This document shows, in pieces, positions 1-50,857 of a stretch of 50,857 nucleotides of DNA. The notes under the pieces were generated by a model. That model was given only the letters and a program-made list of their open reading frames with translations, did not search any database and was not told where the DNA came from. A program made the translations under genes and the position numbers. The stretch lies in NCBI GenBank assembly GCA_023701125.1, contig JAMPXO010000023.1:1-50857 (forward strand). Reading direction: 5' to 3'. This DNA comes from Vicinamibacteria bacterium (GTDB lineage: Bacteria; Acidobacteriota; Vicinamibacteria; Fen-336). The first letter of the stretch is position 1. Every line of letters starts with the position of its first letter.

Positions 1-2082
1 CACGGTGGTCGCGGCGACCTCGGTGGCGGTGGTCGCCTCGGTGAACACGATCGCCGGCTCCACGGCCAGCACCGCCGCGCGCAGCGCGGGCAGCAGCGTC
101 GCCGCCGGGCCCTTGGCGCGAGCCACCAGGCCGACGGAGCGGCTCGGCTCCATCGGCAGGTGCAGGTACGGGCGCGGCTCCTCGCCCACCGAGCGCACCT
201 TGTGGTCGCGCGTCACGCCGACGATCTCGTGCGGGTCCTGGTCGAAGCCGCTCAGGTACACGCGCTGGCCGAGCGCGCCGCCCTGCGCGAAGTAGCGCCG
301 GGCGAAGGTCTGGTTGACGATCGCCACCTTGCGCTTCGCAGCCAGGTCGCTCTCGTCGAAGATCCGGCCCTCGACCAGCGGCACGCCGACCGCCGCGAAG
401 TAGTCGGGCCCGATCTCGACGACGTCCACCGGCGTGCCGTCGTCGTCCGGCTGGTGCTGGCCCTGGATCCGCACCGACTCCAGGTTGACGTCGGGGGCCA
501 GCGGCAGGCGGGTGGCCAGCGCCACGGACTCGACCCCCGGCACCGCCCGCAGCGCCTCCAGGATCCGCGGCCGCAGCGCGGTCGCGCGCTCCGCGTCGTA
601 ACCGTTCATGCCGAGGTTGAAGCCCAGGCTGGCGACGCGGTCGGGCTCGAAGCCGAGGTCGGTGCCGCGCGCCTTGTCGAGGCCGCGCACCAGCAGCGCG
701 CCGGCGACCAGCAGCACCAGCGACAGCGCGAGCTGGCCGACGACCAGCGCGTCGCGCAGCGCGAAGCGGCGGCGCACCGAGCCTTCGCCGGTCGCGTCGG
801 CCTTCAGCGACGGGACGAGGTCGGGCTTCGACGCGCTCAGCGCGGGCACCAGGCCGAACAACACGGTGGTCACCAGCGACGCCGCGGCGGCGAAGGCCAG
901 CACCCGCCAGTCGGGGCTGAAGTCGAAGTGCAGGGGCAGCGGCAGATCGTCCATCGGCAGCCGGTTCAGCGCCTGGCCCGAGAAGTGGGCGATGGCCAGG
1001 CCGGCCGCTCCGCCGAGGGCGGCCAGCACCAGGCTCTCGGCCAGCATCTGTCGCACCAGCCGGCCGCGGCTGGCGCCGATCGCCACCCGCAGCGCCAGCT
1101 CGCGGCGGCGCGACGCGCCGCGCGCCAGCAACATGTTGGCGACGTTGGCGCAGGCCACGACCAGCACCAGCCCGACCGCCGACAGCAGCACCGCGGAGGC
1201 GGCCTTCACGTAGCCGTCGAGCATCGGGTGGAAGCGCACGTCGGCGGCCGGCTTCAGCGACGGCCTGGCCTTGTCGTTGGTGTCGGGGTACTCGGTGCGC
1301 AGCCGCGCGTACAGCGTCTCGACCTGGGCCCGCGCCTGCTCGAGCGTCTGCCCTTCCGCGAGTCGGCCCTTGAGGAACAGCCAGCGCGTGCCGCGGCGCT
1401 CCAGCCGGGTCGTGCCCGGGTCCTTGTCGGTCGTCGCCTGCGCGCCCATGAAGTTGAGGCGGTCGACCATCGCGATCGGCACCCAGAACTCCGGCGACAG
1501 GCCGGGCAGCGTGCCCTGGAACGTGGCGGGTGCTATGCCGACGACGTCGTACTTCGTGCCGGAGAGTTCCAGCGTCTCGCCCAGCACGCCCTCGCGGCCG
1601 GCGAAGCGGCGCTGCCACAGGCCGTGGCTCAGCACCACGACCGGCCGCGCGCCGGACGACGCGTCGTCCTCGGCCAGGAAGCCGCGGCCGATCGTGGGCG
1701 CCACCTTCAGCACGTCGAAGTAGTTGGCGCTGACCGTTTCACCGGTGGCGAGCGCGGGTGCGCTGCCGCTCGACACGATCCCGCGCACGAAGCCGTGGGC
1801 GGCGACCGCCTCGAACGCGGGCACGCTCGCACGGATGTCCTGGTAGTCGGGATAGGAGGTGGTGAACTGCGGGAGGTCGTCGTTGACGCCGGTGTAGATC
1901 TCGACCAGCCGCTCGGGCTCGACGACCGCGCTCTCCCGGAACAGCACGGCGTTCACCACGCTGAACAGCGTGGTGTTGAGGCCGATGCCGAGCGCCAGCG
2001 AGGCCACCGCGACGGCGGTGAATGCCGGCCGCCGCCACAGCTGCCGTGCCCCGAACTTCAAGTCGTTGAACAAATTCTCCAA
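1..2082 (-). CDS. ADOP-family ABC transporter permease (MacB/FtsX-like), 3' end off window
   Basis: The minus strand reads as one uninterrupted frame of 694 codons from a TTG start to the window edge, so the C-terminus is missing. The N-terminus (ENLFNDLKFGARQLWRRP) is the usual opening of acidobacterial duplicated orphan permeases. A transmembrane helix follows, then a MacB-type periplasmic core domain. Next comes a multi-helix FtsX segment with the family signature ACANVANMLLARGASRRRE-like, then a second half that starts to repeat the core domain. The start is set by GGGAGGA about 6 nt upstream of TTG. ADOP proteins usually have about 800 residues and have no adjacent ATPase gene; none is visible here. 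The substrate is unknown; a role in efflux or lipoprotein export is family inference only. Confidence 0.88.
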   Translation of the reverse strand, partial: MENLFNDLKFGARQLWRRPAFTAVAVASLALGIGLNTTLFSVVNAVLFRESAVVEPERLVEIYTGVNDDLPQFTTSYPDYQDIRASVPAFEAVAAHGFVRGIVSSGSAPALATGETVSANYFDVLKVAPTIGRGFLAEDDASSGARPVVVLSHGLWQRRFAGREGVLGETLELSGTKYDVVGIAPATFQGTLPGLSPEFWVPIAMVDRLNFMGAQATTDKDPGTTRLERRGTRWLFLKGRLAEGQTLEQARAQVETLYARLRTEYPDTNDKARPSLKPAADVRFHPMLDGYVKAASAVLLSAVGLVLVVACANVANMLLARGASRRRELALRVAIGASRGRLVRQMLAESLVLAALGGAAGLAIAHFSGQALNRLPMDDLPLPLHFDFSPDWRVLAFAAAASLVTTVLFGLVPALSASKPDLVPSLKADATGEGSVRRRFALRDALVVGQLALSLVLLVAGALLVRGLDKARGTDLGFEPDRVASLGFNLGMNGYDAERATALRPRILEALRAVPGVESVALATRLPLAPDVNLESVRIQGQHQPDDDGTPVDVVEIGPDYFAAVGVPLVEGRIFDESDLAAKRKVAIVNQTFARRYFAQGGALGQRVYLSGFDQDPHEIVGVTRDHKVRSVGEEPRPYLHLPMEPSRSVGLVARAKGPAATLLPALRAAVLAVEPAIVFTEATTATEVAATTV

Positions 2083-2179
2083 GCGTCCTCCCGCTGCTCA
2101 CCTTACGCGCCAGGCCCGGCCGAGGTTCAATAGAAGACGCCTCGGGCCTCAGAACAAGCGCAGCCACCGAGACGCCGAG

Positions 2180-2207
2180 TTGACGAGCGGAGGTTAGGCG
2201 CTATCTT
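2180..2207 (+). promoter_or_regulatory. candidate sigma70-type promoter for a leaderless transcript
   Basis: TTGACG (2180-2185), a 16-nt spacer, then TATCTT (2202-2207). The next start codon, GTG at 2214, lies only 6 nt past the -10 box, so the transcript would begin at or next to the start codon. No Shine-Dalgarno sequence lies close to that GTG, which fits a leaderless mRNA. Predicted from sequence only. Confidence 0.4.
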
Positions 2208-2213
2208 GCGCAA

Positions 2214-2396
2214 GTGAAGACCCGTGTGCCATCGAGGGGGCCGATTCGCCTGCCCACCGAGTTCCGTTGCCTGGACCGGCTCGAGGCCGCCCCTGCGTTC
2301 GATCGACCCAACCTCGGCCTGGTCGACTGGCTCCTCGCCTGCCCGCACAAGGGTTTCTTCGAAGAGATCCCGTCGGAGTCCACCGACTCGTTGTGA
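2214..2396 (+). CDS. small 60-aa protein, possible AbrB/VapB-type antitoxin remnant
   Basis: A 60-codon frame from GTG. The N-terminal stretch RVPSRGPIRLPTEFR resembles the swapped-hairpin AbrB/VapB motif (normally S-G-x-S-Q-A-V-R-L-P-K-E-F-R) but is several residues shorter. The C-terminal half (LVDWLLACPHKGFFEEIP) resembles the acidic toxin-binding tails of such antitoxins. No toxin gene follows; the next gene is an acyltransferase 20 nt downstream. It is either an orphan or decayed antitoxin or an unrelated small ORF. A good -35/-10 pair lies immediately upstream, which argues that it is expressed. The function call is weak. Confidence 0.4.
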   Translation: MKTRVPSRGPIRLPTEFRCLDRLEAAPAFDRPNLGLVDWLLACPHKGFFEEIPSESTDSL

Positions 2397-2415
2397 TCGA
2401 CCCCTTCCAGGGCGC

Positions 2416-3036
2416 ATGACTGAGCCCCTTCCCAGCAGCCGGATCATGTCGTCGACCGTGATGCACTGGGTCGGCCGGCTCTTCTTCTGGATCGGCGGCT
2501 GGAAGGTCGTCGGCCGCAAGCCCGAGATCGCGAAGTACGTCGCGATCGCCGTGCCCCACACCACCAACTGGGACGGCATCTGGTTCTTCGCCGCCGGCTG
2601 CATCCTGCGGATGGAGGTCTGCTTCCTCGGCAAGCACTCGCTGTTCGTGGGGCCGTTCGGCTGGTTCCTGCGGGCGATGGGCGGCATCCCGCTCGACCGC
2701 GGCCGGCGCCACAACATGGTCCGCCAGGCGGTCGACTGGCTGCAGCGCGCCGACCGCCTGTGCATCGGCATCGCCCCCGAGGGCACCCGCAAGTGGACGC
2801 CGGGCTGGCGGCTCGGCTTCTACCACATCGCCCGCCAGGCCGGGGTGCCGATCGTGTTGTGCTACGCCGACTACGCGAAGAAGGAGGCCGGCGTGCTCGA
2901 CGAGCCGTTCTGGCCGACGGGCGACGTCGAGGCCGACTTCGCGCGGCTGCGGGCGATCTACGAGCCGATCGTCGCCGGCCGCCCGGAGAACCGCGGCCCG
3001 ATCGTGCCGCTGCCAGCCGCGGCCCCCGCCGAGTAG
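2416..3036 (+). CDS. 1-acyl-sn-glycerol-3-phosphate acyltransferase-like (PlsC family)
   Basis: A 206-aa PlsC-type membrane acyltransferase, expected to transfer a fatty acyl chain to a lysophospholipid or related acceptor at the inner membrane. Visible motifs are the catalytic HX4D block in VPHTTNWDG and the acyl-acceptor motif APEGTR followed by K. Between them lies the GWFLRAMGGIPLDR segment that binds the acyl donor region in this family. This is a short single-domain member, close to the minimal length. ATG 2416 was chosen; ATG 2446 is an alternative. The stop (3034-3036) sits one base from the stop of the convergent helicase gene. Confidence 0.85.
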   Translation: MTEPLPSSRIMSSTVMHWVGRLFFWIGGWKVVGRKPEIAKYVAIAVPHTTNWDGIWFFAAGCILRMEVCFLGKHSLFVGPFGWFLRAMGGIPLDRGRRHNMVRQAVDWLQRADRLCIGIAPEGTRKWTPGWRLGFYHIARQAGVPIVLCYADYAKKEAGVLDEPFWPTGDVEADFARLRAIYEPIVAGRPENRGPIVPLPAAAPAE

Positions 3037-3037
3037 A

Positions 3038-5011
3038 TCAGCCGCGCTTCGGGCGGTAGCGGCTGGCACTCACCGCGCGGCCGCGGATCGACTTGCCCTT
3101 CAGCCCCTCGAGGATGCGCTCGGCCTCGGCCTCCTTGACCTCGACCAGCGAGAAGCGGTCCGTGATCTCGATCGCGCCCAGCGCGCGGCCGGTGACGCCC
3201 GTCTCGCCGGTGATCGCGCCCACCAGGTCGCCCGGGCCGACCTTGTGCAGGCGACCGACCGAGATGTAGAGCGGGACGAAGTCGGGGTCGCCGCCCGCGG
3301 CGACCTTCGGGCGGCGCGGCTTGAGGCCCGGCTCGGCGGCCTCGGGCCGCGACGGCCGCGGCTCCTTGCGCTCCCAGGGCGTCTCGGGCCGCGCTGCTCC
3401 GGGCGCTTCGCCGAAGGACGGCACGCGCCGCGCGGGCCGCTCCTCGCGATCGAAGCGCTCCGTCGGGGCCGGGGAATCGCCGAAGCCGAAGCGCTCCGCC
3501 CGCCCCAGGCGCTCGGGCTTCGCCCGTTCGGGCTTGGCGTTGTCGGGCTGGGCGTGCTCGGGCTTCGCGGGCCGCTCCGCGCGGTCGAAGCGCGGGCTCT
3601 TCACGGGCTTCTCGCCGCGGTCGAAGCGCTTCTCGGCCCGCTCGCGGTACTCGCGCGGGGCCGCCGGCGCCGGGATGTCCGCCTCCTCGCCGCCGCGCTC
3701 CGTCGCCTCGCGCAGCAGGTGGACCGCGGCCGCGGCGACGTCCATCACGTCGAACTCCTCGCTGAGGCTGGCCACCACGCCGCGGGCGTCGGCGCCCGCG
3801 CCCGCCAGCAGCGCCTCGCGCAGCGACGCCCGGGTCAGCTCCAGCCGCCGCGCGCGCAGGTCGGCGACGGTCGGCACCGGCAGCAGCTCCAGCCGTCGCC
3901 CGGTCAGCCGCTCGACGTTCTTGAGCAGCGCACGCTCGCGCGGCTCGCACAGCGAGATGGCGACGCCCTCGCGGCCGGCGCGGCCCGTGCGGCCGATGCG
4001 ATGCACGTAGACCTCGGCCGAGCTGGGGATGTCGTAGTTGAAGACGTGGGACAGGCGGCCGATGTCGAGGCCGCGGGCGGCGACGTCGGTGGCCAGCACC
4101 AGCTCGACGGCGCCGTCGCGGAAGCGGCGCATGACGCGGTCGCGCTGCGCCTGCGACAGCCCGCCATGCAGCGACTCGGCGCGGTAACCGCGGCCGTTCA
4201 GCGCCTCGGACAGCACGTCGACCTCGTTGCGGGTGCGGCAGAAGACCAGCGCCGAGGTCGGGCCCTCGATGTCGAGCACGCGGGCCAGCGCGTCGAGCTT
4301 GTGCGCGCGGGGCACCACGTAGGCGACCTGACGCACCTTGGGCAACTCGCCCTTCGGCGTCTTCTCGTCGCCCAACTGCAGCTTGACCGGGTCCTTCAGG
4401 TGGCCGCGGGCCATCGAGGCGATGCGCGGCGGCAGGGTGGCCGAGAACAGCGCCGTCTGGCGGACCTCGGGCAGCGCCTGCAGCAGCGCGTCGAGGTCCT
4501 CGGCGAAGCCCATGTCGAGCATCTCGTCGGCTTCGTCGAGCACCACCGCCTTGACCCCGGCGAACGACAGCGTCTTGCGTCCGAGGTGGTCGAGCGCACG
4601 ACCGGGGGTGGCGACGACGACGTCGACCCCGCGCTCCAGCGCGCGGAACTGCAGCGACAGCGCCTGGCCGCCGTAGATCGGCAGCACCCGCACCCCGAAG
4701 CCGCGGCCGTAACGGTGCATCGCCTGCGCGACCTGCATCGCCAGCTCGCGAGTCGGCACCAGCACCAGGACCGCCGGGCTCTTGCCGCGAACGCCCTCGG
4801 CGAACAACCGCTGCAGCAGCGGCAGCGCGAACGCCGCCGTCTTGCCGGTGCCGGTCGCCGCCTGCCCCAGCAGGTCGCGGCCCTCGAGCAGCGGCGGGAT
4901 GGCGGCCTTCTGGATCGGCGTGGGCTCCTCGTAGCCGAGCTCCTCGAGCACGGTGAGCAGGCGCGGGGCGAGGCCGAGGTCGGCAAAAGCGGACGGGGTC
5001 TCAGTCTTCAC
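3038..5011 (-). CDS. deaD: DEAD-box ATP-dependent RNA helicase (DeaD/CsdA type)
   Basis: 657 aa from GTG 5011. The RecA-like core shows the Q motif (PTPIQ near 31-35), Walker A ATGTGKT (about 52-58), PTRELA, VLDEADEML, SAT, and the C-domain motifs ARGLDIG and HRIGRTGRAG. A low-complexity linker at roughly 440-575 is rich in RFDR, PERAKPER and similar charged repeats. After it comes a DbpA-type RNA-binding domain (YISVGRLHKVGPGDLVGAI onwards) to the C-terminus. This architecture is that of cold-shock DeaD/CsdA helicases acting in ribosome assembly and RNA turnover. The neighbouring ALDH gene is divergent, so the helicase is probably transcribed alone. Confidence 0.93.
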   Translation of the reverse strand: MKTETPSAFADLGLAPRLLTVLEELGYEEPTPIQKAAIPPLLEGRDLLGQAATGTGKTAAFALPLLQRLFAEGVRGKSPAVLVLVPTRELAMQVAQAMHRYGRGFGVRVLPIYGGQALSLQFRALERGVDVVVATPGRALDHLGRKTLSFAGVKAVVLDEADEMLDMGFAEDLDALLQALPEVRQTALFSATLPPRIASMARGHLKDPVKLQLGDEKTPKGELPKVRQVAYVVPRAHKLDALARVLDIEGPTSALVFCRTRNEVDVLSEALNGRGYRAESLHGGLSQAQRDRVMRRFRDGAVELVLATDVAARGLDIGRLSHVFNYDIPSSAEVYVHRIGRTGRAGREGVAISLCEPRERALLKNVERLTGRRLELLPVPTVADLRARRLELTRASLREALLAGAGADARGVVASLSEEFDVMDVAAAAVHLLREATERGGEEADIPAPAAPREYRERAEKRFDRGEKPVKSPRFDRAERPAKPEHAQPDNAKPERAKPERLGRAERFGFGDSPAPTERFDREERPARRVPSFGEAPGAARPETPWERKEPRPSRPEAAEPGLKPRRPKVAAGGDPDFVPLYISVGRLHKVGPGDLVGAITGETGVTGRALGAIEITDRFSLVEVKEAEAERILEGLKGKSIRGRAVSASRYRPKRG

Positions 5012-5048
5012 GGCTCTGAGCTTACGCCCCGCGCTGCCCCGCGCGGAC

Positions 5049-5077
5049 TTGGCGCGGCTCCGCCGGCGCGCTAAATT
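5049..5077 (+). promoter_or_regulatory. candidate sigma70-type promoter of the ALDH gene
   Basis: TTGGCG at 5049-5054 and TAAATT at 5072-5077 are separated by exactly 17 nt inside an otherwise extremely GC-rich stretch between two divergent genes. The predicted leader is about 60 nt and ends in the ribosome-binding stretch GAAGGA upstream of ATG 5147. Confidence 0.5.
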
Positions 5078-5146
5078 GATGGGCCCGGGCTGCCCAAGCC
5101 CCCGTTCGGGCCCGTCCACGAGCCCGCCCTTCGCGAAGGAATCAAA

Positions 5147-6688
5147 ATGACCGCCACGACCCGCAACGCCGCTCTGCTCGACAAGCTCCGCATCAAGGAC
5201 GTCAACCCCGGCGCCTCCTGGGGCGCGGACGGCTGGATCGACGACCCCGCGGGCGAACTGTTCCCCTCGTTCAACCCGACGACGGGCGAGCGCATCGCGT
5301 CGGTGCGGCTGGCCACCGCGGCCTCGTACGAGACGGTGATGGCGAAGGCCAGCGAGGCGTTCCTGACCTGGCGCATGGTGCCGGGCCCGAAGCGCGGCGA
5401 GGTCGTGCGCGACCTGGGCCAGGCGCTGCGCGAGATGAAGGAGCCGTTGGGCGATCTCGTCTCGCTGGAGATGGGCAAGATCCGCGCGGAAGGCCACGGC
5501 GAAGTGCAGGAGATGATCGACATCTGCGACTTCGCGGTCGGTCTCTCGCGCCAGCTCTACGGCCTGACCATGGCCTCCGAGCGCCCGGCCCACCGGATGA
5601 TGGAGCAGTGGCACCCGCTGGGTGTCGTCGGCATCATCACCGCGTTCAACTTCCCCGTCGCCGTGTGGGCGTGGAACACGGCTCTGGCGGCGGTCTGCGG
5701 CGACCCGGTCGTGTGGAAGCCGGCCGGCCCGACCCCGCTGTGCGGCATCGCGGTCCAGCACATCGCCAACAAGGTGATGGCCGACCACGGCCTGGCCGGC
5801 GTGTTCACGATGATTCAGGGCCAGGGCCGGGTGATCGGCGAGAAGATGCTGAACGACCCGCGCATGCCGCTCGTCTCGTTCACCGGCTCGACCAGCGTCG
5901 GCAAGCGGGTCGCGGCCCAGGTCGCGCAGCGCTTCGGCCGCACGATCCTCGAGCTCGGCGGCAACAACGCGATCGTCGTCACCGAGGACGCCAACCTCGA
6001 CCTGGCGACGCGCGCGATCCTGTTCGGCGCGGTCGGCACCGCGGGCCAGCGCTGCACGTCGACCCGCCGCATCATCGTCCACAAGAAGCTGGCGGCCGAG
6101 CTGACCGCGCGCCTGGTCAAGGCCTACGGCCAGGTCCGGATCGGCGACCCGCTCGACGCGGCGACGCTGATGGGACCGCTGGTGGTGCCGGAGGCGCTCG
6201 ACGACATGTGGAAGGCGCTCGAGGCGGCCAGGGCCCAGGGCGGCGAGATCCTGTGCGGCGGCAAGAAGCGCCCCGACCTCGGCCCCCAGTTCGTGGAGCC
6301 GACGATCGTCAAGATGCCGTCGCAGACCGCGATCGTGAAGGAGGAGACCTTCGCGCCGATCCTGTACGTGCTCGAGTACGAGGACTTCCAGGACGCGCTG
6401 GCGATCCACAACGGCGTGCCGCAGGGCCTGTCGTCGGCGATCTTCACCGAGAGCATGCGCAAGGCCGAGGAGTTCGTCTCGCCCAAAGGCTCGGACTGCG
6501 GCATCGCCAACGTCAACATCGGCACCTCGGGCGCCGAGATCGGCGGCGCGTTCGGCGGCGAGAAGGAGACGGGCGGCGGCCGCGAGTCCGGCTCCGACTC
6601 GTGGAAGGTCTACATGCGCCGCCAGACCAACACGATGAACTGGTCGATGAACCTGCCGCTGGCCCAGGGCATCCACTTCGGCGACTAG
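5147..6688 (+). CDS. aldehyde dehydrogenase of the ALDH7 (antiquitin) family
   Basis: 513 aa, full length for ALDH7. The catalytic thiol is C303 in GTAGQRCTSTRR and the general base is E269 in LELGGNN. The NAD-binding signatures FNFPVAVWAWN and SFTGSTSVG are present. ALDH7 enzymes oxidise alpha-aminoadipate semialdehyde/piperideine-6-carboxylate (lysine catabolism, bacterial AmaB/Pcd) to aminoadipate, and also other aldehydes. Lysine degradation is therefore the likeliest role, but no other lysine gene is adjacent to support it. Start ATG 5147 has AGGA about 7 nt upstream. A strong hairpin follows the stop, so the gene may be monocistronic. Confidence 0.9.
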   Translation: MTATTRNAALLDKLRIKDVNPGASWGADGWIDDPAGELFPSFNPTTGERIASVRLATAASYETVMAKASEAFLTWRMVPGPKRGEVVRDLGQALREMKEPLGDLVSLEMGKIRAEGHGEVQEMIDICDFAVGLSRQLYGLTMASERPAHRMMEQWHPLGVVGIITAFNFPVAVWAWNTALAAVCGDPVVWKPAGPTPLCGIAVQHIANKVMADHGLAGVFTMIQGQGRVIGEKMLNDPRMPLVSFTGSTSVGKRVAAQVAQRFGRTILELGGNNAIVVTEDANLDLATRAILFGAVGTAGQRCTSTRRIIVHKKLAAELTARLVKAYGQVRIGDPLDAATLMGPLVVPEALDDMWKALEAARAQGGEILCGGKKRPDLGPQFVEPTIVKMPSQTAIVKEETFAPILYVLEYEDFQDALAIHNGVPQGLSSAIFTESMRKAEEFVSPKGSDCGIANVNIGTSGAEIGGAFGGEKETGGGRESGSDSWKVYMRRQTNTMNWSMNLPLAQGIHFGD

Positions 6689-6697
6689 GCCGTCTCG

Positions 6698-6732
6698 CTC
6701 CGCGCCGCCTTGATGTCCAGGGCGGCGCGGAG
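6698..6732 (+). terminator. GC-rich hairpin downstream of the ALDH gene
   Basis: CTCCGCGCCGCC (6698-6709) pairs perfectly with GGCGGCGCGGAG (6721-6732) around an 11-nt loop, 10 nt after the ALDH stop codon. No T-run follows, so it may be a transcript-stabilising hairpin or a weak terminator, not a classical intrinsic one. Confidence 0.5.
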
Positions 6733-6796
6733 CAGCATTGCCGCACGGCGAGAGCGGCGCCCCCCGGCCGCAAGAACTCGCCGGGGACGGTCCACC

Positions 6797-8413
6797 ATGG
6801 ATTCGCTCGCACGCCGCACCGCCGCTCTCCTCCTCTTCCTGCTCGCCCTCGCCGCGCCGACGCTCCGCGCCGGCGCCCCGCCTGCGCTCGCCGACCCGCC
6901 GCCGCGGCTCGTGCTGCTGATCGCGGTCGACCAGATGCGCTACGACTACCTGACCCGCTTCGGGTCGGACTTCGAGGCGGGGCTGAAGCAGCTCTTCGAC
7001 ACGGGCGCCGTGTTCACCAACGCCCACCTCGACCACTACCCGTCGGTGACCGCGGTGGGCCACGCCACGATGCTGACGGGCGCGCTGCCGTCCGTGTCGG
7101 GGATCGTCGGCAACGACTGGTACGAGCGCGCGCTGAAGCTGCCGGTCGACGGCGTCGCGGACCCGGGCGTGCAGGTCGTGGGCCACACCGGCGCGGGCGG
7201 CACGGGCGCCTCCCCGCACCGCCTGCGGGTCAGCACGATCGGCGACGAGCTGAAGCTCGCGGGCCGCGACTCGCGGGTGATCACCGTGTCGTTCAAGGAC
7301 CGCAGCGCGATCCTGATGGGCGGGCGGATGGCCGATGCCGCGTACTGGTACCGCAACGGTGGCTTCGTCACCAGCAGCTGGTACCGCCCCGAGCTGCCCG
7401 CCTGGGCTCGAGAAGCGATGGCCGCGGGGCTGGTCGAGAAGTGGCGGGGCCGCGAGTGGCGGGCACTGACCCGCGGGCCGGGGCCCGGCCCGTTGTTCAC
7501 GACGCTGCCGACCGCTCCGGGCGGCCCCTTCGACATGGCCCTGCCCGCCACCGCGTTCGGCAACGAAGCGATCGCCGACTTCGCGATCGCGGCTCTCGCC
7601 GGCGAGGGGCTCGGCACCCGCGAGGCGACGGACGTGCTGGCGGTCAGCTTCTCGTGCCACGACTACGTCGGTCACGGCAAGGGACCGCATTCGCCGGAAG
7701 CGGCGGACATCACGCGGCGCATGGACCGCGTGATCGGCAGGCTGCTGGCGGCGGTGGAATCCCGGGTCGGGCTGGCGCGGACACTGGTGGTGCTGACGGC
7801 GGACCACGGCGTCTCGCCCGTGCCCGAGGAGATGGCCGCACGCAAGATGGCCGGCGGACGCCTGGAGCGCGAGGAGTTGCGCAAGGCCGCGACGGCCGCG
7901 CTGGAAGCGGCGCACGGCCCGGGCGCCTGGGTCCAGGCGCGGGCGGGCACGACGCTGCACCTGAACCGGGCGCTGATCGCCGAGCGCCGGCTCGACCTCG
8001 AGGCGCTGGCGCGCACGGCCGCGGACCGCATCGAGGAACTCCCCGGCGTGTGGCGCGCCTACACCCGCGGCGAGATGCGCGAGGGACGGGTCGGGCCCGA
8101 CCCGTGGAGCCGTCGTGTCGCGCGGAGCTTCGACGTCGAGCGCTCGGGCGACGTCGAGGTGCTGCTGCAGCCGTACTGGATCGCGTCGGGCAACGCGGCG
8201 ACCCACGGCTCCCCGTGGTCGTACGACACCCACATCCCGCTGATCCTGTCGGGCCCCGGCTTCCGCGCGGGCCGCTACGACGGCGCGGTGACGCTCAACG
8301 ACCTGGCCCCGACGCTGGCCACGGTGCTGGCCGTCGAGACCCCGAGCGGCGCCGCGGGCCGGGTGCTGGTCGAGGCGCTGCTCCCGCTTGACCTCGCGCA
8401 CAGGCGCCCTTAG
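6797..8413 (+). CDS. secreted alkaline-phosphatase-superfamily phosphodiesterase/phosphatase (PafA/NPP-like)
   Basis: 538 aa with a clear signal peptide (about residues 1-30) followed by an alkaline phosphatase superfamily domain. Metal and nucleophile positions can be read: D45 in LIAVDQMRYD, the likely nucleophile T85 in SVTAVGHA, the HDYVGHG block with Asp/His ligands, TADHG, and a late His in NAATHGSP. This order matches type I phosphodiesterase/PafA-like phosphatases, which act in the periplasm or outside on phosphate mono- or diesters. The exact substrate cannot be told. ATG 6797 directly precedes the signal peptide. It ends 32 nt before the polysaccharide operon and may be co-transcribed with it. 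Confidence 0.85.
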   Translation: MDSLARRTAALLLFLLALAAPTLRAGAPPALADPPPRLVLLIAVDQMRYDYLTRFGSDFEAGLKQLFDTGAVFTNAHLDHYPSVTAVGHATMLTGALPSVSGIVGNDWYERALKLPVDGVADPGVQVVGHTGAGGTGASPHRLRVSTIGDELKLAGRDSRVITVSFKDRSAILMGGRMADAAYWYRNGGFVTSSWYRPELPAWAREAMAAGLVEKWRGREWRALTRGPGPGPLFTTLPTAPGGPFDMALPATAFGNEAIADFAIAALAGEGLGTREATDVLAVSFSCHDYVGHGKGPHSPEAADITRRMDRVIGRLLAAVESRVGLARTLVVLTADHGVSPVPEEMAARKMAGGRLEREELRKAATAALEAAHGPGAWVQARAGTTLHLNRALIAERRLDLEALARTAADRIEELPGVWRAYTRGEMREGRVGPDPWSRRVARSFDVERSGDVEVLLQPYWIASGNAATHGSPWSYDTHIPLILSGPGFRAGRYDGAVTLNDLAPTLATVLAVETPSGAAGRVLVEALLPLDLAHRRP

Positions 8414-8445
8414 GCTGGCCGTTCCCACGAACACAGCCGAGCGAA

Positions 8446-9465
8446 ATGAACCCTCCTCGTTTCTCCCTCCCCCGGGTCGATCTCGACGGCCGCTCGGTGC
8501 TGATCACCGGCGGCACGGGCAGCTTCGGCCATCGCTTCGTGCACACCGTCCTGGCCCGCCACCGGCCCCGGCGGCTGCTGGTCTACTCGCGCGACGAGCA
8601 GAAGCAGTTCGAGATGGCGCGAGCGTTCCGCAGCGACCAGCACCCGTGCCTGCGTTTCGTGATCGGCGACGTGCGCGACCGCGACCGGCTGCGACTGGCC
8701 CTGCGCGACGTGGACGACGTGGTCCACGCCGCCGCGCTGAAGCACGTGCCGACCGCCGAGGCCAACCCGTTCGAGTGCATCCGCACCAACGTGCTGGGCG
8801 CCGAGAACCTGGCCCAGGCGGCGATCGAGGCCGGCGTCCAGCGGGTGCTGGCGCTGTCGTCGGACAAGGCGGTCAACCCGATCAACCTCTACGGGGCGAG
8901 CAAGCTCGCCGCGGACAAGATCTTCGTCGCTGCCAACCAGGAGTCCGGTCGGGCGGCCACCCGCCTGTCGGTGGTTCGCTACGGCAACGTGGTCGGTTCG
9001 CGGGGCAGCGTGGTGCCCCACTACCGGGAGCTCGCCGCGCAGGGGCGCGGCCCGCTGCCGATCACCGATCCGCGCATGACGCGCTTCTGGATCACCCAGC
9101 AGGAGTGCGTGAACCTCGTGCTGTCCAGCCTCGCCCAGATGCGCGGCGGCGAGATCTTCGTGCCCAAGATCCCGAGCCTGCGCATCGCCGACCTCGGCCG
9201 CGCCCTGGCCCCGGGCCTGGAGCAGCAGGTCGTCGGCATCCGACCCGGCGAGAAGCTGCACGAGGCGCTGCTGACCGAGGACGACGCGCGCGCGGCGGTC
9301 GATCTCGGCGACCGCTACGTGATCGAGCCGACCTGGTGGTCGCAGCAGACGTACCTCGGCGCAGGCACCTCGCGGCTGCCGGAGGGTTTCCGCTACACGA
9401 GCGACCAGGGCTGCGATGCCGTGGACGCGGCCCGGCTCGCCGAGTTGCTGGAAGACGCCGGGTGA
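8446..9465 (+). CDS. UDP-GlcNAc 4,6-dehydratase/5-epimerase (inverting; WbjB/CapE/PseB family)
   Basis: 339-aa extended SDR. The NAD-binding motif is TGGTGSFG (about 21-28), and the active site is Y149-x-x-x-K153 in LYGASK with D140-K141 upstream, the Asp-Lys pair of inverting dehydratases (PseB, WbjB, FnlA). The RPGEKLHEALL motif is typical of this family. It converts UDP-GlcNAc to a 4-keto-6-deoxy-L-sugar. The next two genes are a reductase and a 2-epimerase, so the product is probably a UDP-L-6-deoxy-HexNAc and not pseudaminic acid, because no PseC-like aminotransferase is present. It overlaps the next gene by 4 nt (GTGA). Confidence 0.88.
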   Translation: MNPPRFSLPRVDLDGRSVLITGGTGSFGHRFVHTVLARHRPRRLLVYSRDEQKQFEMARAFRSDQHPCLRFVIGDVRDRDRLRLALRDVDDVVHAAALKHVPTAEANPFECIRTNVLGAENLAQAAIEAGVQRVLALSSDKAVNPINLYGASKLAADKIFVAANQESGRAATRLSVVRYGNVVGSRGSVVPHYRELAAQGRGPLPITDPRMTRFWITQQECVNLVLSSLAQMRGGEIFVPKIPSLRIADLGRALAPGLEQQVVGIRPGEKLHEALLTEDDARAAVDLGDRYVIEPTWWSQQTYLGAGTSRLPEGFRYTSDQGCDAVDAARLAELLEDAG

Positions 9466-10331
9466 GCGTGGCGACGCGGGTCCTGGTCCTCGGCGGCGGC
9501 GGGCTGCTGGGCCACCACCTGCTGGCGGAGCTCGGGTCGCGCCATGAGACCTGGGCCGGCGTTCGTGGCTCGGCCCAGCCGTTGCTGGCGCGCAGGCTTT
9601 GCCCGGTGGCTCGCCTGGTCGACCTCGATGCGGACGCCTTCGACACCGTGATCGCGGCGTTCGAGCGGGCGCGGCCGACCGTGGTCGTCAACGCGCTCGG
9701 CCTCGTCCGCCAGCGCCTGCGCCACGGCGACGAGGCCGCGGCGATCGCCACCAACGCGCTGTTTCCACACCAGCTGGAGCGGCTGTGCGCCGGTGCCGGC
9801 GCGCGGCTCGTGCAGGTCAGCACCGACTGCGTCTTCTCCGGCCGGCGTGGGCCGTACGGCGAGGACGACGCGCCGGACCCGGTCGACCTGTACGGCCGCA
9901 CCAAGCTGCTCGGAGAGCCGCGCGGCGCCGACACGCTGGTCCTCCGCACGTCGTTCGTCGGCCGCGAGCTGGGCAGCGACCGCGGCCTGCTCGAGTGGCT
10001 GCTGCGGCAGCCCGGGCCGACGGTGCCGGGCCACGGCAACGCCCTGTTCTCGGGCCTCTCCGCGGGCGCCCTCGCCCGCGCCATCGGCGTGGCGATCGAG
10101 CGTGGCCTGCGCGGCCTCTACCACGTGGCCGCCGAGCCGATCTCCAAGCACGACCTGCTGCTGCGGCTGGTGGCGGCGCTCGGCCTTCCGCTCCGGGTCG
10201 TGCCCCACGACGAGCCGCGGATCGACCGCCGACTCGACGGGCGCCGGTTCGCCGCGGCCACGGGACTGCCGCTGCTCTCCTGGAGCCAGATGGCCGAGGA
10301 GCTGACCGAGCCCGTGGGCGGGCGGGCATGA
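9462..10331 (+). CDS. RmlD-like nucleotide-sugar 4-ketoreductase (WbvR-type)
   Basis: 289-aa SDR from GTG 9462, overlapping the dehydratase stop. It shows a glycine-rich GGGGLLG NAD(P) motif near the N-terminus, the RmlD-type STDCVFSG strand and an LYGRTKLLGE catalytic Tyr/Lys motif. It should reduce the 4-keto sugar from the preceding enzyme. CapF/WbjC-type reductases of the L-FucNAc pathway have about 370 aa with a C-terminal cupin; this protein stops after the SDR. It is therefore closer to the RmlD-like WbvR of the UDP-L-QuiNAc pathway. That stereochemical assignment is inference. Confidence 0.8.
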   Translation: MSVATRVLVLGGGGLLGHHLLAELGSRHETWAGVRGSAQPLLARRLCPVARLVDLDADAFDTVIAAFERARPTVVVNALGLVRQRLRHGDEAAAIATNALFPHQLERLCAGAGARLVQVSTDCVFSGRRGPYGEDDAPDPVDLYGRTKLLGEPRGADTLVLRTSFVGRELGSDRGLLEWLLRQPGPTVPGHGNALFSGLSAGALARAIGVAIERGLRGLYHVAAEPISKHDLLLRLVAALGLPLRVVPHDEPRIDRRLDGRRFAAATGLPLLSWSQMAEELTEPVGGRA

Positions 10332-11419
10332 AGGTCGTCACCCTGCTCGGAACCCGGCCCGAGATCATCCGCCTCTCGCAGATCGTCCAGCGGCTCGACG
10401 CGTGCACGAACCACACCCTCGTCCACACGGGGCAGAACCACGACGCCGCGCTCTCGTCGAGCTTCTTCGAGGAACTGGGCCTGCGCGCCCCCGACGTCCA
10501 GCTCGGCATCGACGCGGCGACGCCGGCCGGCCGCATGGGCCAGGTCATTTCCCGTTTCGACGAGGTGCTGGAGCGGTCGACACCCGACCGCGTCGTGATC
10601 CTCGGCGACACCGACAGCGGGCTCGGCGCCCTGCCGGCCGCGCGCCGCGGCATCCCGATCTACCACCTCGAGGCGGGCAACCGCTGCCACGACCCGAGGG
10701 TGCCGGAAGAGCTCAACCGGCGGCTGATCGACCACGCGAGCGACGTGCTGCTCCCGTACACCGAGCGCAGCCGCGGCAACCTGCTGCGCGAGGGCATCCC
10801 GCCGGCGCGGACCTTCGTCGTCGGCAACCCGATCGGCGAGGTGCTGGCGGCCCACGAGCCGGCGATCGCGACCTCGACCGTGCACGAGCGGCTACGGCTG
10901 GGGCCGGCGCAGTACTTCCTGGCCACGGTCCATCGCGCCGAGAACGTGGACCCACCGGAGCGCCTGCGCTCGCTGTTCGCTGCCCTCGACGCCGTCGCCC
11001 GGCGGCACGCGAAGCCGGTGGTCGTCGGCGTCCACCCACGGACCGCCGATCGCCTGGCGCACGCGGGCTTCGCCCCCGACTCCTCCGCCGTGCGCCTGCT
11101 GCCTCCGTTCGGTCTCGCCGACTTCGTCCGCCTCGAGCGCGAGGCACTGGCGGTGCTGTCCGACAGCGGCACCGTCCAGGAGGAGTGCTGCCTGCTCCAC
11201 GTCCCGTGCGTCACGCTGCGCGACAGCACGGAGCGGCCGGAGACGCTCGAGTGCGGCGCCGGCGTGCTGGCCGGGGTCGAGCCTGACAACGTGCTCCGGG
11301 CGCTCGCCACGGTGCTCGACTCGTCGCGCGACTGGAGCCCTCCGCCCGAGTACCTGCGCCGCGACGTCGCCGCGACCGTCGTGAAACTGGTCGTGGGGCG
11401 TTCGCCCGCTCGCCCATGA
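10328..11419 (+). CDS. non-hydrolysing UDP-HexNAc 2-epimerase (WecB/WbjD/WbvD family)
   Basis: 363 aa. The family is shown by the N-terminal LLGTRPEIIRL, HTGQNHD, the GDTDSGL and HLEAGNR active-site strands, TVHRAENVD and the late SDSGTVQEE motif that holds the UDP. It inverts C2 of a UDP-N-acetyl sugar. As the third enzyme behind a 4,6-dehydratase/5-epimerase and a reductase, it would finish UDP-L-QuiNAc or UDP-L-FucNAc. Start ATG overlaps the previous stop as ATGA, and its own stop overlaps the next start, so it is translationally coupled on both sides. Confidence 0.88.
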   Translation: MKVVTLLGTRPEIIRLSQIVQRLDACTNHTLVHTGQNHDAALSSSFFEELGLRAPDVQLGIDAATPAGRMGQVISRFDEVLERSTPDRVVILGDTDSGLGALPAARRGIPIYHLEAGNRCHDPRVPEELNRRLIDHASDVLLPYTERSRGNLLREGIPPARTFVVGNPIGEVLAAHEPAIATSTVHERLRLGPAQYFLATVHRAENVDPPERLRSLFAALDAVARRHAKPVVVGVHPRTADRLAHAGFAPDSSAVRLLPPFGLADFVRLEREALAVLSDSGTVQEECCLLHVPCVTLRDSTERPETLECGAGVLAGVEPDNVLRALATVLDSSRDWSPPPEYLRRDVAATVVKLVVGRSPARP

Positions 11420-12198
11420 ACGGCCTGCGCGCGGTCTTCGCCTATCGCGGCTATGTCTGGCGCAACGCCGTCAACGAGGTGCGCTACCGGTACGCGGGCA
11501 GCGGCATGGGCGTGTTCTGGAACGTGATCAACCCCGCGCTCCAGGTCGTCCTGTTCGGCGTGCTGTTCGGGCTCGCGCAGATCCCGCAGGACCTGACGGG
11601 ACGGGAACGCTGGCTGCACCTGTGCCTGGGCCTGCTGCCCTGGCTCGGCTTCGCGGAGACGCTGGCCCGGGTCAGCCTCGCCTTCGTGCGCAGCGCAGGC
11701 CTGCTGCGCGTGACCAACGTGCCGCTCGAGGTCCTGGTGGCCGAGAGCACGCTGGCCTCGGCGCTCGGCGCGCAACTGGCGGTCGGCGTGCTGCTCGTCG
11801 CGGCGGTCGCCAGCGGGGTCGCGCTCCATCCACGACTGCTGCTGTTGCCGCTGGCCGTCGCCCTGCTCCACGCCTTCGCCTTCGGCCTCGGCCTGCTGCT
11901 GGCGAGTTGGCGGGCCTTCTTCGCCGACACCTCGGAGGTGTTGCGGGTCGTGACCCAGCTCTGGATGTGGACGATGCCGATCGCCTATCCGGAGGCGCTG
12001 GTCCCGGCCGCGCTGCGCCCGTGGCTCGGGCTCAACCCGCCGTGGGTCTACCTGCAGCAGATCCGGGCCCTCGGCCTGGGCCAAACCGACCTCGACCCTT
12101 CGTCCTGGCTGCTGATGTTCGGCTGGCCGATCGTCTCCTGCGCCGTGGGCCTGCTGGTCGTCCAGCGCCTGCGCTCGCAGGTGCTGGACGTGGCATGA
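11416..12198 (+). CDS. ABC-2 type polysaccharide export permease (Wzm/KpsM-like)
   Basis: 260-aa inner-membrane protein with six hydrophobic stretches. The N-terminal amphipathic part (RNAVNEVRYRYAGSGMGVFW) and the conserved central and C-terminal helices (LWMWTMPIAYPEALVP) are typical of Wzm/TagG/KpsM permeases. With the next gene it would move lipid-linked polysaccharide across the inner membrane. Start ATG 11416 overlaps the epimerase stop, and its stop overlaps the ATPase start. Confidence 0.88.
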   Translation: MNGLRAVFAYRGYVWRNAVNEVRYRYAGSGMGVFWNVINPALQVVLFGVLFGLAQIPQDLTGRERWLHLCLGLLPWLGFAETLARVSLAFVRSAGLLRVTNVPLEVLVAESTLASALGAQLAVGVLLVAAVASGVALHPRLLLLPLAVALLHAFAFGLGLLLASWRAFFADTSEVLRVVTQLWMWTMPIAYPEALVPAALRPWLGLNPPWVYLQQIRALGLGQTDLDPSSWLLMFGWPIVSCAVGLLVVQRLRSQVLDVA

Positions 12199-12923
12199 CG
12201 GCGCTGGTGTCGGCCGAAGGCGTCGGCAAGCAGTTCCGGATCTACTCTCGCCCGCTCGATCGCGCGATCGACTGGCTGACGCCTGCCCCGGCGCGGCGCG
12301 GCGTGGCGATCTGGGCCGTCCGCGGCGTCACCTTGAACGTGCGCCCGGGTTTCGTGCTGGGCGTGATCGGCCGCAACGGGGCAGGCAAGACCAGCCTGCT
12401 GCGGATGCTCGGGGGCTCGCTGTTGCCGACCGAGGGCCGCTGCGAGCGGCGCGGCCGGGTGTTGTCGCTGCAGGGGCTCAACCTCGCCCTCACCGGCGCG
12501 CTGACCGGCCGCCAGAACGTCGAGGTGGCTGCCTCCCTGTTGCGGCTGCCCACGGGCTACGCGCAGCGTCACATGGACCAGATCCACGAGTTCTCGGGGC
12601 TTTTCGAGTTCTTCGATCGCCCGGTCGGAACCTACTCCGCGGGCATGAGGGTCCGGCTCGCCTGCGCGACGTTCGCCTTCCTCGACGCCGACATCCTGCT
12701 GCTCGACGAGGCCCTCACCGGCGGCGACAGGTTCTTCGCGGAACGCTACTCCGCCCGGCTCGAGTCGCTGATCGCGGGCGGCGTCGGCGTGGTGATGGCC
12801 TCGCACAGCATGGACGCCGTGAAGCGGCACTGCCACGAGGTGCTGATCCTGGAACGCGGCGCGGTGGCCTTCCAGGGCGCGCCTGGCGAAGCCATCCGCC
12901 GCTACCTCGGCTCCCGGCCCTGA
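12195..12923 (+). CDS. ABC polysaccharide export ATPase (Wzt/KpsT-like)
   Basis: 242 aa, a bare nucleotide-binding domain. Walker A is GRNGAGKTS (59-67), the signature is YSAGMRVRL in the position of LSGGQ, Walker B is ADILLLDEAL, and the H-loop is ASHSM. The KQFRIYSRPLDRA opening and YSAGM signature are characteristic of polysaccharide exporters. There is no C-terminal carbohydrate-binding domain of the O9a Wzt kind, so export would be KpsT-like and not dependent on a modified chain end. It overlaps the permease gene by 4 nt; the next gene starts 12 nt downstream. Confidence 0.88.
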   Translation: MTALVSAEGVGKQFRIYSRPLDRAIDWLTPAPARRGVAIWAVRGVTLNVRPGFVLGVIGRNGAGKTSLLRMLGGSLLPTEGRCERRGRVLSLQGLNLALTGALTGRQNVEVAASLLRLPTGYAQRHMDQIHEFSGLFEFFDRPVGTYSAGMRVRLACATFAFLDADILLLDEALTGGDRFFAERYSARLESLIAGGVGVVMASHSMDAVKRHCHEVLILERGAVAFQGAPGEAIRRYLGSRP

Positions 12924-12935
12924 GACCGGAAACGG

Positions 12936-14933
12936 ATGCGGGTCCTGGTCGTGGCGATGGTGGACAGCGTTCACACCGCCCGCTGGCTCGCCCCGCTGCA
13001 GGGTGCCGGCTGGGACGTGCACCTGTTCCCCAGCACGCCCCCGCAGCTTCCACACCCCCTCTCGTGCGGTGTCACGCTGCACGGTTACGGCCGCCGCCCG
13101 AAGTCTCTCGCTCCCGGCCTGACCTGGCGCTCGTTGTCGCTCGCGCAGGGGAAGCTCGGCCGCGTGGCGCAATGGCTCGCTCCGGAACCCCCGAAGCACG
13201 TCACGCTGCTGCGCCTGATAGAGCGCCTGCAGCCGGACCTCGTCCACTCGATGGAGACCCAATCCGCGGGTTACCTGACTGCGGCCGCGAAGGCGGAGGC
13301 GCACCGCTTCCCGCCCTGGCTGCACTCGTCCTGGGGCAGCGACATCTTTCTCTTCGACCGCCTCGCGGCCCACCGCGAGAACGTCCGCAGGGTGCTCGCG
13401 GCCTGCGACGCCTTCCACACCGACTGCCAGCGCGACGTGGCGCTGGCGCGCGATGCGGGCTTCAGGGGACGCATCGCGGCGGTGATCGCGGGCCAGGGCG
13501 GCCTGGATCTCGAGCGTGTCGCGGCGCTTCGCTCCACGGCTCCCCCGGCGCAGCGAACCGAGATCGTCGTCAAGGGCCACCAGGGCTGGGCGGGCCGCGG
13601 CCTGGTCGCGCTGCGCGCGCTCGACCTCGTGGCGCCCAGCCTGCGGGGCTTCCGGATCTCCGTGGTCAGCGCGCCGCCCGAGGTCCAGATCGCTGCCGAA
13701 TTGCTCGCGCAGCGCCACGGGCTCCGCATCGACCTCGTGCCCCCCGGCACTCCTCACGACGAGATGCTCCGGCTTCACGGCCGGGCGCGGGTCTCCCTCG
13801 GCCTCGCCATCAGCGACGGTGTCGTCAACGCGATGCTCGAAGCGATGGCCATGGGGTCGTTCCCGATCCAGTCGGACACCGGCTGCGGCTGCGACTGGAT
13901 CCACCACGGCGAGACCGGTTTCCTCGTGCACCCGGAAGACCCGGAGGCGGTGGCGGCGGCCCTGCGCGTCGCGCTGCACGACGACGCCATCGTGGATCGC
14001 GCGGCGGAGTCGAACGCCGAGACCGTGCGTCAGCGGCTCGACCAGCGCGTGGTGGGGCCGGAGATCCTGGCCCTCTATCGGGCGGTGGCGAGCTCGGCGC
14101 CCGCCCGCACCTCGGTGCCGACGCGGGCCGCGCGACCGCGACACCGCTGGCCGTGGCCGCTGGCCCACGAGTCCGCGGGGCTGCTCCTCTTCTGGATGCC
14201 GAAGGCCGGCTGCTCCACACTGACCGAGTGGTTCCTCGAAGCAGCCGGGCGCGCGGAGGCGCTGGCACGGCAGCCGGGCACGGGTCGCGAGCAGAAGGCC
14301 CACGGCTATCGCGACGGCGCGTGGTTCGTGGAGCAGGGCTTCAATGGCTCGCGCTGGAGCCGCGCCCGGCGGCTCGACGCGCTCTACGGTCGCGCCGACC
14401 TGACCCGGGTCGTCGTCGTCCGCAACCCGTTGCTGCGTCTCGTCTCGTCCTACTTCGCGACGCTCGGCGACCCCGTCGTCCAGCGCGAGATGCGCGCCAG
14501 CGGCCTTTCGCTGGGCGTGGACCCCGGTGCCGTGACCTTCCGCCGTTTCGTCGAGCTGCTGGAGGCCGTCGACCTCGACGAGTGCGACGCCCACGTGCGC
14601 CGCCAGCTCACCAACGACTGCTGGCACCGCTCGGTCGGCGTGGACCACGTCGTGCGCCTGGAGCGGCTGACGCCGGACTTCGACGCCCTGTGCGAGCGGC
14701 TCGGGTTGCCGCCCGTGCGGCGCGCACTGGGCGTGCGGCCGAAACGGCCTCGCGAGGACGCGGCCCACCCGAGCGCCGACGTCCCGTATCGCGAGCTGAT
14801 GGCGGCGCTGCGGGCCGGCCGCGGCCTGCCGGCGAACGAGCAGTTCTACGACGACGTACTCGTGCAGCGGGCATCAGCGCTGTACGCGGACGACCTGCGC
14901 GTCCTCGGTTACCAGGGGCCCCGGGACCACTGA
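12936..14933 (+). CDS. fusion protein: GT4-type glycosyltransferase + carbohydrate sulfotransferase
   Basis: 665 aa. Residues about 1-385 form a GT-B glycosyltransferase: N-terminal MRVLVVAMVDSVHTARWL, the acceptor-side HSSWGSD motif, and the donor-site region SDGVVNAMLEAMAMGSFPI, which contains the GT4 E-x7-E-like signature. After a linker rich in R, P and A, residues about 410-665 look like a sulfotransferase of the HNK-1/sulfotransfer_2 group. They show a 5'-phosphosulfate loop FWMPKAGCSTLTEW and a 3'-phosphate motif VVVVRNPLLRLVSSY. One polypeptide could thus add a sugar and sulfate the chain from PAPS. It is the last gene of the operon and overlaps the convergent gene by 25 nt. The activity and fusion reading come from motifs. 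Confidence 0.8.
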   Translation: MRVLVVAMVDSVHTARWLAPLQGAGWDVHLFPSTPPQLPHPLSCGVTLHGYGRRPKSLAPGLTWRSLSLAQGKLGRVAQWLAPEPPKHVTLLRLIERLQPDLVHSMETQSAGYLTAAAKAEAHRFPPWLHSSWGSDIFLFDRLAAHRENVRRVLAACDAFHTDCQRDVALARDAGFRGRIAAVIAGQGGLDLERVAALRSTAPPAQRTEIVVKGHQGWAGRGLVALRALDLVAPSLRGFRISVVSAPPEVQIAAELLAQRHGLRIDLVPPGTPHDEMLRLHGRARVSLGLAISDGVVNAMLEAMAMGSFPIQSDTGCGCDWIHHGETGFLVHPEDPEAVAAALRVALHDDAIVDRAAESNAETVRQRLDQRVVGPEILALYRAVASSAPARTSVPTRAARPRHRWPWPLAHESAGLLLFWMPKAGCSTLTEWFLEAAGRAEALARQPGTGREQKAHGYRDGAWFVEQGFNGSRWSRARRLDALYGRADLTRVVVVRNPLLRLVSSYFATLGDPVVQREMRASGLSLGVDPGAVTFRRFVELLEAVDLDECDAHVRRQLTNDCWHRSVGVDHVVRLERLTPDFDALCERLGLPPVRRALGVRPKRPREDAAHPSADVPYRELMAALRAGRGLPANEQFYDDVLVQRASALYADDLRVLGYQGPRDH

Positions 14934-17098
14934 GACCGGGCGGCCCTCCGAAGGCGGCGGGGCAACAGGCGACCGACCCGCTTCCGCAACTCGAGCGCGA
15001 CCCGGCGCGGGACACGAAGAGCCAGCGGCGGCCAGGCCGCGAGCGCGCGCCACCCTGCGCGCGCGGCGCGCCGCCACTCGTCGCGGTTCAGGTGCAGGCG
15101 CGCCAGCGCGACCAGGTGACGCGCCATCAACTGTCGTCGGCGCAGCGGGCCGAGCAGGCGGTCGGGCCCGAGCACCCGGTCGACCATCACCTCGCTGGCC
15201 TCGATCTGGCTGGCGGGGTCGAGCGCTGCGTTGGCGCCGTGCATGCGGACCCCGCTCAACGGCTCGTCGATCCCGAGCACGCGAGAGGTGCGGGCCACGG
15301 CGATCCAGAAGAGCAGGTCCTCCGCCACCCGCCGGCCCTCGTCGAAGCGCATGGCAGCGATCGCCTCCCGGCGCAGCATCACCGTGGGCGTGGCGATCGT
15401 GCACTTGCGCGCGAGTTCCGCGTACACCCACCCACTCTGGCGCCCGGAGGACACGACCTCGAGCCACTCGCCGCTGGCCGCCATTCGCAGGTAGGACGTG
15501 TGCGACATCGCCGCGTCGGGGTTCTCCTCCATCAGCGCGACCTGCCGGCGCAGCTTGCCCGGGCGGAACAGGTCATCGGAATCGAGCAGTGCGACGTACT
15601 TGCCGGTCGCGACCGCGAGGCCTGCGTTCCGGGCCGCCGCGGCGCCGGCGTGCTCCTGGCGCAGCAACCGGACCCGGGAGTCGGCGAGCGGGAGCACGGC
15701 GGCGAGGTCCTCGGTCGAGCCGTCGTCGACGACGATCACCTCGAAGTCGTCGTAGTCCTGGGCGAGCGCGCTGTCGACCGCCGCGCGCAGCCAGGCCGCA
15801 CGGTTGAACGCGGGGATCACGACGCTGACCCGGGGCCACGGCGCCGCGGCCGGAGCCGGGGGACGGGTGGGCTCGCGCCCCGGCCAGAACAGGCCCTGGA
15901 AGGCGCGGCGCGCGTCGTCGGCGTCGAAGTCGGCCCGGCTCCGTGCGCGGGCGTTGCGGGCCAGGCGCGCCCGCAGCTCGGGCTCCTCGATCAGCCGGCG
16001 CAGGGCCGCGGCCAGCGCCGCCGGGTCGTCGCGGTCGACGAGGAGCCCACACTCGTGTTGCCGCAGGTAGCGGGCGACGAACGTGTCGGCGGGGACGTGG
16101 GCAAGCAGCGGCCGGCCACTGGCCAGGTAATCGGGCAGCTTGGTCGGCGTCGCCGTGCGGACGATCTGCGGGAACGGCGCATCGAACGCGAACGGCAGGA
16201 ACAGCACGTCCGCCGCCTTCATGGCGGTGCGGATCTCCTCCAGGCTCGCCCAGGGGCGCAACTCGAACGGCCCCTCGATCCCGGCCGCCGCGAGATCCTT
16301 CGGGTCGGCGCTCGAGTACAGGACCAGCCCGATGTCGAGCGGGGCGAGCTCCCGGATCGCCGCCAGCAGGTTGACGAGTGCGCCGTGGTGGGCGTGATAG
16401 ATCGAGCCGCAGAACACGATCTCGACGCGGGGGGGCACGCGAGGCCAGGGCCGGGAGGCGGACGCTTCGTCGGCGTCGCCGCGGAGCAGGTCGGGATCGG
16501 CCGGCAGGCGGATCACGACCGGGCGCAGGCCGTCACGCCGCGCGAGTTCCTCCGCCATCACTTCGTTGGTGACGACGACGGCCGCGGCATCGGCGAGCAG
16601 GTGCGGCTCCGCCCAGCCTGCGAAGGCGCTGGCGATGCGGCCCTGGAGCCCCGGCATGGAGCGGAACTTGTGCGCGTACCAGTCGAACATCACCACGTGG
16701 AACGGCAAGCCGAGCGAGCGGGCCGCGTGAGCGCAGGCGACCATCTCGAAGACCTCTCCCGTGCAGCAGACGATCGCGCGCGCGCCGTGTTGACCGGCCA
16801 GGCGACGGATGGCGTCCGCGCGACTGCTCCCGCGCACCACCATGTCCGTCAGCGCTGCGGCCGTGCGCAGGCCCCAGACGCGGGTGGAGACGCGCGGCTC
16901 GGGCGGCAGCGGCACGGTGGCGGCGCGGAGTGCACGCGGCACCACCTTGGCTTCGAGGTTCATCGACGTCAGCAGCAGGACGTCGTGATGGTCGAGGCCC
17001 TCGAGCAGGCGACCGAGCACGATCGCCTGGCCGTTCGGCGCGGGCGGCAGGGTGTGGGAGACGATCGCCACCGGGCCCGGCGGCGTGGTACTCGTCAC
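14909..17098 (-). CDS. fusion protein: GT4-like + GT2 glycosyltransferase
   Basis: 729 aa from GTG 17098. Residues about 1-400 are a GT-B domain (IVSHTLPPAPNGQAI start, FCGSIYHAHHGAL in the donor half, then TPTKLPDYLASGRPLLAH). Residues about 425-729 are a GT-A GT2 domain (VSVVIPAFNRAAWL, VIVVDDGSTED, LLDSDD as the DxD metal site, AEDLLFW later). Two different linkages could be made by one chain. It is translationally coupled to the upstream GT2 gene (GTGA overlap) and converges on the sulfotransferase fusion gene, so the polysaccharide locus is split over both strands. Confidence 0.85.
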   Translation of the reverse strand: MTSTTPPGPVAIVSHTLPPAPNGQAIVLGRLLEGLDHHDVLLLTSMNLEAKVVPRALRAATVPLPPEPRVSTRVWGLRTAAALTDMVVRGSSRADAIRRLAGQHGARAIVCCTGEVFEMVACAHAARSLGLPFHVVMFDWYAHKFRSMPGLQGRIASAFAGWAEPHLLADAAAVVVTNEVMAEELARRDGLRPVVIRLPADPDLLRGDADEASASRPWPRVPPRVEIVFCGSIYHAHHGALVNLLAAIRELAPLDIGLVLYSSADPKDLAAAGIEGPFELRPWASLEEIRTAMKAADVLFLPFAFDAPFPQIVRTATPTKLPDYLASGRPLLAHVPADTFVARYLRQHECGLLVDRDDPAALAAALRRLIEEPELRARLARNARARSRADFDADDARRAFQGLFWPGREPTRPPAPAAAPWPRVSVVIPAFNRAAWLRAAVDSALAQDYDDFEVIVVDDGSTEDLAAVLPLADSRVRLLRQEHAGAAAARNAGLAVATGKYVALLDSDDLFRPGKLRRQVALMEENPDAAMSHTSYLRMAASGEWLEVVSSGRQSGWVYAELARKCTIATPTVMLRREAIAAMRFDEGRRVAEDLLFWIAVARTSRVLGIDEPLSGVRMHGANAALDPASQIEASEVMVDRVLGPDRLLGPLRRRQLMARHLVALARLHLNRDEWRRAARAGWRALAAWPPLALRVPRRVALELRKRVGRLLPRRLRRAARSQWSRGPW

Positions 17099-18066
17099 GC
17101 GGCGCGCATTCGCGCGCGCAGCGACTGCAGGCCCGGCAAGAGGGCGGGCGGCGCCAGCGCGCCGGCGAGCAGCACGGCGTGCGAGCGCTCGTCGGACTCG
17201 AAGCGAAGCGGGGCCAGCGCCAGAGATCGGCGGAAGTGCCGGCCGGCAGCGGGCGGGCAGCCGTCGATCTGGATCAGCGCCGCGGCGTAGTGGGCGGCCG
17301 CCAGCGCCCGGGAGCGGATCTCCCGCAACTCCGGCAGCAGCTCCGCGAGCGCGAAGAAGTCCTCGATCACCCGCACCTGCTCGTCGGCCATCGCCGCACC
17401 GCGCTCGGCACGCGACAACGCGCCCGCGTGCTGGCGGTAGGTGGTGAGCGTCTTGGGGATCCTCTCGGCCTGTCCCGACAGACCCAGGCGCAGCCAGAAC
17501 GCGAGGTCGGCCGCATAGCGGTATCGCGCGTCGCGCACGCCGGCGCCGATCAGGGCCTCGCGCCGGATCATCGCCCCGGGGCCCGGGGCCGCACGGTGCG
17601 TCAGCAGCATCCGGCGCAGGTCGAACTCGTCGGCACGGCACTCGCCCACGACCCGCGAGGCGTGGTCGATCACGCGCCAGTCGGGGTAACAGGCGAGCAG
17701 GGCAGGGCGCTGCTCGAGGCATGCGACCTGCTCCTCGATCAGTCCCGGGAGCGCCGGGTCGTCGGAGTTGACGACGACGACGTAGTCGCCGCGCGCCCGC
17801 GCGACCCCGCTCCGGACCGCCTGCGCCTCGCCCGCGTGGTCCTGGCGCAGGGCGACGAGCGCGGCGCCGTGACGCGCCAGCAGGTCGGTGGTGCCGTCCG
17901 TGGAGCCATCGTCGACCACGATGTACTCCAACGGTCGATGGCGCTGAGCCAGCACGCTCTCGATCGTCTCGGCGAGCAGTCCGGCGCGGTCGAAGGTCGG
18001 TGTCACCACGGTGACGAGCGGGCGGCCCACGACCGGAGTCTCCGGGGCATCGGCGAGCGCCGTCAA
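17095..18066 (-). CDS. family 2 glycosyltransferase
   Basis: 323 aa from TTG 18066, in the same direction as and overlapping the GT4-GT2 gene. It has the GT-A fold signatures VTVVTPTFDRAGLL, YIVVDDGSTDGTT, a VVNSDDPAL metal-binding DxD-like site, and AADLAFWLRL as the catalytic ED-type segment. It presumably adds a residue to the polysaccharide on the cytoplasmic face; acceptor and donor are unknown. GTG 18030 is an alternative start. Confidence 0.85.
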   Translation of the reverse strand: MTALADAPETPVVGRPLVTVVTPTFDRAGLLAETIESVLAQRHRPLEYIVVDDGSTDGTTDLLARHGAALVALRQDHAGEAQAVRSGVARARGDYVVVVNSDDPALPGLIEEQVACLEQRPALLACYPDWRVIDHASRVVGECRADEFDLRRMLLTHRAAPGPGAMIRREALIGAGVRDARYRYAADLAFWLRLGLSGQAERIPKTLTTYRQHAGALSRAERGAAMADEQVRVIEDFFALAELLPELREIRSRALAAAHYAAALIQIDGCPPAAGRHFRRSLALAPLRFESDERSHAVLLAGALAPPALLPGLQSLRARMRAA

Positions 18067-18082
18067 GGCGCTCGCCGGTTCT

Positions 18083-18925
18083 TCAAGGCTCCGCGGTCGG
18101 CGGCAGCGGGGCGAAGCGGGCCCACACCGGACGGTGGTCGGAGGCCTCTTTCGCCTGCTTGACCACGCCGCCCGGCGGGCTGCCGGCCGGGGTCAGCCCG
18201 CGGGCCACGATGTGGTCGAAGGAGAACGGGCCGGCCGTGCCGCCCACGTCGCGGGTCGGCCACGTGAAGCCCGCAGGCACGAACACCCGCTCCGACACGC
18301 CCTTGCTGTTGAAGTCGCCGGCGATGACGACGGGCACCGGCTGCTTCTCCGCGTCCGCCAGCACCGCCTGCGCCTGCTCGCGCCGGCGGGTGGCGCCCAT
18401 GCCCCACGGCGGGCCGAGGTGGACCGAGTACACGACCAGCGGCCGGCCGTCGATGAGGACGCGGGCCGCCGCCGCCGCGCGCGCGCGGTGGACCAGGCTG
18501 GTGAGGTGCGGCATCGGCACCTTCCAGCTGGTTTCGATCGGCCACGGCGAGAGCACGGCCTCGCCCATGTCCTTGCCGTGGGCCGGTCGGCGCGAGGCCG
18601 GGTAGTAGGCGTAGTTCAGGCCCAGCGCCTGCGCGATCGCCACCGTGCCCGGCAGGTCCATCTCCTGCAGCGCCAGCACGTCCGCGTCGCGCAGCGGCTC
18701 GTGCCGCTGCAGGATGGCGATCGCCTGCGGGATACGCTCCGCGTGCTCGATGTTGAAGCTGACCACGAGCACACCCTTGCGCACGCCCGCCGGCCGCGCG
18801 GCGCTGGTGTGGCCGCCCGTGAAGCCGGGCCCTTTCGGGTCGAGGTAGTTGAAGGCCGTGGCGCAGCCGATGGCGAACAGGGCTGCGGCGACCGCCGTCG
18901 CACGCTTCAGAGGCCGAAGTCCCAT
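18083..18925 (-). CDS. endonuclease/exonuclease/phosphatase-family lipoprotein
   Basis: 280 aa. The N-terminus is a lipoprotein signal with lipobox AIGC (about residues 18-21). The EEP fold motifs follow in order: VVSFNIEH, LALQEMDLPGT (metal Glu), VYSVHLGPPWG, IAGDFNSKG (catalytic D/N), and the terminal SDHRPVWARF with the catalytic D-H pair. This is the Mg-dependent phosphodiesterase/nuclease/phosphatase scaffold, here exposed at the periplasmic side. The substrate cannot be predicted. It overlaps the end of a truncated barrel gene by 19 nt. Confidence 0.82.
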   Translation of the reverse strand: MGLRPLKRATAVAAALFAIGCATAFNYLDPKGPGFTGGHTSAARPAGVRKGVLVVSFNIEHAERIPQAIAILQRHEPLRDADVLALQEMDLPGTVAIAQALGLNYAYYPASRRPAHGKDMGEAVLSPWPIETSWKVPMPHLTSLVHRARAAAAARVLIDGRPLVVYSVHLGPPWGMGATRRREQAQAVLADAEKQPVPVVIAGDFNSKGVSERVFVPAGFTWPTRDVGGTAGPFSFDHIVARGLTPAGSPPGGVVKQAKEASDHRPVWARFAPLPPTAEP

Positions 18926-19241
18926 TGCAGGTAGAGGCGGGCGTCCGGGTTGCGGTGGTGCTTGTCCTCGAGTTCCGGCGAGTCGTAGTTGCTGTCGCGG
19001 TAGAACTGCCTGGCGTCCGCGCCGATGCCGATCGCCTTCGTGATCGGCACCACGGCCCGCATCGAGAGCCGGTGCACGTGGTGGGTCGAGCTCGAACCCT
19101 CTTCTCCGCCTTCCGGGTTGTACGGCGAGCCGTTGCGCACGTCGATCGTCTTCTCCGCCTCGAAGGCGAAGCGTGGCAGCTTCGACAGGAAAGCCCCCAT
19201 CTTCCAACAGGGCGACAGCCGAAAGCAGATGGCATTTCACG
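18907..19241 (-). pseudogene. truncated outer-membrane barrel gene (C-terminal part with displaced signal start)
   Basis: The readable frame 18907-19200 gives 97 aa with alternating beta strands (RLSMRAVVPITK, NPDARLYLQWDFGL) and an aromatic C-terminus, the usual end of an outer-membrane barrel. Just upstream in another frame lies GGAGG followed by GTG at 19241 opening MKCHLLSAVALL, which looks like the beginning of a signal peptide. The simplest reading is an internal deletion with frame loss, leaving the ends of a larger barrel gene. A copy of the inverted repeat lies about 110 nt upstream of the GTG. Confidence 0.5.
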
Positions 19242-19332
19242 TGTGGACCTCCTCGCTGATGCGGACGGAACGCGCAACCCGTCGGACGCCAGCCTCGCGA
19301 GTTGGCGGGCCGCTTCGGAATCCGGGCCGTTC

Positions 19333-19380
19333 CCCACGGGTGGGCAGCGAGTGACGACATGTGGGCACTCGCCCGCGCTC
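19333..19380 (+). repeat. structured repeat, copy A (inverted relative to 21918-21964)
   Basis: The core GTGACGACATGTGGGCA (19351-19367) occurs again on the opposite strand at 21930-21946, with flanking similarity on both sides over roughly 45 nt. Copy A can form GCGAGTG/CACTCGC around the constant loop ACGACATGTGGG. It separates a truncated STAS-like reading frame from the truncated barrel gene. Confidence 0.6.
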
Positions 19381-19399
19381 AGGGGCGCGGGCGGAGAGG

Positions 19400-19517
19400 G
19401 AGCCGGATGCGAGTCGCGCAGGTGATCGAACTCGCCCACGACTTCCGCAGTGAGCCAGCCGTGGAGCTCGATCACCTCTCCCGCGGCCGAGCCGTGATGG
19501 TTGATGCGGATAGCCAT
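19400..19517 (-). pseudogene. 5' fragment of a STAS-like small-protein gene
   Basis: From ATG 19517 the frame reads MAIRINHHGSAAG then EVIELHGWLTAEVVGEF, which resembles the first 35-40 residues of short STAS/anti-sigma-antagonist-like proteins. After HPAP it runs into the repeat at 19385-19333 and loses family character, so only the 5' end remains. The call rests on recognition of this pattern and is uncertain. The rest of the 19201-19587 stretch contains the repeat and nothing else recognisable. Confidence 0.35.
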
Positions 19518-19587
19518 GCCGAGTTGCCATGCAGCCTCCGTGCCGGGCTTGCCGCAGACGTTATCCTGACCGCGGAGGAAGCCCAAC

Positions 19588-20145
19588 ATGAACATGCGAG
19601 CGAGCTCTCTCGCGTTCGCCGCGGCGCTGCTGACCGCCAGCCCCGTCGACGCCCAGATCCTCAAGCTGACCCAGGCCGAGGTGGAGTCGGACCCCACGGC
19701 GGATTTCGCCGCGTTCAAGACCTTCGCCTGGAAGGACACCCAGGTCCCGGCCGCGAACCCGACCGTGCACACCAACGTCGTCTGGTACGTCGAGCGCGGC
19801 CTGCAGGGCAAGGGCCTGAAGAAGGTGGCCGCGGACGCGGACCTGCTGCTGCGCTACTACTCCTCGGCCAGCGAGAGCCTGAAGAGCCAGCCGACCGAGG
19901 CGACCGCGCCGCCGTCCGGGGCGACGACGAGCGGGAGCATCGCAGGCGGGACCACGCGGGTCGACGTGCACAAGGAGCGCCGCGCGTCGCTGGTGCTCGA
20001 GATGTACCGCGCCAGCGACGGGGTGCTGGTCTGGAAGGGCGCCACGCCGGGCGCCTCGTTCGACAAGGACCGGCTCGACAGCGAGGTCTCGGCGGCGGTC
20101 AAGCTGCTGCTTGCGAAGTACCCGCCGAAGCCTGCCGCGCGCTAG
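19588..20145 (+). CDS. DUF4136-family exported protein
   Basis: 185 aa with a signal peptide (MNMRASSLAFAAALLTASPVDA). The mature part has the DUF4136 hallmarks: a DFAAFKTFAW strand near the start, a repeated VVWYVERGL-type helix (usually an I-x-x-L-x-x-K-G motif), DLLLRYY, and a C-terminal VLVWKGATPG...LLLAKYPP block. These proteins are periplasmic or outer-membrane associated and of unknown function. ATG 19588 follows GAGGAAG. The gene converges on the barrel gene with a 4-nt tail overlap. Confidence 0.85.
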   Translation: MNMRASSLAFAAALLTASPVDAQILKLTQAEVESDPTADFAAFKTFAWKDTQVPAANPTVHTNVVWYVERGLQGKGLKKVAADADLLLRYYSSASESLKSQPTEATAPPSGATTSGSIAGGTTRVDVHKERRASLVLEMYRASDGVLVWKGATPGASFDKDRLDSEVSAAVKLLLAKYPPKPAAR

Positions 20146-20735
20146 AAGCGGATCGCCACGCCTGCCGTCAGCTCGAACTGGCGGAGCGAGTCCTGGCAGA
20201 AGCCGAACGGGTCGCAGTAGTCGGAGTCCCCGTCGGCGAGGCGCGTCGGGTTGAAGCGGGCCTGGGCGCGGAAGCCGGCGCGCTGCCACGGGTACCACTT
20301 GACCCCGCCGCCGAGCGCCCAGGCGAGCCTGGTCTCGCCGCCCATGTCGTCGGCGCCCAGAAAGGCCGCGCCGAGGCCGGCCGTCAGGAACGGCTGGACC
20401 CTGCCGTTCGAGAAGCGATAGACGACGCTGGCGTGGAGCTGGCGCAGCTCCATCTCGAACAGGGGGAACGCCTCGCTGGCCGTGCCCGCCTTCATCTCGA
20501 GCGCCGTGTCCTGGTGCGCCCACGACAGCTCGGCGCCGATTCGCGGCGTGAAGAAGTGGGTCGCCACGAGGCCCCAGGTGAAGCCGCCGCCGACCTTCAG
20601 CTCGCCCACCTGCAGCGCCTTCCTGTCGAGGTCCGCGGACGTGGTGCTGCCCGCGAGCAGGCTGATCTCGGTGTCCTGGGCCCACGCCGGCGCCGCGAGT
20701 GCGAGCCCGAGTGCGAACGGCAGCAGGCGCTTCAT
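20142..20735 (-). CDS. outer-membrane beta-barrel protein
   Basis: 197 aa: signal peptide MKRLLPFALGLALAAPAWA, then alternating amphipathic strands with Gly/aromatic turns (FTWGLVATHFFTPRIGAELSW, VQPFLTAGLGAAFLG, RLAWALGGGVKWYPW) and the terminal strand ELTAGVAIRF ending in Phe. This fits an OmpA/OprF-like small eight-stranded barrel (OMP_b-brl). Two Cys residues (CDPFGFC) sit in a predicted loop. It is coupled by ATGA to the upstream HAF-protein gene. Confidence 0.82.
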   Translation of the reverse strand: MKRLLPFALGLALAAPAWAQDTEISLLAGSTTSADLDRKALQVGELKVGGGFTWGLVATHFFTPRIGAELSWAHQDTALEMKAGTASEAFPLFEMELRQLHASVVYRFSNGRVQPFLTAGLGAAFLGADDMGGETRLAWALGGGVKWYPWQRAGFRAQARFNPTRLADGDSDYCDPFGFCQDSLRQFELTAGVAIRF

Positions 20736-21805
20736 CGGTCCCCCATCTCCGGCAGCACGACCATGTAACCCTGAAAGCCCGTCGGGCCCGCCCCGTAACC
20801 GACCAGGGTGCGGCCGTCCGGCGTGATCGCCTGCACGAAGCCGGTGTTGACCCAGCCCTCGAACGCGTCCGGGATGCCGCTCTGCTGCAGGTAGTCCTTC
20901 AGGAAGTAGTGCTGGCCGTCGAACCACACGAGCGCCTCGGCGTCGAGGCCGAACGAGTACGAGCCGCCCATCACCCGGCCGTCGTCGCTGGTCGCGAAGA
21001 CGAGGGTCTGGTACGGCAGGTTCTTCAGCCACCGCGGCCGCGGGACCTCGAGGCACTCGACGCCCTTGTCGGCGGTCCAGCGCCAGCCCGTGCTCGAGTT
21101 GACGACCGGGGCGCTCGGGTTGCAGCCGGTGCCGGTGATCAGCGAGCCGTCGCGGCTGGCCGCGAAGGCCTCACCGACCATCCCCTGCGGACCCTGGATC
21201 AGGGTCTGGGTCTTGTCGACCCACTTCGCACCCATCCGGAAGCCGGTGCTGGCCTCGACCCAGCCGAAGACGACCGAGCCGTCGGCCGAGATGCCGTTGG
21301 CGCGGCTCGACTCCACGTTCCCGGCGCCGAGATCGACGATGCCCGTCGACTCCTCCCAGCGGAACGCGTGGGCGATGGCGCAGCCGTTCCACGCCAGCCC
21401 CACCACGACCCGGCCGTCGCCGCTGAGGCCGCAGGTGCTGCTCAGGTTCCTGTCGCAGGAGGCGGCGTTCGGGAACGAGCCGAGCAGCCGCCACTGGCTG
21501 CCGCTCTGCCAGATCGCGGCCTGCTCCTTGCCGTCCGGGTCGAACGCGCTGCCCGCGATCGTCTTGCCATCGAGGCTGACCGCGGTGGCGCCGATGCCGC
21601 CGATCGGGACGACGCCCGAGGTCGGCATCCAGTAGAACCCGGCCCCGTTGTGGATCGCCCCGGCGACGACGAAGCCGTTGGCCCCCATCGCCGACGGCAG
21701 CACGCTGGTCGGGAACTCGATCAGGATCGGCGTGCCGCGGGGCACCTGGGCCTCGGCCGCGCCGAGACCACCGAGCAGCACGAACGTCGCCAGCACTCTC
21801 CTCAT
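20732..21805 (-). CDS. secreted HAF-repeat-like beta-propeller protein
   Basis: 357 aa with a signal peptide (MRRVLATFVLLGGLGAAEA). The body contains repeated blocks of the form GxSxDGxxVxGxxxxxxxxxAxxW: AVSLDGKTIAGSAF, GLSGDGRVVVGLAW, GISADGSVVFGWV, ATSDDGRVMGGSY, AITPDGRTLVGYG. This is the HAF repeat pattern of extracellular proteins with unknown role. Cys pairs (CDRNLSSTC, GCNP) suggest disulfides outside the cytoplasm. The first gene of a two-gene operon with the barrel. Confidence 0.8.
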   Translation of the reverse strand: MRRVLATFVLLGGLGAAEAQVPRGTPILIEFPTSVLPSAMGANGFVVAGAIHNGAGFYWMPTSGVVPIGGIGATAVSLDGKTIAGSAFDPDGKEQAAIWQSGSQWRLLGSFPNAASCDRNLSSTCGLSGDGRVVVGLAWNGCAIAHAFRWEESTGIVDLGAGNVESSRANGISADGSVVFGWVEASTGFRMGAKWVDKTQTLIQGPQGMVGEAFAASRDGSLITGTGCNPSAPVVNSSTGWRWTADKGVECLEVPRPRWLKNLPYQTLVFATSDDGRVMGGSYSFGLDAEALVWFDGQHYFLKDYLQQSGIPDAFEGWVNTGFVQAITPDGRTLVGYGAGPTGFQGYMVVLPEMGDR

Positions 21806-21917
21806 GTCAGCCCTCGCGGTGAGAGACGATCCAATGCTGCGTCCTCGATGTCGAGTCGGGTCGATGCAGGCCTCGTGCCGAGCCCGCGCCCCCGAAGATC
21901 CCTTGTGGGCGACGAGG

Positions 21918-21964
21918 CCGGCCCGGCACTGCCCACATGTCGTCACCGGCTGCCGCCCATGGGG
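21918..21964 (-). repeat. structured repeat, copy B
   Basis: On the minus strand this copy carries the same 17-nt core as copy A (21930-21946 on +). Its stem is different in sequence but still pairs (GCCGG with CCGGC), so base pairing is kept while the bases change. It lies about 110 nt upstream of the HAF gene start on one side and just before a truncated barrel gene on the other. Apart from the repeat, 21806-22030 shows nothing recognisable. Confidence 0.6.
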
Positions 21965-22029
21965 CGGCCGGGCGCCCACGACGCTCCCCGCCAAAGGCTT
22001 CATCGCACTCCGCTTCCAGGGTACCCGTC

Positions 22030-22431
22030 CGGGGTTTCCGCGGGTTCGCGACGGCGACCATCAAGGCCACGGGCACCGTCAACGTGCCCACGCTGCCGGG
22101 CCTGCCCAGCGTGCCGATCACCCGCTCGCTCGAGCGGACCGGCAAGGTGAACAGCATCACAGGTGCTGTCGGCGGCTACGTCTCTGCCTGGCCCACGAAG
22201 CGCCTGATCGTGCTCGGCGACTTCCAGTACATCGCCGTCGACCTGGACGGCGGCGAGGCGGCCGTCACCGACTGGCGGCTGGCGGCCAACGACTACTTCA
22301 CACCGAAGTTCGGCCTCGGCCTCCAGTACAAGTACAACCACTTCCGGCAGGACAAGGGCGCCCTCGACGCGGAGCTCTCCGGCGAGATCGGCTCCGAGGG
22401 CACCCAGGCCTACCTGACGTTCCGGTTCTGA
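22030..22431 (+). pseudogene. C-terminal fragment of an outer-membrane barrel gene
   Basis: A reading frame without plausible signal peptide or start that becomes protein-like at TIKATGTVNVPTLPG and continues as barrel strands: GAVGGYVSAWPTKRLIVLGDFQYI, DYFTPKFGLGLQYKYN, and a C-terminal AYLTFRF. The 5' part is missing, cut close to repeat copy B. It may be a degraded remnant; a real short product cannot be excluded. Stop 22429-22431 lies 4 nt from the convergent amidohydrolase stop. Confidence 0.55.
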
Positions 22432-22435
22432 TTCG

Positions 22436-25687
<3,252 letters not shown>

Positions 25688-25757
25688 GGCTCTCCTCGAA
25701 AAGGGGACGTCGGATGGTACCCGGGGAGGCGCGGCCGCGACGAGGTGGCCCCGTGCC

Positions 25758-26246
25758 TCAGCGCTGTTGGGCCTGGCGGTCCCGCTCGTGGAGCAGCGAC
25801 GAGTGGATCGAGTAGAGCTGCAGCAGGGTCGGCATCATCTCGAGGTACTCGGCGCCGCCCTTCTCCAACTCGCGCCAGGCGCACGGCCGGCCGTTGCCGG
25901 CGGGCACGCACTCGTAGCGGCGCACGTCGCGGCCGCCCTTGTGCCACTGCAGGCGCTCGCGGTCGGTGTGGTCCGTCGCCAACCTCTCGTCGGGGTTGGC
26001 ATGGGTGATGCGGTAGCGCGTGACCGCGTAGAAGGCGGGTCGTGTGGGGTCGACGTACAGCTTGTACGCGATCTTGCGGCGCGGCCCCGCGAACTCCACT
26101 TCGCCGTCGCTGTGCTCCCAGCGCGAGACATCGGGCAGGTCTGGCGGCAAGTGCCCCGCCAGTAACGCCGTCGTGGCGCAGCCGGCGGCCACGGCGATCG
26201 CCGCCACCGTCACCGCCCACAACCCGCAGCGCGCCCGTCCGGACAT
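25758..26246 (-). CDS. hypothetical lipoprotein
   Basis: 162 aa. The N-terminal signal ends in lipobox VAAGC (about residues 19-23). The mature part is soluble and charged, with an FAGPRRKIAYKLYVDP strand and the CVPAGNGRPC pair of cysteines that could form a disulfide. No family recognised. It is divergent from the RapA-like gene, with 65 bp between starts, and 70 bp upstream of the amidohydrolase start in the same direction. Confidence 0.65.
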   Translation of the reverse strand: MSGRARCGLWAVTVAAIAVAAGCATTALLAGHLPPDLPDVSRWEHSDGEVEFAGPRRKIAYKLYVDPTRPAFYAVTRYRITHANPDERLATDHTDRERLQWHKGGRDVRRYECVPAGNGRPCAWRELEKGGAEYLEMMPTLLQLYSIHSSLLHERDRQAQQR

Positions 26247-26311
26247 CCCGCCTCCGCCTCGCGGGCCGCTTTGGGGCCCGCAGACCAGTGTACCCTCGCG
26301 GTCCCGAAACG

Positions 26312-28837
26312 ATGGACTGGAAGATCGGCGACCTGCTCACCCACCGCCTCAACCCCGACCTCGGGGTCGGCCGCGTCCGCGCCTGCGAGGCGCGCGCGGT
26401 GGTCGTCGAGTTCCCGCGCGAGAACGCCCGGCTGCGGATCGCCGACCCGTCCGTGCTGGCGGCGGTCGACCTCGGCCCCGGCCGCCGGGTGCGCGTGGTC
26501 TCGCGCGGCGTCGAGGTGGCGGTGGCCGGGCCTGGTGGCGACGGACGGCTGCGGCTCGCCGACGGCAGCGAGGAGCCGCTGTCCAACTTGTGGCCGCTGG
26601 CGCTCGAGGGACTGCTGCTGGAGCGGCTGGCCCGCGGCGAACTCGACCCGCTCGAGGACGTCGCCATCCGCTTCGACGCGCTGCACCTGCTGGAGCGGCG
26701 CGAGGCGAAGGGCCTCGGCTCCTTCCTCGGCGGTCGCATCCGGCTGTTCCCGCACCAGCTCCACGTCGCGCTGCGGGCCAGCGCGGCCGAGCCGGTGCGC
26801 TGGCTGCTGGCGGACGAAGTCGGCCTCGGCAAGACGATCGAGGCCTGCCTGGTCCTCAACCGCCTGCACGGCACGGGCCGCGCGGAGCGAGTGCTGATCG
26901 TTGCGCCGGCGACGCTGACCGTGCAGTGGCTGGGCGAGCTGTGGCGCAAGCACCACCAGGTCTTCACCCTGCTCGACGACGAGCGGCTCGACGACGTGGC
27001 GAAGGACTTCGGCCGCGACTGGAACCCGTTCGACCTCCACCGCCGGGCGGTGATCGCGCTGGAGACGCTGGTCGCGCGGCCGAAGTTGACCCAGCAGGCG
27101 GTCGCGGCGGGGATCGACCTGCTGGTCGTGGACGAGGCCCAGCGGCTGCGGCGGCCGAAAGGGCACCCGGGCGAGGCCGCGTGGCGTGCGGTGGCGCCGA
27201 TCGCCGGCCTCGGCCGCCACGTGCTGCTGCTCTCCGCGACCCCGCTCGAAGACGATGCCTTCGGCTTCTTCCGCCTGCTGCAGCTGCTGCGGCCCGAGGA
27301 GTTCCCCGAGGACATGGACTTCGAGGCCCGGCTCGCGAGCGGCGAGGCGCTGCCGCCGTGCACGTCGCAGACCCGGCGGGTCGACATCGGCGGGCTGCCG
27401 CCGCGGCGCGGGGTGCCGATCGCGATCCCGCCCGCGGCATGGGCCGAACGCCGCGCCCTCGAGCGCGCGCTGCGGGCGGAGGACGCACCGAACGCGCTCG
27501 TGCGCCGACGCAAGGCGGAGCGGGTCGAACGCGCGCTGTGCTCCGGCGCGGCGCTGCTGCCTCGCCTCGGCCGCGAAGAAGGGGCGCTGCGGGCACAGGC
27601 GGCCGCGGCCGACGAGCGCGATCCGCGCCTGCAGTGGCTGGCCGAACAACTGCCGGAGTGGAAGGCGGCGGGCGAGAAGACGCTGGTGTTCGTCGCCCAC
27701 GACGAGACCCTCGAGTGGTTGCGGACGGCGCTCGGGCATCGCACCGGGCTCGCCACCGCAGCGTTCCACGAGGGCCTCACGCCGCAGCGCCGCGACATCG
27801 AGGTCGCCCGCTTCCGCGAGGCCGCGGGCCCCAGCGTGCTGTTCTCCACCGAGTGCGGCGGCGAGGGCCGGAACTTCGAGTTCTGTCGCCGGCTCGTGCT
27901 GTTCGACCTGCCATGGAGCCCGAGCGTCGTCGAGCAGCGGGTCGGCCGCCTCGACCGCATCGGCCGCCGCGTCGACGTCGAGATCGTCTACTTCGTCCCG
28001 CCGGCGGGCCTGGGCGCCGCGGTCGCCGGGATCCACGAAGCGCTGGGCGTGTTCCGCGAGCCGCTGGCCGGGATCGAGCCGCAGATGGCCGACGTCGAGC
28101 CCGCCCTGGCGCGACTCGCGGAGGCCGGGGACGCGACGCTGTCGGCGGGCCAGCTCGCCACGCTCGTCGCCAGCGCGCAAGAAGCCCGCAGCCGCATCCG
28201 CGAGGCCGCGTTCCAGCAGCTCCATCGCGAGCGCTACGACGCCGCGGCGGGGCCCGCGCTCCTGGCCCGCGTGCCGGCGGATCTCGGGTCACTGCACGAA
28301 GAAGTGGTGACCGCGCTGTGCGAGCGCCTCGGCCTGAACGTGGAGGAGCCTGCCGGGCCCGAGTCGGCGAAGCACGCGATCGAGCTGGGCGCCGAAGCCC
28401 TGGTCGACTCGCTGCCCGGCGTGCCGGGCGGCGCCTCGTTTCTCGGCACCTTCGACCGCGAAGAAGCGGTACATGAAGAGGGGCTCGACTTCTTCGCCAC
28501 CGGTCACCCGCTGGTCGAGGGCTTGCTCGCCCACCTGGAGGACAGCCCGATGGGCCGGGTCGGCGCGCTGCGCCTCGCGATGGGCGCGGAGCGTGGCCTC
28601 GGTCTCGTCGCGCTCTACAAGGAGGGGCCGGCGTTCGAGCTGCTCGCCCTCGACGGCCAGGGCCGGGCCCGCGCCGACTGGGCAGCGACGCTGCGGCGGC
28701 GGCCGCTGCGCTCACGGCGGGTCGACCCGGACGTCGTCGGCACGCCCGAGTGGGAGGCCGCCCTGCGCAAGCTGGGCGCCCGGCTCGACCCGCGCCGAAG
28801 CCCGGTCGCGCTGCTCGCGCTGATCGTCGGCCCGTGA
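26312..28837 (+). CDS. rapA: SNF2/SWI2-type ATPase, RapA (HepA)-like
   Basis: 841 aa. The N-terminal region holds short Tudor/SH3-like barrels (IGDLLTHRLNPDLGVGRV, VEFPRENARLRI) as in RNA-polymerase-associated RapA. Helicase motifs: Walker A LLADEVGLGKTIEA (about 163-176), DEAQ Walker B in LLVVDEAQRLRR (about 274), LLLSATPLEDD, and the C-domain LFSTECGGEGRNFEF and VEQRVGRLDRIGR. RapA recycles stalled RNA polymerase after transcription; at 841 aa it is shorter than the roughly 970 aa of E. coli RapA. ATG 26312 was chosen because family similarity begins there. Confidence 0.85.
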   Translation: MDWKIGDLLTHRLNPDLGVGRVRACEARAVVVEFPRENARLRIADPSVLAAVDLGPGRRVRVVSRGVEVAVAGPGGDGRLRLADGSEEPLSNLWPLALEGLLLERLARGELDPLEDVAIRFDALHLLERREAKGLGSFLGGRIRLFPHQLHVALRASAAEPVRWLLADEVGLGKTIEACLVLNRLHGTGRAERVLIVAPATLTVQWLGELWRKHHQVFTLLDDERLDDVAKDFGRDWNPFDLHRRAVIALETLVARPKLTQQAVAAGIDLLVVDEAQRLRRPKGHPGEAAWRAVAPIAGLGRHVLLLSATPLEDDAFGFFRLLQLLRPEEFPEDMDFEARLASGEALPPCTSQTRRVDIGGLPPRRGVPIAIPPAAWAERRALERALRAEDAPNALVRRRKAERVERALCSGAALLPRLGREEGALRAQAAAADERDPRLQWLAEQLPEWKAAGEKTLVFVAHDETLEWLRTALGHRTGLATAAFHEGLTPQRRDIEVARFREAAGPSVLFSTECGGEGRNFEFCRRLVLFDLPWSPSVVEQRVGRLDRIGRRVDVEIVYFVPPAGLGAAVAGIHEALGVFREPLAGIEPQMADVEPALARLAEAGDATLSAGQLATLVASAQEARSRIREAAFQQLHRERYDAAAGPALLARVPADLGSLHEEVVTALCERLGLNVEEPAGPESAKHAIELGAEALVDSLPGVPGGASFLGTFDREEAVHEEGLDFFATGHPLVEGLLAHLEDSPMGRVGALRLAMGAERGLGLVALYKEGPAFELLALDGQGRARADWAATLRRRPLRSRRVDPDVVGTPEWEAALRKLGARLDPRRSPVALLALIVGP

Positions 28838-28841
28838 CCCG

Positions 28842-29348
28842 CTAGGGCGTCACCCGCGCGTAGACGACCTCGAACACGGTCTTCCACGCGCCGCCAACGT
28901 CCCGGCTCTCGCGCGTCACCTTGTAGCCGTCGCCCTCGCGCGTCCAGGCGGAGCGGACCTCGGGCTTGCCGGCGATCACGCGCTGGGGGAACAACAGTCG
29001 TTCGCCCTCGTAGAAGGCCTCGCCCGGCGTGAAGGTGCCGCCCGGGGCGACCAGCACGTAGGCGATGCGGCCCGCGGCCTTGTCCCAGCCGAACAGACCC
29101 TCGCCCTCGAACACGGGCGACCCGGGGCGCTCGACCTGGATCGTGCCGCGCACCGCGTGGCCCATCACCACGCTGTAGCACTGGGTGTCCTTCGACTGGG
29201 CGTCGGGCAGGGTGCCGACGTAGCAGTGGCCCGCGACCTGCGCGAACCAGCCCAGCCGCGCCAGCGGGTCCACGGCCGCCGGCTGTTGCGCGACGACCGG
29301 GGCCGCGAGGAAGAGGCCGAGGGCCAGGCGCGCCGGTTGGAGTTTCAT
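28842..29348 (-). CDS. exported hypothetical protein
   Basis: 168 aa with a signal peptide (MKLQPARLALGLFLAAPVVA) and a compact soluble domain. The domain contains RLGWFAQVAGHCYVG, VMGHAVRGTIQVERP and YVLVAPGGTFTPGEAFYEG strands. It looks like a lipocalin-like or DUF1579-type beta-sandwich, but no family could be assigned with confidence. The gene is divergent from the selenoprotein gene, with 103 bp between starts, and converges on rapA (stop to stop 4 bp). Confidence 0.6.
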   Translation of the reverse strand: MKLQPARLALGLFLAAPVVAQQPAAVDPLARLGWFAQVAGHCYVGTLPDAQSKDTQCYSVVMGHAVRGTIQVERPGSPVFEGEGLFGWDKAAGRIAYVLVAPGGTFTPGEAFYEGERLLFPQRVIAGKPEVRSAWTREGDGYKVTRESRDVGGAWKTVFEVVYARVTP

Positions 29349-29451
29349 GGCGCGGGAGTCTGCGCCCACGGCGCTGGACGTTCAAGCCTTCGGACGCCGA
29401 AACGTGACAAGCTCCTCTCGACGTGCGGGGGCACGTGACCCGGGTGTCGCG

Positions 29452-31260
29452 ATGAATTGGAAGAATGCCGCGCTGGCCGTGGCGCTCGCCGCCGCGAGCA
29501 GCGCAGCTCGGGGCGACGACCCCGTCGCCCACGAACTCGACAGGCTCACGGCGCAGGCCGCCACGCCGCGCGAAGGCGACGCGATGTGGGCCAACGTCCA
29601 GCCCGGCCTGAAGGACCTGACCGAGCGCTCGCGCCAGGCGTTCTCCGCGGGTCACCGCCGCGCCGCGCTCTACCGCCTCTCCGCGGCTCGCCAGATGTAC
29701 GCCGCGTGGCGCTACGTCGACAGCCATGCGGAGGCCCGGACCCGGGCGGCGGTGTTCGAGGCCGAGTGGAAACGCGCCGGTGACGAGCTCGCCGCCACGC
29801 GGCCGGTCGCGACCCGCGGCGACGTCTTCCTCCGCGCGCTCGCGGAAGCCGCGGCGGGAGAGGTGCGTCCGTACTACGAGGCCAGCCTCGAGTACGGCCA
29901 GGCGACGCAGCCGCAGTTCGGGCTCTACTACATCGGCTCCGCCTTCGCCGCGCGCGACACCGACGCGTTCACCGCCGGGCTGGCCGCGGCCAGCCCCGGG
30001 CCGGCGCCGGCGATCCGTTCGATCGCGGGCGAGCTGGACGCGCTGGAGGCGGAACTGCTCGCCGCCTACAAGCCGCCCGTGTCGATCGACCAGCACCCGC
30101 GCTTCATCGCCGCCAGCGGCGCGCTCAAGCAGGCCCGCGAGCTCGACGCCGCCGGCCTGCACCACGGCGCCCTGCTCCGCTACCTGGAAGCGGCCCTGCG
30201 TTCGGCCACCCTCCGCGGCAGCCCGGCGCCGCTCGACGCGCCCGCGGCCCGCGCCCGCGCCGCCGATCTGGAACCACGACTCGCCGTGGCGGACCACTCG
30301 CTGGCCCGGCTCTTCGTCGAAGTCGCGCTGTCCGACGCCGCGAACCCGGGCGCCGACGGCCGCGGGGCGCTGACCGCGGGCATCGTCTTCGCCGACCTGC
30401 TGCCGCGCTACTTCGCGGCCCTGGCCGCCGCGGCACCACGGCCGCCGGCACCCGCGGCCCAGGCCACCGTCACCCTGGTGCGTTGGCCCTACACCTGAAA
30501 CCTCTCCGATCCAGCAGGTCTGCTGGCACGCAGCGTGGCGTCGTCGTTCGAGGGCAAGGTCAAGTTCGTGGTCGAGAACTACGGGGACTCGGAGCTGGCG
30601 AAGCGCTTCGGCGTCACCCGCTATCCGGCGATCTTCGTGGACGACGTGCTAATCGCGAAGCCGAAGGACTTCGGCTTCTACGGCAAGGGCGAGGGCGGCG
30701 GCGACGGCCGCTACACGCCGTGGAAGAGTGCCGCCTCCCACGAGCGCTTCCAGGCCGACCTGCGCAGGATGATCGAGCTGACGCTGGCGGGCCGGCGCGA
30801 CGAAGCCCGGGCCCACGGCGCGGCGCCGGACGCGGCCGCACCGCAGGTCGCGCAGTTGCCCGACTTCACGCTGACCGACCTCGCGGGGCGGCCGCTGACG
30901 AAGGCCGAGCTCGCCGGGCGCGTGGTCGCCGTCGAGTTCTGGGCAACCTGGTGCCCGCCGTGCCGCGGCACGCTCGGCTGGATGGCAGAGGTGCAACGCC
31001 GCTTCGGCGATCGCCTCGCGGTGCTGGCACTGGCGATCGAGTCCGACGAAGCCGACGTGCGCAAGATGCTCGCGGAGCTGGGCCTGCCGCTGCGGGCGGC
31101 GCTGGCTCCTCCGGAGGTGGCGCGCGCGTTCGGCGACGTGACCTCGGTGCCGACGCTGCTGCTGTTCGACGAGCAGGGGCGCGCGGCGGCGGCTTACTAC
31201 GGCGCCCCGCCGGGCCTGCACGAAGAGGCCGAAGCGAAGCTGGCGGAGCTGCTGAAGTAG
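29452..31260 (+). CDS. predicted selenoprotein: exported thioredoxin-like protein with Sec349 (in-frame TGA) and a C-terminal TlpA-like domain
   Basis: Read through TGA at 30496-30498 as selenocysteine, the frame has 603 codons, 602 residues. Residues 1-20 are a signal peptide, and 21-335 an alpha-helical region of unknown family. ATVTLVRWPYT (about 338-348) is a thioredoxin first strand ending at U349, followed by NLSDPAGLLARSV, a VKFVVENYG strand and the cis-Pro loop TRYPAIFV. From about 465 a TlpA/ResA-type domain carries C501-P-P-C504 in WATWCPPCR. TGA thus takes the place of the redox-active residue, and an fdhF-like SECIS lies directly after it. Role: periplasmic thiol/selenol redox chemistry (inference). 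Without Sec insertion this would be a 348-aa protein plus a GTG-started 241-aa protein at 30535 lacking its first strand. Confidence 0.75.
30496..30526 (+). promoter_or_regulatory. bacterial SECIS element with its UGA codon
   Basis: UGA at 30496-30498 is followed by 12 nt and then CCAGCA-GGTC-TGCTGG (30511-30526), a perfect 6-bp stem with a GGUC apical loop. The inner GCAGGUCUGC is the same as the SelB-binding tip of the E. coli fdhF SECIS as I recall it. The distance from UGA to the loop is 18 nt, as in fdhF, and the loop begins with G, as bacterial SECIS models require. The bulged U of fdhF is absent. Confidence 0.75.
30535..31260 (+). other. conventional split reading of the selenoprotein 3' half (TlpA/thioredoxin part)
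   Basis: A gene caller treating TGA as stop would begin a separate 241-aa gene at GTG 30535, in the same frame as the upstream ORF and only 12 sense codons after the TGA. No Shine-Dalgarno sequence precedes this GTG; the upstream bases form the 3' arm of the SECIS stem. The product would lack the thioredoxin first strand and redox residue but keep the cis-Pro loop and the CPPC domain. Listed so the alternative is on record. Confidence 0.4.
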
Positions 31261-34200
31261 CTAACCCCGCGCCGCCGGCAGCGTGAAGCAGAAGGTCGCG
31301 CCCGTGCCGGGCGGGCCTTCGACCCAGATCCGCCCGCCGTGGGCCTCGACCGCGAGCCGGCAGAAGAGCAGTCCGAGTCCCGTGCCGCTGCGCGCGTCGC
31401 GGCCGGCGGAGAACTTCTCGAACAGTCGCGCCCGCACGTCGAGCGGCACACCGAAGCCGCTGTCCTGGACGGCGAGGCGGACGAAGCCGGGATCGGGGTC
31501 GGGCAGCGCGAACAGCCGCACGCGGCCGCCGTCGGGCGTGAACTTGATCGCGTTGCCGGCGAGGTTCTGCAGGATGCGCAACAGCAGCGTGCGGTCGGCG
31601 TCGACGGCCAGGTTCGCCGGCTCGACGTCGACCAGCAGGCGCAGCAGCTTGCGCTCGGCCAGCGGCTTCTCCAGCTCGGCGATCTCCTCGAACAGCGGGC
31701 GCAGCGTCACGGCGCTGCGCTCGACCGGCATCGCGCCGCCCTCCAGCCGGCTGACGTCGAGCAGGGTCTCGACCAGGCCGAGCAGGCGGTTGCCACCGCC
31801 GGTGGCCGCGCGCAGGATCTGGCGCTGGGCGTCGGAGAGCTGCTCGCGCGCGGTCGCCGACAGGATCTCGAGCGAGCCCATGATCGCGGTCAGCGGGTTC
31901 TTCAGGTCGTGCACGACCGTGTGGGCCAGGTCCTCGCGCAACCGCTCCAGGCGCTTGCGCTCCGAGATGTCCTCGGCGATGCCGGCGAAGCGCAGCAGCT
32001 CGCCCGACTCGCCGCGGACCGGGAACTCGCGCACGTGCACCCAGCGCGCGGGCCCGCTGGGCGGCACCACGCGGTACTCCAGTTCGTAGCCGTCCGCGGC
32101 GGCCAGCGCCGCCTCCAGCGCGGCGCGGTCGTCGGGGTGCGCCGCCGTCAGCAGCTCGCCCACGTCGGCCAGCAGGGCCGCCCGCGGCCGGCCCCACACC
32201 CGTTCGTAGGCCGGGCTCGCGTACAACACGTGGGCGCCGTCCGGCGCGCGCAGGAAGAACACGCTCTCGATGTTCTCGGCCAGCTCGCGGAAGCGCTCCT
32301 CGCTCTCCGCCAGCCGCGCCTGGGCTGCGAGCTCCTCGGTCACGTCCTGGGCGAAGCCGATCACGTAGGGGGCGCCGGAGCCGACGTTCGCCCCGGGGGC
32401 CGGCCGCGGGTCCTGGGGCGTGCGCAGCACGTTGCGGTAGCGCCAGGCGTGGATCGCGCCGCGCGCGTCGAGGATGCTGAGCAGGCCCTCCGCCTGGCCC
32501 GCCTCGCGGATCTCGCGCAGGTAGTCGTCGAAACCGCCCAGGGCGCCCGCGGGCAGGAACTCGCGCAGGTTGTGGCCCTGCATCGCGGCGGCCTCGCGGC
32601 CGAGCGAGCGGGCGGCCGCCGGGTTGACCGAGAGCAGCACGCCCTCGGGATCGTGGGTGCAGATCAGGCCCAGGCTCTGCTCGAACAGGTCGCGATAACG
32701 CTCCTCGCTCTTGGCGGCCGCCTGCTGCGCCGATGTGCGGTCGGCCAGTTCCTGGCGGGCCTGGGCGAACAGCCGCGCGTTCTCGAGCGCGATCGAGGCC
32801 AGCTCGGCGAAGCGGGCGAGCTGCTCGGCTTCCGCGGGCGAGAAGCGGCGCTGGCTCAGCGTGTCGTGGGCCAGCCCCAGCGCACCGGCAACCCGGCCTC
32901 CGAAGCGCAGCGGAACGGCGAGCAGCGCCTGCAACCGGCCCGGGGCCACCTGCGGCGAGCGGCCGGTCCAGGTGTCGTAGTCGTCGACCAGCACGGCGGT
33001 GCCGGTCACCCACACGCGACCCACGGCGCCTTCGCCCGGCTGGACGTGGAGGTCGAGCGGCTGGCGGCCCAGCGCGACGCGGCAGCGGAGGTGACTGCTG
33101 CCGGCCGCCTCCAGATAGAGGAAGCCTTCCGGGGCCCCGAGCAGGGCCGCGGCGCGAGACACCAGCGTCTCCAGCAGCGGCTCGACGTCGAGGCGGTTCA
33201 TCACCGCCAGCGCCGTCTCGTTCAGCGACGCGAGGTAGGCGCCCTGGCGCCGCAGCTCGGACTCCGCGGCCTCGCGTTCCGACAGCTCGCGCAGCGCGAT
33301 GTCGTGCAGCCGGGCGTGCTCGATCGCGATCGCGGCGTGGGCGGCGAAGGCCTCCGCGGCGCGGGCGTGGCCCTCGCGATAGAAGTCGGGCTGTCCGTGG
33401 TCGAGCACGATCACACCCGTGATCCGCTCGCCGAAGCGCAGCGGCACGCCGAGCCAGCAGCCCGGGCGGCTGCCCTCGGCGGCGGGTTCGGCCGCGGCGA
33501 TCAACGCGCTGGCGCCGCGCACGACGTCGAGGCCACGCTGGTCGCTGATCGGCGCCGAGCCGCCGGGTCCGGTGCGGGCCGCGAGCCCGCGGCCGCCGAC
33601 GATCTCCAGCCGGTCGCCGCGCAGTTGCTGGACGGAGGCCCGGTCGTACGGCACGACCGCACCCAGCTCCGCCAGGATCCGGTCGAGCACCTCCTCGAGG
33701 CCGATCGCCGAGCCGATCGCCTCGGCCGCCCCGAGCAGGCGCACCGCTTCCGCGCGCGCGGCCTCCGCCCGCTCCTTGGCCTCGGCCAGGCTCTGGGTGC
33801 GCTCCGTGACCTGCACCGCCAGGTCTCGCGCCCGGGTCCGCAGCGCGCGCAGCCGGAGCTGGTGGGTGCCGACGACGAGCGCGACCAGGGCCAGCCCCGC
33901 GAGGGCGAGGAACGCGCGGGTCTGGTAGAAGCGGGGCGGCACCGTGAGCGCGAGCGCGGCGCCGGCGTCGTTCCACGGTCCGTCACCGCTGCGCGCGCTG
34001 ACCCGGAACACGTAGTCGCCGGGCGGCAGCTTCGTGTACTCCACCAGGCGGCGGTCGCCCGGCGCGCTCCAGGCGTCGTCGAACCCCTCCAGCCGGAAGC
34101 GGAACGCGACCCGGGACGGCGCCAGCAGGGTCAGCGCGGTGAAGCGGAACTCCACGCGGCCGGGCGCGGTCGGCGTGCGCAGCGCGTCCGCGGGATGGGC

Positions 34201-36183
34201 GACGCCGTCGACGACCACCTCCTCGATCCGCACGTCGGGCGGGCGGGTGTCGCTGCGCAGCCGCGCGGGGTCGAGCACGACGACGCCCTGGGTCGTCGCG
34301 AACCACAGCCGCCCGTCCCGGTCGCGGAAGCCGGCCGGCTGGCCAGGCCCCGTGCACTGCGCGCTCTTCATGCCGTCGGTGCGGTCGAAGGTGCGCGCGC
34401 TGATCCGGCCGCGCGGGGCATCGGCCGCGGCCAGCAGCTCGGCCTTGGCGATCCGCGAGATGCCGCGGCTGGTGCCGAGCCACAGGTTGCCGGCGTTGTC
34501 GTCGCGCAACTGGGTGATGGCGTCGCTGGGCAGGCCGTCGGCGGAGCCCCGGGCGTGGAAGCGCGCGCCCTGGCGCCAGGCGACGCCGCCGTTGGTGCCC
34601 AGCCACAGCGTGCCCTCGGCGTCGACGAACAACGCCAGCACGAGGTTCGAGGGCAGCCCGTGCTCGGTCGTGAACACCTCGAAGCGCTGGCCGTCGAAGC
34701 GGACCAGTCCCGCGCCGTCGGTGCCCGCCCACAAGCGGCCTTCCGCGTCTTCGGCCAGGCCGATCACCGAGTTGGCCGGCAAACCGTCCGCGACGCGGTA
34801 GCTGCGCCAGCGGCCGTCCTCGCGCACGGAGAGGCCGTCGATCGTGGCGGCCCACACGCGGCCGCGGCGGTCGACCATCACCGCACGCACGTTGTCGTTG
34901 GCGAGCCCGTCGCGGGCGCGGAAGCCGCTGAAGCTGCCATCGGGTGCGCGGCGCCAGACGCCGGCTCCGTAGGTGCCGATCCACAGCCCGCCTGCGGCGT
35001 CCTCCGCGAGGGAGCGTACGGCCATGCCGCCCTGCCACGGCGTCGCAACCGGCTGGAAGCGCCCGCCCTCCAGCCGGTCGAGGCCGCCGGCCGAGCCGGC
35101 CCACAACGCGCCGCTGCGGTCCTGGAGCACGGTGTAGGCGAAGTCGCGCGACAGCCCCTCGCGGGTGGTGTAGGAGGTGACGCTGCCGTCGCGCAGGCGG
35201 GCGAGCCCGGCGCCGTTGGTGCCGACCCACAACGAGCCCTCGCGGTCGAGCCACAGCGAGTAGACGACGTCGGCCGGCAGCCCCTCGGTCGTCTTCGTCA
35301 CCGACAGCCGCTCACCGTCGAAGCGGGCCAGGCCGCCGCCGTTGGTGCCGACCCACAACGCGCCGTCGCCGTCCTCGACCAGCGCCGCGACGTTGGCGTC
35401 CTGCAAGGGCGCGAGCGCCGCCGGCAGCGGCACCACGCGGCCGCCCTCGAAGTGGACCAGGCCGCCGCCGGCGGTGCCCACCCACAGTCCGCCGCCGCGC
35501 CGCGCGGCCACCGCCGTCAGCAGTTGCGGCGGCAGGCCGTCGCTCGGGCCGAAGGTCTGCCAGGTGCCGTCGGGACTGCGGCGACGCAAGCCTTCGCCGA
35601 GGGTGCCGGCCCACAACGTGCCGTCGCGCTCCTGGGCCAGGGCGACCACCACGCGGCCGGCCTGCTCGGGCGGCTGCGGTTCGAAGCGACCGTCCTTGTA
35701 GCGCACCAGGCCGCCGCCGTTGGTGCCGATCCACACGGCGCCGTCGCGCAGGTCGGTGTGCAGCGCACGCACGATGTCCGAGGTCAGCCCCTGCTCGCGG
35801 GTGAAGCCCTCGAAGCGGCCGTCCTGGAGCCGGGTCAGGCCGCCGCCGTTGGTGCCGATCCACAGCCCGCCCTCGCGGTCCTCGCACAACGCGCGGATGC
35901 CGTTGTTGCGCAGCGCCGGCGTGTTGGCGCGGTTGAAGACCGTGAAACGCACGCCGTCGAAGCGGGCCAGGCCCTCGAACGTGCCCAGCCACAGGTAGCC
36001 CTCGCGGGTCTGCAGCACCGCGTTGACCGTGGCGTTGGGCAGCCCCTGGTCGAGGTTCCAGGCGTCGAGCCCGTACTGGGTCAGCGCCTTGGTCGCATCG
36101 AGCCTCGCCTGCGCCCCGGCCCAAGGCGCGGAGACGAGGGCGAGGGCCAGTGCGAGCGATGCGGCGGGGCGGCGGAGGTTCAA
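31261..36183 (-). CDS. giant membrane sensor histidine kinase with Reg_prop/Y_Y_Y sensor, two GAF and two PAS domains
   Basis: 1640 aa from TTG 36183. After a signal peptide, residues about 35-640 hold many Reg_prop repeats (WLGTFEGLARFDG, WIGTNGGGLTRLQDG and so on) forming two seven-bladed periplasmic propellers. A Y_Y_Y domain follows (VEFRFTALTLLAPSRVAFRFRL, VEYTKLPPGDYVFRV) and one TM helix near 757-779. The cytoplasmic part has two GAF domains, two PAS domains, HisKA with the phospho-acceptor His in TVVHDLKNPLTAI (about 1424), and HATPase boxes NAIKF, DSGFGVP and GTGLGLLF. There is no receiver or DNA-binding domain, and no response regulator gene is adjacent, so its partner is elsewhere. 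The ligand is probably extracellular. Confidence 0.9.
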   Translation of the reverse strand: MNLRRPAASLALALALVSAPWAGAQARLDATKALTQYGLDAWNLDQGLPNATVNAVLQTREGYLWLGTFEGLARFDGVRFTVFNRANTPALRNNGIRALCEDREGGLWIGTNGGGLTRLQDGRFEGFTREQGLTSDIVRALHTDLRDGAVWIGTNGGGLVRYKDGRFEPQPPEQAGRVVVALAQERDGTLWAGTLGEGLRRRSPDGTWQTFGPSDGLPPQLLTAVAARRGGGLWVGTAGGGLVHFEGGRVVPLPAALAPLQDANVAALVEDGDGALWVGTNGGGLARFDGERLSVTKTTEGLPADVVYSLWLDREGSLWVGTNGAGLARLRDGSVTSYTTREGLSRDFAYTVLQDRSGALWAGSAGGLDRLEGGRFQPVATPWQGGMAVRSLAEDAAGGLWIGTYGAGVWRRAPDGSFSGFRARDGLANDNVRAVMVDRRGRVWAATIDGLSVREDGRWRSYRVADGLPANSVIGLAEDAEGRLWAGTDGAGLVRFDGQRFEVFTTEHGLPSNLVLALFVDAEGTLWLGTNGGVAWRQGARFHARGSADGLPSDAITQLRDDNAGNLWLGTSRGISRIAKAELLAAADAPRGRISARTFDRTDGMKSAQCTGPGQPAGFRDRDGRLWFATTQGVVVLDPARLRSDTRPPDVRIEEVVVDGVAHPADALRTPTAPGRVEFRFTALTLLAPSRVAFRFRLEGFDDAWSAPGDRRLVEYTKLPPGDYVFRVSARSGDGPWNDAGAALALTVPPRFYQTRAFLALAGLALVALVVGTHQLRLRALRTRARDLAVQVTERTQSLAEAKERAEAARAEAVRLLGAAEAIGSAIGLEEVLDRILAELGAVVPYDRASVQQLRGDRLEIVGGRGLAARTGPGGSAPISDQRGLDVVRGASALIAAAEPAAEGSRPGCWLGVPLRFGERITGVIVLDHGQPDFYREGHARAAEAFAAHAAIAIEHARLHDIALRELSEREAAESELRRQGAYLASLNETALAVMNRLDVEPLLETLVSRAAALLGAPEGFLYLEAAGSSHLRCRVALGRQPLDLHVQPGEGAVGRVWVTGTAVLVDDYDTWTGRSPQVAPGRLQALLAVPLRFGGRVAGALGLAHDTLSQRRFSPAEAEQLARFAELASIALENARLFAQARQELADRTSAQQAAAKSEERYRDLFEQSLGLICTHDPEGVLLSVNPAAARSLGREAAAMQGHNLREFLPAGALGGFDDYLREIREAGQAEGLLSILDARGAIHAWRYRNVLRTPQDPRPAPGANVGSGAPYVIGFAQDVTEELAAQARLAESEERFRELAENIESVFFLRAPDGAHVLYASPAYERVWGRPRAALLADVGELLTAAHPDDRAALEAALAAADGYELEYRVVPPSGPARWVHVREFPVRGESGELLRFAGIAEDISERKRLERLREDLAHTVVHDLKNPLTAIMGSLEILSATAREQLSDAQRQILRAATGGGNRLLGLVETLLDVSRLEGGAMPVERSAVTLRPLFEEIAELEKPLAERKLLRLLVDVEPANLAVDADRTLLLRILQNLAGNAIKFTPDGGRVRLFALPDPDPGFVRLAVQDSGFGVPLDVRARLFEKFSAGRDARSGTGLGLLFCRLAVEAHGGRIWVEGPPGTGATFCFTLPAARG

Positions 36184-36273
36184 GGATGTTGGCTTTCGGC
36201 GGAGGACGGCTGAAGCTACACGGGCACGATCGGGGCCGCAACTGGAGCGGGGCAGCGTAAGCTGCGGTCTTCG

Positions 36274-37278
36274 ATGTCCGACGCGCTCCCTCCGCCCCCC
36301 GGCCTGCCGTCACCCGCCCCGCCCAGCGCGGACCCCGGCGACGTCGTGCTGATCGTCGGCCTGCCCGGCGCGGGCAAGAGCACGCTGGCCGCGGAGTACG
36401 TGGGCCGCGGTTACGCCCGGCTCAATAGAGATGATGCGGGCGGCCGGCTGCGCGACCTGGTCCCCGCCCTCGACGGCCTGCTGCGCCAGGGTCGACGCCA
36501 GGTGGTGCTCGACAACACCTACGGGGCGCGCGCCGCCCGCGCCGAGGTGATCGCGGCGGCCCGCGCCCATGCGGTGCCGGTGCGTTGCGTCTGGCTGCGA
36601 ACCGCGCTGGAGCAGGCCCAGGTCAACGTCGCCCGGCGCCTGGTCCGCCGCCACGGCCGACTGCTCGCAGGGCCGGAGTTGAAGCACGCGGCGAAAGCCG
36701 ACCCCGGCGCCTTCGGCCCCGAGGTCCTGGTGCGTCACCGCCGGGTCTTCGAGCCCCCGCGCGCCGACGAGGGCTTCGCCGCGGTCGAAGAGCGCCCGTT
36801 CCGCGCCCACCCGGCCGCCGTCGATGCCCGGGCGGCGCTGCTCGTCCGCTACGAGGGCGTCCTTCACGTCTCGCGCTCGGGCGCTCGTGCGCCGCGCGAC
36901 GTCGGCGACGTGCTCGTGCCCGCGGGCCGCGGCGCGGTGCTGCGGCGTCACCTCGGGCCCGCGGCGCGGCTGGTGTTCGGCTACTCGTGGCGGCCGGACG
37001 TCGCGACGGGCGCGCTCGCCCCGGCCGCCCTCGACGCGCTGTTCGACCACACCCACCGCGAGCTGGGCGTGGAACTCGAGGCCGTGCACTGCCCGCACGG
37101 CGAGGAGCCGCCCACGTGCTGGTGCCGGCCGCCGCTGCCCGGCCTCGGGGCGCTGCTGGTCGAGCGCCACGGGCTCGACCCCGCCCGCTGCCTGCTGGTC
37201 GGCGCCGATGCCGCCGACCTCGCCTTCGCCCGCCGCATGGGCTTCGCCTTCAAGAGCGCCGACCGCTTCTTCGGGTAA
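36274..37278 (+). CDS. P-loop kinase / degenerate HAD phosphatase fusion (polynucleotide-kinase-like)
   Basis: 334 aa. The N-terminal half is a P-loop kinase of the T4-Pnk/zeta group: Walker A IVGLPGAGKST near residue 27, then RLNRDD and VVLDNTY. The C-terminal half resembles HisB-N/GmhB-type HAD phosphatases, including the zinc-site pattern HCPHGE...CWCRPPLPGLG and CLLVGADAADLAFA. The catalytic positions look lost: the DxDG nucleophile motif reads RYEG in LLVRYEGVL, and the usual VGD reads VGAD. The phosphatase half may thus be inactive and structural. It resembles the kinase-phosphatase arrangement of nucleic-acid end-repair enzymes; the substrate is unknown. Divergent from the sensor kinase; the 90-bp gap shows no clear operator. 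Confidence 0.75.
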   Translation: MSDALPPPPGLPSPAPPSADPGDVVLIVGLPGAGKSTLAAEYVGRGYARLNRDDAGGRLRDLVPALDGLLRQGRRQVVLDNTYGARAARAEVIAAARAHAVPVRCVWLRTALEQAQVNVARRLVRRHGRLLAGPELKHAAKADPGAFGPEVLVRHRRVFEPPRADEGFAAVEERPFRAHPAAVDARAALLVRYEGVLHVSRSGARAPRDVGDVLVPAGRGAVLRRHLGPAARLVFGYSWRPDVATGALAPAALDALFDHTHRELGVELEAVHCPHGEEPPTCWCRPPLPGLGALLVERHGLDPARCLLVGADAADLAFARRMGFAFKSADRFFG

Positions 37279-37316
37279 TGCGGCGTTTCCGGTGGCGGGC
37301 CATTTTCTTTTTCGTG

Positions 37317-37345
37317 GAACTTTATTTGTATGGTACAAGTATAGA
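37317..37345 (+). promoter_or_regulatory. AT-rich promoter/operator of the marR-arsM operon
   Basis: A sharply AT-rich patch in GC-rich surroundings contains the perfect inverted repeat TTGTA-TGG-TACAA (37327-37339) followed at once by TATAGA (37340-37345), a plausible -10 box. A repressor on the palindrome would cover the promoter. The MarR-type protein encoded 20 nt downstream is the obvious candidate (autoregulation, inferred). Confidence 0.55.
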
Positions 37346-37364
37346 ACTGCGAAGGAGGACACGC

Positions 37365-37949
37365 GTGGCGAAGGCGAAGAAGGCCCCGGCGACGGACAAG
37401 GCGCATTGCCTGGGCCTGCCGGTGCGGGAAGAGCGGGACGACGAGGCACGGCGCCTGCTCGACGGCATCCAGTTGCTGGTCCGGCGCTTCGCGGTGGCGG
37501 AGCGGGCCGACGTCAACTGCTGCGGGCTGACCGTCGCCCAGGCGGCGACCCTCGACGCGCTGGGCGCGCAGGGCGCACTGCGGTTGGGCGCGCTGGGCCA
37601 GCGCCTCGGCGTGCAGGCGTCGACGCTGACCCGCAACCTGGATCGGCTGGAGCAGGCGGGGCTGGTGCGCCGCGAGCCGGACCCGGAGGACGCCCGCGCC
37701 GCGCGGGTCGCGCTGACCGCCGCCGGCAGACGCGCCGCGCAGCAGGTCGAGCGCCAGGAAGAGGCTTTCGCCCGCAGCGTGCTGGAGCGCATCCCGGCCG
37801 CGCGACGCGAGCACACGATGGGCGCGCTGCAGGACCTGCTGCTGGCGGTGCGCGAGGCGACCGAGAGTTGCTGCCCGGGCGCCTTCGACCACTTGTTGAC
37901 GGACTTTCCGGGGGAGTCCTGCTGCGGCCCGGCCGCGGGGACGAAGTGA
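37365..37949 (+). CDS. MarR-family transcriptional regulator with cysteine-rich tail
   Basis: 194 aa from GTG, with AAGGAGG about 7 nt upstream. The winged helix is visible at about 65-125: LTVAQAATLDALG, RLGALGQRLGVQASTLTRNLDRLEQAGLVRREPDPEDARA. Cys pairs lie at NCC near residue 47, ESCC near 172 and ESCCGPAAG at the very end; such clusters could bind As(III) or another soft metal. The gene is 14 nt upstream of arsM, so it is probably the arsenic- or thiol-responsive repressor of that operon. A MarR protein in this role instead of ArsR is unusual. The final SCCGP motif is echoed at the start of the ArsM protein. Confidence 0.82.
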   Translation: MAKAKKAPATDKAHCLGLPVREERDDEARRLLDGIQLLVRRFAVAERADVNCCGLTVAQAATLDALGAQGALRLGALGQRLGVQASTLTRNLDRLEQAGLVRREPDPEDARAARVALTAAGRRAAQQVERQEEAFARSVLERIPAARREHTMGALQDLLLAVREATESCCPGAFDHLLTDFPGESCCGPAAGTK

Positions 37950-37963
37950 AGGAGGACGTGGCG

Positions 37964-38887
37964 ATGACGAGCGTGGCGACGAACACGAAGACGACCAAGA
38001 GCTGCTGCGGACCGGAGTGCTGCGACGGCGAGGCCAAGACCGTGGAGCACAAGGCCGCAGCGCCCGCGCCGCCCTCCCCGGAGCGGATGGTGGACGAGGT
38101 CCGCGAGAAGTACGGGCGCATCGCCGCCGAGGGAGGCGGCTGCTGCGGTCCCAACTCGTGCGGCGGCAGCGCCGAGATCCCGGTCTCGCTCGGCATCGGC
38201 TACCGCCAGGAGGAACTGGCGGCGCTGCCCGAGGGCGCCAACCTCGGCCTCGGCTGTGGCGCGCCGATCGCGGCGCTGGCCCTGCAGCCGGGCGAGAGCG
38301 TGCTCGACCTCGGCTCCGGGGCGGGCATCGACGTGCTGCTGGCCGCCCGCGCCGTCGGCGAGAACGGTCGCGCCATCGGCGTCGACATGACCCCCGAGAT
38401 GCTGAAGAAGGCGCGCGCCAACGCGGCCAAGGTCGGCGCGTTCAACGTCGAGTTCCGCGAGGGCCGGCTCGAGCAGCTGCCGGTCGCCAGCGGCACGATC
38501 GACGCCGTCACCAGCAACTGCGTGATCAACCTGGTGCCCGACAAGTCGAGGGTGTTCGCCGAGATCGCGCGCACGCTGAGGCCCGGCGGGCGGCTGGTGA
38601 TCTCGGACATCGTGCTCGACGGCGCGCTGCCGGAGAAGATCGAGCGCGACGTGTACGCCTACGTCGGCTGCATCTCGGGCGCCGCGCAACGCGAGGCGTA
38701 CTTCGGCTGGCTGAAGGCGGCGGGGCTGTCGGAGATCGAGATCCTGAAGGACGTCGACTACCTCGCCACGATCCGGGAGGTGGCGCCGGCCGAGGCCGAG
38801 GCGATCCTGGCCCGCACCGAGACGAAGTGGGAGGACGTGGTCGGCCGCGTCCGCTCGATCACGTTCCGCGCCCGCAAGGGCGCATAG
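37964..38887 (+). CDS. arsM: arsenite S-adenosylmethionine methyltransferase
   Basis: 307 aa. It begins with Cys motifs (SCCGPECC and later GCCGPNSCGG), then LGIGYRQEELAALPEGANLGLGCG, the standard ArsM lead-in. The SAM-binding motif is VLDLGSGAGIDVLLAA. The As(III)-binding cysteines are the ones in SNCVINLVPDK and YVGCISGA plus the N-terminal set. It methylates arsenite to methylated and volatile arsenicals in the cytoplasm, a detoxification. AAGGAGG lies upstream of ATG 37964, and the marR stop is 14 nt away, so the two form an operon. No ars efflux gene is present. Confidence 0.93.
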   Translation: MTSVATNTKTTKSCCGPECCDGEAKTVEHKAAAPAPPSPERMVDEVREKYGRIAAEGGGCCGPNSCGGSAEIPVSLGIGYRQEELAALPEGANLGLGCGAPIAALALQPGESVLDLGSGAGIDVLLAARAVGENGRAIGVDMTPEMLKKARANAAKVGAFNVEFREGRLEQLPVASGTIDAVTSNCVINLVPDKSRVFAEIARTLRPGGRLVISDIVLDGALPEKIERDVYAYVGCISGAAQREAYFGWLKAAGLSEIEILKDVDYLATIREVAPAEAEAILARTETKWEDVVGRVRSITFRARKGA

Positions 38888-38987
38888 CTTCAGGCCGCCG
38901 GGCACACGGGGTCCTTCCGCACGTGTGCCCGGCGGCGTATCGTGCGCCATCCGTCGAACATTCCCGCAGCCACGGAGGCGATTCACG

Positions 38988-39482
38988 GTGCGTTTTGCCT
39001 GCGAAGCGGTCGGCCTCGACTTCACGACCCGCGCCCGCTGGTGTTTCGAGCACGTGGTCGAACTCGACGCCGCGCCCGAGGCGGTCTTCGCCCTTTTCGC
39101 CGACGGCGAGAGCTGGCCGCGCTGGTTCCCCGGCATCCGCCACGTGGTCTGGACCAGCCCTGAGCCCAAGGGCGTGGGCACCACTCGCACCGTGACGCTC
39201 GACAGCGTGACCGTTTACGAGCACTTCCTGGCCTGGGACCCGGGCCGGCGCTTCGCGTTCCGCTTCGAGGCCGCCGACCGGCCACTGTTCCGCGCGGGCC
39301 TCGAGGACTACGTGCTGGAGCCGCTGCCCGGCGGCCGCACCCGCTTCCGCTACCTCGTGTTCCTCGAGCCCTCGTGGCTCGTGCGGCTGGTGGGGCCGCT
39401 GGCCCGCGCCGCGTTCGACCGCTCGTTCGGCGCCGGGGCCGCGGGCCTGCGCGCCCACCTGGCCCGGGACCGCCAGGCCTGA
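38988..39482 (+). CDS. SRPBCC-family (START-like) protein
   Basis: 164 aa from GTG 38988 with GGAGG about 9 nt upstream. A polyketide-cyclase/dehydrase-type SRPBCC fold is indicated by the opening strand WCFEHVVELDAAPEAVFALFADGESWPRWFPGI, the following WTSPEPKGVGTTRTV strand, and a C-terminal LARAAFDRSFGAGAAGLRAHL helix that would close the hydrophobic cavity. Ligand unknown. It lies 100 bp downstream of arsM, possibly outside that operon. Confidence 0.8.
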   Translation: MRFACEAVGLDFTTRARWCFEHVVELDAAPEAVFALFADGESWPRWFPGIRHVVWTSPEPKGVGTTRTVTLDSVTVYEHFLAWDPGRRFAFRFEAADRPLFRAGLEDYVLEPLPGGRTRFRYLVFLEPSWLVRLVGPLARAAFDRSFGAGAAGLRAHLARDRQA

Positions 39483-39569
39483 GCCCGCTCACACCCCGGC
39501 CGTGACGCGGCACACCTCGCTGCCTAAAAGTCTGGCGCTACGATCCCGGGGTTTGAAAGGAGGGTGACA

Positions 39570-39938
39570 TTGACGAAGCAGCTCGTGAGCGGACTGGTGG
39601 CGATGCTGGCGGCGACGACCCTGGCGTGTGGAGGCGGCCAGTCGCAACCACCGGCGACGACGGCCCCGGCGACAACCCAGGCCGCGGCGCCGACCGTGAC
39701 CGCAGCCGAGTTCGGCGTGCCGGAGTGCGACGACTACATGGCCAGGTACCTGGCCTGCATCGACAGCAAGGTGCCAGAGGCCGCGCGCGGCATGGTCCGC
39801 CAGCAACTGGACCAGACCAAGGCGCAGTGGAAGCAGGCCGCGTCGACGCCCGAGGGCAAGCAGGGCCTGGCGATGGGCTGCAAGGCGGCTACCGACGCTG
39901 CGCGCGCGTCGATGCAGGCCTACGGCTGCACTTTCTAG
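39570..39938 (+). CDS. small hypothetical lipoprotein
   Basis: 122 aa. TTG 39570 is preferred over GTG 39564 because AGGAGG (39558-39563) is then 6 nt upstream. The signal peptide ends in lipobox TLAC. After a Thr/Ala/Pro-rich spacer comes a small helical domain with four Cys: PECDDYMARYLACIDSK, MGCKAATD and the terminal YGCTF. The pattern fits a two-disulfide helical hairpin (CX9C-like spacing). Family not known. It is followed by a strong terminator. Confidence 0.7.
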   Translation: MTKQLVSGLVAMLAATTLACGGGQSQPPATTAPATTQAAAPTVTAAEFGVPECDDYMARYLACIDSKVPEAARGMVRQQLDQTKAQWKQAASTPEGKQGLAMGCKAATDAARASMQAYGCTF

Positions 39939-39970
39939 GAAGCAACGCCGGACCGCACGCCGGCGGAATA

Positions 39971-39999
39971 CGCCCGGGGCGCGCAAGGCGCCCCGGGCG
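39971..39999. terminator. bidirectional hairpin terminator between convergent genes
   Basis: CGCCCGGGGCGC (39971-39982) and GCGCCCCGGGCG (39988-39999) form a perfect 12-bp stem with a 5-nt loop, followed on + by TTCGTGTTCT. It lies between the lipoprotein stop and the helicase stop and can serve both strands. Confidence 0.75.
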
Positions 40000-40007
40000 T
40001 TCGTGTT

Positions 40008-41399
<1,392 letters not shown>

Positions 41400-41543
41400 G
41401 AGGATCGGTTTTGGTCCTTGTCCGTTCCGGCAGGTTGTGTGTGTCTTTGCTGAAACGGGGGATGCCGGGAAGCCGCCGTTCGACGCGGTCCCTTCTGGAG
41501 CGCGGTGGGATCGACAGCATCTCACGGACGGGCGGGATCTACA

Positions 41544-42158
41544 ATGCGCCCCCCGGAGGCCCTGGTGGAAGCCCTGTTCGTCTCGACCTCGATCGTCGCT
41601 CTCGCCGAGATGGGCGACAAGACCCAGTTGCTCTCGTTCGTGCTGGCGGCCAAGCTCAAGCGGCCCGTGCCGATCGTGCTCGGTATCCTGGTCGCCACCC
41701 TCGCCAACCACTTCCTGGCCGGCCTGATCGGGGCCTGGCTCGCCAGCCTGCTGGCGCCCGGCACGCTCAAGTGGGTGATCGCGGTGTCGTTCTTCGCCTT
41801 CGGCGCCTGGGCGCTGGTGCCCGACACGCTGGAGGAGCGCCCGCTGCCCGCGGCCTCGGTGTTCATGACGACCGTGGCGGTCTTCTTCATGGTCGAGATG
41901 GGCGACAAGACGCAGCTCGCAACCGTCGCCCTCGCGGCGCGCTACCCGTCGCTGGTCGCCGTGGTCTGCGGCACCACGCTCGGCATGCTGATCGCCAACG
42001 CGCCAGCCGTGTGGATGGGCGAGGCGCTCGCGAAGCGCGTCGACATGCGTCACGCCCGTTTCGTCGCGGCCGCGCTGTTCGTGCTGCTCGGTGCGCTCAC
42101 GCTGATGGCGGGCGACGACGCGTTCCGCCTCGCCCCGGTGGCCTCCCCCGCGCCCTGA
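41544..42158 (+). CDS. GDT1/TMEM165 (UPF0016) family cation transporter
   Basis: 204 aa, six predicted TM helices in two repeated halves. Each half holds the family motif ExGD(K/R)(T/S): ALAEMGDKTQLLSF near residue 22 and MVEMGDKTQLATV near residue 115. These acidic motifs carry the cation path. Bacterial members export Mn2+ (MneA) and eukaryotic ones move Ca2+/Mn2+. Start ATG 41544 is set by similarity. The 144 bp between this gene and divergent rhlE show no yybP-ykoY-like riboswitch that I can recognise. Confidence 0.88.
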   Translation: MRPPEALVEALFVSTSIVALAEMGDKTQLLSFVLAAKLKRPVPIVLGILVATLANHFLAGLIGAWLASLLAPGTLKWVIAVSFFAFGAWALVPDTLEERPLPAASVFMTTVAVFFMVEMGDKTQLATVALAARYPSLVAVVCGTTLGMLIANAPAVWMGEALAKRVDMRHARFVAAALFVLLGALTLMAGDDAFRLAPVASPAP

Positions 42159-42191
42159 GCTCCTGAGCCCGTGGTGTCGGCCTGCCGCGGC

Positions 42192-43082
42192 CTACAGGTG
42201 GATGCCGTTGACGTGGTCGGCGATGCGGCCGTTGACCTTCATCATCACGTAGTTGACGTCGTTGGTGACGTCCTTGCGTAGCTTGGTCACGTAGCGCGCC
42301 GCCGGCGTCGCCTGCACGAACGCCCGGTCCTCGAGCTCGGCCAGCACGCCGTCGACGTCGACGAGCAGGTGCTTCAGCTCGCGGAAGCGGTGGTTGAGGT
42401 CGAGCAGTTGTGGCTCGGCGAGGGTCGCCGGCAACAGCGGCGGGAAGTCGCGCTGGATGCTGCCCGCCACCGCGGCGACGTCCTCCTGCAGCTCCGCGAG
42501 GTCGCCCAGGAACTCGCGGCGCAGCTCGTCCGCCACGGCCGCCGTGGCCAGCTTCAGCAGCCGCCCCTCCAGCTTGACCAGTTGCTCGCGCAAAGAGTCG
42601 CGCAGGAAGCCGACACCCAGGTGCGGGCGCTGCGGCTGGTCGAGCACGAGCAGGTCGCGGCCGAGGTAGATCTTGTCCGCATAGCGCACCGGCAGGTCTT
42701 CGGGGCGCAGCGTGTAGAGCTTGATCTCGAAGCCGTCCTCGCGGCCGACGAAGCGGGTGATCACGAGGTGGTCGTTGACGGCGACGTAGTAGGAGTTGGT
42801 CTCCAGCAGCGCCGAGTGCAGCGCGAGATTCCACAGCACCAGCCGCTTCAGCTCGGAGACTCGCTCGGGGTTCTGCGACAAGAGCGCCCGGATCTGGTCG
42901 TGCTCCTCGCGGCTCGCCTCGCCGGTCGTCACGTGGCGCAGCGAGGGCGTGATCAGGACGCGGCAGCGCTCGAAGAAGAACTCGAGGTGCATCTGGTCGA
43001 GCACCCGGTCCTGGAAGTTGTCGAGGTGGAACGGGGGCACGGCCAGCGACTCGCGGCTGGCGATCGCGTTCAGGCTCTGCAT
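42192..43082 (-). CDS. hypothetical cytoplasmic protein
   Basis: 296 aa from ATG 43082 with AGGAGG 6-7 nt upstream. No signal peptide or TM. The first half is mixed (FHLDNFQDRVLDQMHLEFFFERC, YYVAVNDHLVITRFVGREDGFEIKLYTL), the second largely helical and charged, with coiled-coil potential (LREQLVKLEGRLLKLA, ELRREFLGDLAELQEDV). No family recognised. It lies 39 bp downstream of the slipin gene in the same direction, so it may be the third gene of the NfeD-slipin operon. Confidence 0.65.
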   Translation of the reverse strand: MQSLNAIASRESLAVPPFHLDNFQDRVLDQMHLEFFFERCRVLITPSLRHVTTGEASREEHDQIRALLSQNPERVSELKRLVLWNLALHSALLETNSYYVAVNDHLVITRFVGREDGFEIKLYTLRPEDLPVRYADKIYLGRDLLVLDQPQRPHLGVGFLRDSLREQLVKLEGRLLKLATAAVADELRREFLGDLAELQEDVAAVAGSIQRDFPPLLPATLAEPQLLDLNHRFRELKHLLVDVDGVLAELEDRAFVQATPAARYVTKLRKDVTNDVNYVMMKVNGRIADHVNGIHL

Positions 43083-43121
43083 CAGAGCCTCCTCTCGCGT
43101 CGATTCTAAAGCCGGGGATGC

Positions 43122-43886
43122 TCAGGCGTCGGGCTTGCTCTGCCTGAGTCGCCCCATGAAGGCCTCCAGCCACTCGATCGGCAGCGGGAAGATGATGGTC
43201 GAGTTCTTCTCCGCGGAGATCTCGGTCAGCGTCTGCAGGTAGCGCAGGTGCAGTGACATCGGCTGCGCCTGCATCGCGTGGGCGGCCTCGGTCAACTGCT
43301 TCGACGCCTCCAGCTCGCCGGAGGCATGGATGATCTTGGCCCGCTTCTCGCGCTCGGACTCCGCCTGCTTGGCCATCGCCCGCTGCATCTCGTGCGGCAG
43401 GTCGACGGCCTTGACCGCGACCTGGGTGACCTTCACGCCCCACGGGTCGGTGTGCTCGTCGATCACCTTCTGCAGCTCGACGCCGAGCCGCTCGCGCTCG
43501 GCCAGCAGCTCGTCGAGGTGGGCCTGACCGAGGATGCTGCGCAGCGTCGTCTGCGCCTCCTGGCTGGTCGCGTACAGGAAGTTCTCCACCTGCACGATGG
43601 CCTTGACCGGGTCCATCACCCGGAAGTAGACGACCGCGTTGACCTTGACGCTGACGTTGTCGCGGGTGATCACGTCCTGCGGCGGCACGTCGAGTACCAC
43701 GGTGCGCAGGCTGACCCGCACCATGCGGTCGACCGGCCAGGCGACGATCACGAGCCCTGGCCCCTTCGGCACCGGCAGCAGCTTGCCGAGCCGGAAGACG
43801 ACGCCGCGCTCGTACTCGTTGAGGATCTTCACCGAGAGCATCAGCCAGAACACGATCAGGAAGAAGACGATCCCGGGTCCCGCCAT
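43122..43886 (-). CDS. slipin/stomatin-like SPFH protein
   Basis: 254 aa. An N-terminal TM hairpin ([19 protein letters not shown]) is followed by the SPFH domain: [74 protein letters not shown] helical C-terminal region carries [17 protein letters not shown]. Slipins form ring-like scaffolds at membranes and pair with NfeD proteins; the partner is encoded directly upstream with stop/start overlap (TGATG). The two are thought to act in membrane protein quality control or microdomain organisation. Confidence 0.9.
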
Positions 43887-45175
43887 CACGCCCCACCCTT
43901 TCGCACGTGCAATACGAGGCCCTCGACCCGCGCCACGATCACCGCGTCGCCGGCGTCCACGGCCGGTCCGTCCACACGGGCGCGCCAGCGCTCGCCCTGG
44001 ATCGCGACGAAGCCCTCGGGCGCCAGCGCCTCGAGCGCCGTCGCCCTGCGCCCGATCAGCCCGGCTTCGCCCGTCGAAGCCTGCCGCCGCTGCGCGGCGA
44101 GCACCATCCGCACCAGCAGGATCGTCCACGCCGCGAGCAGCAGCGCGCCGGGCAGCAGCGTCGCCCAGCCGATCTGCAGCTCGGGCACCGGCGAGTCGAC
44201 CAGCATCAACGCCCCCAGGATCACGGCGACCAGGCCGCCGGCCGTGAGCAGGCCGTACGAGGTGACCTTGACCTCGGCGGCGAACAGGACCACGCCCAGC
44301 GCGATCAGCAGCACGCCCGACCAGTTGATCGGCAGGATCTGGCTCGCGAACAGGAACAGGATCAGGCACAACGTGCCGAGGATGCCGGGGAACAGGCCGC
44401 CGGGATGGCTGATCTCGGCGCCGATCCCGGCCAGCGCGCCCAGCAGCAGCAGGAACAGCACCTCGGGCCGCGCGATCGCCGACAGGATCGCGCGCTGCCA
44501 GCTCATCGTGACGACGACGGTGCGCTCGCCCGCGAGCCGCAACGTGACCGCGGTGCCGTCGAAGCGCTTGAGCTCGCGGCCCTCGAGCTTGCGCAGCAGC
44601 GCGGGCACGTCCTCGGCGACGAAGTCGATCAGGTCGCCCTCGAGCGCCTCGCGCTCGGTGAACGAGCGGCTTTCGACCACGGCCTTCTCCGCCAGCTCCA
44701 CGTTGCGGCCGCGGCGCTCGGCCTTGCCGCGCACGTAGGCCGCGACCGCCGAGGTCACCTTCTTCGCCATCGTCTCGTCCATCGGCCCCATCGCCGAGAC
44801 CGGGTGGGCGGCGCCGAGGCTGGTGCCGGGCGCCATCGCGACCAGGTCCGCGGTGATCGCGATCACGAACCCCGCGGAGTCGGCGCGGGCGCCGGCGGGC
44901 CCGACGAAGGCGACGACCGGCACGCGCGCGCGCAGCAGCTTGTCGACGATCTGCCGCATCGAGGTCTCGAGCCCGCCAGGCGTGTCGATGCGCAGCACGA
45001 CCAGCGGCGCGCCAGCGGCCTCGGCGTCGGCGATCGCGGAGACGACGTGGTCGGCGCTGACGGCGTGGACGACACCGTCGAGCTCGACGACGTGGACATC
45101 GGCCCGCACGAGTGCGGCCGGCAGCAGCGCGAGCGCCAGCAGAGCGGCGAGCCGCGCGAAACGCGGAGCCTCCAC
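43886..45175 (-). CDS. NfeD1-type membrane serine protease
   Basis: 429 aa from GTG 45175. A signal peptide ([18 protein letters not shown]) is followed by a ClpP/SppA-like protease domain with [13 protein letters not shown], the catalytic Ser in [11 protein letters not shown] and a Lys about 50 residues later in [23 protein letters not shown]. Then come five TM helices (about 230-360) and a C-terminal OB-fold NfeD domain ([20 protein letters not shown] to EGLVLHVRK). Members cleave C-terminal hydrophobic segments of stomatin partners. This is the last chromosomal gene before the cassette array, which starts about 70 bp upstream of it. Confidence 0.9.
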
Positions 45176-45244
45176 GGCCCCAATGTAGGCGTGTGCGCCG
45201 GCATCGTCAACGATGGCGACGCAGCCCGTCCTCACGATGGTCGG

Positions 45245-45718
45245 CTACGGTGTGTCGCAGGGCTTCACGGACATGATGGCCAGGTAGAGATCGCTGGCCT
45301 GACCCGGGGTCTTGTGCGCGCCGAGGGCGCCCAGGTGGTGGACGGCGAGCGCGGTGAGCTCCCACGCCATCTCGTCGTCTTCGACCGGGACCATCCCTTT
45401 CAGGAAGTTCCCCAGCCCGGTCACCGCTTCCAGCTTCTGCAGCGGCTCGGCGGACTTCCGCAGGGCCGGCAGCAGGATCTCGTGGGCCCAGGCCCAGGTC
45501 CAGGTGTGGCCCTTACGGGAGTGGGAGCCGATGGGGATGACGTGGGCAATCACCCGGAGCGTGCCTCCGGCGTCCCGGAACTCCAGCGTGCCGCTGGGCT
45601 GATCGAACCAGGATCTCGGGTAGCGCGCCAGGCCGAAGGCCGCCTTGAGCTGGTCCTGCTTGTGCTCCAACTCGTCGAGCGCCGTGTCCAGAAACGCCTC
45701 GAACTCCTCGTCGTTCAC
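45245..45718 (-). CDS. DUF6882-like protein, distal cassette gene
   Basis: 157 aa from GTG 45718, with GGAGGGG 6 nt upstream fixing the start although the frame is open further. The pattern FLDTALDELEHKQDQLKAAFGLARYPR, SWFDQPSGTLEFRD, HTWTWAWAHEILLPAL, WELTALAVHHLGALGAH matches the DUF6882/DUF2314-neighbour type of small cytoplasmic proteins; I recognise the pattern but no function is known. Its start is about 40 nt from the disrupted attC0, as in the other cassettes, but no attC follows its stop before the nfeD gene. It is probably the oldest, attC-less cassette. Confidence 0.7.
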   Translation of the reverse strand: MNDEEFEAFLDTALDELEHKQDQLKAAFGLARYPRSWFDQPSGTLEFRDAGGTLRVIAHVIPIGSHSRKGHTWTWAWAHEILLPALRKSAEPLQKLEAVTGLGNFLKGMVPVEDDEMAWELTALAVHHLGALGAHKTPGQASDLYLAIMSVKPCDTP

Positions 45719-45854
45719 GATCTGCCCCTCCGGGCCGAATGCACGTCGCGCTTCACCGCGGCTGCAATACTGCCACCTCGAAGTTGCCTGGGTCCATTGC
45801 GCCACCCACCGTGACAACACCGAGGCAACCACGCCGGGTTCGGCCGGTGCATTG

Positions 45855-45902
45855 ATGTCGCTGCTCGCCGTCGATCTCGCAAAGGATGTCTTCGAAGTCG
45901 CC
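45855..45902 (+). mobile_element. IS110-family transposase N-terminal remnant inside attC0
   Basis: ATG 45855 opens MSLLAVDLAKDVFEVA, the standard N-terminus of IS110/IS1111 DEDD transposases, with its first catalytic Asp in AVDLAK. After 16 codons the frame passes into attC sequence (CACCGAGACTC) and ends at 46079 without more transposase. A piece resembling the other end of attC (CTGCAATA at about 45763-45770) lies on the far side, so the element seems to sit within the site. IS1111-group elements are known to target attC sites. Confidence 0.6.
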
Positions 45903-45903
45903 C

Positions 45904-46029
45904 ACCGAGACTCAGCGAGACTCGGAATGACGGCCGGGCCCACCCCAGCCATGCTCGGGCTCTCCAACGGCGCGCCGCCCCCTGACTGCGGCACACCCTC
46001 GGTTCGGCTGGTTCATCTCATTGTTATGC
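45904..46029 (-). repeat. attC0, disrupted attC site
   Basis: Shares the CACCGAGACTCAG...CCCACC...AGCCATGCTCGGGCTCTCCAACG...CCTCGGTTCG...GGTTCAT...CATTGTTATGC body with the other sites; core GTTATGC is 46023-46029. The left half is replaced by the IS110-like fragment. It also has a short duplication of CGAGACTC. Confidence 0.7.
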
Positions 46030-46073
46030 GGCCGGCAGGTGCAGCCCGAAGACAAAGGTACAGAACAGTAGAC

Positions 46074-46166
46074 GCCTAACACTGCAATAACCTGCGACAC
46101 CGAGACTCACAGATGACCGGCGGCCCCACCTGAGCCATGCCGAGCTGGTTCATCTCATTGTTCTGT
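46074..46166 (-). repeat. attC1, short attC site (93 nt)
   Basis: GCCTAAC (46074-46080) to GTTCTGT (46160-46166). The outer boxes are kept but about 48 nt of the central region present in the other sites is missing, which removes one arm of the internal stem. Between attC0 and attC1 only 44 nt remain (46030-46073), too short for a gene: an empty or promoter-size cassette. Confidence 0.75.
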
Positions 46167-46212
46167 GGCCGGCACCCCATGCCCCATGTCCGTTCTGGCA
46201 TAGGCTGGTCCA

Positions 46213-46543
46213 GTGAGCCCAAGGAACAAGCCCTTCGTGTGGCTGCACGGTGAAGTGAAGACCCCGCCGATCTGCGGCCGCTGCCCGGCTTGAGGTCGGG
46301 TACCTGCTGTCGGCGGTTGCAGCGTGGCGAAGCACTGTCGCTGCTGCAGTCGCGGCCCTTGCCCGCCCGATGCCACGAACTGTGCATCGTGGACGAAGGG
46401 CTCACGTGGCGAAATCATGTACCGAGCGGACCCTGATGCGGTGGTAATCGGCGAAGCGTTCGCGAAGAAGACCCAGACAACCCGCCGCGGTGCTGGACGC
46501 CTGCCACAGGCGCTATCGGGAGTATGACGATGCGAAAGGGTAA
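46213..46543 (+). pseudogene. higB: HigB-like (Gp49/DUF891) toxin gene broken by four single-base insertions
   Basis: From GTG 46213 the conceptual product reads MSPRNKPFVWLHGEVKTPPI, then AAAARLEVGYLL, then RRLQRGEALSLLQSRPLPAR, CHELCIVDEGLTWR, then IMYRADPDAVVIGEAFAKK, TQTT and AAVLDACHRRYREYDDAKG, a full-length HigB of phage Gp49 type. The segments lie in shifted frames; one extra base each near 46273 (T), 46310 (T), 46413 (A) and 46483 (C) explains all shifts. The toxin is an mRNA-cleaving, ribosome-dependent RNase in its family. The intact antitoxin gene overlaps its 3' end by 20 nt. The longest remaining frame starts inside it and is not a toxin. Confidence 0.75.
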
Positions 46544-46853
46544 TCGAGAGCGGCTGGAGCGCGCTGGGTGGGCCGTCGGCGATGCGGCCGACTTCCTGAA
46601 GCTCACCCCAGCCGAGGCAACCTATCTCGAGCTGCGGTTTCGGCTGGGCGACTCTCTCCGGGAGCGACGGCTCGGCCGGAGGTTGAGCCAAACGGATGTG
46701 GCCAGGCTGCTTGGGTCCAGCCAATCCCGCGTGGCCAAGATGGAGGCGGGCGATCCTTCAGAGTCGCTGGATCTGCTGATCCAGGCCCTTCTGGAACTCG
46801 GCGCATCGCGGAGGGACCTCGCACGCGCGATCAGCCAGCAGAGCGCCGCATGA
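46524..46853 (+). CDS. higA: HigA-like XRE-family antitoxin
   Basis: 109 aa. The helix-turn-helix is LRERRLGRRLSQTDVARLLGSSQSRVAKMEAGDP (about 51-85, read in parts), typical of HigA/XRE antitoxins paired with Gp49-like toxins; the leading LTPAEATYLELRFRLGDSLRE is the usual HigA lead. It would bind its operator and neutralise HigB, but the toxin gene is broken. It runs on +, against the array, as expected for a cassette with its own promoter. ATG 46530 is an alternative start. Confidence 0.82.
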   Translation: MTMRKGNRERLERAGWAVGDAADFLKLTPAEATYLELRFRLGDSLRERRLGRRLSQTDVARLLGSSQSRVAKMEAGDPSESLDLLIQALLELGASRRDLARAISQQSAA

Positions 46854-46858
46854 GGTCC

Positions 46859-46999
46859 GCATTGCCCTGGAATAGCCGGCGACATCGAGACTCAGAATGA
46901 CCGGCGGCCCCACCTCAGCCATATTCGGGCTCTCCAAACGGGCCGCCGCTCCTTCATTCCGGGGCCCCTCGGTTCGTCAGGTTCATCGCATTGTCCTGC
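46859..46999 (-). repeat. attC2, attC site with one decayed core
   Basis: The right core is GTCCTGC (46993-46999), which is complementary to GCAGAAC of attC3 with one mismatch. The left core has degenerated to GCATTGC, and GGAATAGCC replaces GCAATAACC. The inner sequence (GACCGGCGGCCCCACCTC, GGGCCGCCGCTCC) is well kept. This site may no longer recombine well. Confidence 0.75.
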
Positions 47000-47023
47000 G
47001 GCCGGTTGCGAGGGCGCGATGCC

Positions 47024-47315
47024 TCAGGACAGGTAGTTCTTGAGCTCCATCGCGGCGTGGAAGACGCCGAGGATTCGCACCTCGTCCGGGAGGACCAGTA
47101 GGCGATGCGGTACTTGCCGAACAGCAGAACCCGAAGCGACCGGCCGGACACGGTCGTGTAGACGTACCCGCTCTCGGGGAAGGAACTGAGGATCTCGGCT
47201 CGGAGGTAGATCGACTCGACGAGGTGAAATGCCGCTTCCGGCTTGTCCATGGCCACGTAGTCATGAATCCGAAGGAGCACTGCTCAGCTTCGGCCGTCCA
47301 GACTACTTTCGCCAC
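47024..47315 (-). pseudogene. RelE/ParE-type toxin gene broken by two single-base deletions
   Basis: From GTG 47315 the product reads MAKVVWTAEAEQ, loses one base near 47278 (a TGG codon reduced to TG), continues LLRIHDYVAMDKPEAAFHL, VESIYLRAEILSSFPESG, SLRVLLFGKYRIAY, loses one base near 47098 and ends LVLPDEVRILGVFHAAMELK to TGA 47024. Reconstituted, it is a complete RelE/ParE plasmid-stabilisation toxin of about 97 aa with the typical YRIAY and VRILGVFHAAM strands. The antitoxin overlaps its start by 13 nt and is intact. Confidence 0.75.
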
Positions 47316-47488
47316 GACCGGATTCGGGCTCCCATCTCCTCGTGCGAGATCACGCGTCCGGCGTCTGAGTCCGCAAGCCCGCGCTCGATCATGACCGCAA
47401 AGGCCAGTTCGCGGACGATGTCTTCGAGGGAGCCGTCATCGGGCTGCTCCTGAACGACGCGGATTGCCGATTCCTTGGCTTCGCTCAT
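47303..47488 (-). CDS. antitoxin of a RelE/ParE-type system
   Basis: 61 aa, MSEAKESAIRVVQEQPD then SLEDIVRELAFAVMIERGLA and GRVISHEEMGARIRSWRK. The ExxIREL-like helix followed by a G-R-V-I-S-H-E-E segment is typical of short antitoxins of RelE/ParE-type pairs (addiction module component). Its stop overlaps the toxin start, the classical arrangement. It is the first gene of its cassette, 62 nt from the attC3 core, in the direction of the array. Confidence 0.8.
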   Translation of the reverse strand: MSEAKESAIRVVQEQPDDGSLEDIVRELAFAVMIERGLADSDAGRVISHEEMGARIRSWRK

Positions 47489-47549
47489 AGGGGGGGTTAC
47501 CTCGCAGGATGGCTGACTGGGTCCGGGCGCGAGGGCGCCACGCGAGGCC

Positions 47550-47691
47550 GCAGAACACTGAGATAACCAGCGACACCGAGACTCAAGATGACCGGCGGCC
47601 CCACCTCAGCCATGCTCGGGCTCTCCACTGGGCCCGCCGCTCCTCTAATCCGGGAACCCCTCGGTTCGTCAGGTTCATTGCATTGTTGGGC
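47550..47691 (-). repeat. attC3
   Basis: GCAGAAC (47550-47556) to GTTGGGC (47685-47691). The right core is a perfect GTTRRRY and is exactly complementary to GCCCAAC of attC4 at the other end of the GIY-YIG cassette. Full-length (142 nt) with the internal GGCGGCCC/GGGCCCGCC stem. Confidence 0.85.
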
Positions 47692-47768
47692 GGCCGGCGG
47701 CGCACCGAGGATGCCTCGGAAGGGCAGCGTCGTGTCTGTCGGAGCCCACAGCTCAGTGGCCTCCGCGG

Positions 47769-48131
47769 CTAGCCCTGGGACTTTGGGTTGCCGTGGTAGC
47801 CCCGTTCGCCATAAGGCGAGAGCTTCTCGAGCCACAGTTGTTCAAGTACACGGAGGTCCCCAGATGGATCACTGCCCGCCCCCTCTGCTGGAGGCAGTTC
47901 ATCGACGATCTCGAATATGAAGGCCTCCGCACCCAGGCGATTCCAATCGTCCTGAAGAGCGCGGTTCGGGTGACTGCCATGACCGAGCTGGAAGCGCTCG
48001 CGGTTCAGCACCGACGGCAGGTCCCGACTGCTCCCGACGAACGACCGGTCGTCGACGGTGTTGTGGATGCGGAACACGCCCATGGGTCGGCGGGTTTCCT
48101 TGTACTGACGGATGAGTGCCTTCCGGTCCAT
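47769..48131 (-). CDS. GIY-YIG nuclease-family protein (cassette gene)
   Basis: 120 aa from ATG 48131, preferred over an upstream in-frame GTG because family similarity starts at MDRKALIRQYKETRRPMG and GGAGAG lies upstream. The GIY-YIG signature appears as GVF (in PMGVFRIHN) and FVG (in RSFVGSS), followed by the catalytic-region helix LNRERFQLGHGSHPNRALQ and DWNRLGAEAFIFEIVDEL. Proteins of this short type are common in integron cassettes and mobile regions; nuclease activity is not shown. Its frame stays intact, unlike the two toxin genes. Confidence 0.82.
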   Translation of the reverse strand: MDRKALIRQYKETRRPMGVFRIHNTVDDRSFVGSSRDLPSVLNRERFQLGHGSHPNRALQDDWNRLGAEAFIFEIVDELPPAEGAGSDPSGDLRVLEQLWLEKLSPYGERGYHGNPKSQG

Positions 48132-48180
48132 ACCTATCTCTCCCCGACCCGCGGGCCTCGGGCTCACCTACTCTAGGTCC

Positions 48181-48321
48181 GCCCAACACTGCAATAACCT
48201 GCGACACCGAGACTCAGAATGACCGGCGGCCCCACCTCAGCCATGCTCGGGCTCTCCACTGGGCCGCCGCTCCTCTAATCCGGGAACCCCTCGGTTCGTC
48301 AGGTTCATTGCATTGTTATCG
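48181..48321 (-). repeat. attC4
   Basis: GCCCAAC (48181-48187) to GTTATCG (48315-48321), 141 nt, full set of boxes. The left core matches the attC3 right core and the right core matches the attC5 left core (CGATAAC), each perfectly. Confidence 0.87.
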
Positions 48322-48768
48322 GCCGCGTTCACTACGCGACGCGCGCCGTTGGGGGCTTCGTGCTACCAGGCGACCTACCGCACCTCCGGAGCGCAGCCGC
48401 GATCAAGGGTGCGGTTCGTTGACCCCGAGAGCCTCTGACAGACGGGCGTTCCCCCCGAATCGTTGAGCAAGGAACTCCGAATGGTACCCATGACGAGGAC
48501 GGAGACGAGAACGCTCGATGGGCCAGGACGAGGCGAAGCGGGACGAAGCAGCCGGGAACCCGGACACAGGTGCAGGAATGCAGGACGAGGAAGCGCTCGC
48601 CCGTGCGTGAATGAACGACCGCCTTTGACGATGCCCCACGCCTACCCGAACGCACGGGACCACCGACCACATGGTAGGAAGGTGCCTCCACGCTGGATGG
48701 ATGCCGTTCTGGCCCCCGACGCACCCAGGGTGCCACGGGAGGGAAGTTCGAGAGCGCTGGGGAGCGGC
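48322..48768. other. cassette without a recognisable gene
   Basis: 447 nt between attC4 and attC5. Several long frames exist on both strands (for example minus 48403-48777 and plus 48463-48774), but all are poor in hydrophobic core patterns, rich in R, S, P and H, lack Shine-Dalgarno sequences and overlap one another. No family was recognised. The cassette may be non-coding, hold a decayed gene, or encode something too divergent to see. Confidence 0.5.
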
Positions 48769-48908
48769 CGATAACACTGCAATAACCTGCGATACCGAGA
48801 CTCAAGATAACCGGCGGCCCCACCTCAGCCAGCACGGGCTCTCCACTGGGCCGCCGCTCCTTCACTCCGGGAACCCCTCGGTTCGTCAGGTTCATTGCAT
48901 TGTTGTGC
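48769..48908 (-). repeat. attC5
   Basis: CGATAAC (48769-48775) to GTTGTGC (48902-48908), 140 nt. The right core is complementary to GCACAAC of attC6. The central part differs from its neighbours by a missing TGCTC block (AGCCAGCACGGGC). Confidence 0.86.
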
Positions 48909-48917
48909 GGCCGCTGC

Positions 48918-49412
48918 TCATTCGATGGCACCCGTCTGGCCCGCGCCGGTTGCCCGGACTTTGCCTTCCGAGTCAAGCGTCACGCCCATGGCATCTGAGT
49001 TCGGGAAGTTGATCACCACCCCTTCGCACTTGAGGTCCCGACCCAGTGCGAGGACAGCCCGAGTCCACTCCTCCCTGGTCGGGTACTTCTCCTCGCTAGT
49101 GCGGAGACGTTCAGGACGGTTGCCGGGCGGCTCAGCCAAGCGACCGTACTGGACGACCGAATAGCCGCCACTCTCGCCCCGTTCAAAGAACGCTGGAGCG
49201 CCATCCGCTGCTGTGCATATGGCTACGAAGCGCTCGCTTGCGGGGAAGGCGGCTCGCTCAGCGGCCACGATCGCCTCTGCCCATGACTGACCACTCCCGA
49301 TCGAAGCGCGTATTCGTCGGATTCGCCACGGATCGTAGGTGAAGATGGAGACGACCCAGAGCACGAGGAGACCAAGTGCCGCTGCCAGAAGGATGCGTGG
49401 TCCCTTCCTCAT
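48918..49412 (-). CDS. hypothetical single-pass membrane protein (cassette gene)
   Basis: 164 aa from ATG 49412; the in-frame start further up lies within attC6 and is unlikely. Residues about 5-25 (RILLAAALGLLVLWVVSIF) form one TM segment. A soluble domain follows: SIGSGQSWAEAIVAAERAAF, FVAICTAADGAPAFFERG, YSVVQYGRLAEPPG, ending GVTLDSEGKVRATGAGQTG. No family recognised. The start is 23 nt from the attC6 core and the stop 9 nt from the attC5 core, so the gene fills its cassette as integron genes usually do. Confidence 0.7.
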   Translation of the reverse strand: MRKGPRILLAAALGLLVLWVVSIFTYDPWRIRRIRASIGSGQSWAEAIVAAERAAFPASERFVAICTAADGAPAFFERGESGGYSVVQYGRLAEPPGNRPERLRTSEEKYPTREEWTRAVLALGRDLKCEGVVINFPNSDAMGVTLDSEGKVRATGAGQTGAIE

Positions 49413-49434
49413 GCTTCGCCCTTCGCCAAGGTCC

Positions 49435-49575
49435 GCACAACACTGCAATAACCTGCGACACCGAGACTCAAGATGACCGGCGGCCCCACCTCAGCCATGC
49501 ATGGGCTCTCCACTGGGCCGCCGCTCCCTTAATCCGGGAACCCCTCGGTTCGTCAGGTTCATTGCATTGTTATGC
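49435..49575 (-). repeat. attC6
   Basis: GCACAAC (49435-49441) to GTTATGC (49569-49575), 141 nt. The right boundary GTTATGCGTCC is complementary over 11 nt to GGACGCATAAC at attC7, framing the propeller cassette. Confidence 0.88.
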
Positions 49576-50677
49576 GTCCGGTAGTTAGGGCGCCTCTGCC
49601 TCGAGTCGGAGCGAAGCAGAGCACGGTCGGCGGCTCTCCTTTGCCCACGATCCCGGCCAGAGAGTAGGTATTGATGAACAAGCAGCCACCCGCGATCACA
49701 GGAGTCGCGCCGAGGAACGACGCCCTCGGGATCTTCATGTCCCAGTCGATCTCTCCCCGTTCGCGGTCTACCGCTATGACTCGCCCGGTGGAGTCTGCGG
49801 TCCACAGATGCCTGCCAGCGATTGCGATGCGACTATTCAGTTGACCCAGACCTCGGACTAGCCCTTTGCACAGCACTTCGCCGGAGCGAGCCCGCAGAGA
49901 CACGTACGCGCCTCGTGGGGCCAGGACAACAACTTCATCGCCGCTGACGGCAGTCGCACCCGCGTGCCGTTGGTGCCATAGCACCTCTCCGGTGAGGGCG
50001 GCGAGGCCTGTAGTCCCGTTCGCGTGGCCGATTACCATGGTGCCCCTCGACACGAAGGGCCTCCATCGACCGAGCTGAACGCGCTTATCGATCCAGGGCG
50101 CAAGGGACGTGGACCACAGGCACTTCCCGTCTTGCAACGACACTGCCTGCACTGACGCACCTCGGGCGACGAAAAGGCGGGCACCATCCGAGGCTACGAG
50201 GCCCTCCACTGGTGCATGGGCCTCCACGCTGTTCCGCGTCTGCCACTGAATGCCGCCGCCCGGGTTGACCGCCATCAGTTCTTCGGCGCCCGCCACCCGG
50301 GCTATGAGCCGCTTCCGATGGACCGCCAAGAGGCCGCCCGGGAGAGTAGTGGCCATGACGAGCGAGCCGTCGGCCCAGTCGAGTTGCTCGCTTACTGTCC
50401 TACCCCGGAGTTCCTTCGCGACCGTGATCCCTTCAGCTGTGACGAAGATCGCGTAGTAGCTTCCCGGCCGGGTCCAGCGTGATCGTCCATCGTGGTCCAG
50501 GCAGACCAAGTGCTCACTTCGGCCACGTTCCCGACGGAAGAGGATCCCTCTCGGAGACGTACGGGGATCTCCGACACCGCCGACGAGAGTCCACTTCAGG
50601 GTGAGAGGCGCGCGCAGGGTGAGGTCGCTGGGCTGCGACCTGGACGGTCCATAGCTCTCCTGAGGGTAGTGCCTCAT
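49559..50677 (-). CDS. PQQ-like beta-propeller repeat protein (cassette gene)
   Basis: 372 aa from ATG 50677, 28 nt inside the cassette. There are repeated propeller blocks with the PQQ-type ending G-x-x-x-W: PGGGIQWQTRNS, LQDGKCLWSTSL, ALTGEVLWHQRH, RSGEVLCKGLV and ERGEIDWDMKIP, with AVSGDEVVVLAPRGAYV and HLWTADSTGRVIAVD strands. There is no signal peptide, so it is probably cytoplasmic. The last residues (GRITMQ) and the stop are coded by the attC6 end, as is common for cassette genes and further support for the minus orientation. Large for a cassette gene; function unknown. Confidence 0.82.
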   Translation of the reverse strand: MRHYPQESYGPSRSQPSDLTLRAPLTLKWTLVGGVGDPRTSPRGILFRRERGRSEHLVCLDHDGRSRWTRPGSYYAIFVTAEGITVAKELRGRTVSEQLDWADGSLVMATTLPGGLLAVHRKRLIARVAGAEELMAVNPGGGIQWQTRNSVEAHAPVEGLVASDGARLFVARGASVQAVSLQDGKCLWSTSLAPWIDKRVQLGRWRPFVSRGTMVIGHANGTTGLAALTGEVLWHQRHAGATAVSGDEVVVLAPRGAYVSLRARSGEVLCKGLVRGLGQLNSRIAIAGRHLWTADSTGRVIAVDRERGEIDWDMKIPRASFLGATPVIAGGCLFINTYSLAGIVGKGEPPTVLCFAPTRGRGALTTGRITMQ

Positions 50678-50704
50678 TGGTTCACCGAGGTCGCTGGCGA
50701 GGAC

Positions 50705-50845
50705 GCATAACACTGCAATAACCTGCGATACCGAGACTCAAGATAACCGGCGGCCCCACCTCAGCCATGCTCGGGCTCTCCAACGGGCCGCCGCTCCTTC
50801 ATTCCGGGAACCCCTCGGTTCGTCAGGTTCATTGCATTGTTATCC
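50705..50845 (-). repeat. attC7, last site before the window edge
   Basis: GCATAAC (50705-50711) to GTTATCC (50839-50845), 141 nt, complete. The array therefore continues to the right: the next cassette's 3' end begins at 50846 and only 12 nt of it are visible. Confidence 0.88.
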
Positions 50846-50857
50846 GGCCCGGGCCGC

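Follow-up and report, generated by a model that had tools for sequence, protein, structure and literature searches.

The window analysed here is a 50,857-nt stretch (contig JAMPXO010000023.1) from a Vicinamibacteria bacterium of the phylum Acidobacteriota. Between positions 29452 and 31260 it contains one reading frame that is open except for a single internal stop, a TGA at codon 349, and that closes with a terminal stop at 31258. The internal TGA is flanked by the sequences VTLVRWPYT (before) and TRYPAIFV (after). A first-pass annotation, made from the letters alone, had described a continuous frame broken only by a TGA at 30496, placed right after the thioredoxin strand VTLVRWPYT, with a downstream half devoid of a ribosome-binding site, and had inferred an exported selenoprotein hidden as two genes. 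Our reading of the frame agrees with this description: for the downstream half there is no ATG ahead of a GTG at position 30535, nor could a convincing ribosome-binding site be recognised. The features of the locus, together with a related gene from another genome, are listed in Table 1.

Table 1. Position and support of the features of the predicted selenoprotein gene and of its Cys paralogue
Feature	Position	Strand	Support
Whole predicted selenoprotein gene, 602 aa including Sec349	29452..31260	+	Single frame, single TGA; relatives with TGA at the same codon
Signal-peptide-like N-terminus (MNWKNAALAVALAAASSAARG)	29452..29514	+	Read by eye
Helical domain, 13 helices, new family	29521..30450	+	AlphaFold2 pLDDT 92.3; no Pfam match, no PDB fold match at E<=0.001
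Sec-containing thioredoxin-like domain, UxxS motif, cis-Pro392	30463..30804	+	Beta-alpha-beta order in model; weak profile matches
Sec codon UGA, residue 349	30496..30498	+	TGA in 32 genomes; TGC in the single Cys paralogue
SECIS upper stem-loop, 6 bp, loop GGUC at 30517-30520	30511..30526	+	Conserved; loop ends co-vary GGUC/AGUU
C-terminal TlpA/ResA-type thioredoxin domain	30838..31257	+	Pfam Redoxin 5e-13, AhpC-TSA 2e-11; Foldseek ResA/TlpA matches
CPPC redox motif, C501 and C504, the protein's sole cysteines	30952..30963	+	
ECF sigma + Cys version of the Sec-thioredoxin domain + helical domain	L061 / L062:8365-10428	-	

Protein and profile searches through the genus, the family, the rest of Acidobacteriota and Planctomycetota recovered homologues of the Sec-domain/TlpA part in 32 genomes, each counted once, and all 32 carry TGA at the Sec codon. 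Carriers make up 16 of the 396 Acidobacteriota genomes sampled (9 of 193 in the class); for Planctomycetota the counts were 4 of 392 genomes, and 7 of 154 in one class. In these genomes conservation of the protein extends to either side of the TGA, with the consensus VTLVRW-P/A-Y/F-T-U-x-x-S-D-P-A-G/S-L-L around it and few exceptions (alignments A1, A2 and A6). Aligning homologues for Cys, Ser or TGA at this codon had been proposed as a check, and it returned TGA in all 32 genomes and Cys in one paralogue; the gene thereby shows what is expected of a bacterial selenoprotein, a UGA in frame at a conserved redox position, together with Sec/Cys homologues. A pseudogene or a sequencing error can be ruled out, since the TGA occurs in 32 genomes with a conserved frame. 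Genome-wide reassignment of the stop codon can be ruled out as well, because TGA is the terminal stop of the homologous gene at L031, L032-L035 and L037, so that only signalled recoding fits. One locus (L058, genome G414) was reached as Planctomycetota, and its protein groups with the Acidobacteriota family f28 on the tree, a placement that may reflect lateral transfer or a mixed bin.

The helical domain accompanies the Sec protein throughout the family, as an N-terminal fusion in 23 members, as a gene directly upstream in 8, and as a C-terminal fusion in one (L060). Where it is a separate gene, its stop often overlaps the start of the Sec gene. The split lies ahead of the Sec domain, so the start codon is upstream of the TGA: in these loci the Sec gene starts roughly 110-190 nt before the TGA, with a signal-peptide-like stretch, and its frame crosses the TGA, which means that nothing sensible would be made unless the TGA is read. 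This bears directly on the alternative in which the window holds two independent genes, the first coding for a secreted helical protein terminated by the TGA and the second, further downstream, for a thioredoxin with a start of its own. In the genetic code TGA normally means stop, and the helical and Sec-thioredoxin parts are indeed separate genes in some lineages; however, the second gene of those very lineages begins ahead of the TGA, with a signal peptide, and reads through it, the protein is conserved on both sides of the TGA with the SECIS accompanying it, and the Cys paralogue (below) reads straight through. We reject the two-gene explanation on these comparative grounds and consider it extremely improbable.

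The predicted recoding signal is a stem-loop, CCAGCA-GGTC-TGCTGG, that begins 12 nt past the TGA, with its loop beginning 18 nt past it. Its resemblance to the fdhF SECIS, pointed out in the first-pass annotation, was verified by reading fdhF from E. coli MG1655: the core GCAGGTCTGC (GCAGGUCUGC) and the 18-nt UGA-to-loop distance are common to both, whereas the sequence of the outer stem differs and the protein is unrelated. This core is found once in the window. The published model of the bacterial SECIS asks for a loop of 3-9 nt, a stem of 4-16 bp, a G in the first two loop positions, a UGA spacing of 16-37 nt, an MFE <= -7.5 and an N1-N2 pair (PMC13188914), and the recommended comparison with such a model came out in favour of the stem-loop, since its 4-nt loop GGUC, 6-bp stem, 18-nt spacing and energy of -9.7 to -12.0 kcal/mol satisfy all of these criteria. 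Given the protein and local codon usage, in which CCA accounts for 1%, GCA for 3% and GGT for 6%, the five codons CCA GCA GGT CTG CTG have a joint probability of ~8e-6, and the median across the family is ~1e-5 per member. The window stem-loop exceeds chance expectation. Its fold energy is not unusual relative to shuffles (z 0.29 over 45 nt and -1.30 over 28 nt) and is uninformative, so the evidence for a SECIS consists of conservation, coupling and position; an Rfam scan of 30400-30700 yielded no SECIS family.

All 32 members have the stem-loop at this 12-nt distance from the TGA. Its loop reads GGUC in 14 and AGUU in 18, never a mixture of the two. The loop opens on the first base of a Gly or Ser codon and closes on that of a Leu codon (CUG or UUG). 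A change from Gly to Ser needs no change from CUG to UUG, and in most genes of the family Leu is seldom encoded by TTG, yet both always change together. These coupled loop ends are the pair called N1-N2 in the published model of the bacterial SECIS (PMC13188914). The AGUU-bearing L058 falls inside the GGUC clade of the protein tree, for which reason the double loop change probably happened more than once. The remaining stem pairs are mostly invariant and less informative, because the protein there is partly invariant too. Two stem positions vary: A-U is replaced by G-U at one pair, and the outermost pair is lost in three sequences.

The only Cys homologue found is a second copy in genome G790 (L061), located a few kb from the Sec copy, which has TGC at the Sec codon (RWPFLCRLSDPAS). 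In the DNA after this TGC, CCGGCCAGCATCCTGT, the stem is gone though nearly the same residues are encoded; it is to be expected that Sec and SECIS are lost together. The paralogue comprises, in order, ECF sigma regions 2 and 4 (Pfam Sigma70_r2 and r4), a hydrophobic stretch, the Cys domain and the helical domain, without a TlpA domain. It is possible, from this arrangement, that it acts as a membrane-anchored redox-sensing sigma factor. A further gene (L062:10497-12572, minus strand) separates the Sec gene from the Cys/sigma gene; in it, a Trans_reg_C DNA-binding domain is joined to PD40 propeller repeats.

The genome from which the window was taken (5.4 Mb in 254 contigs, 95% complete) encodes the machinery for selenocysteine insertion. 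We found tRNA-Sec (selC; 71.9 bits, over cut-off, with anticodon tca by ARAGORN), selB (1e-92), selA (1e-154) and selD (4e-105), and selD holds an in-frame TGA of its own at the expected N-terminal site (...VSSAG-U-ASKLGP). The second criterion for a bacterial selenoprotein, the presence of selA, selB, selC and selD in the genome, is met. In the Acidobacteriota sample, SelA was present in 16 of 16 carriers versus 250 of 396 genomes overall (hypergeometric p 5e-4, to be taken as a guide only, because related genomes are not independent). SelA had no match in the Planctomycetota MAG of L037, where the locus sits on a 4.5-kb contig; this is probably an incomplete or mixed bin. Two outcomes had been named beforehand as refuting the selenoprotein, absence of selABCD from the genome and homologues that consistently end at the TGA and are followed by a separate gene. 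Neither was encountered: all four genes are present, and conservation runs through the TGA in 32 genomes. The comparative evidence thus makes it very likely that the gene encodes one selenoprotein with Sec349, in the absence of protein or labelling data.

Among the split-type homologues, some have a clear signal peptide (MKKIIIAILTTFLISSSVFAQ in L038), and others show a Tat-like RR motif (L055, L088 and L089). The protein is probably exported, a conclusion based on signal-peptide-like N-termini that were read by eye. The helical N-terminal region foreseen by the first-pass annotation is well defined in the AlphaFold2 model (13 helices, pLDDT 92.3). The helical domain of the window protein has no match in Pfam, none over its cut-off in NCBIfam 20.0 (whole-protein scan) and, searched alone, no PDB fold match at E<=0.001. 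As its probable role we propose binding of the substrate or of a partner protein. At L066:5348-7564 the helical partner, adjoining the Sec gene, carries a fused domain of the metallo-beta-lactamase superfamily (E 7e-22), which offers a hint as to the substrate.

The UGA lies shortly after the end of the helical domain, and in eight other lineages the helical protein comes from a distinct but closely coupled gene. Both observations would suit a selenium switch, a claim added to, and compatible with, the selenoprotein explanation: at low selenium translation would stop and release the exported helical protein alone, functional in itself, while selenium would allow the full selenoprotein. There are no expression data, however, and a UGA is needed at the active site in any case, which may make its position next to the domain border incidental; we regard such a switch as unlikely.

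Within the Sec domain, the model displays the element order of a thioredoxin fold, and the invariant Y391-P392 occupies the cis-Pro place. Sequence matches are only weak (TIGR02187 and thioredoxins), and model residues 348-351 have pLDDT below 50. No peroxiredoxin/GPX match was found in the Sec domain with Pfam, and the Pfam models for rhodanese, arsenate reductase and AhpC/TSA do not match it either. In every Sec member the next domain is of the TlpA type. In the window protein it fulfils the definition of TlpA/ResA membership (a Redoxin/AhpC-TSA match with WCxxC) and contains C501 and C504, as anticipated by the proposal of a second, CPPC-bearing thioredoxin domain; a PDB fold search with the whole model gave only matches of this domain's size and kind. 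U349, C501 and C504 are the only Sec/Cys residues of the window protein. Of 29 Sec members checked, 28 have exactly two cysteines after the Sec, both in the TlpA CxxC, and the other (L060) has the CxxC plus two more. With a UxxS motif at the Sec, the usual resolving cysteine is absent.

How does this protein relate to known families? It resembles the TlpA/ResA oxidoreductases (PF08534, PF00578) in its C-terminal domain, by sequence and fold, in WCxxC and in being probably extracytoplasmic; here, however, that domain is only the third, always tethered to a Sec thioredoxin domain that Pfam does not recognise. Table 1 of a May 2026 review (PMC13188914) has rows for NF041054, a ResA-like WAxxUGC-motif protein, and for a UGC-containing TlpA family. 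These are likewise TlpA-like selenoproteins, but their Sec lies, by name, in the TlpA-type motif, whereas here that motif is Cys-Pro-Pro-Cys and the Sec is in a separate upstream domain; NF041054 matches residues 463-577 only (E 6e-8, 32 bits versus a cut-off of 300 bits). TIGR02187 (PDO_seleno_TRX, a Grx-like selenoprotein) is the sole NCBIfam model with a weak match to the window Sec domain, at E 0.014-0.023 and 14 bits versus a cut-off of 185 bits, and it has UxxC (PMC13188914) in place of UxxS. The UxxS rows among the 119 families of the review are rhodanese, arsenate reductase and a peroxiredoxin-like family (PMC13188914). No row of this table fits, as judged by row descriptions without representative sequences; no NCBIfam 20.0 family exceeds its curated cut-off for the whole protein or the Sec domain, and no Pfam model exceeds its cut-off for the Sec domain. 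The supposition that no selenoprotein of this architecture had been described therefore holds against these three resources. An earlier, unlisted report remains possible, subscription literature and preprints being outside the scope.

We propose, from comparative evidence and without experiment, that SelB with Sec-tRNA-Sec would bind the stem-loop just past UGA349, whereupon the ribosome would insert selenocysteine and continue to the stop. The mature protein would combine three domains: the helical one, one of thioredoxin fold that holds a single Sec in UxxS, and the TlpA/ResA-type CPPC domain. The Sec selenolate could then attack an oxidised extracytoplasmic substrate, a peroxide or a disulfide, with peroxide slightly favoured; the gene context indicates no substrate. 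Because the Sec domain lacks a resolving cysteine, the tethered CPPC domain may resolve the oxidised selenium, and a reductase of the DsbD/CcdA type on the membrane side would hypothetically return its disulfide to the thiol form. Such Se-S exchange between the Sec and CxxC domains is an inference, with no electron-transfer measurement behind it, and we give it about even chances.

The Sec domain might instead be mainly a sensor or a metal/metalloid-binding site rather than a turnover enzyme. The Cys paralogue of G790 is fused behind an ECF sigma factor with a hydrophobic stretch in between and has no TlpA domain, and many selenoproteins are predicted metal binders (PMC13188914); against this, a CxxC reductase domain stands beside the Sec domain in every Sec member, and only one sigma fusion was found, so that a sensing or metal-binding role seems rather doubtful. 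A wider scheme, in which an extracytoplasmic two-domain selenium relay is combined with UGA recoding that sets the amount of free helical partner and with a Cys paralogue serving as the sensor of a membrane-anchored ECF sigma factor, is speculative, and we think it quite improbable.

The predicted family would add to the ~119 listed, in soil and groundwater phyla with little-studied selenium use, and gene callers would split its gene into two fragments. Within the family Sec is nearly obligatory (32 Sec versus 1 Cys), and the helical domain constitutes a new family always linked to the Sec protein. The resolving cysteines are apparently in the adjacent domain, so that transfer from Sec to CxxC within a single chain can be tested directly.

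Besides the helical partner, no conserved neighbours were found across the loci compared; other shared neighbour clusters were dismissed as opposite-strand reading frames or genes of close relatives. In the window, the gene is followed by a convergent large hybrid sensor kinase (31261-36183, minus strand; Reg_prop, Y_Y_Y, GAF, PAS, HisKA and HATPase domains), which among the loci compared adjoins the Sec gene only within the same genus.
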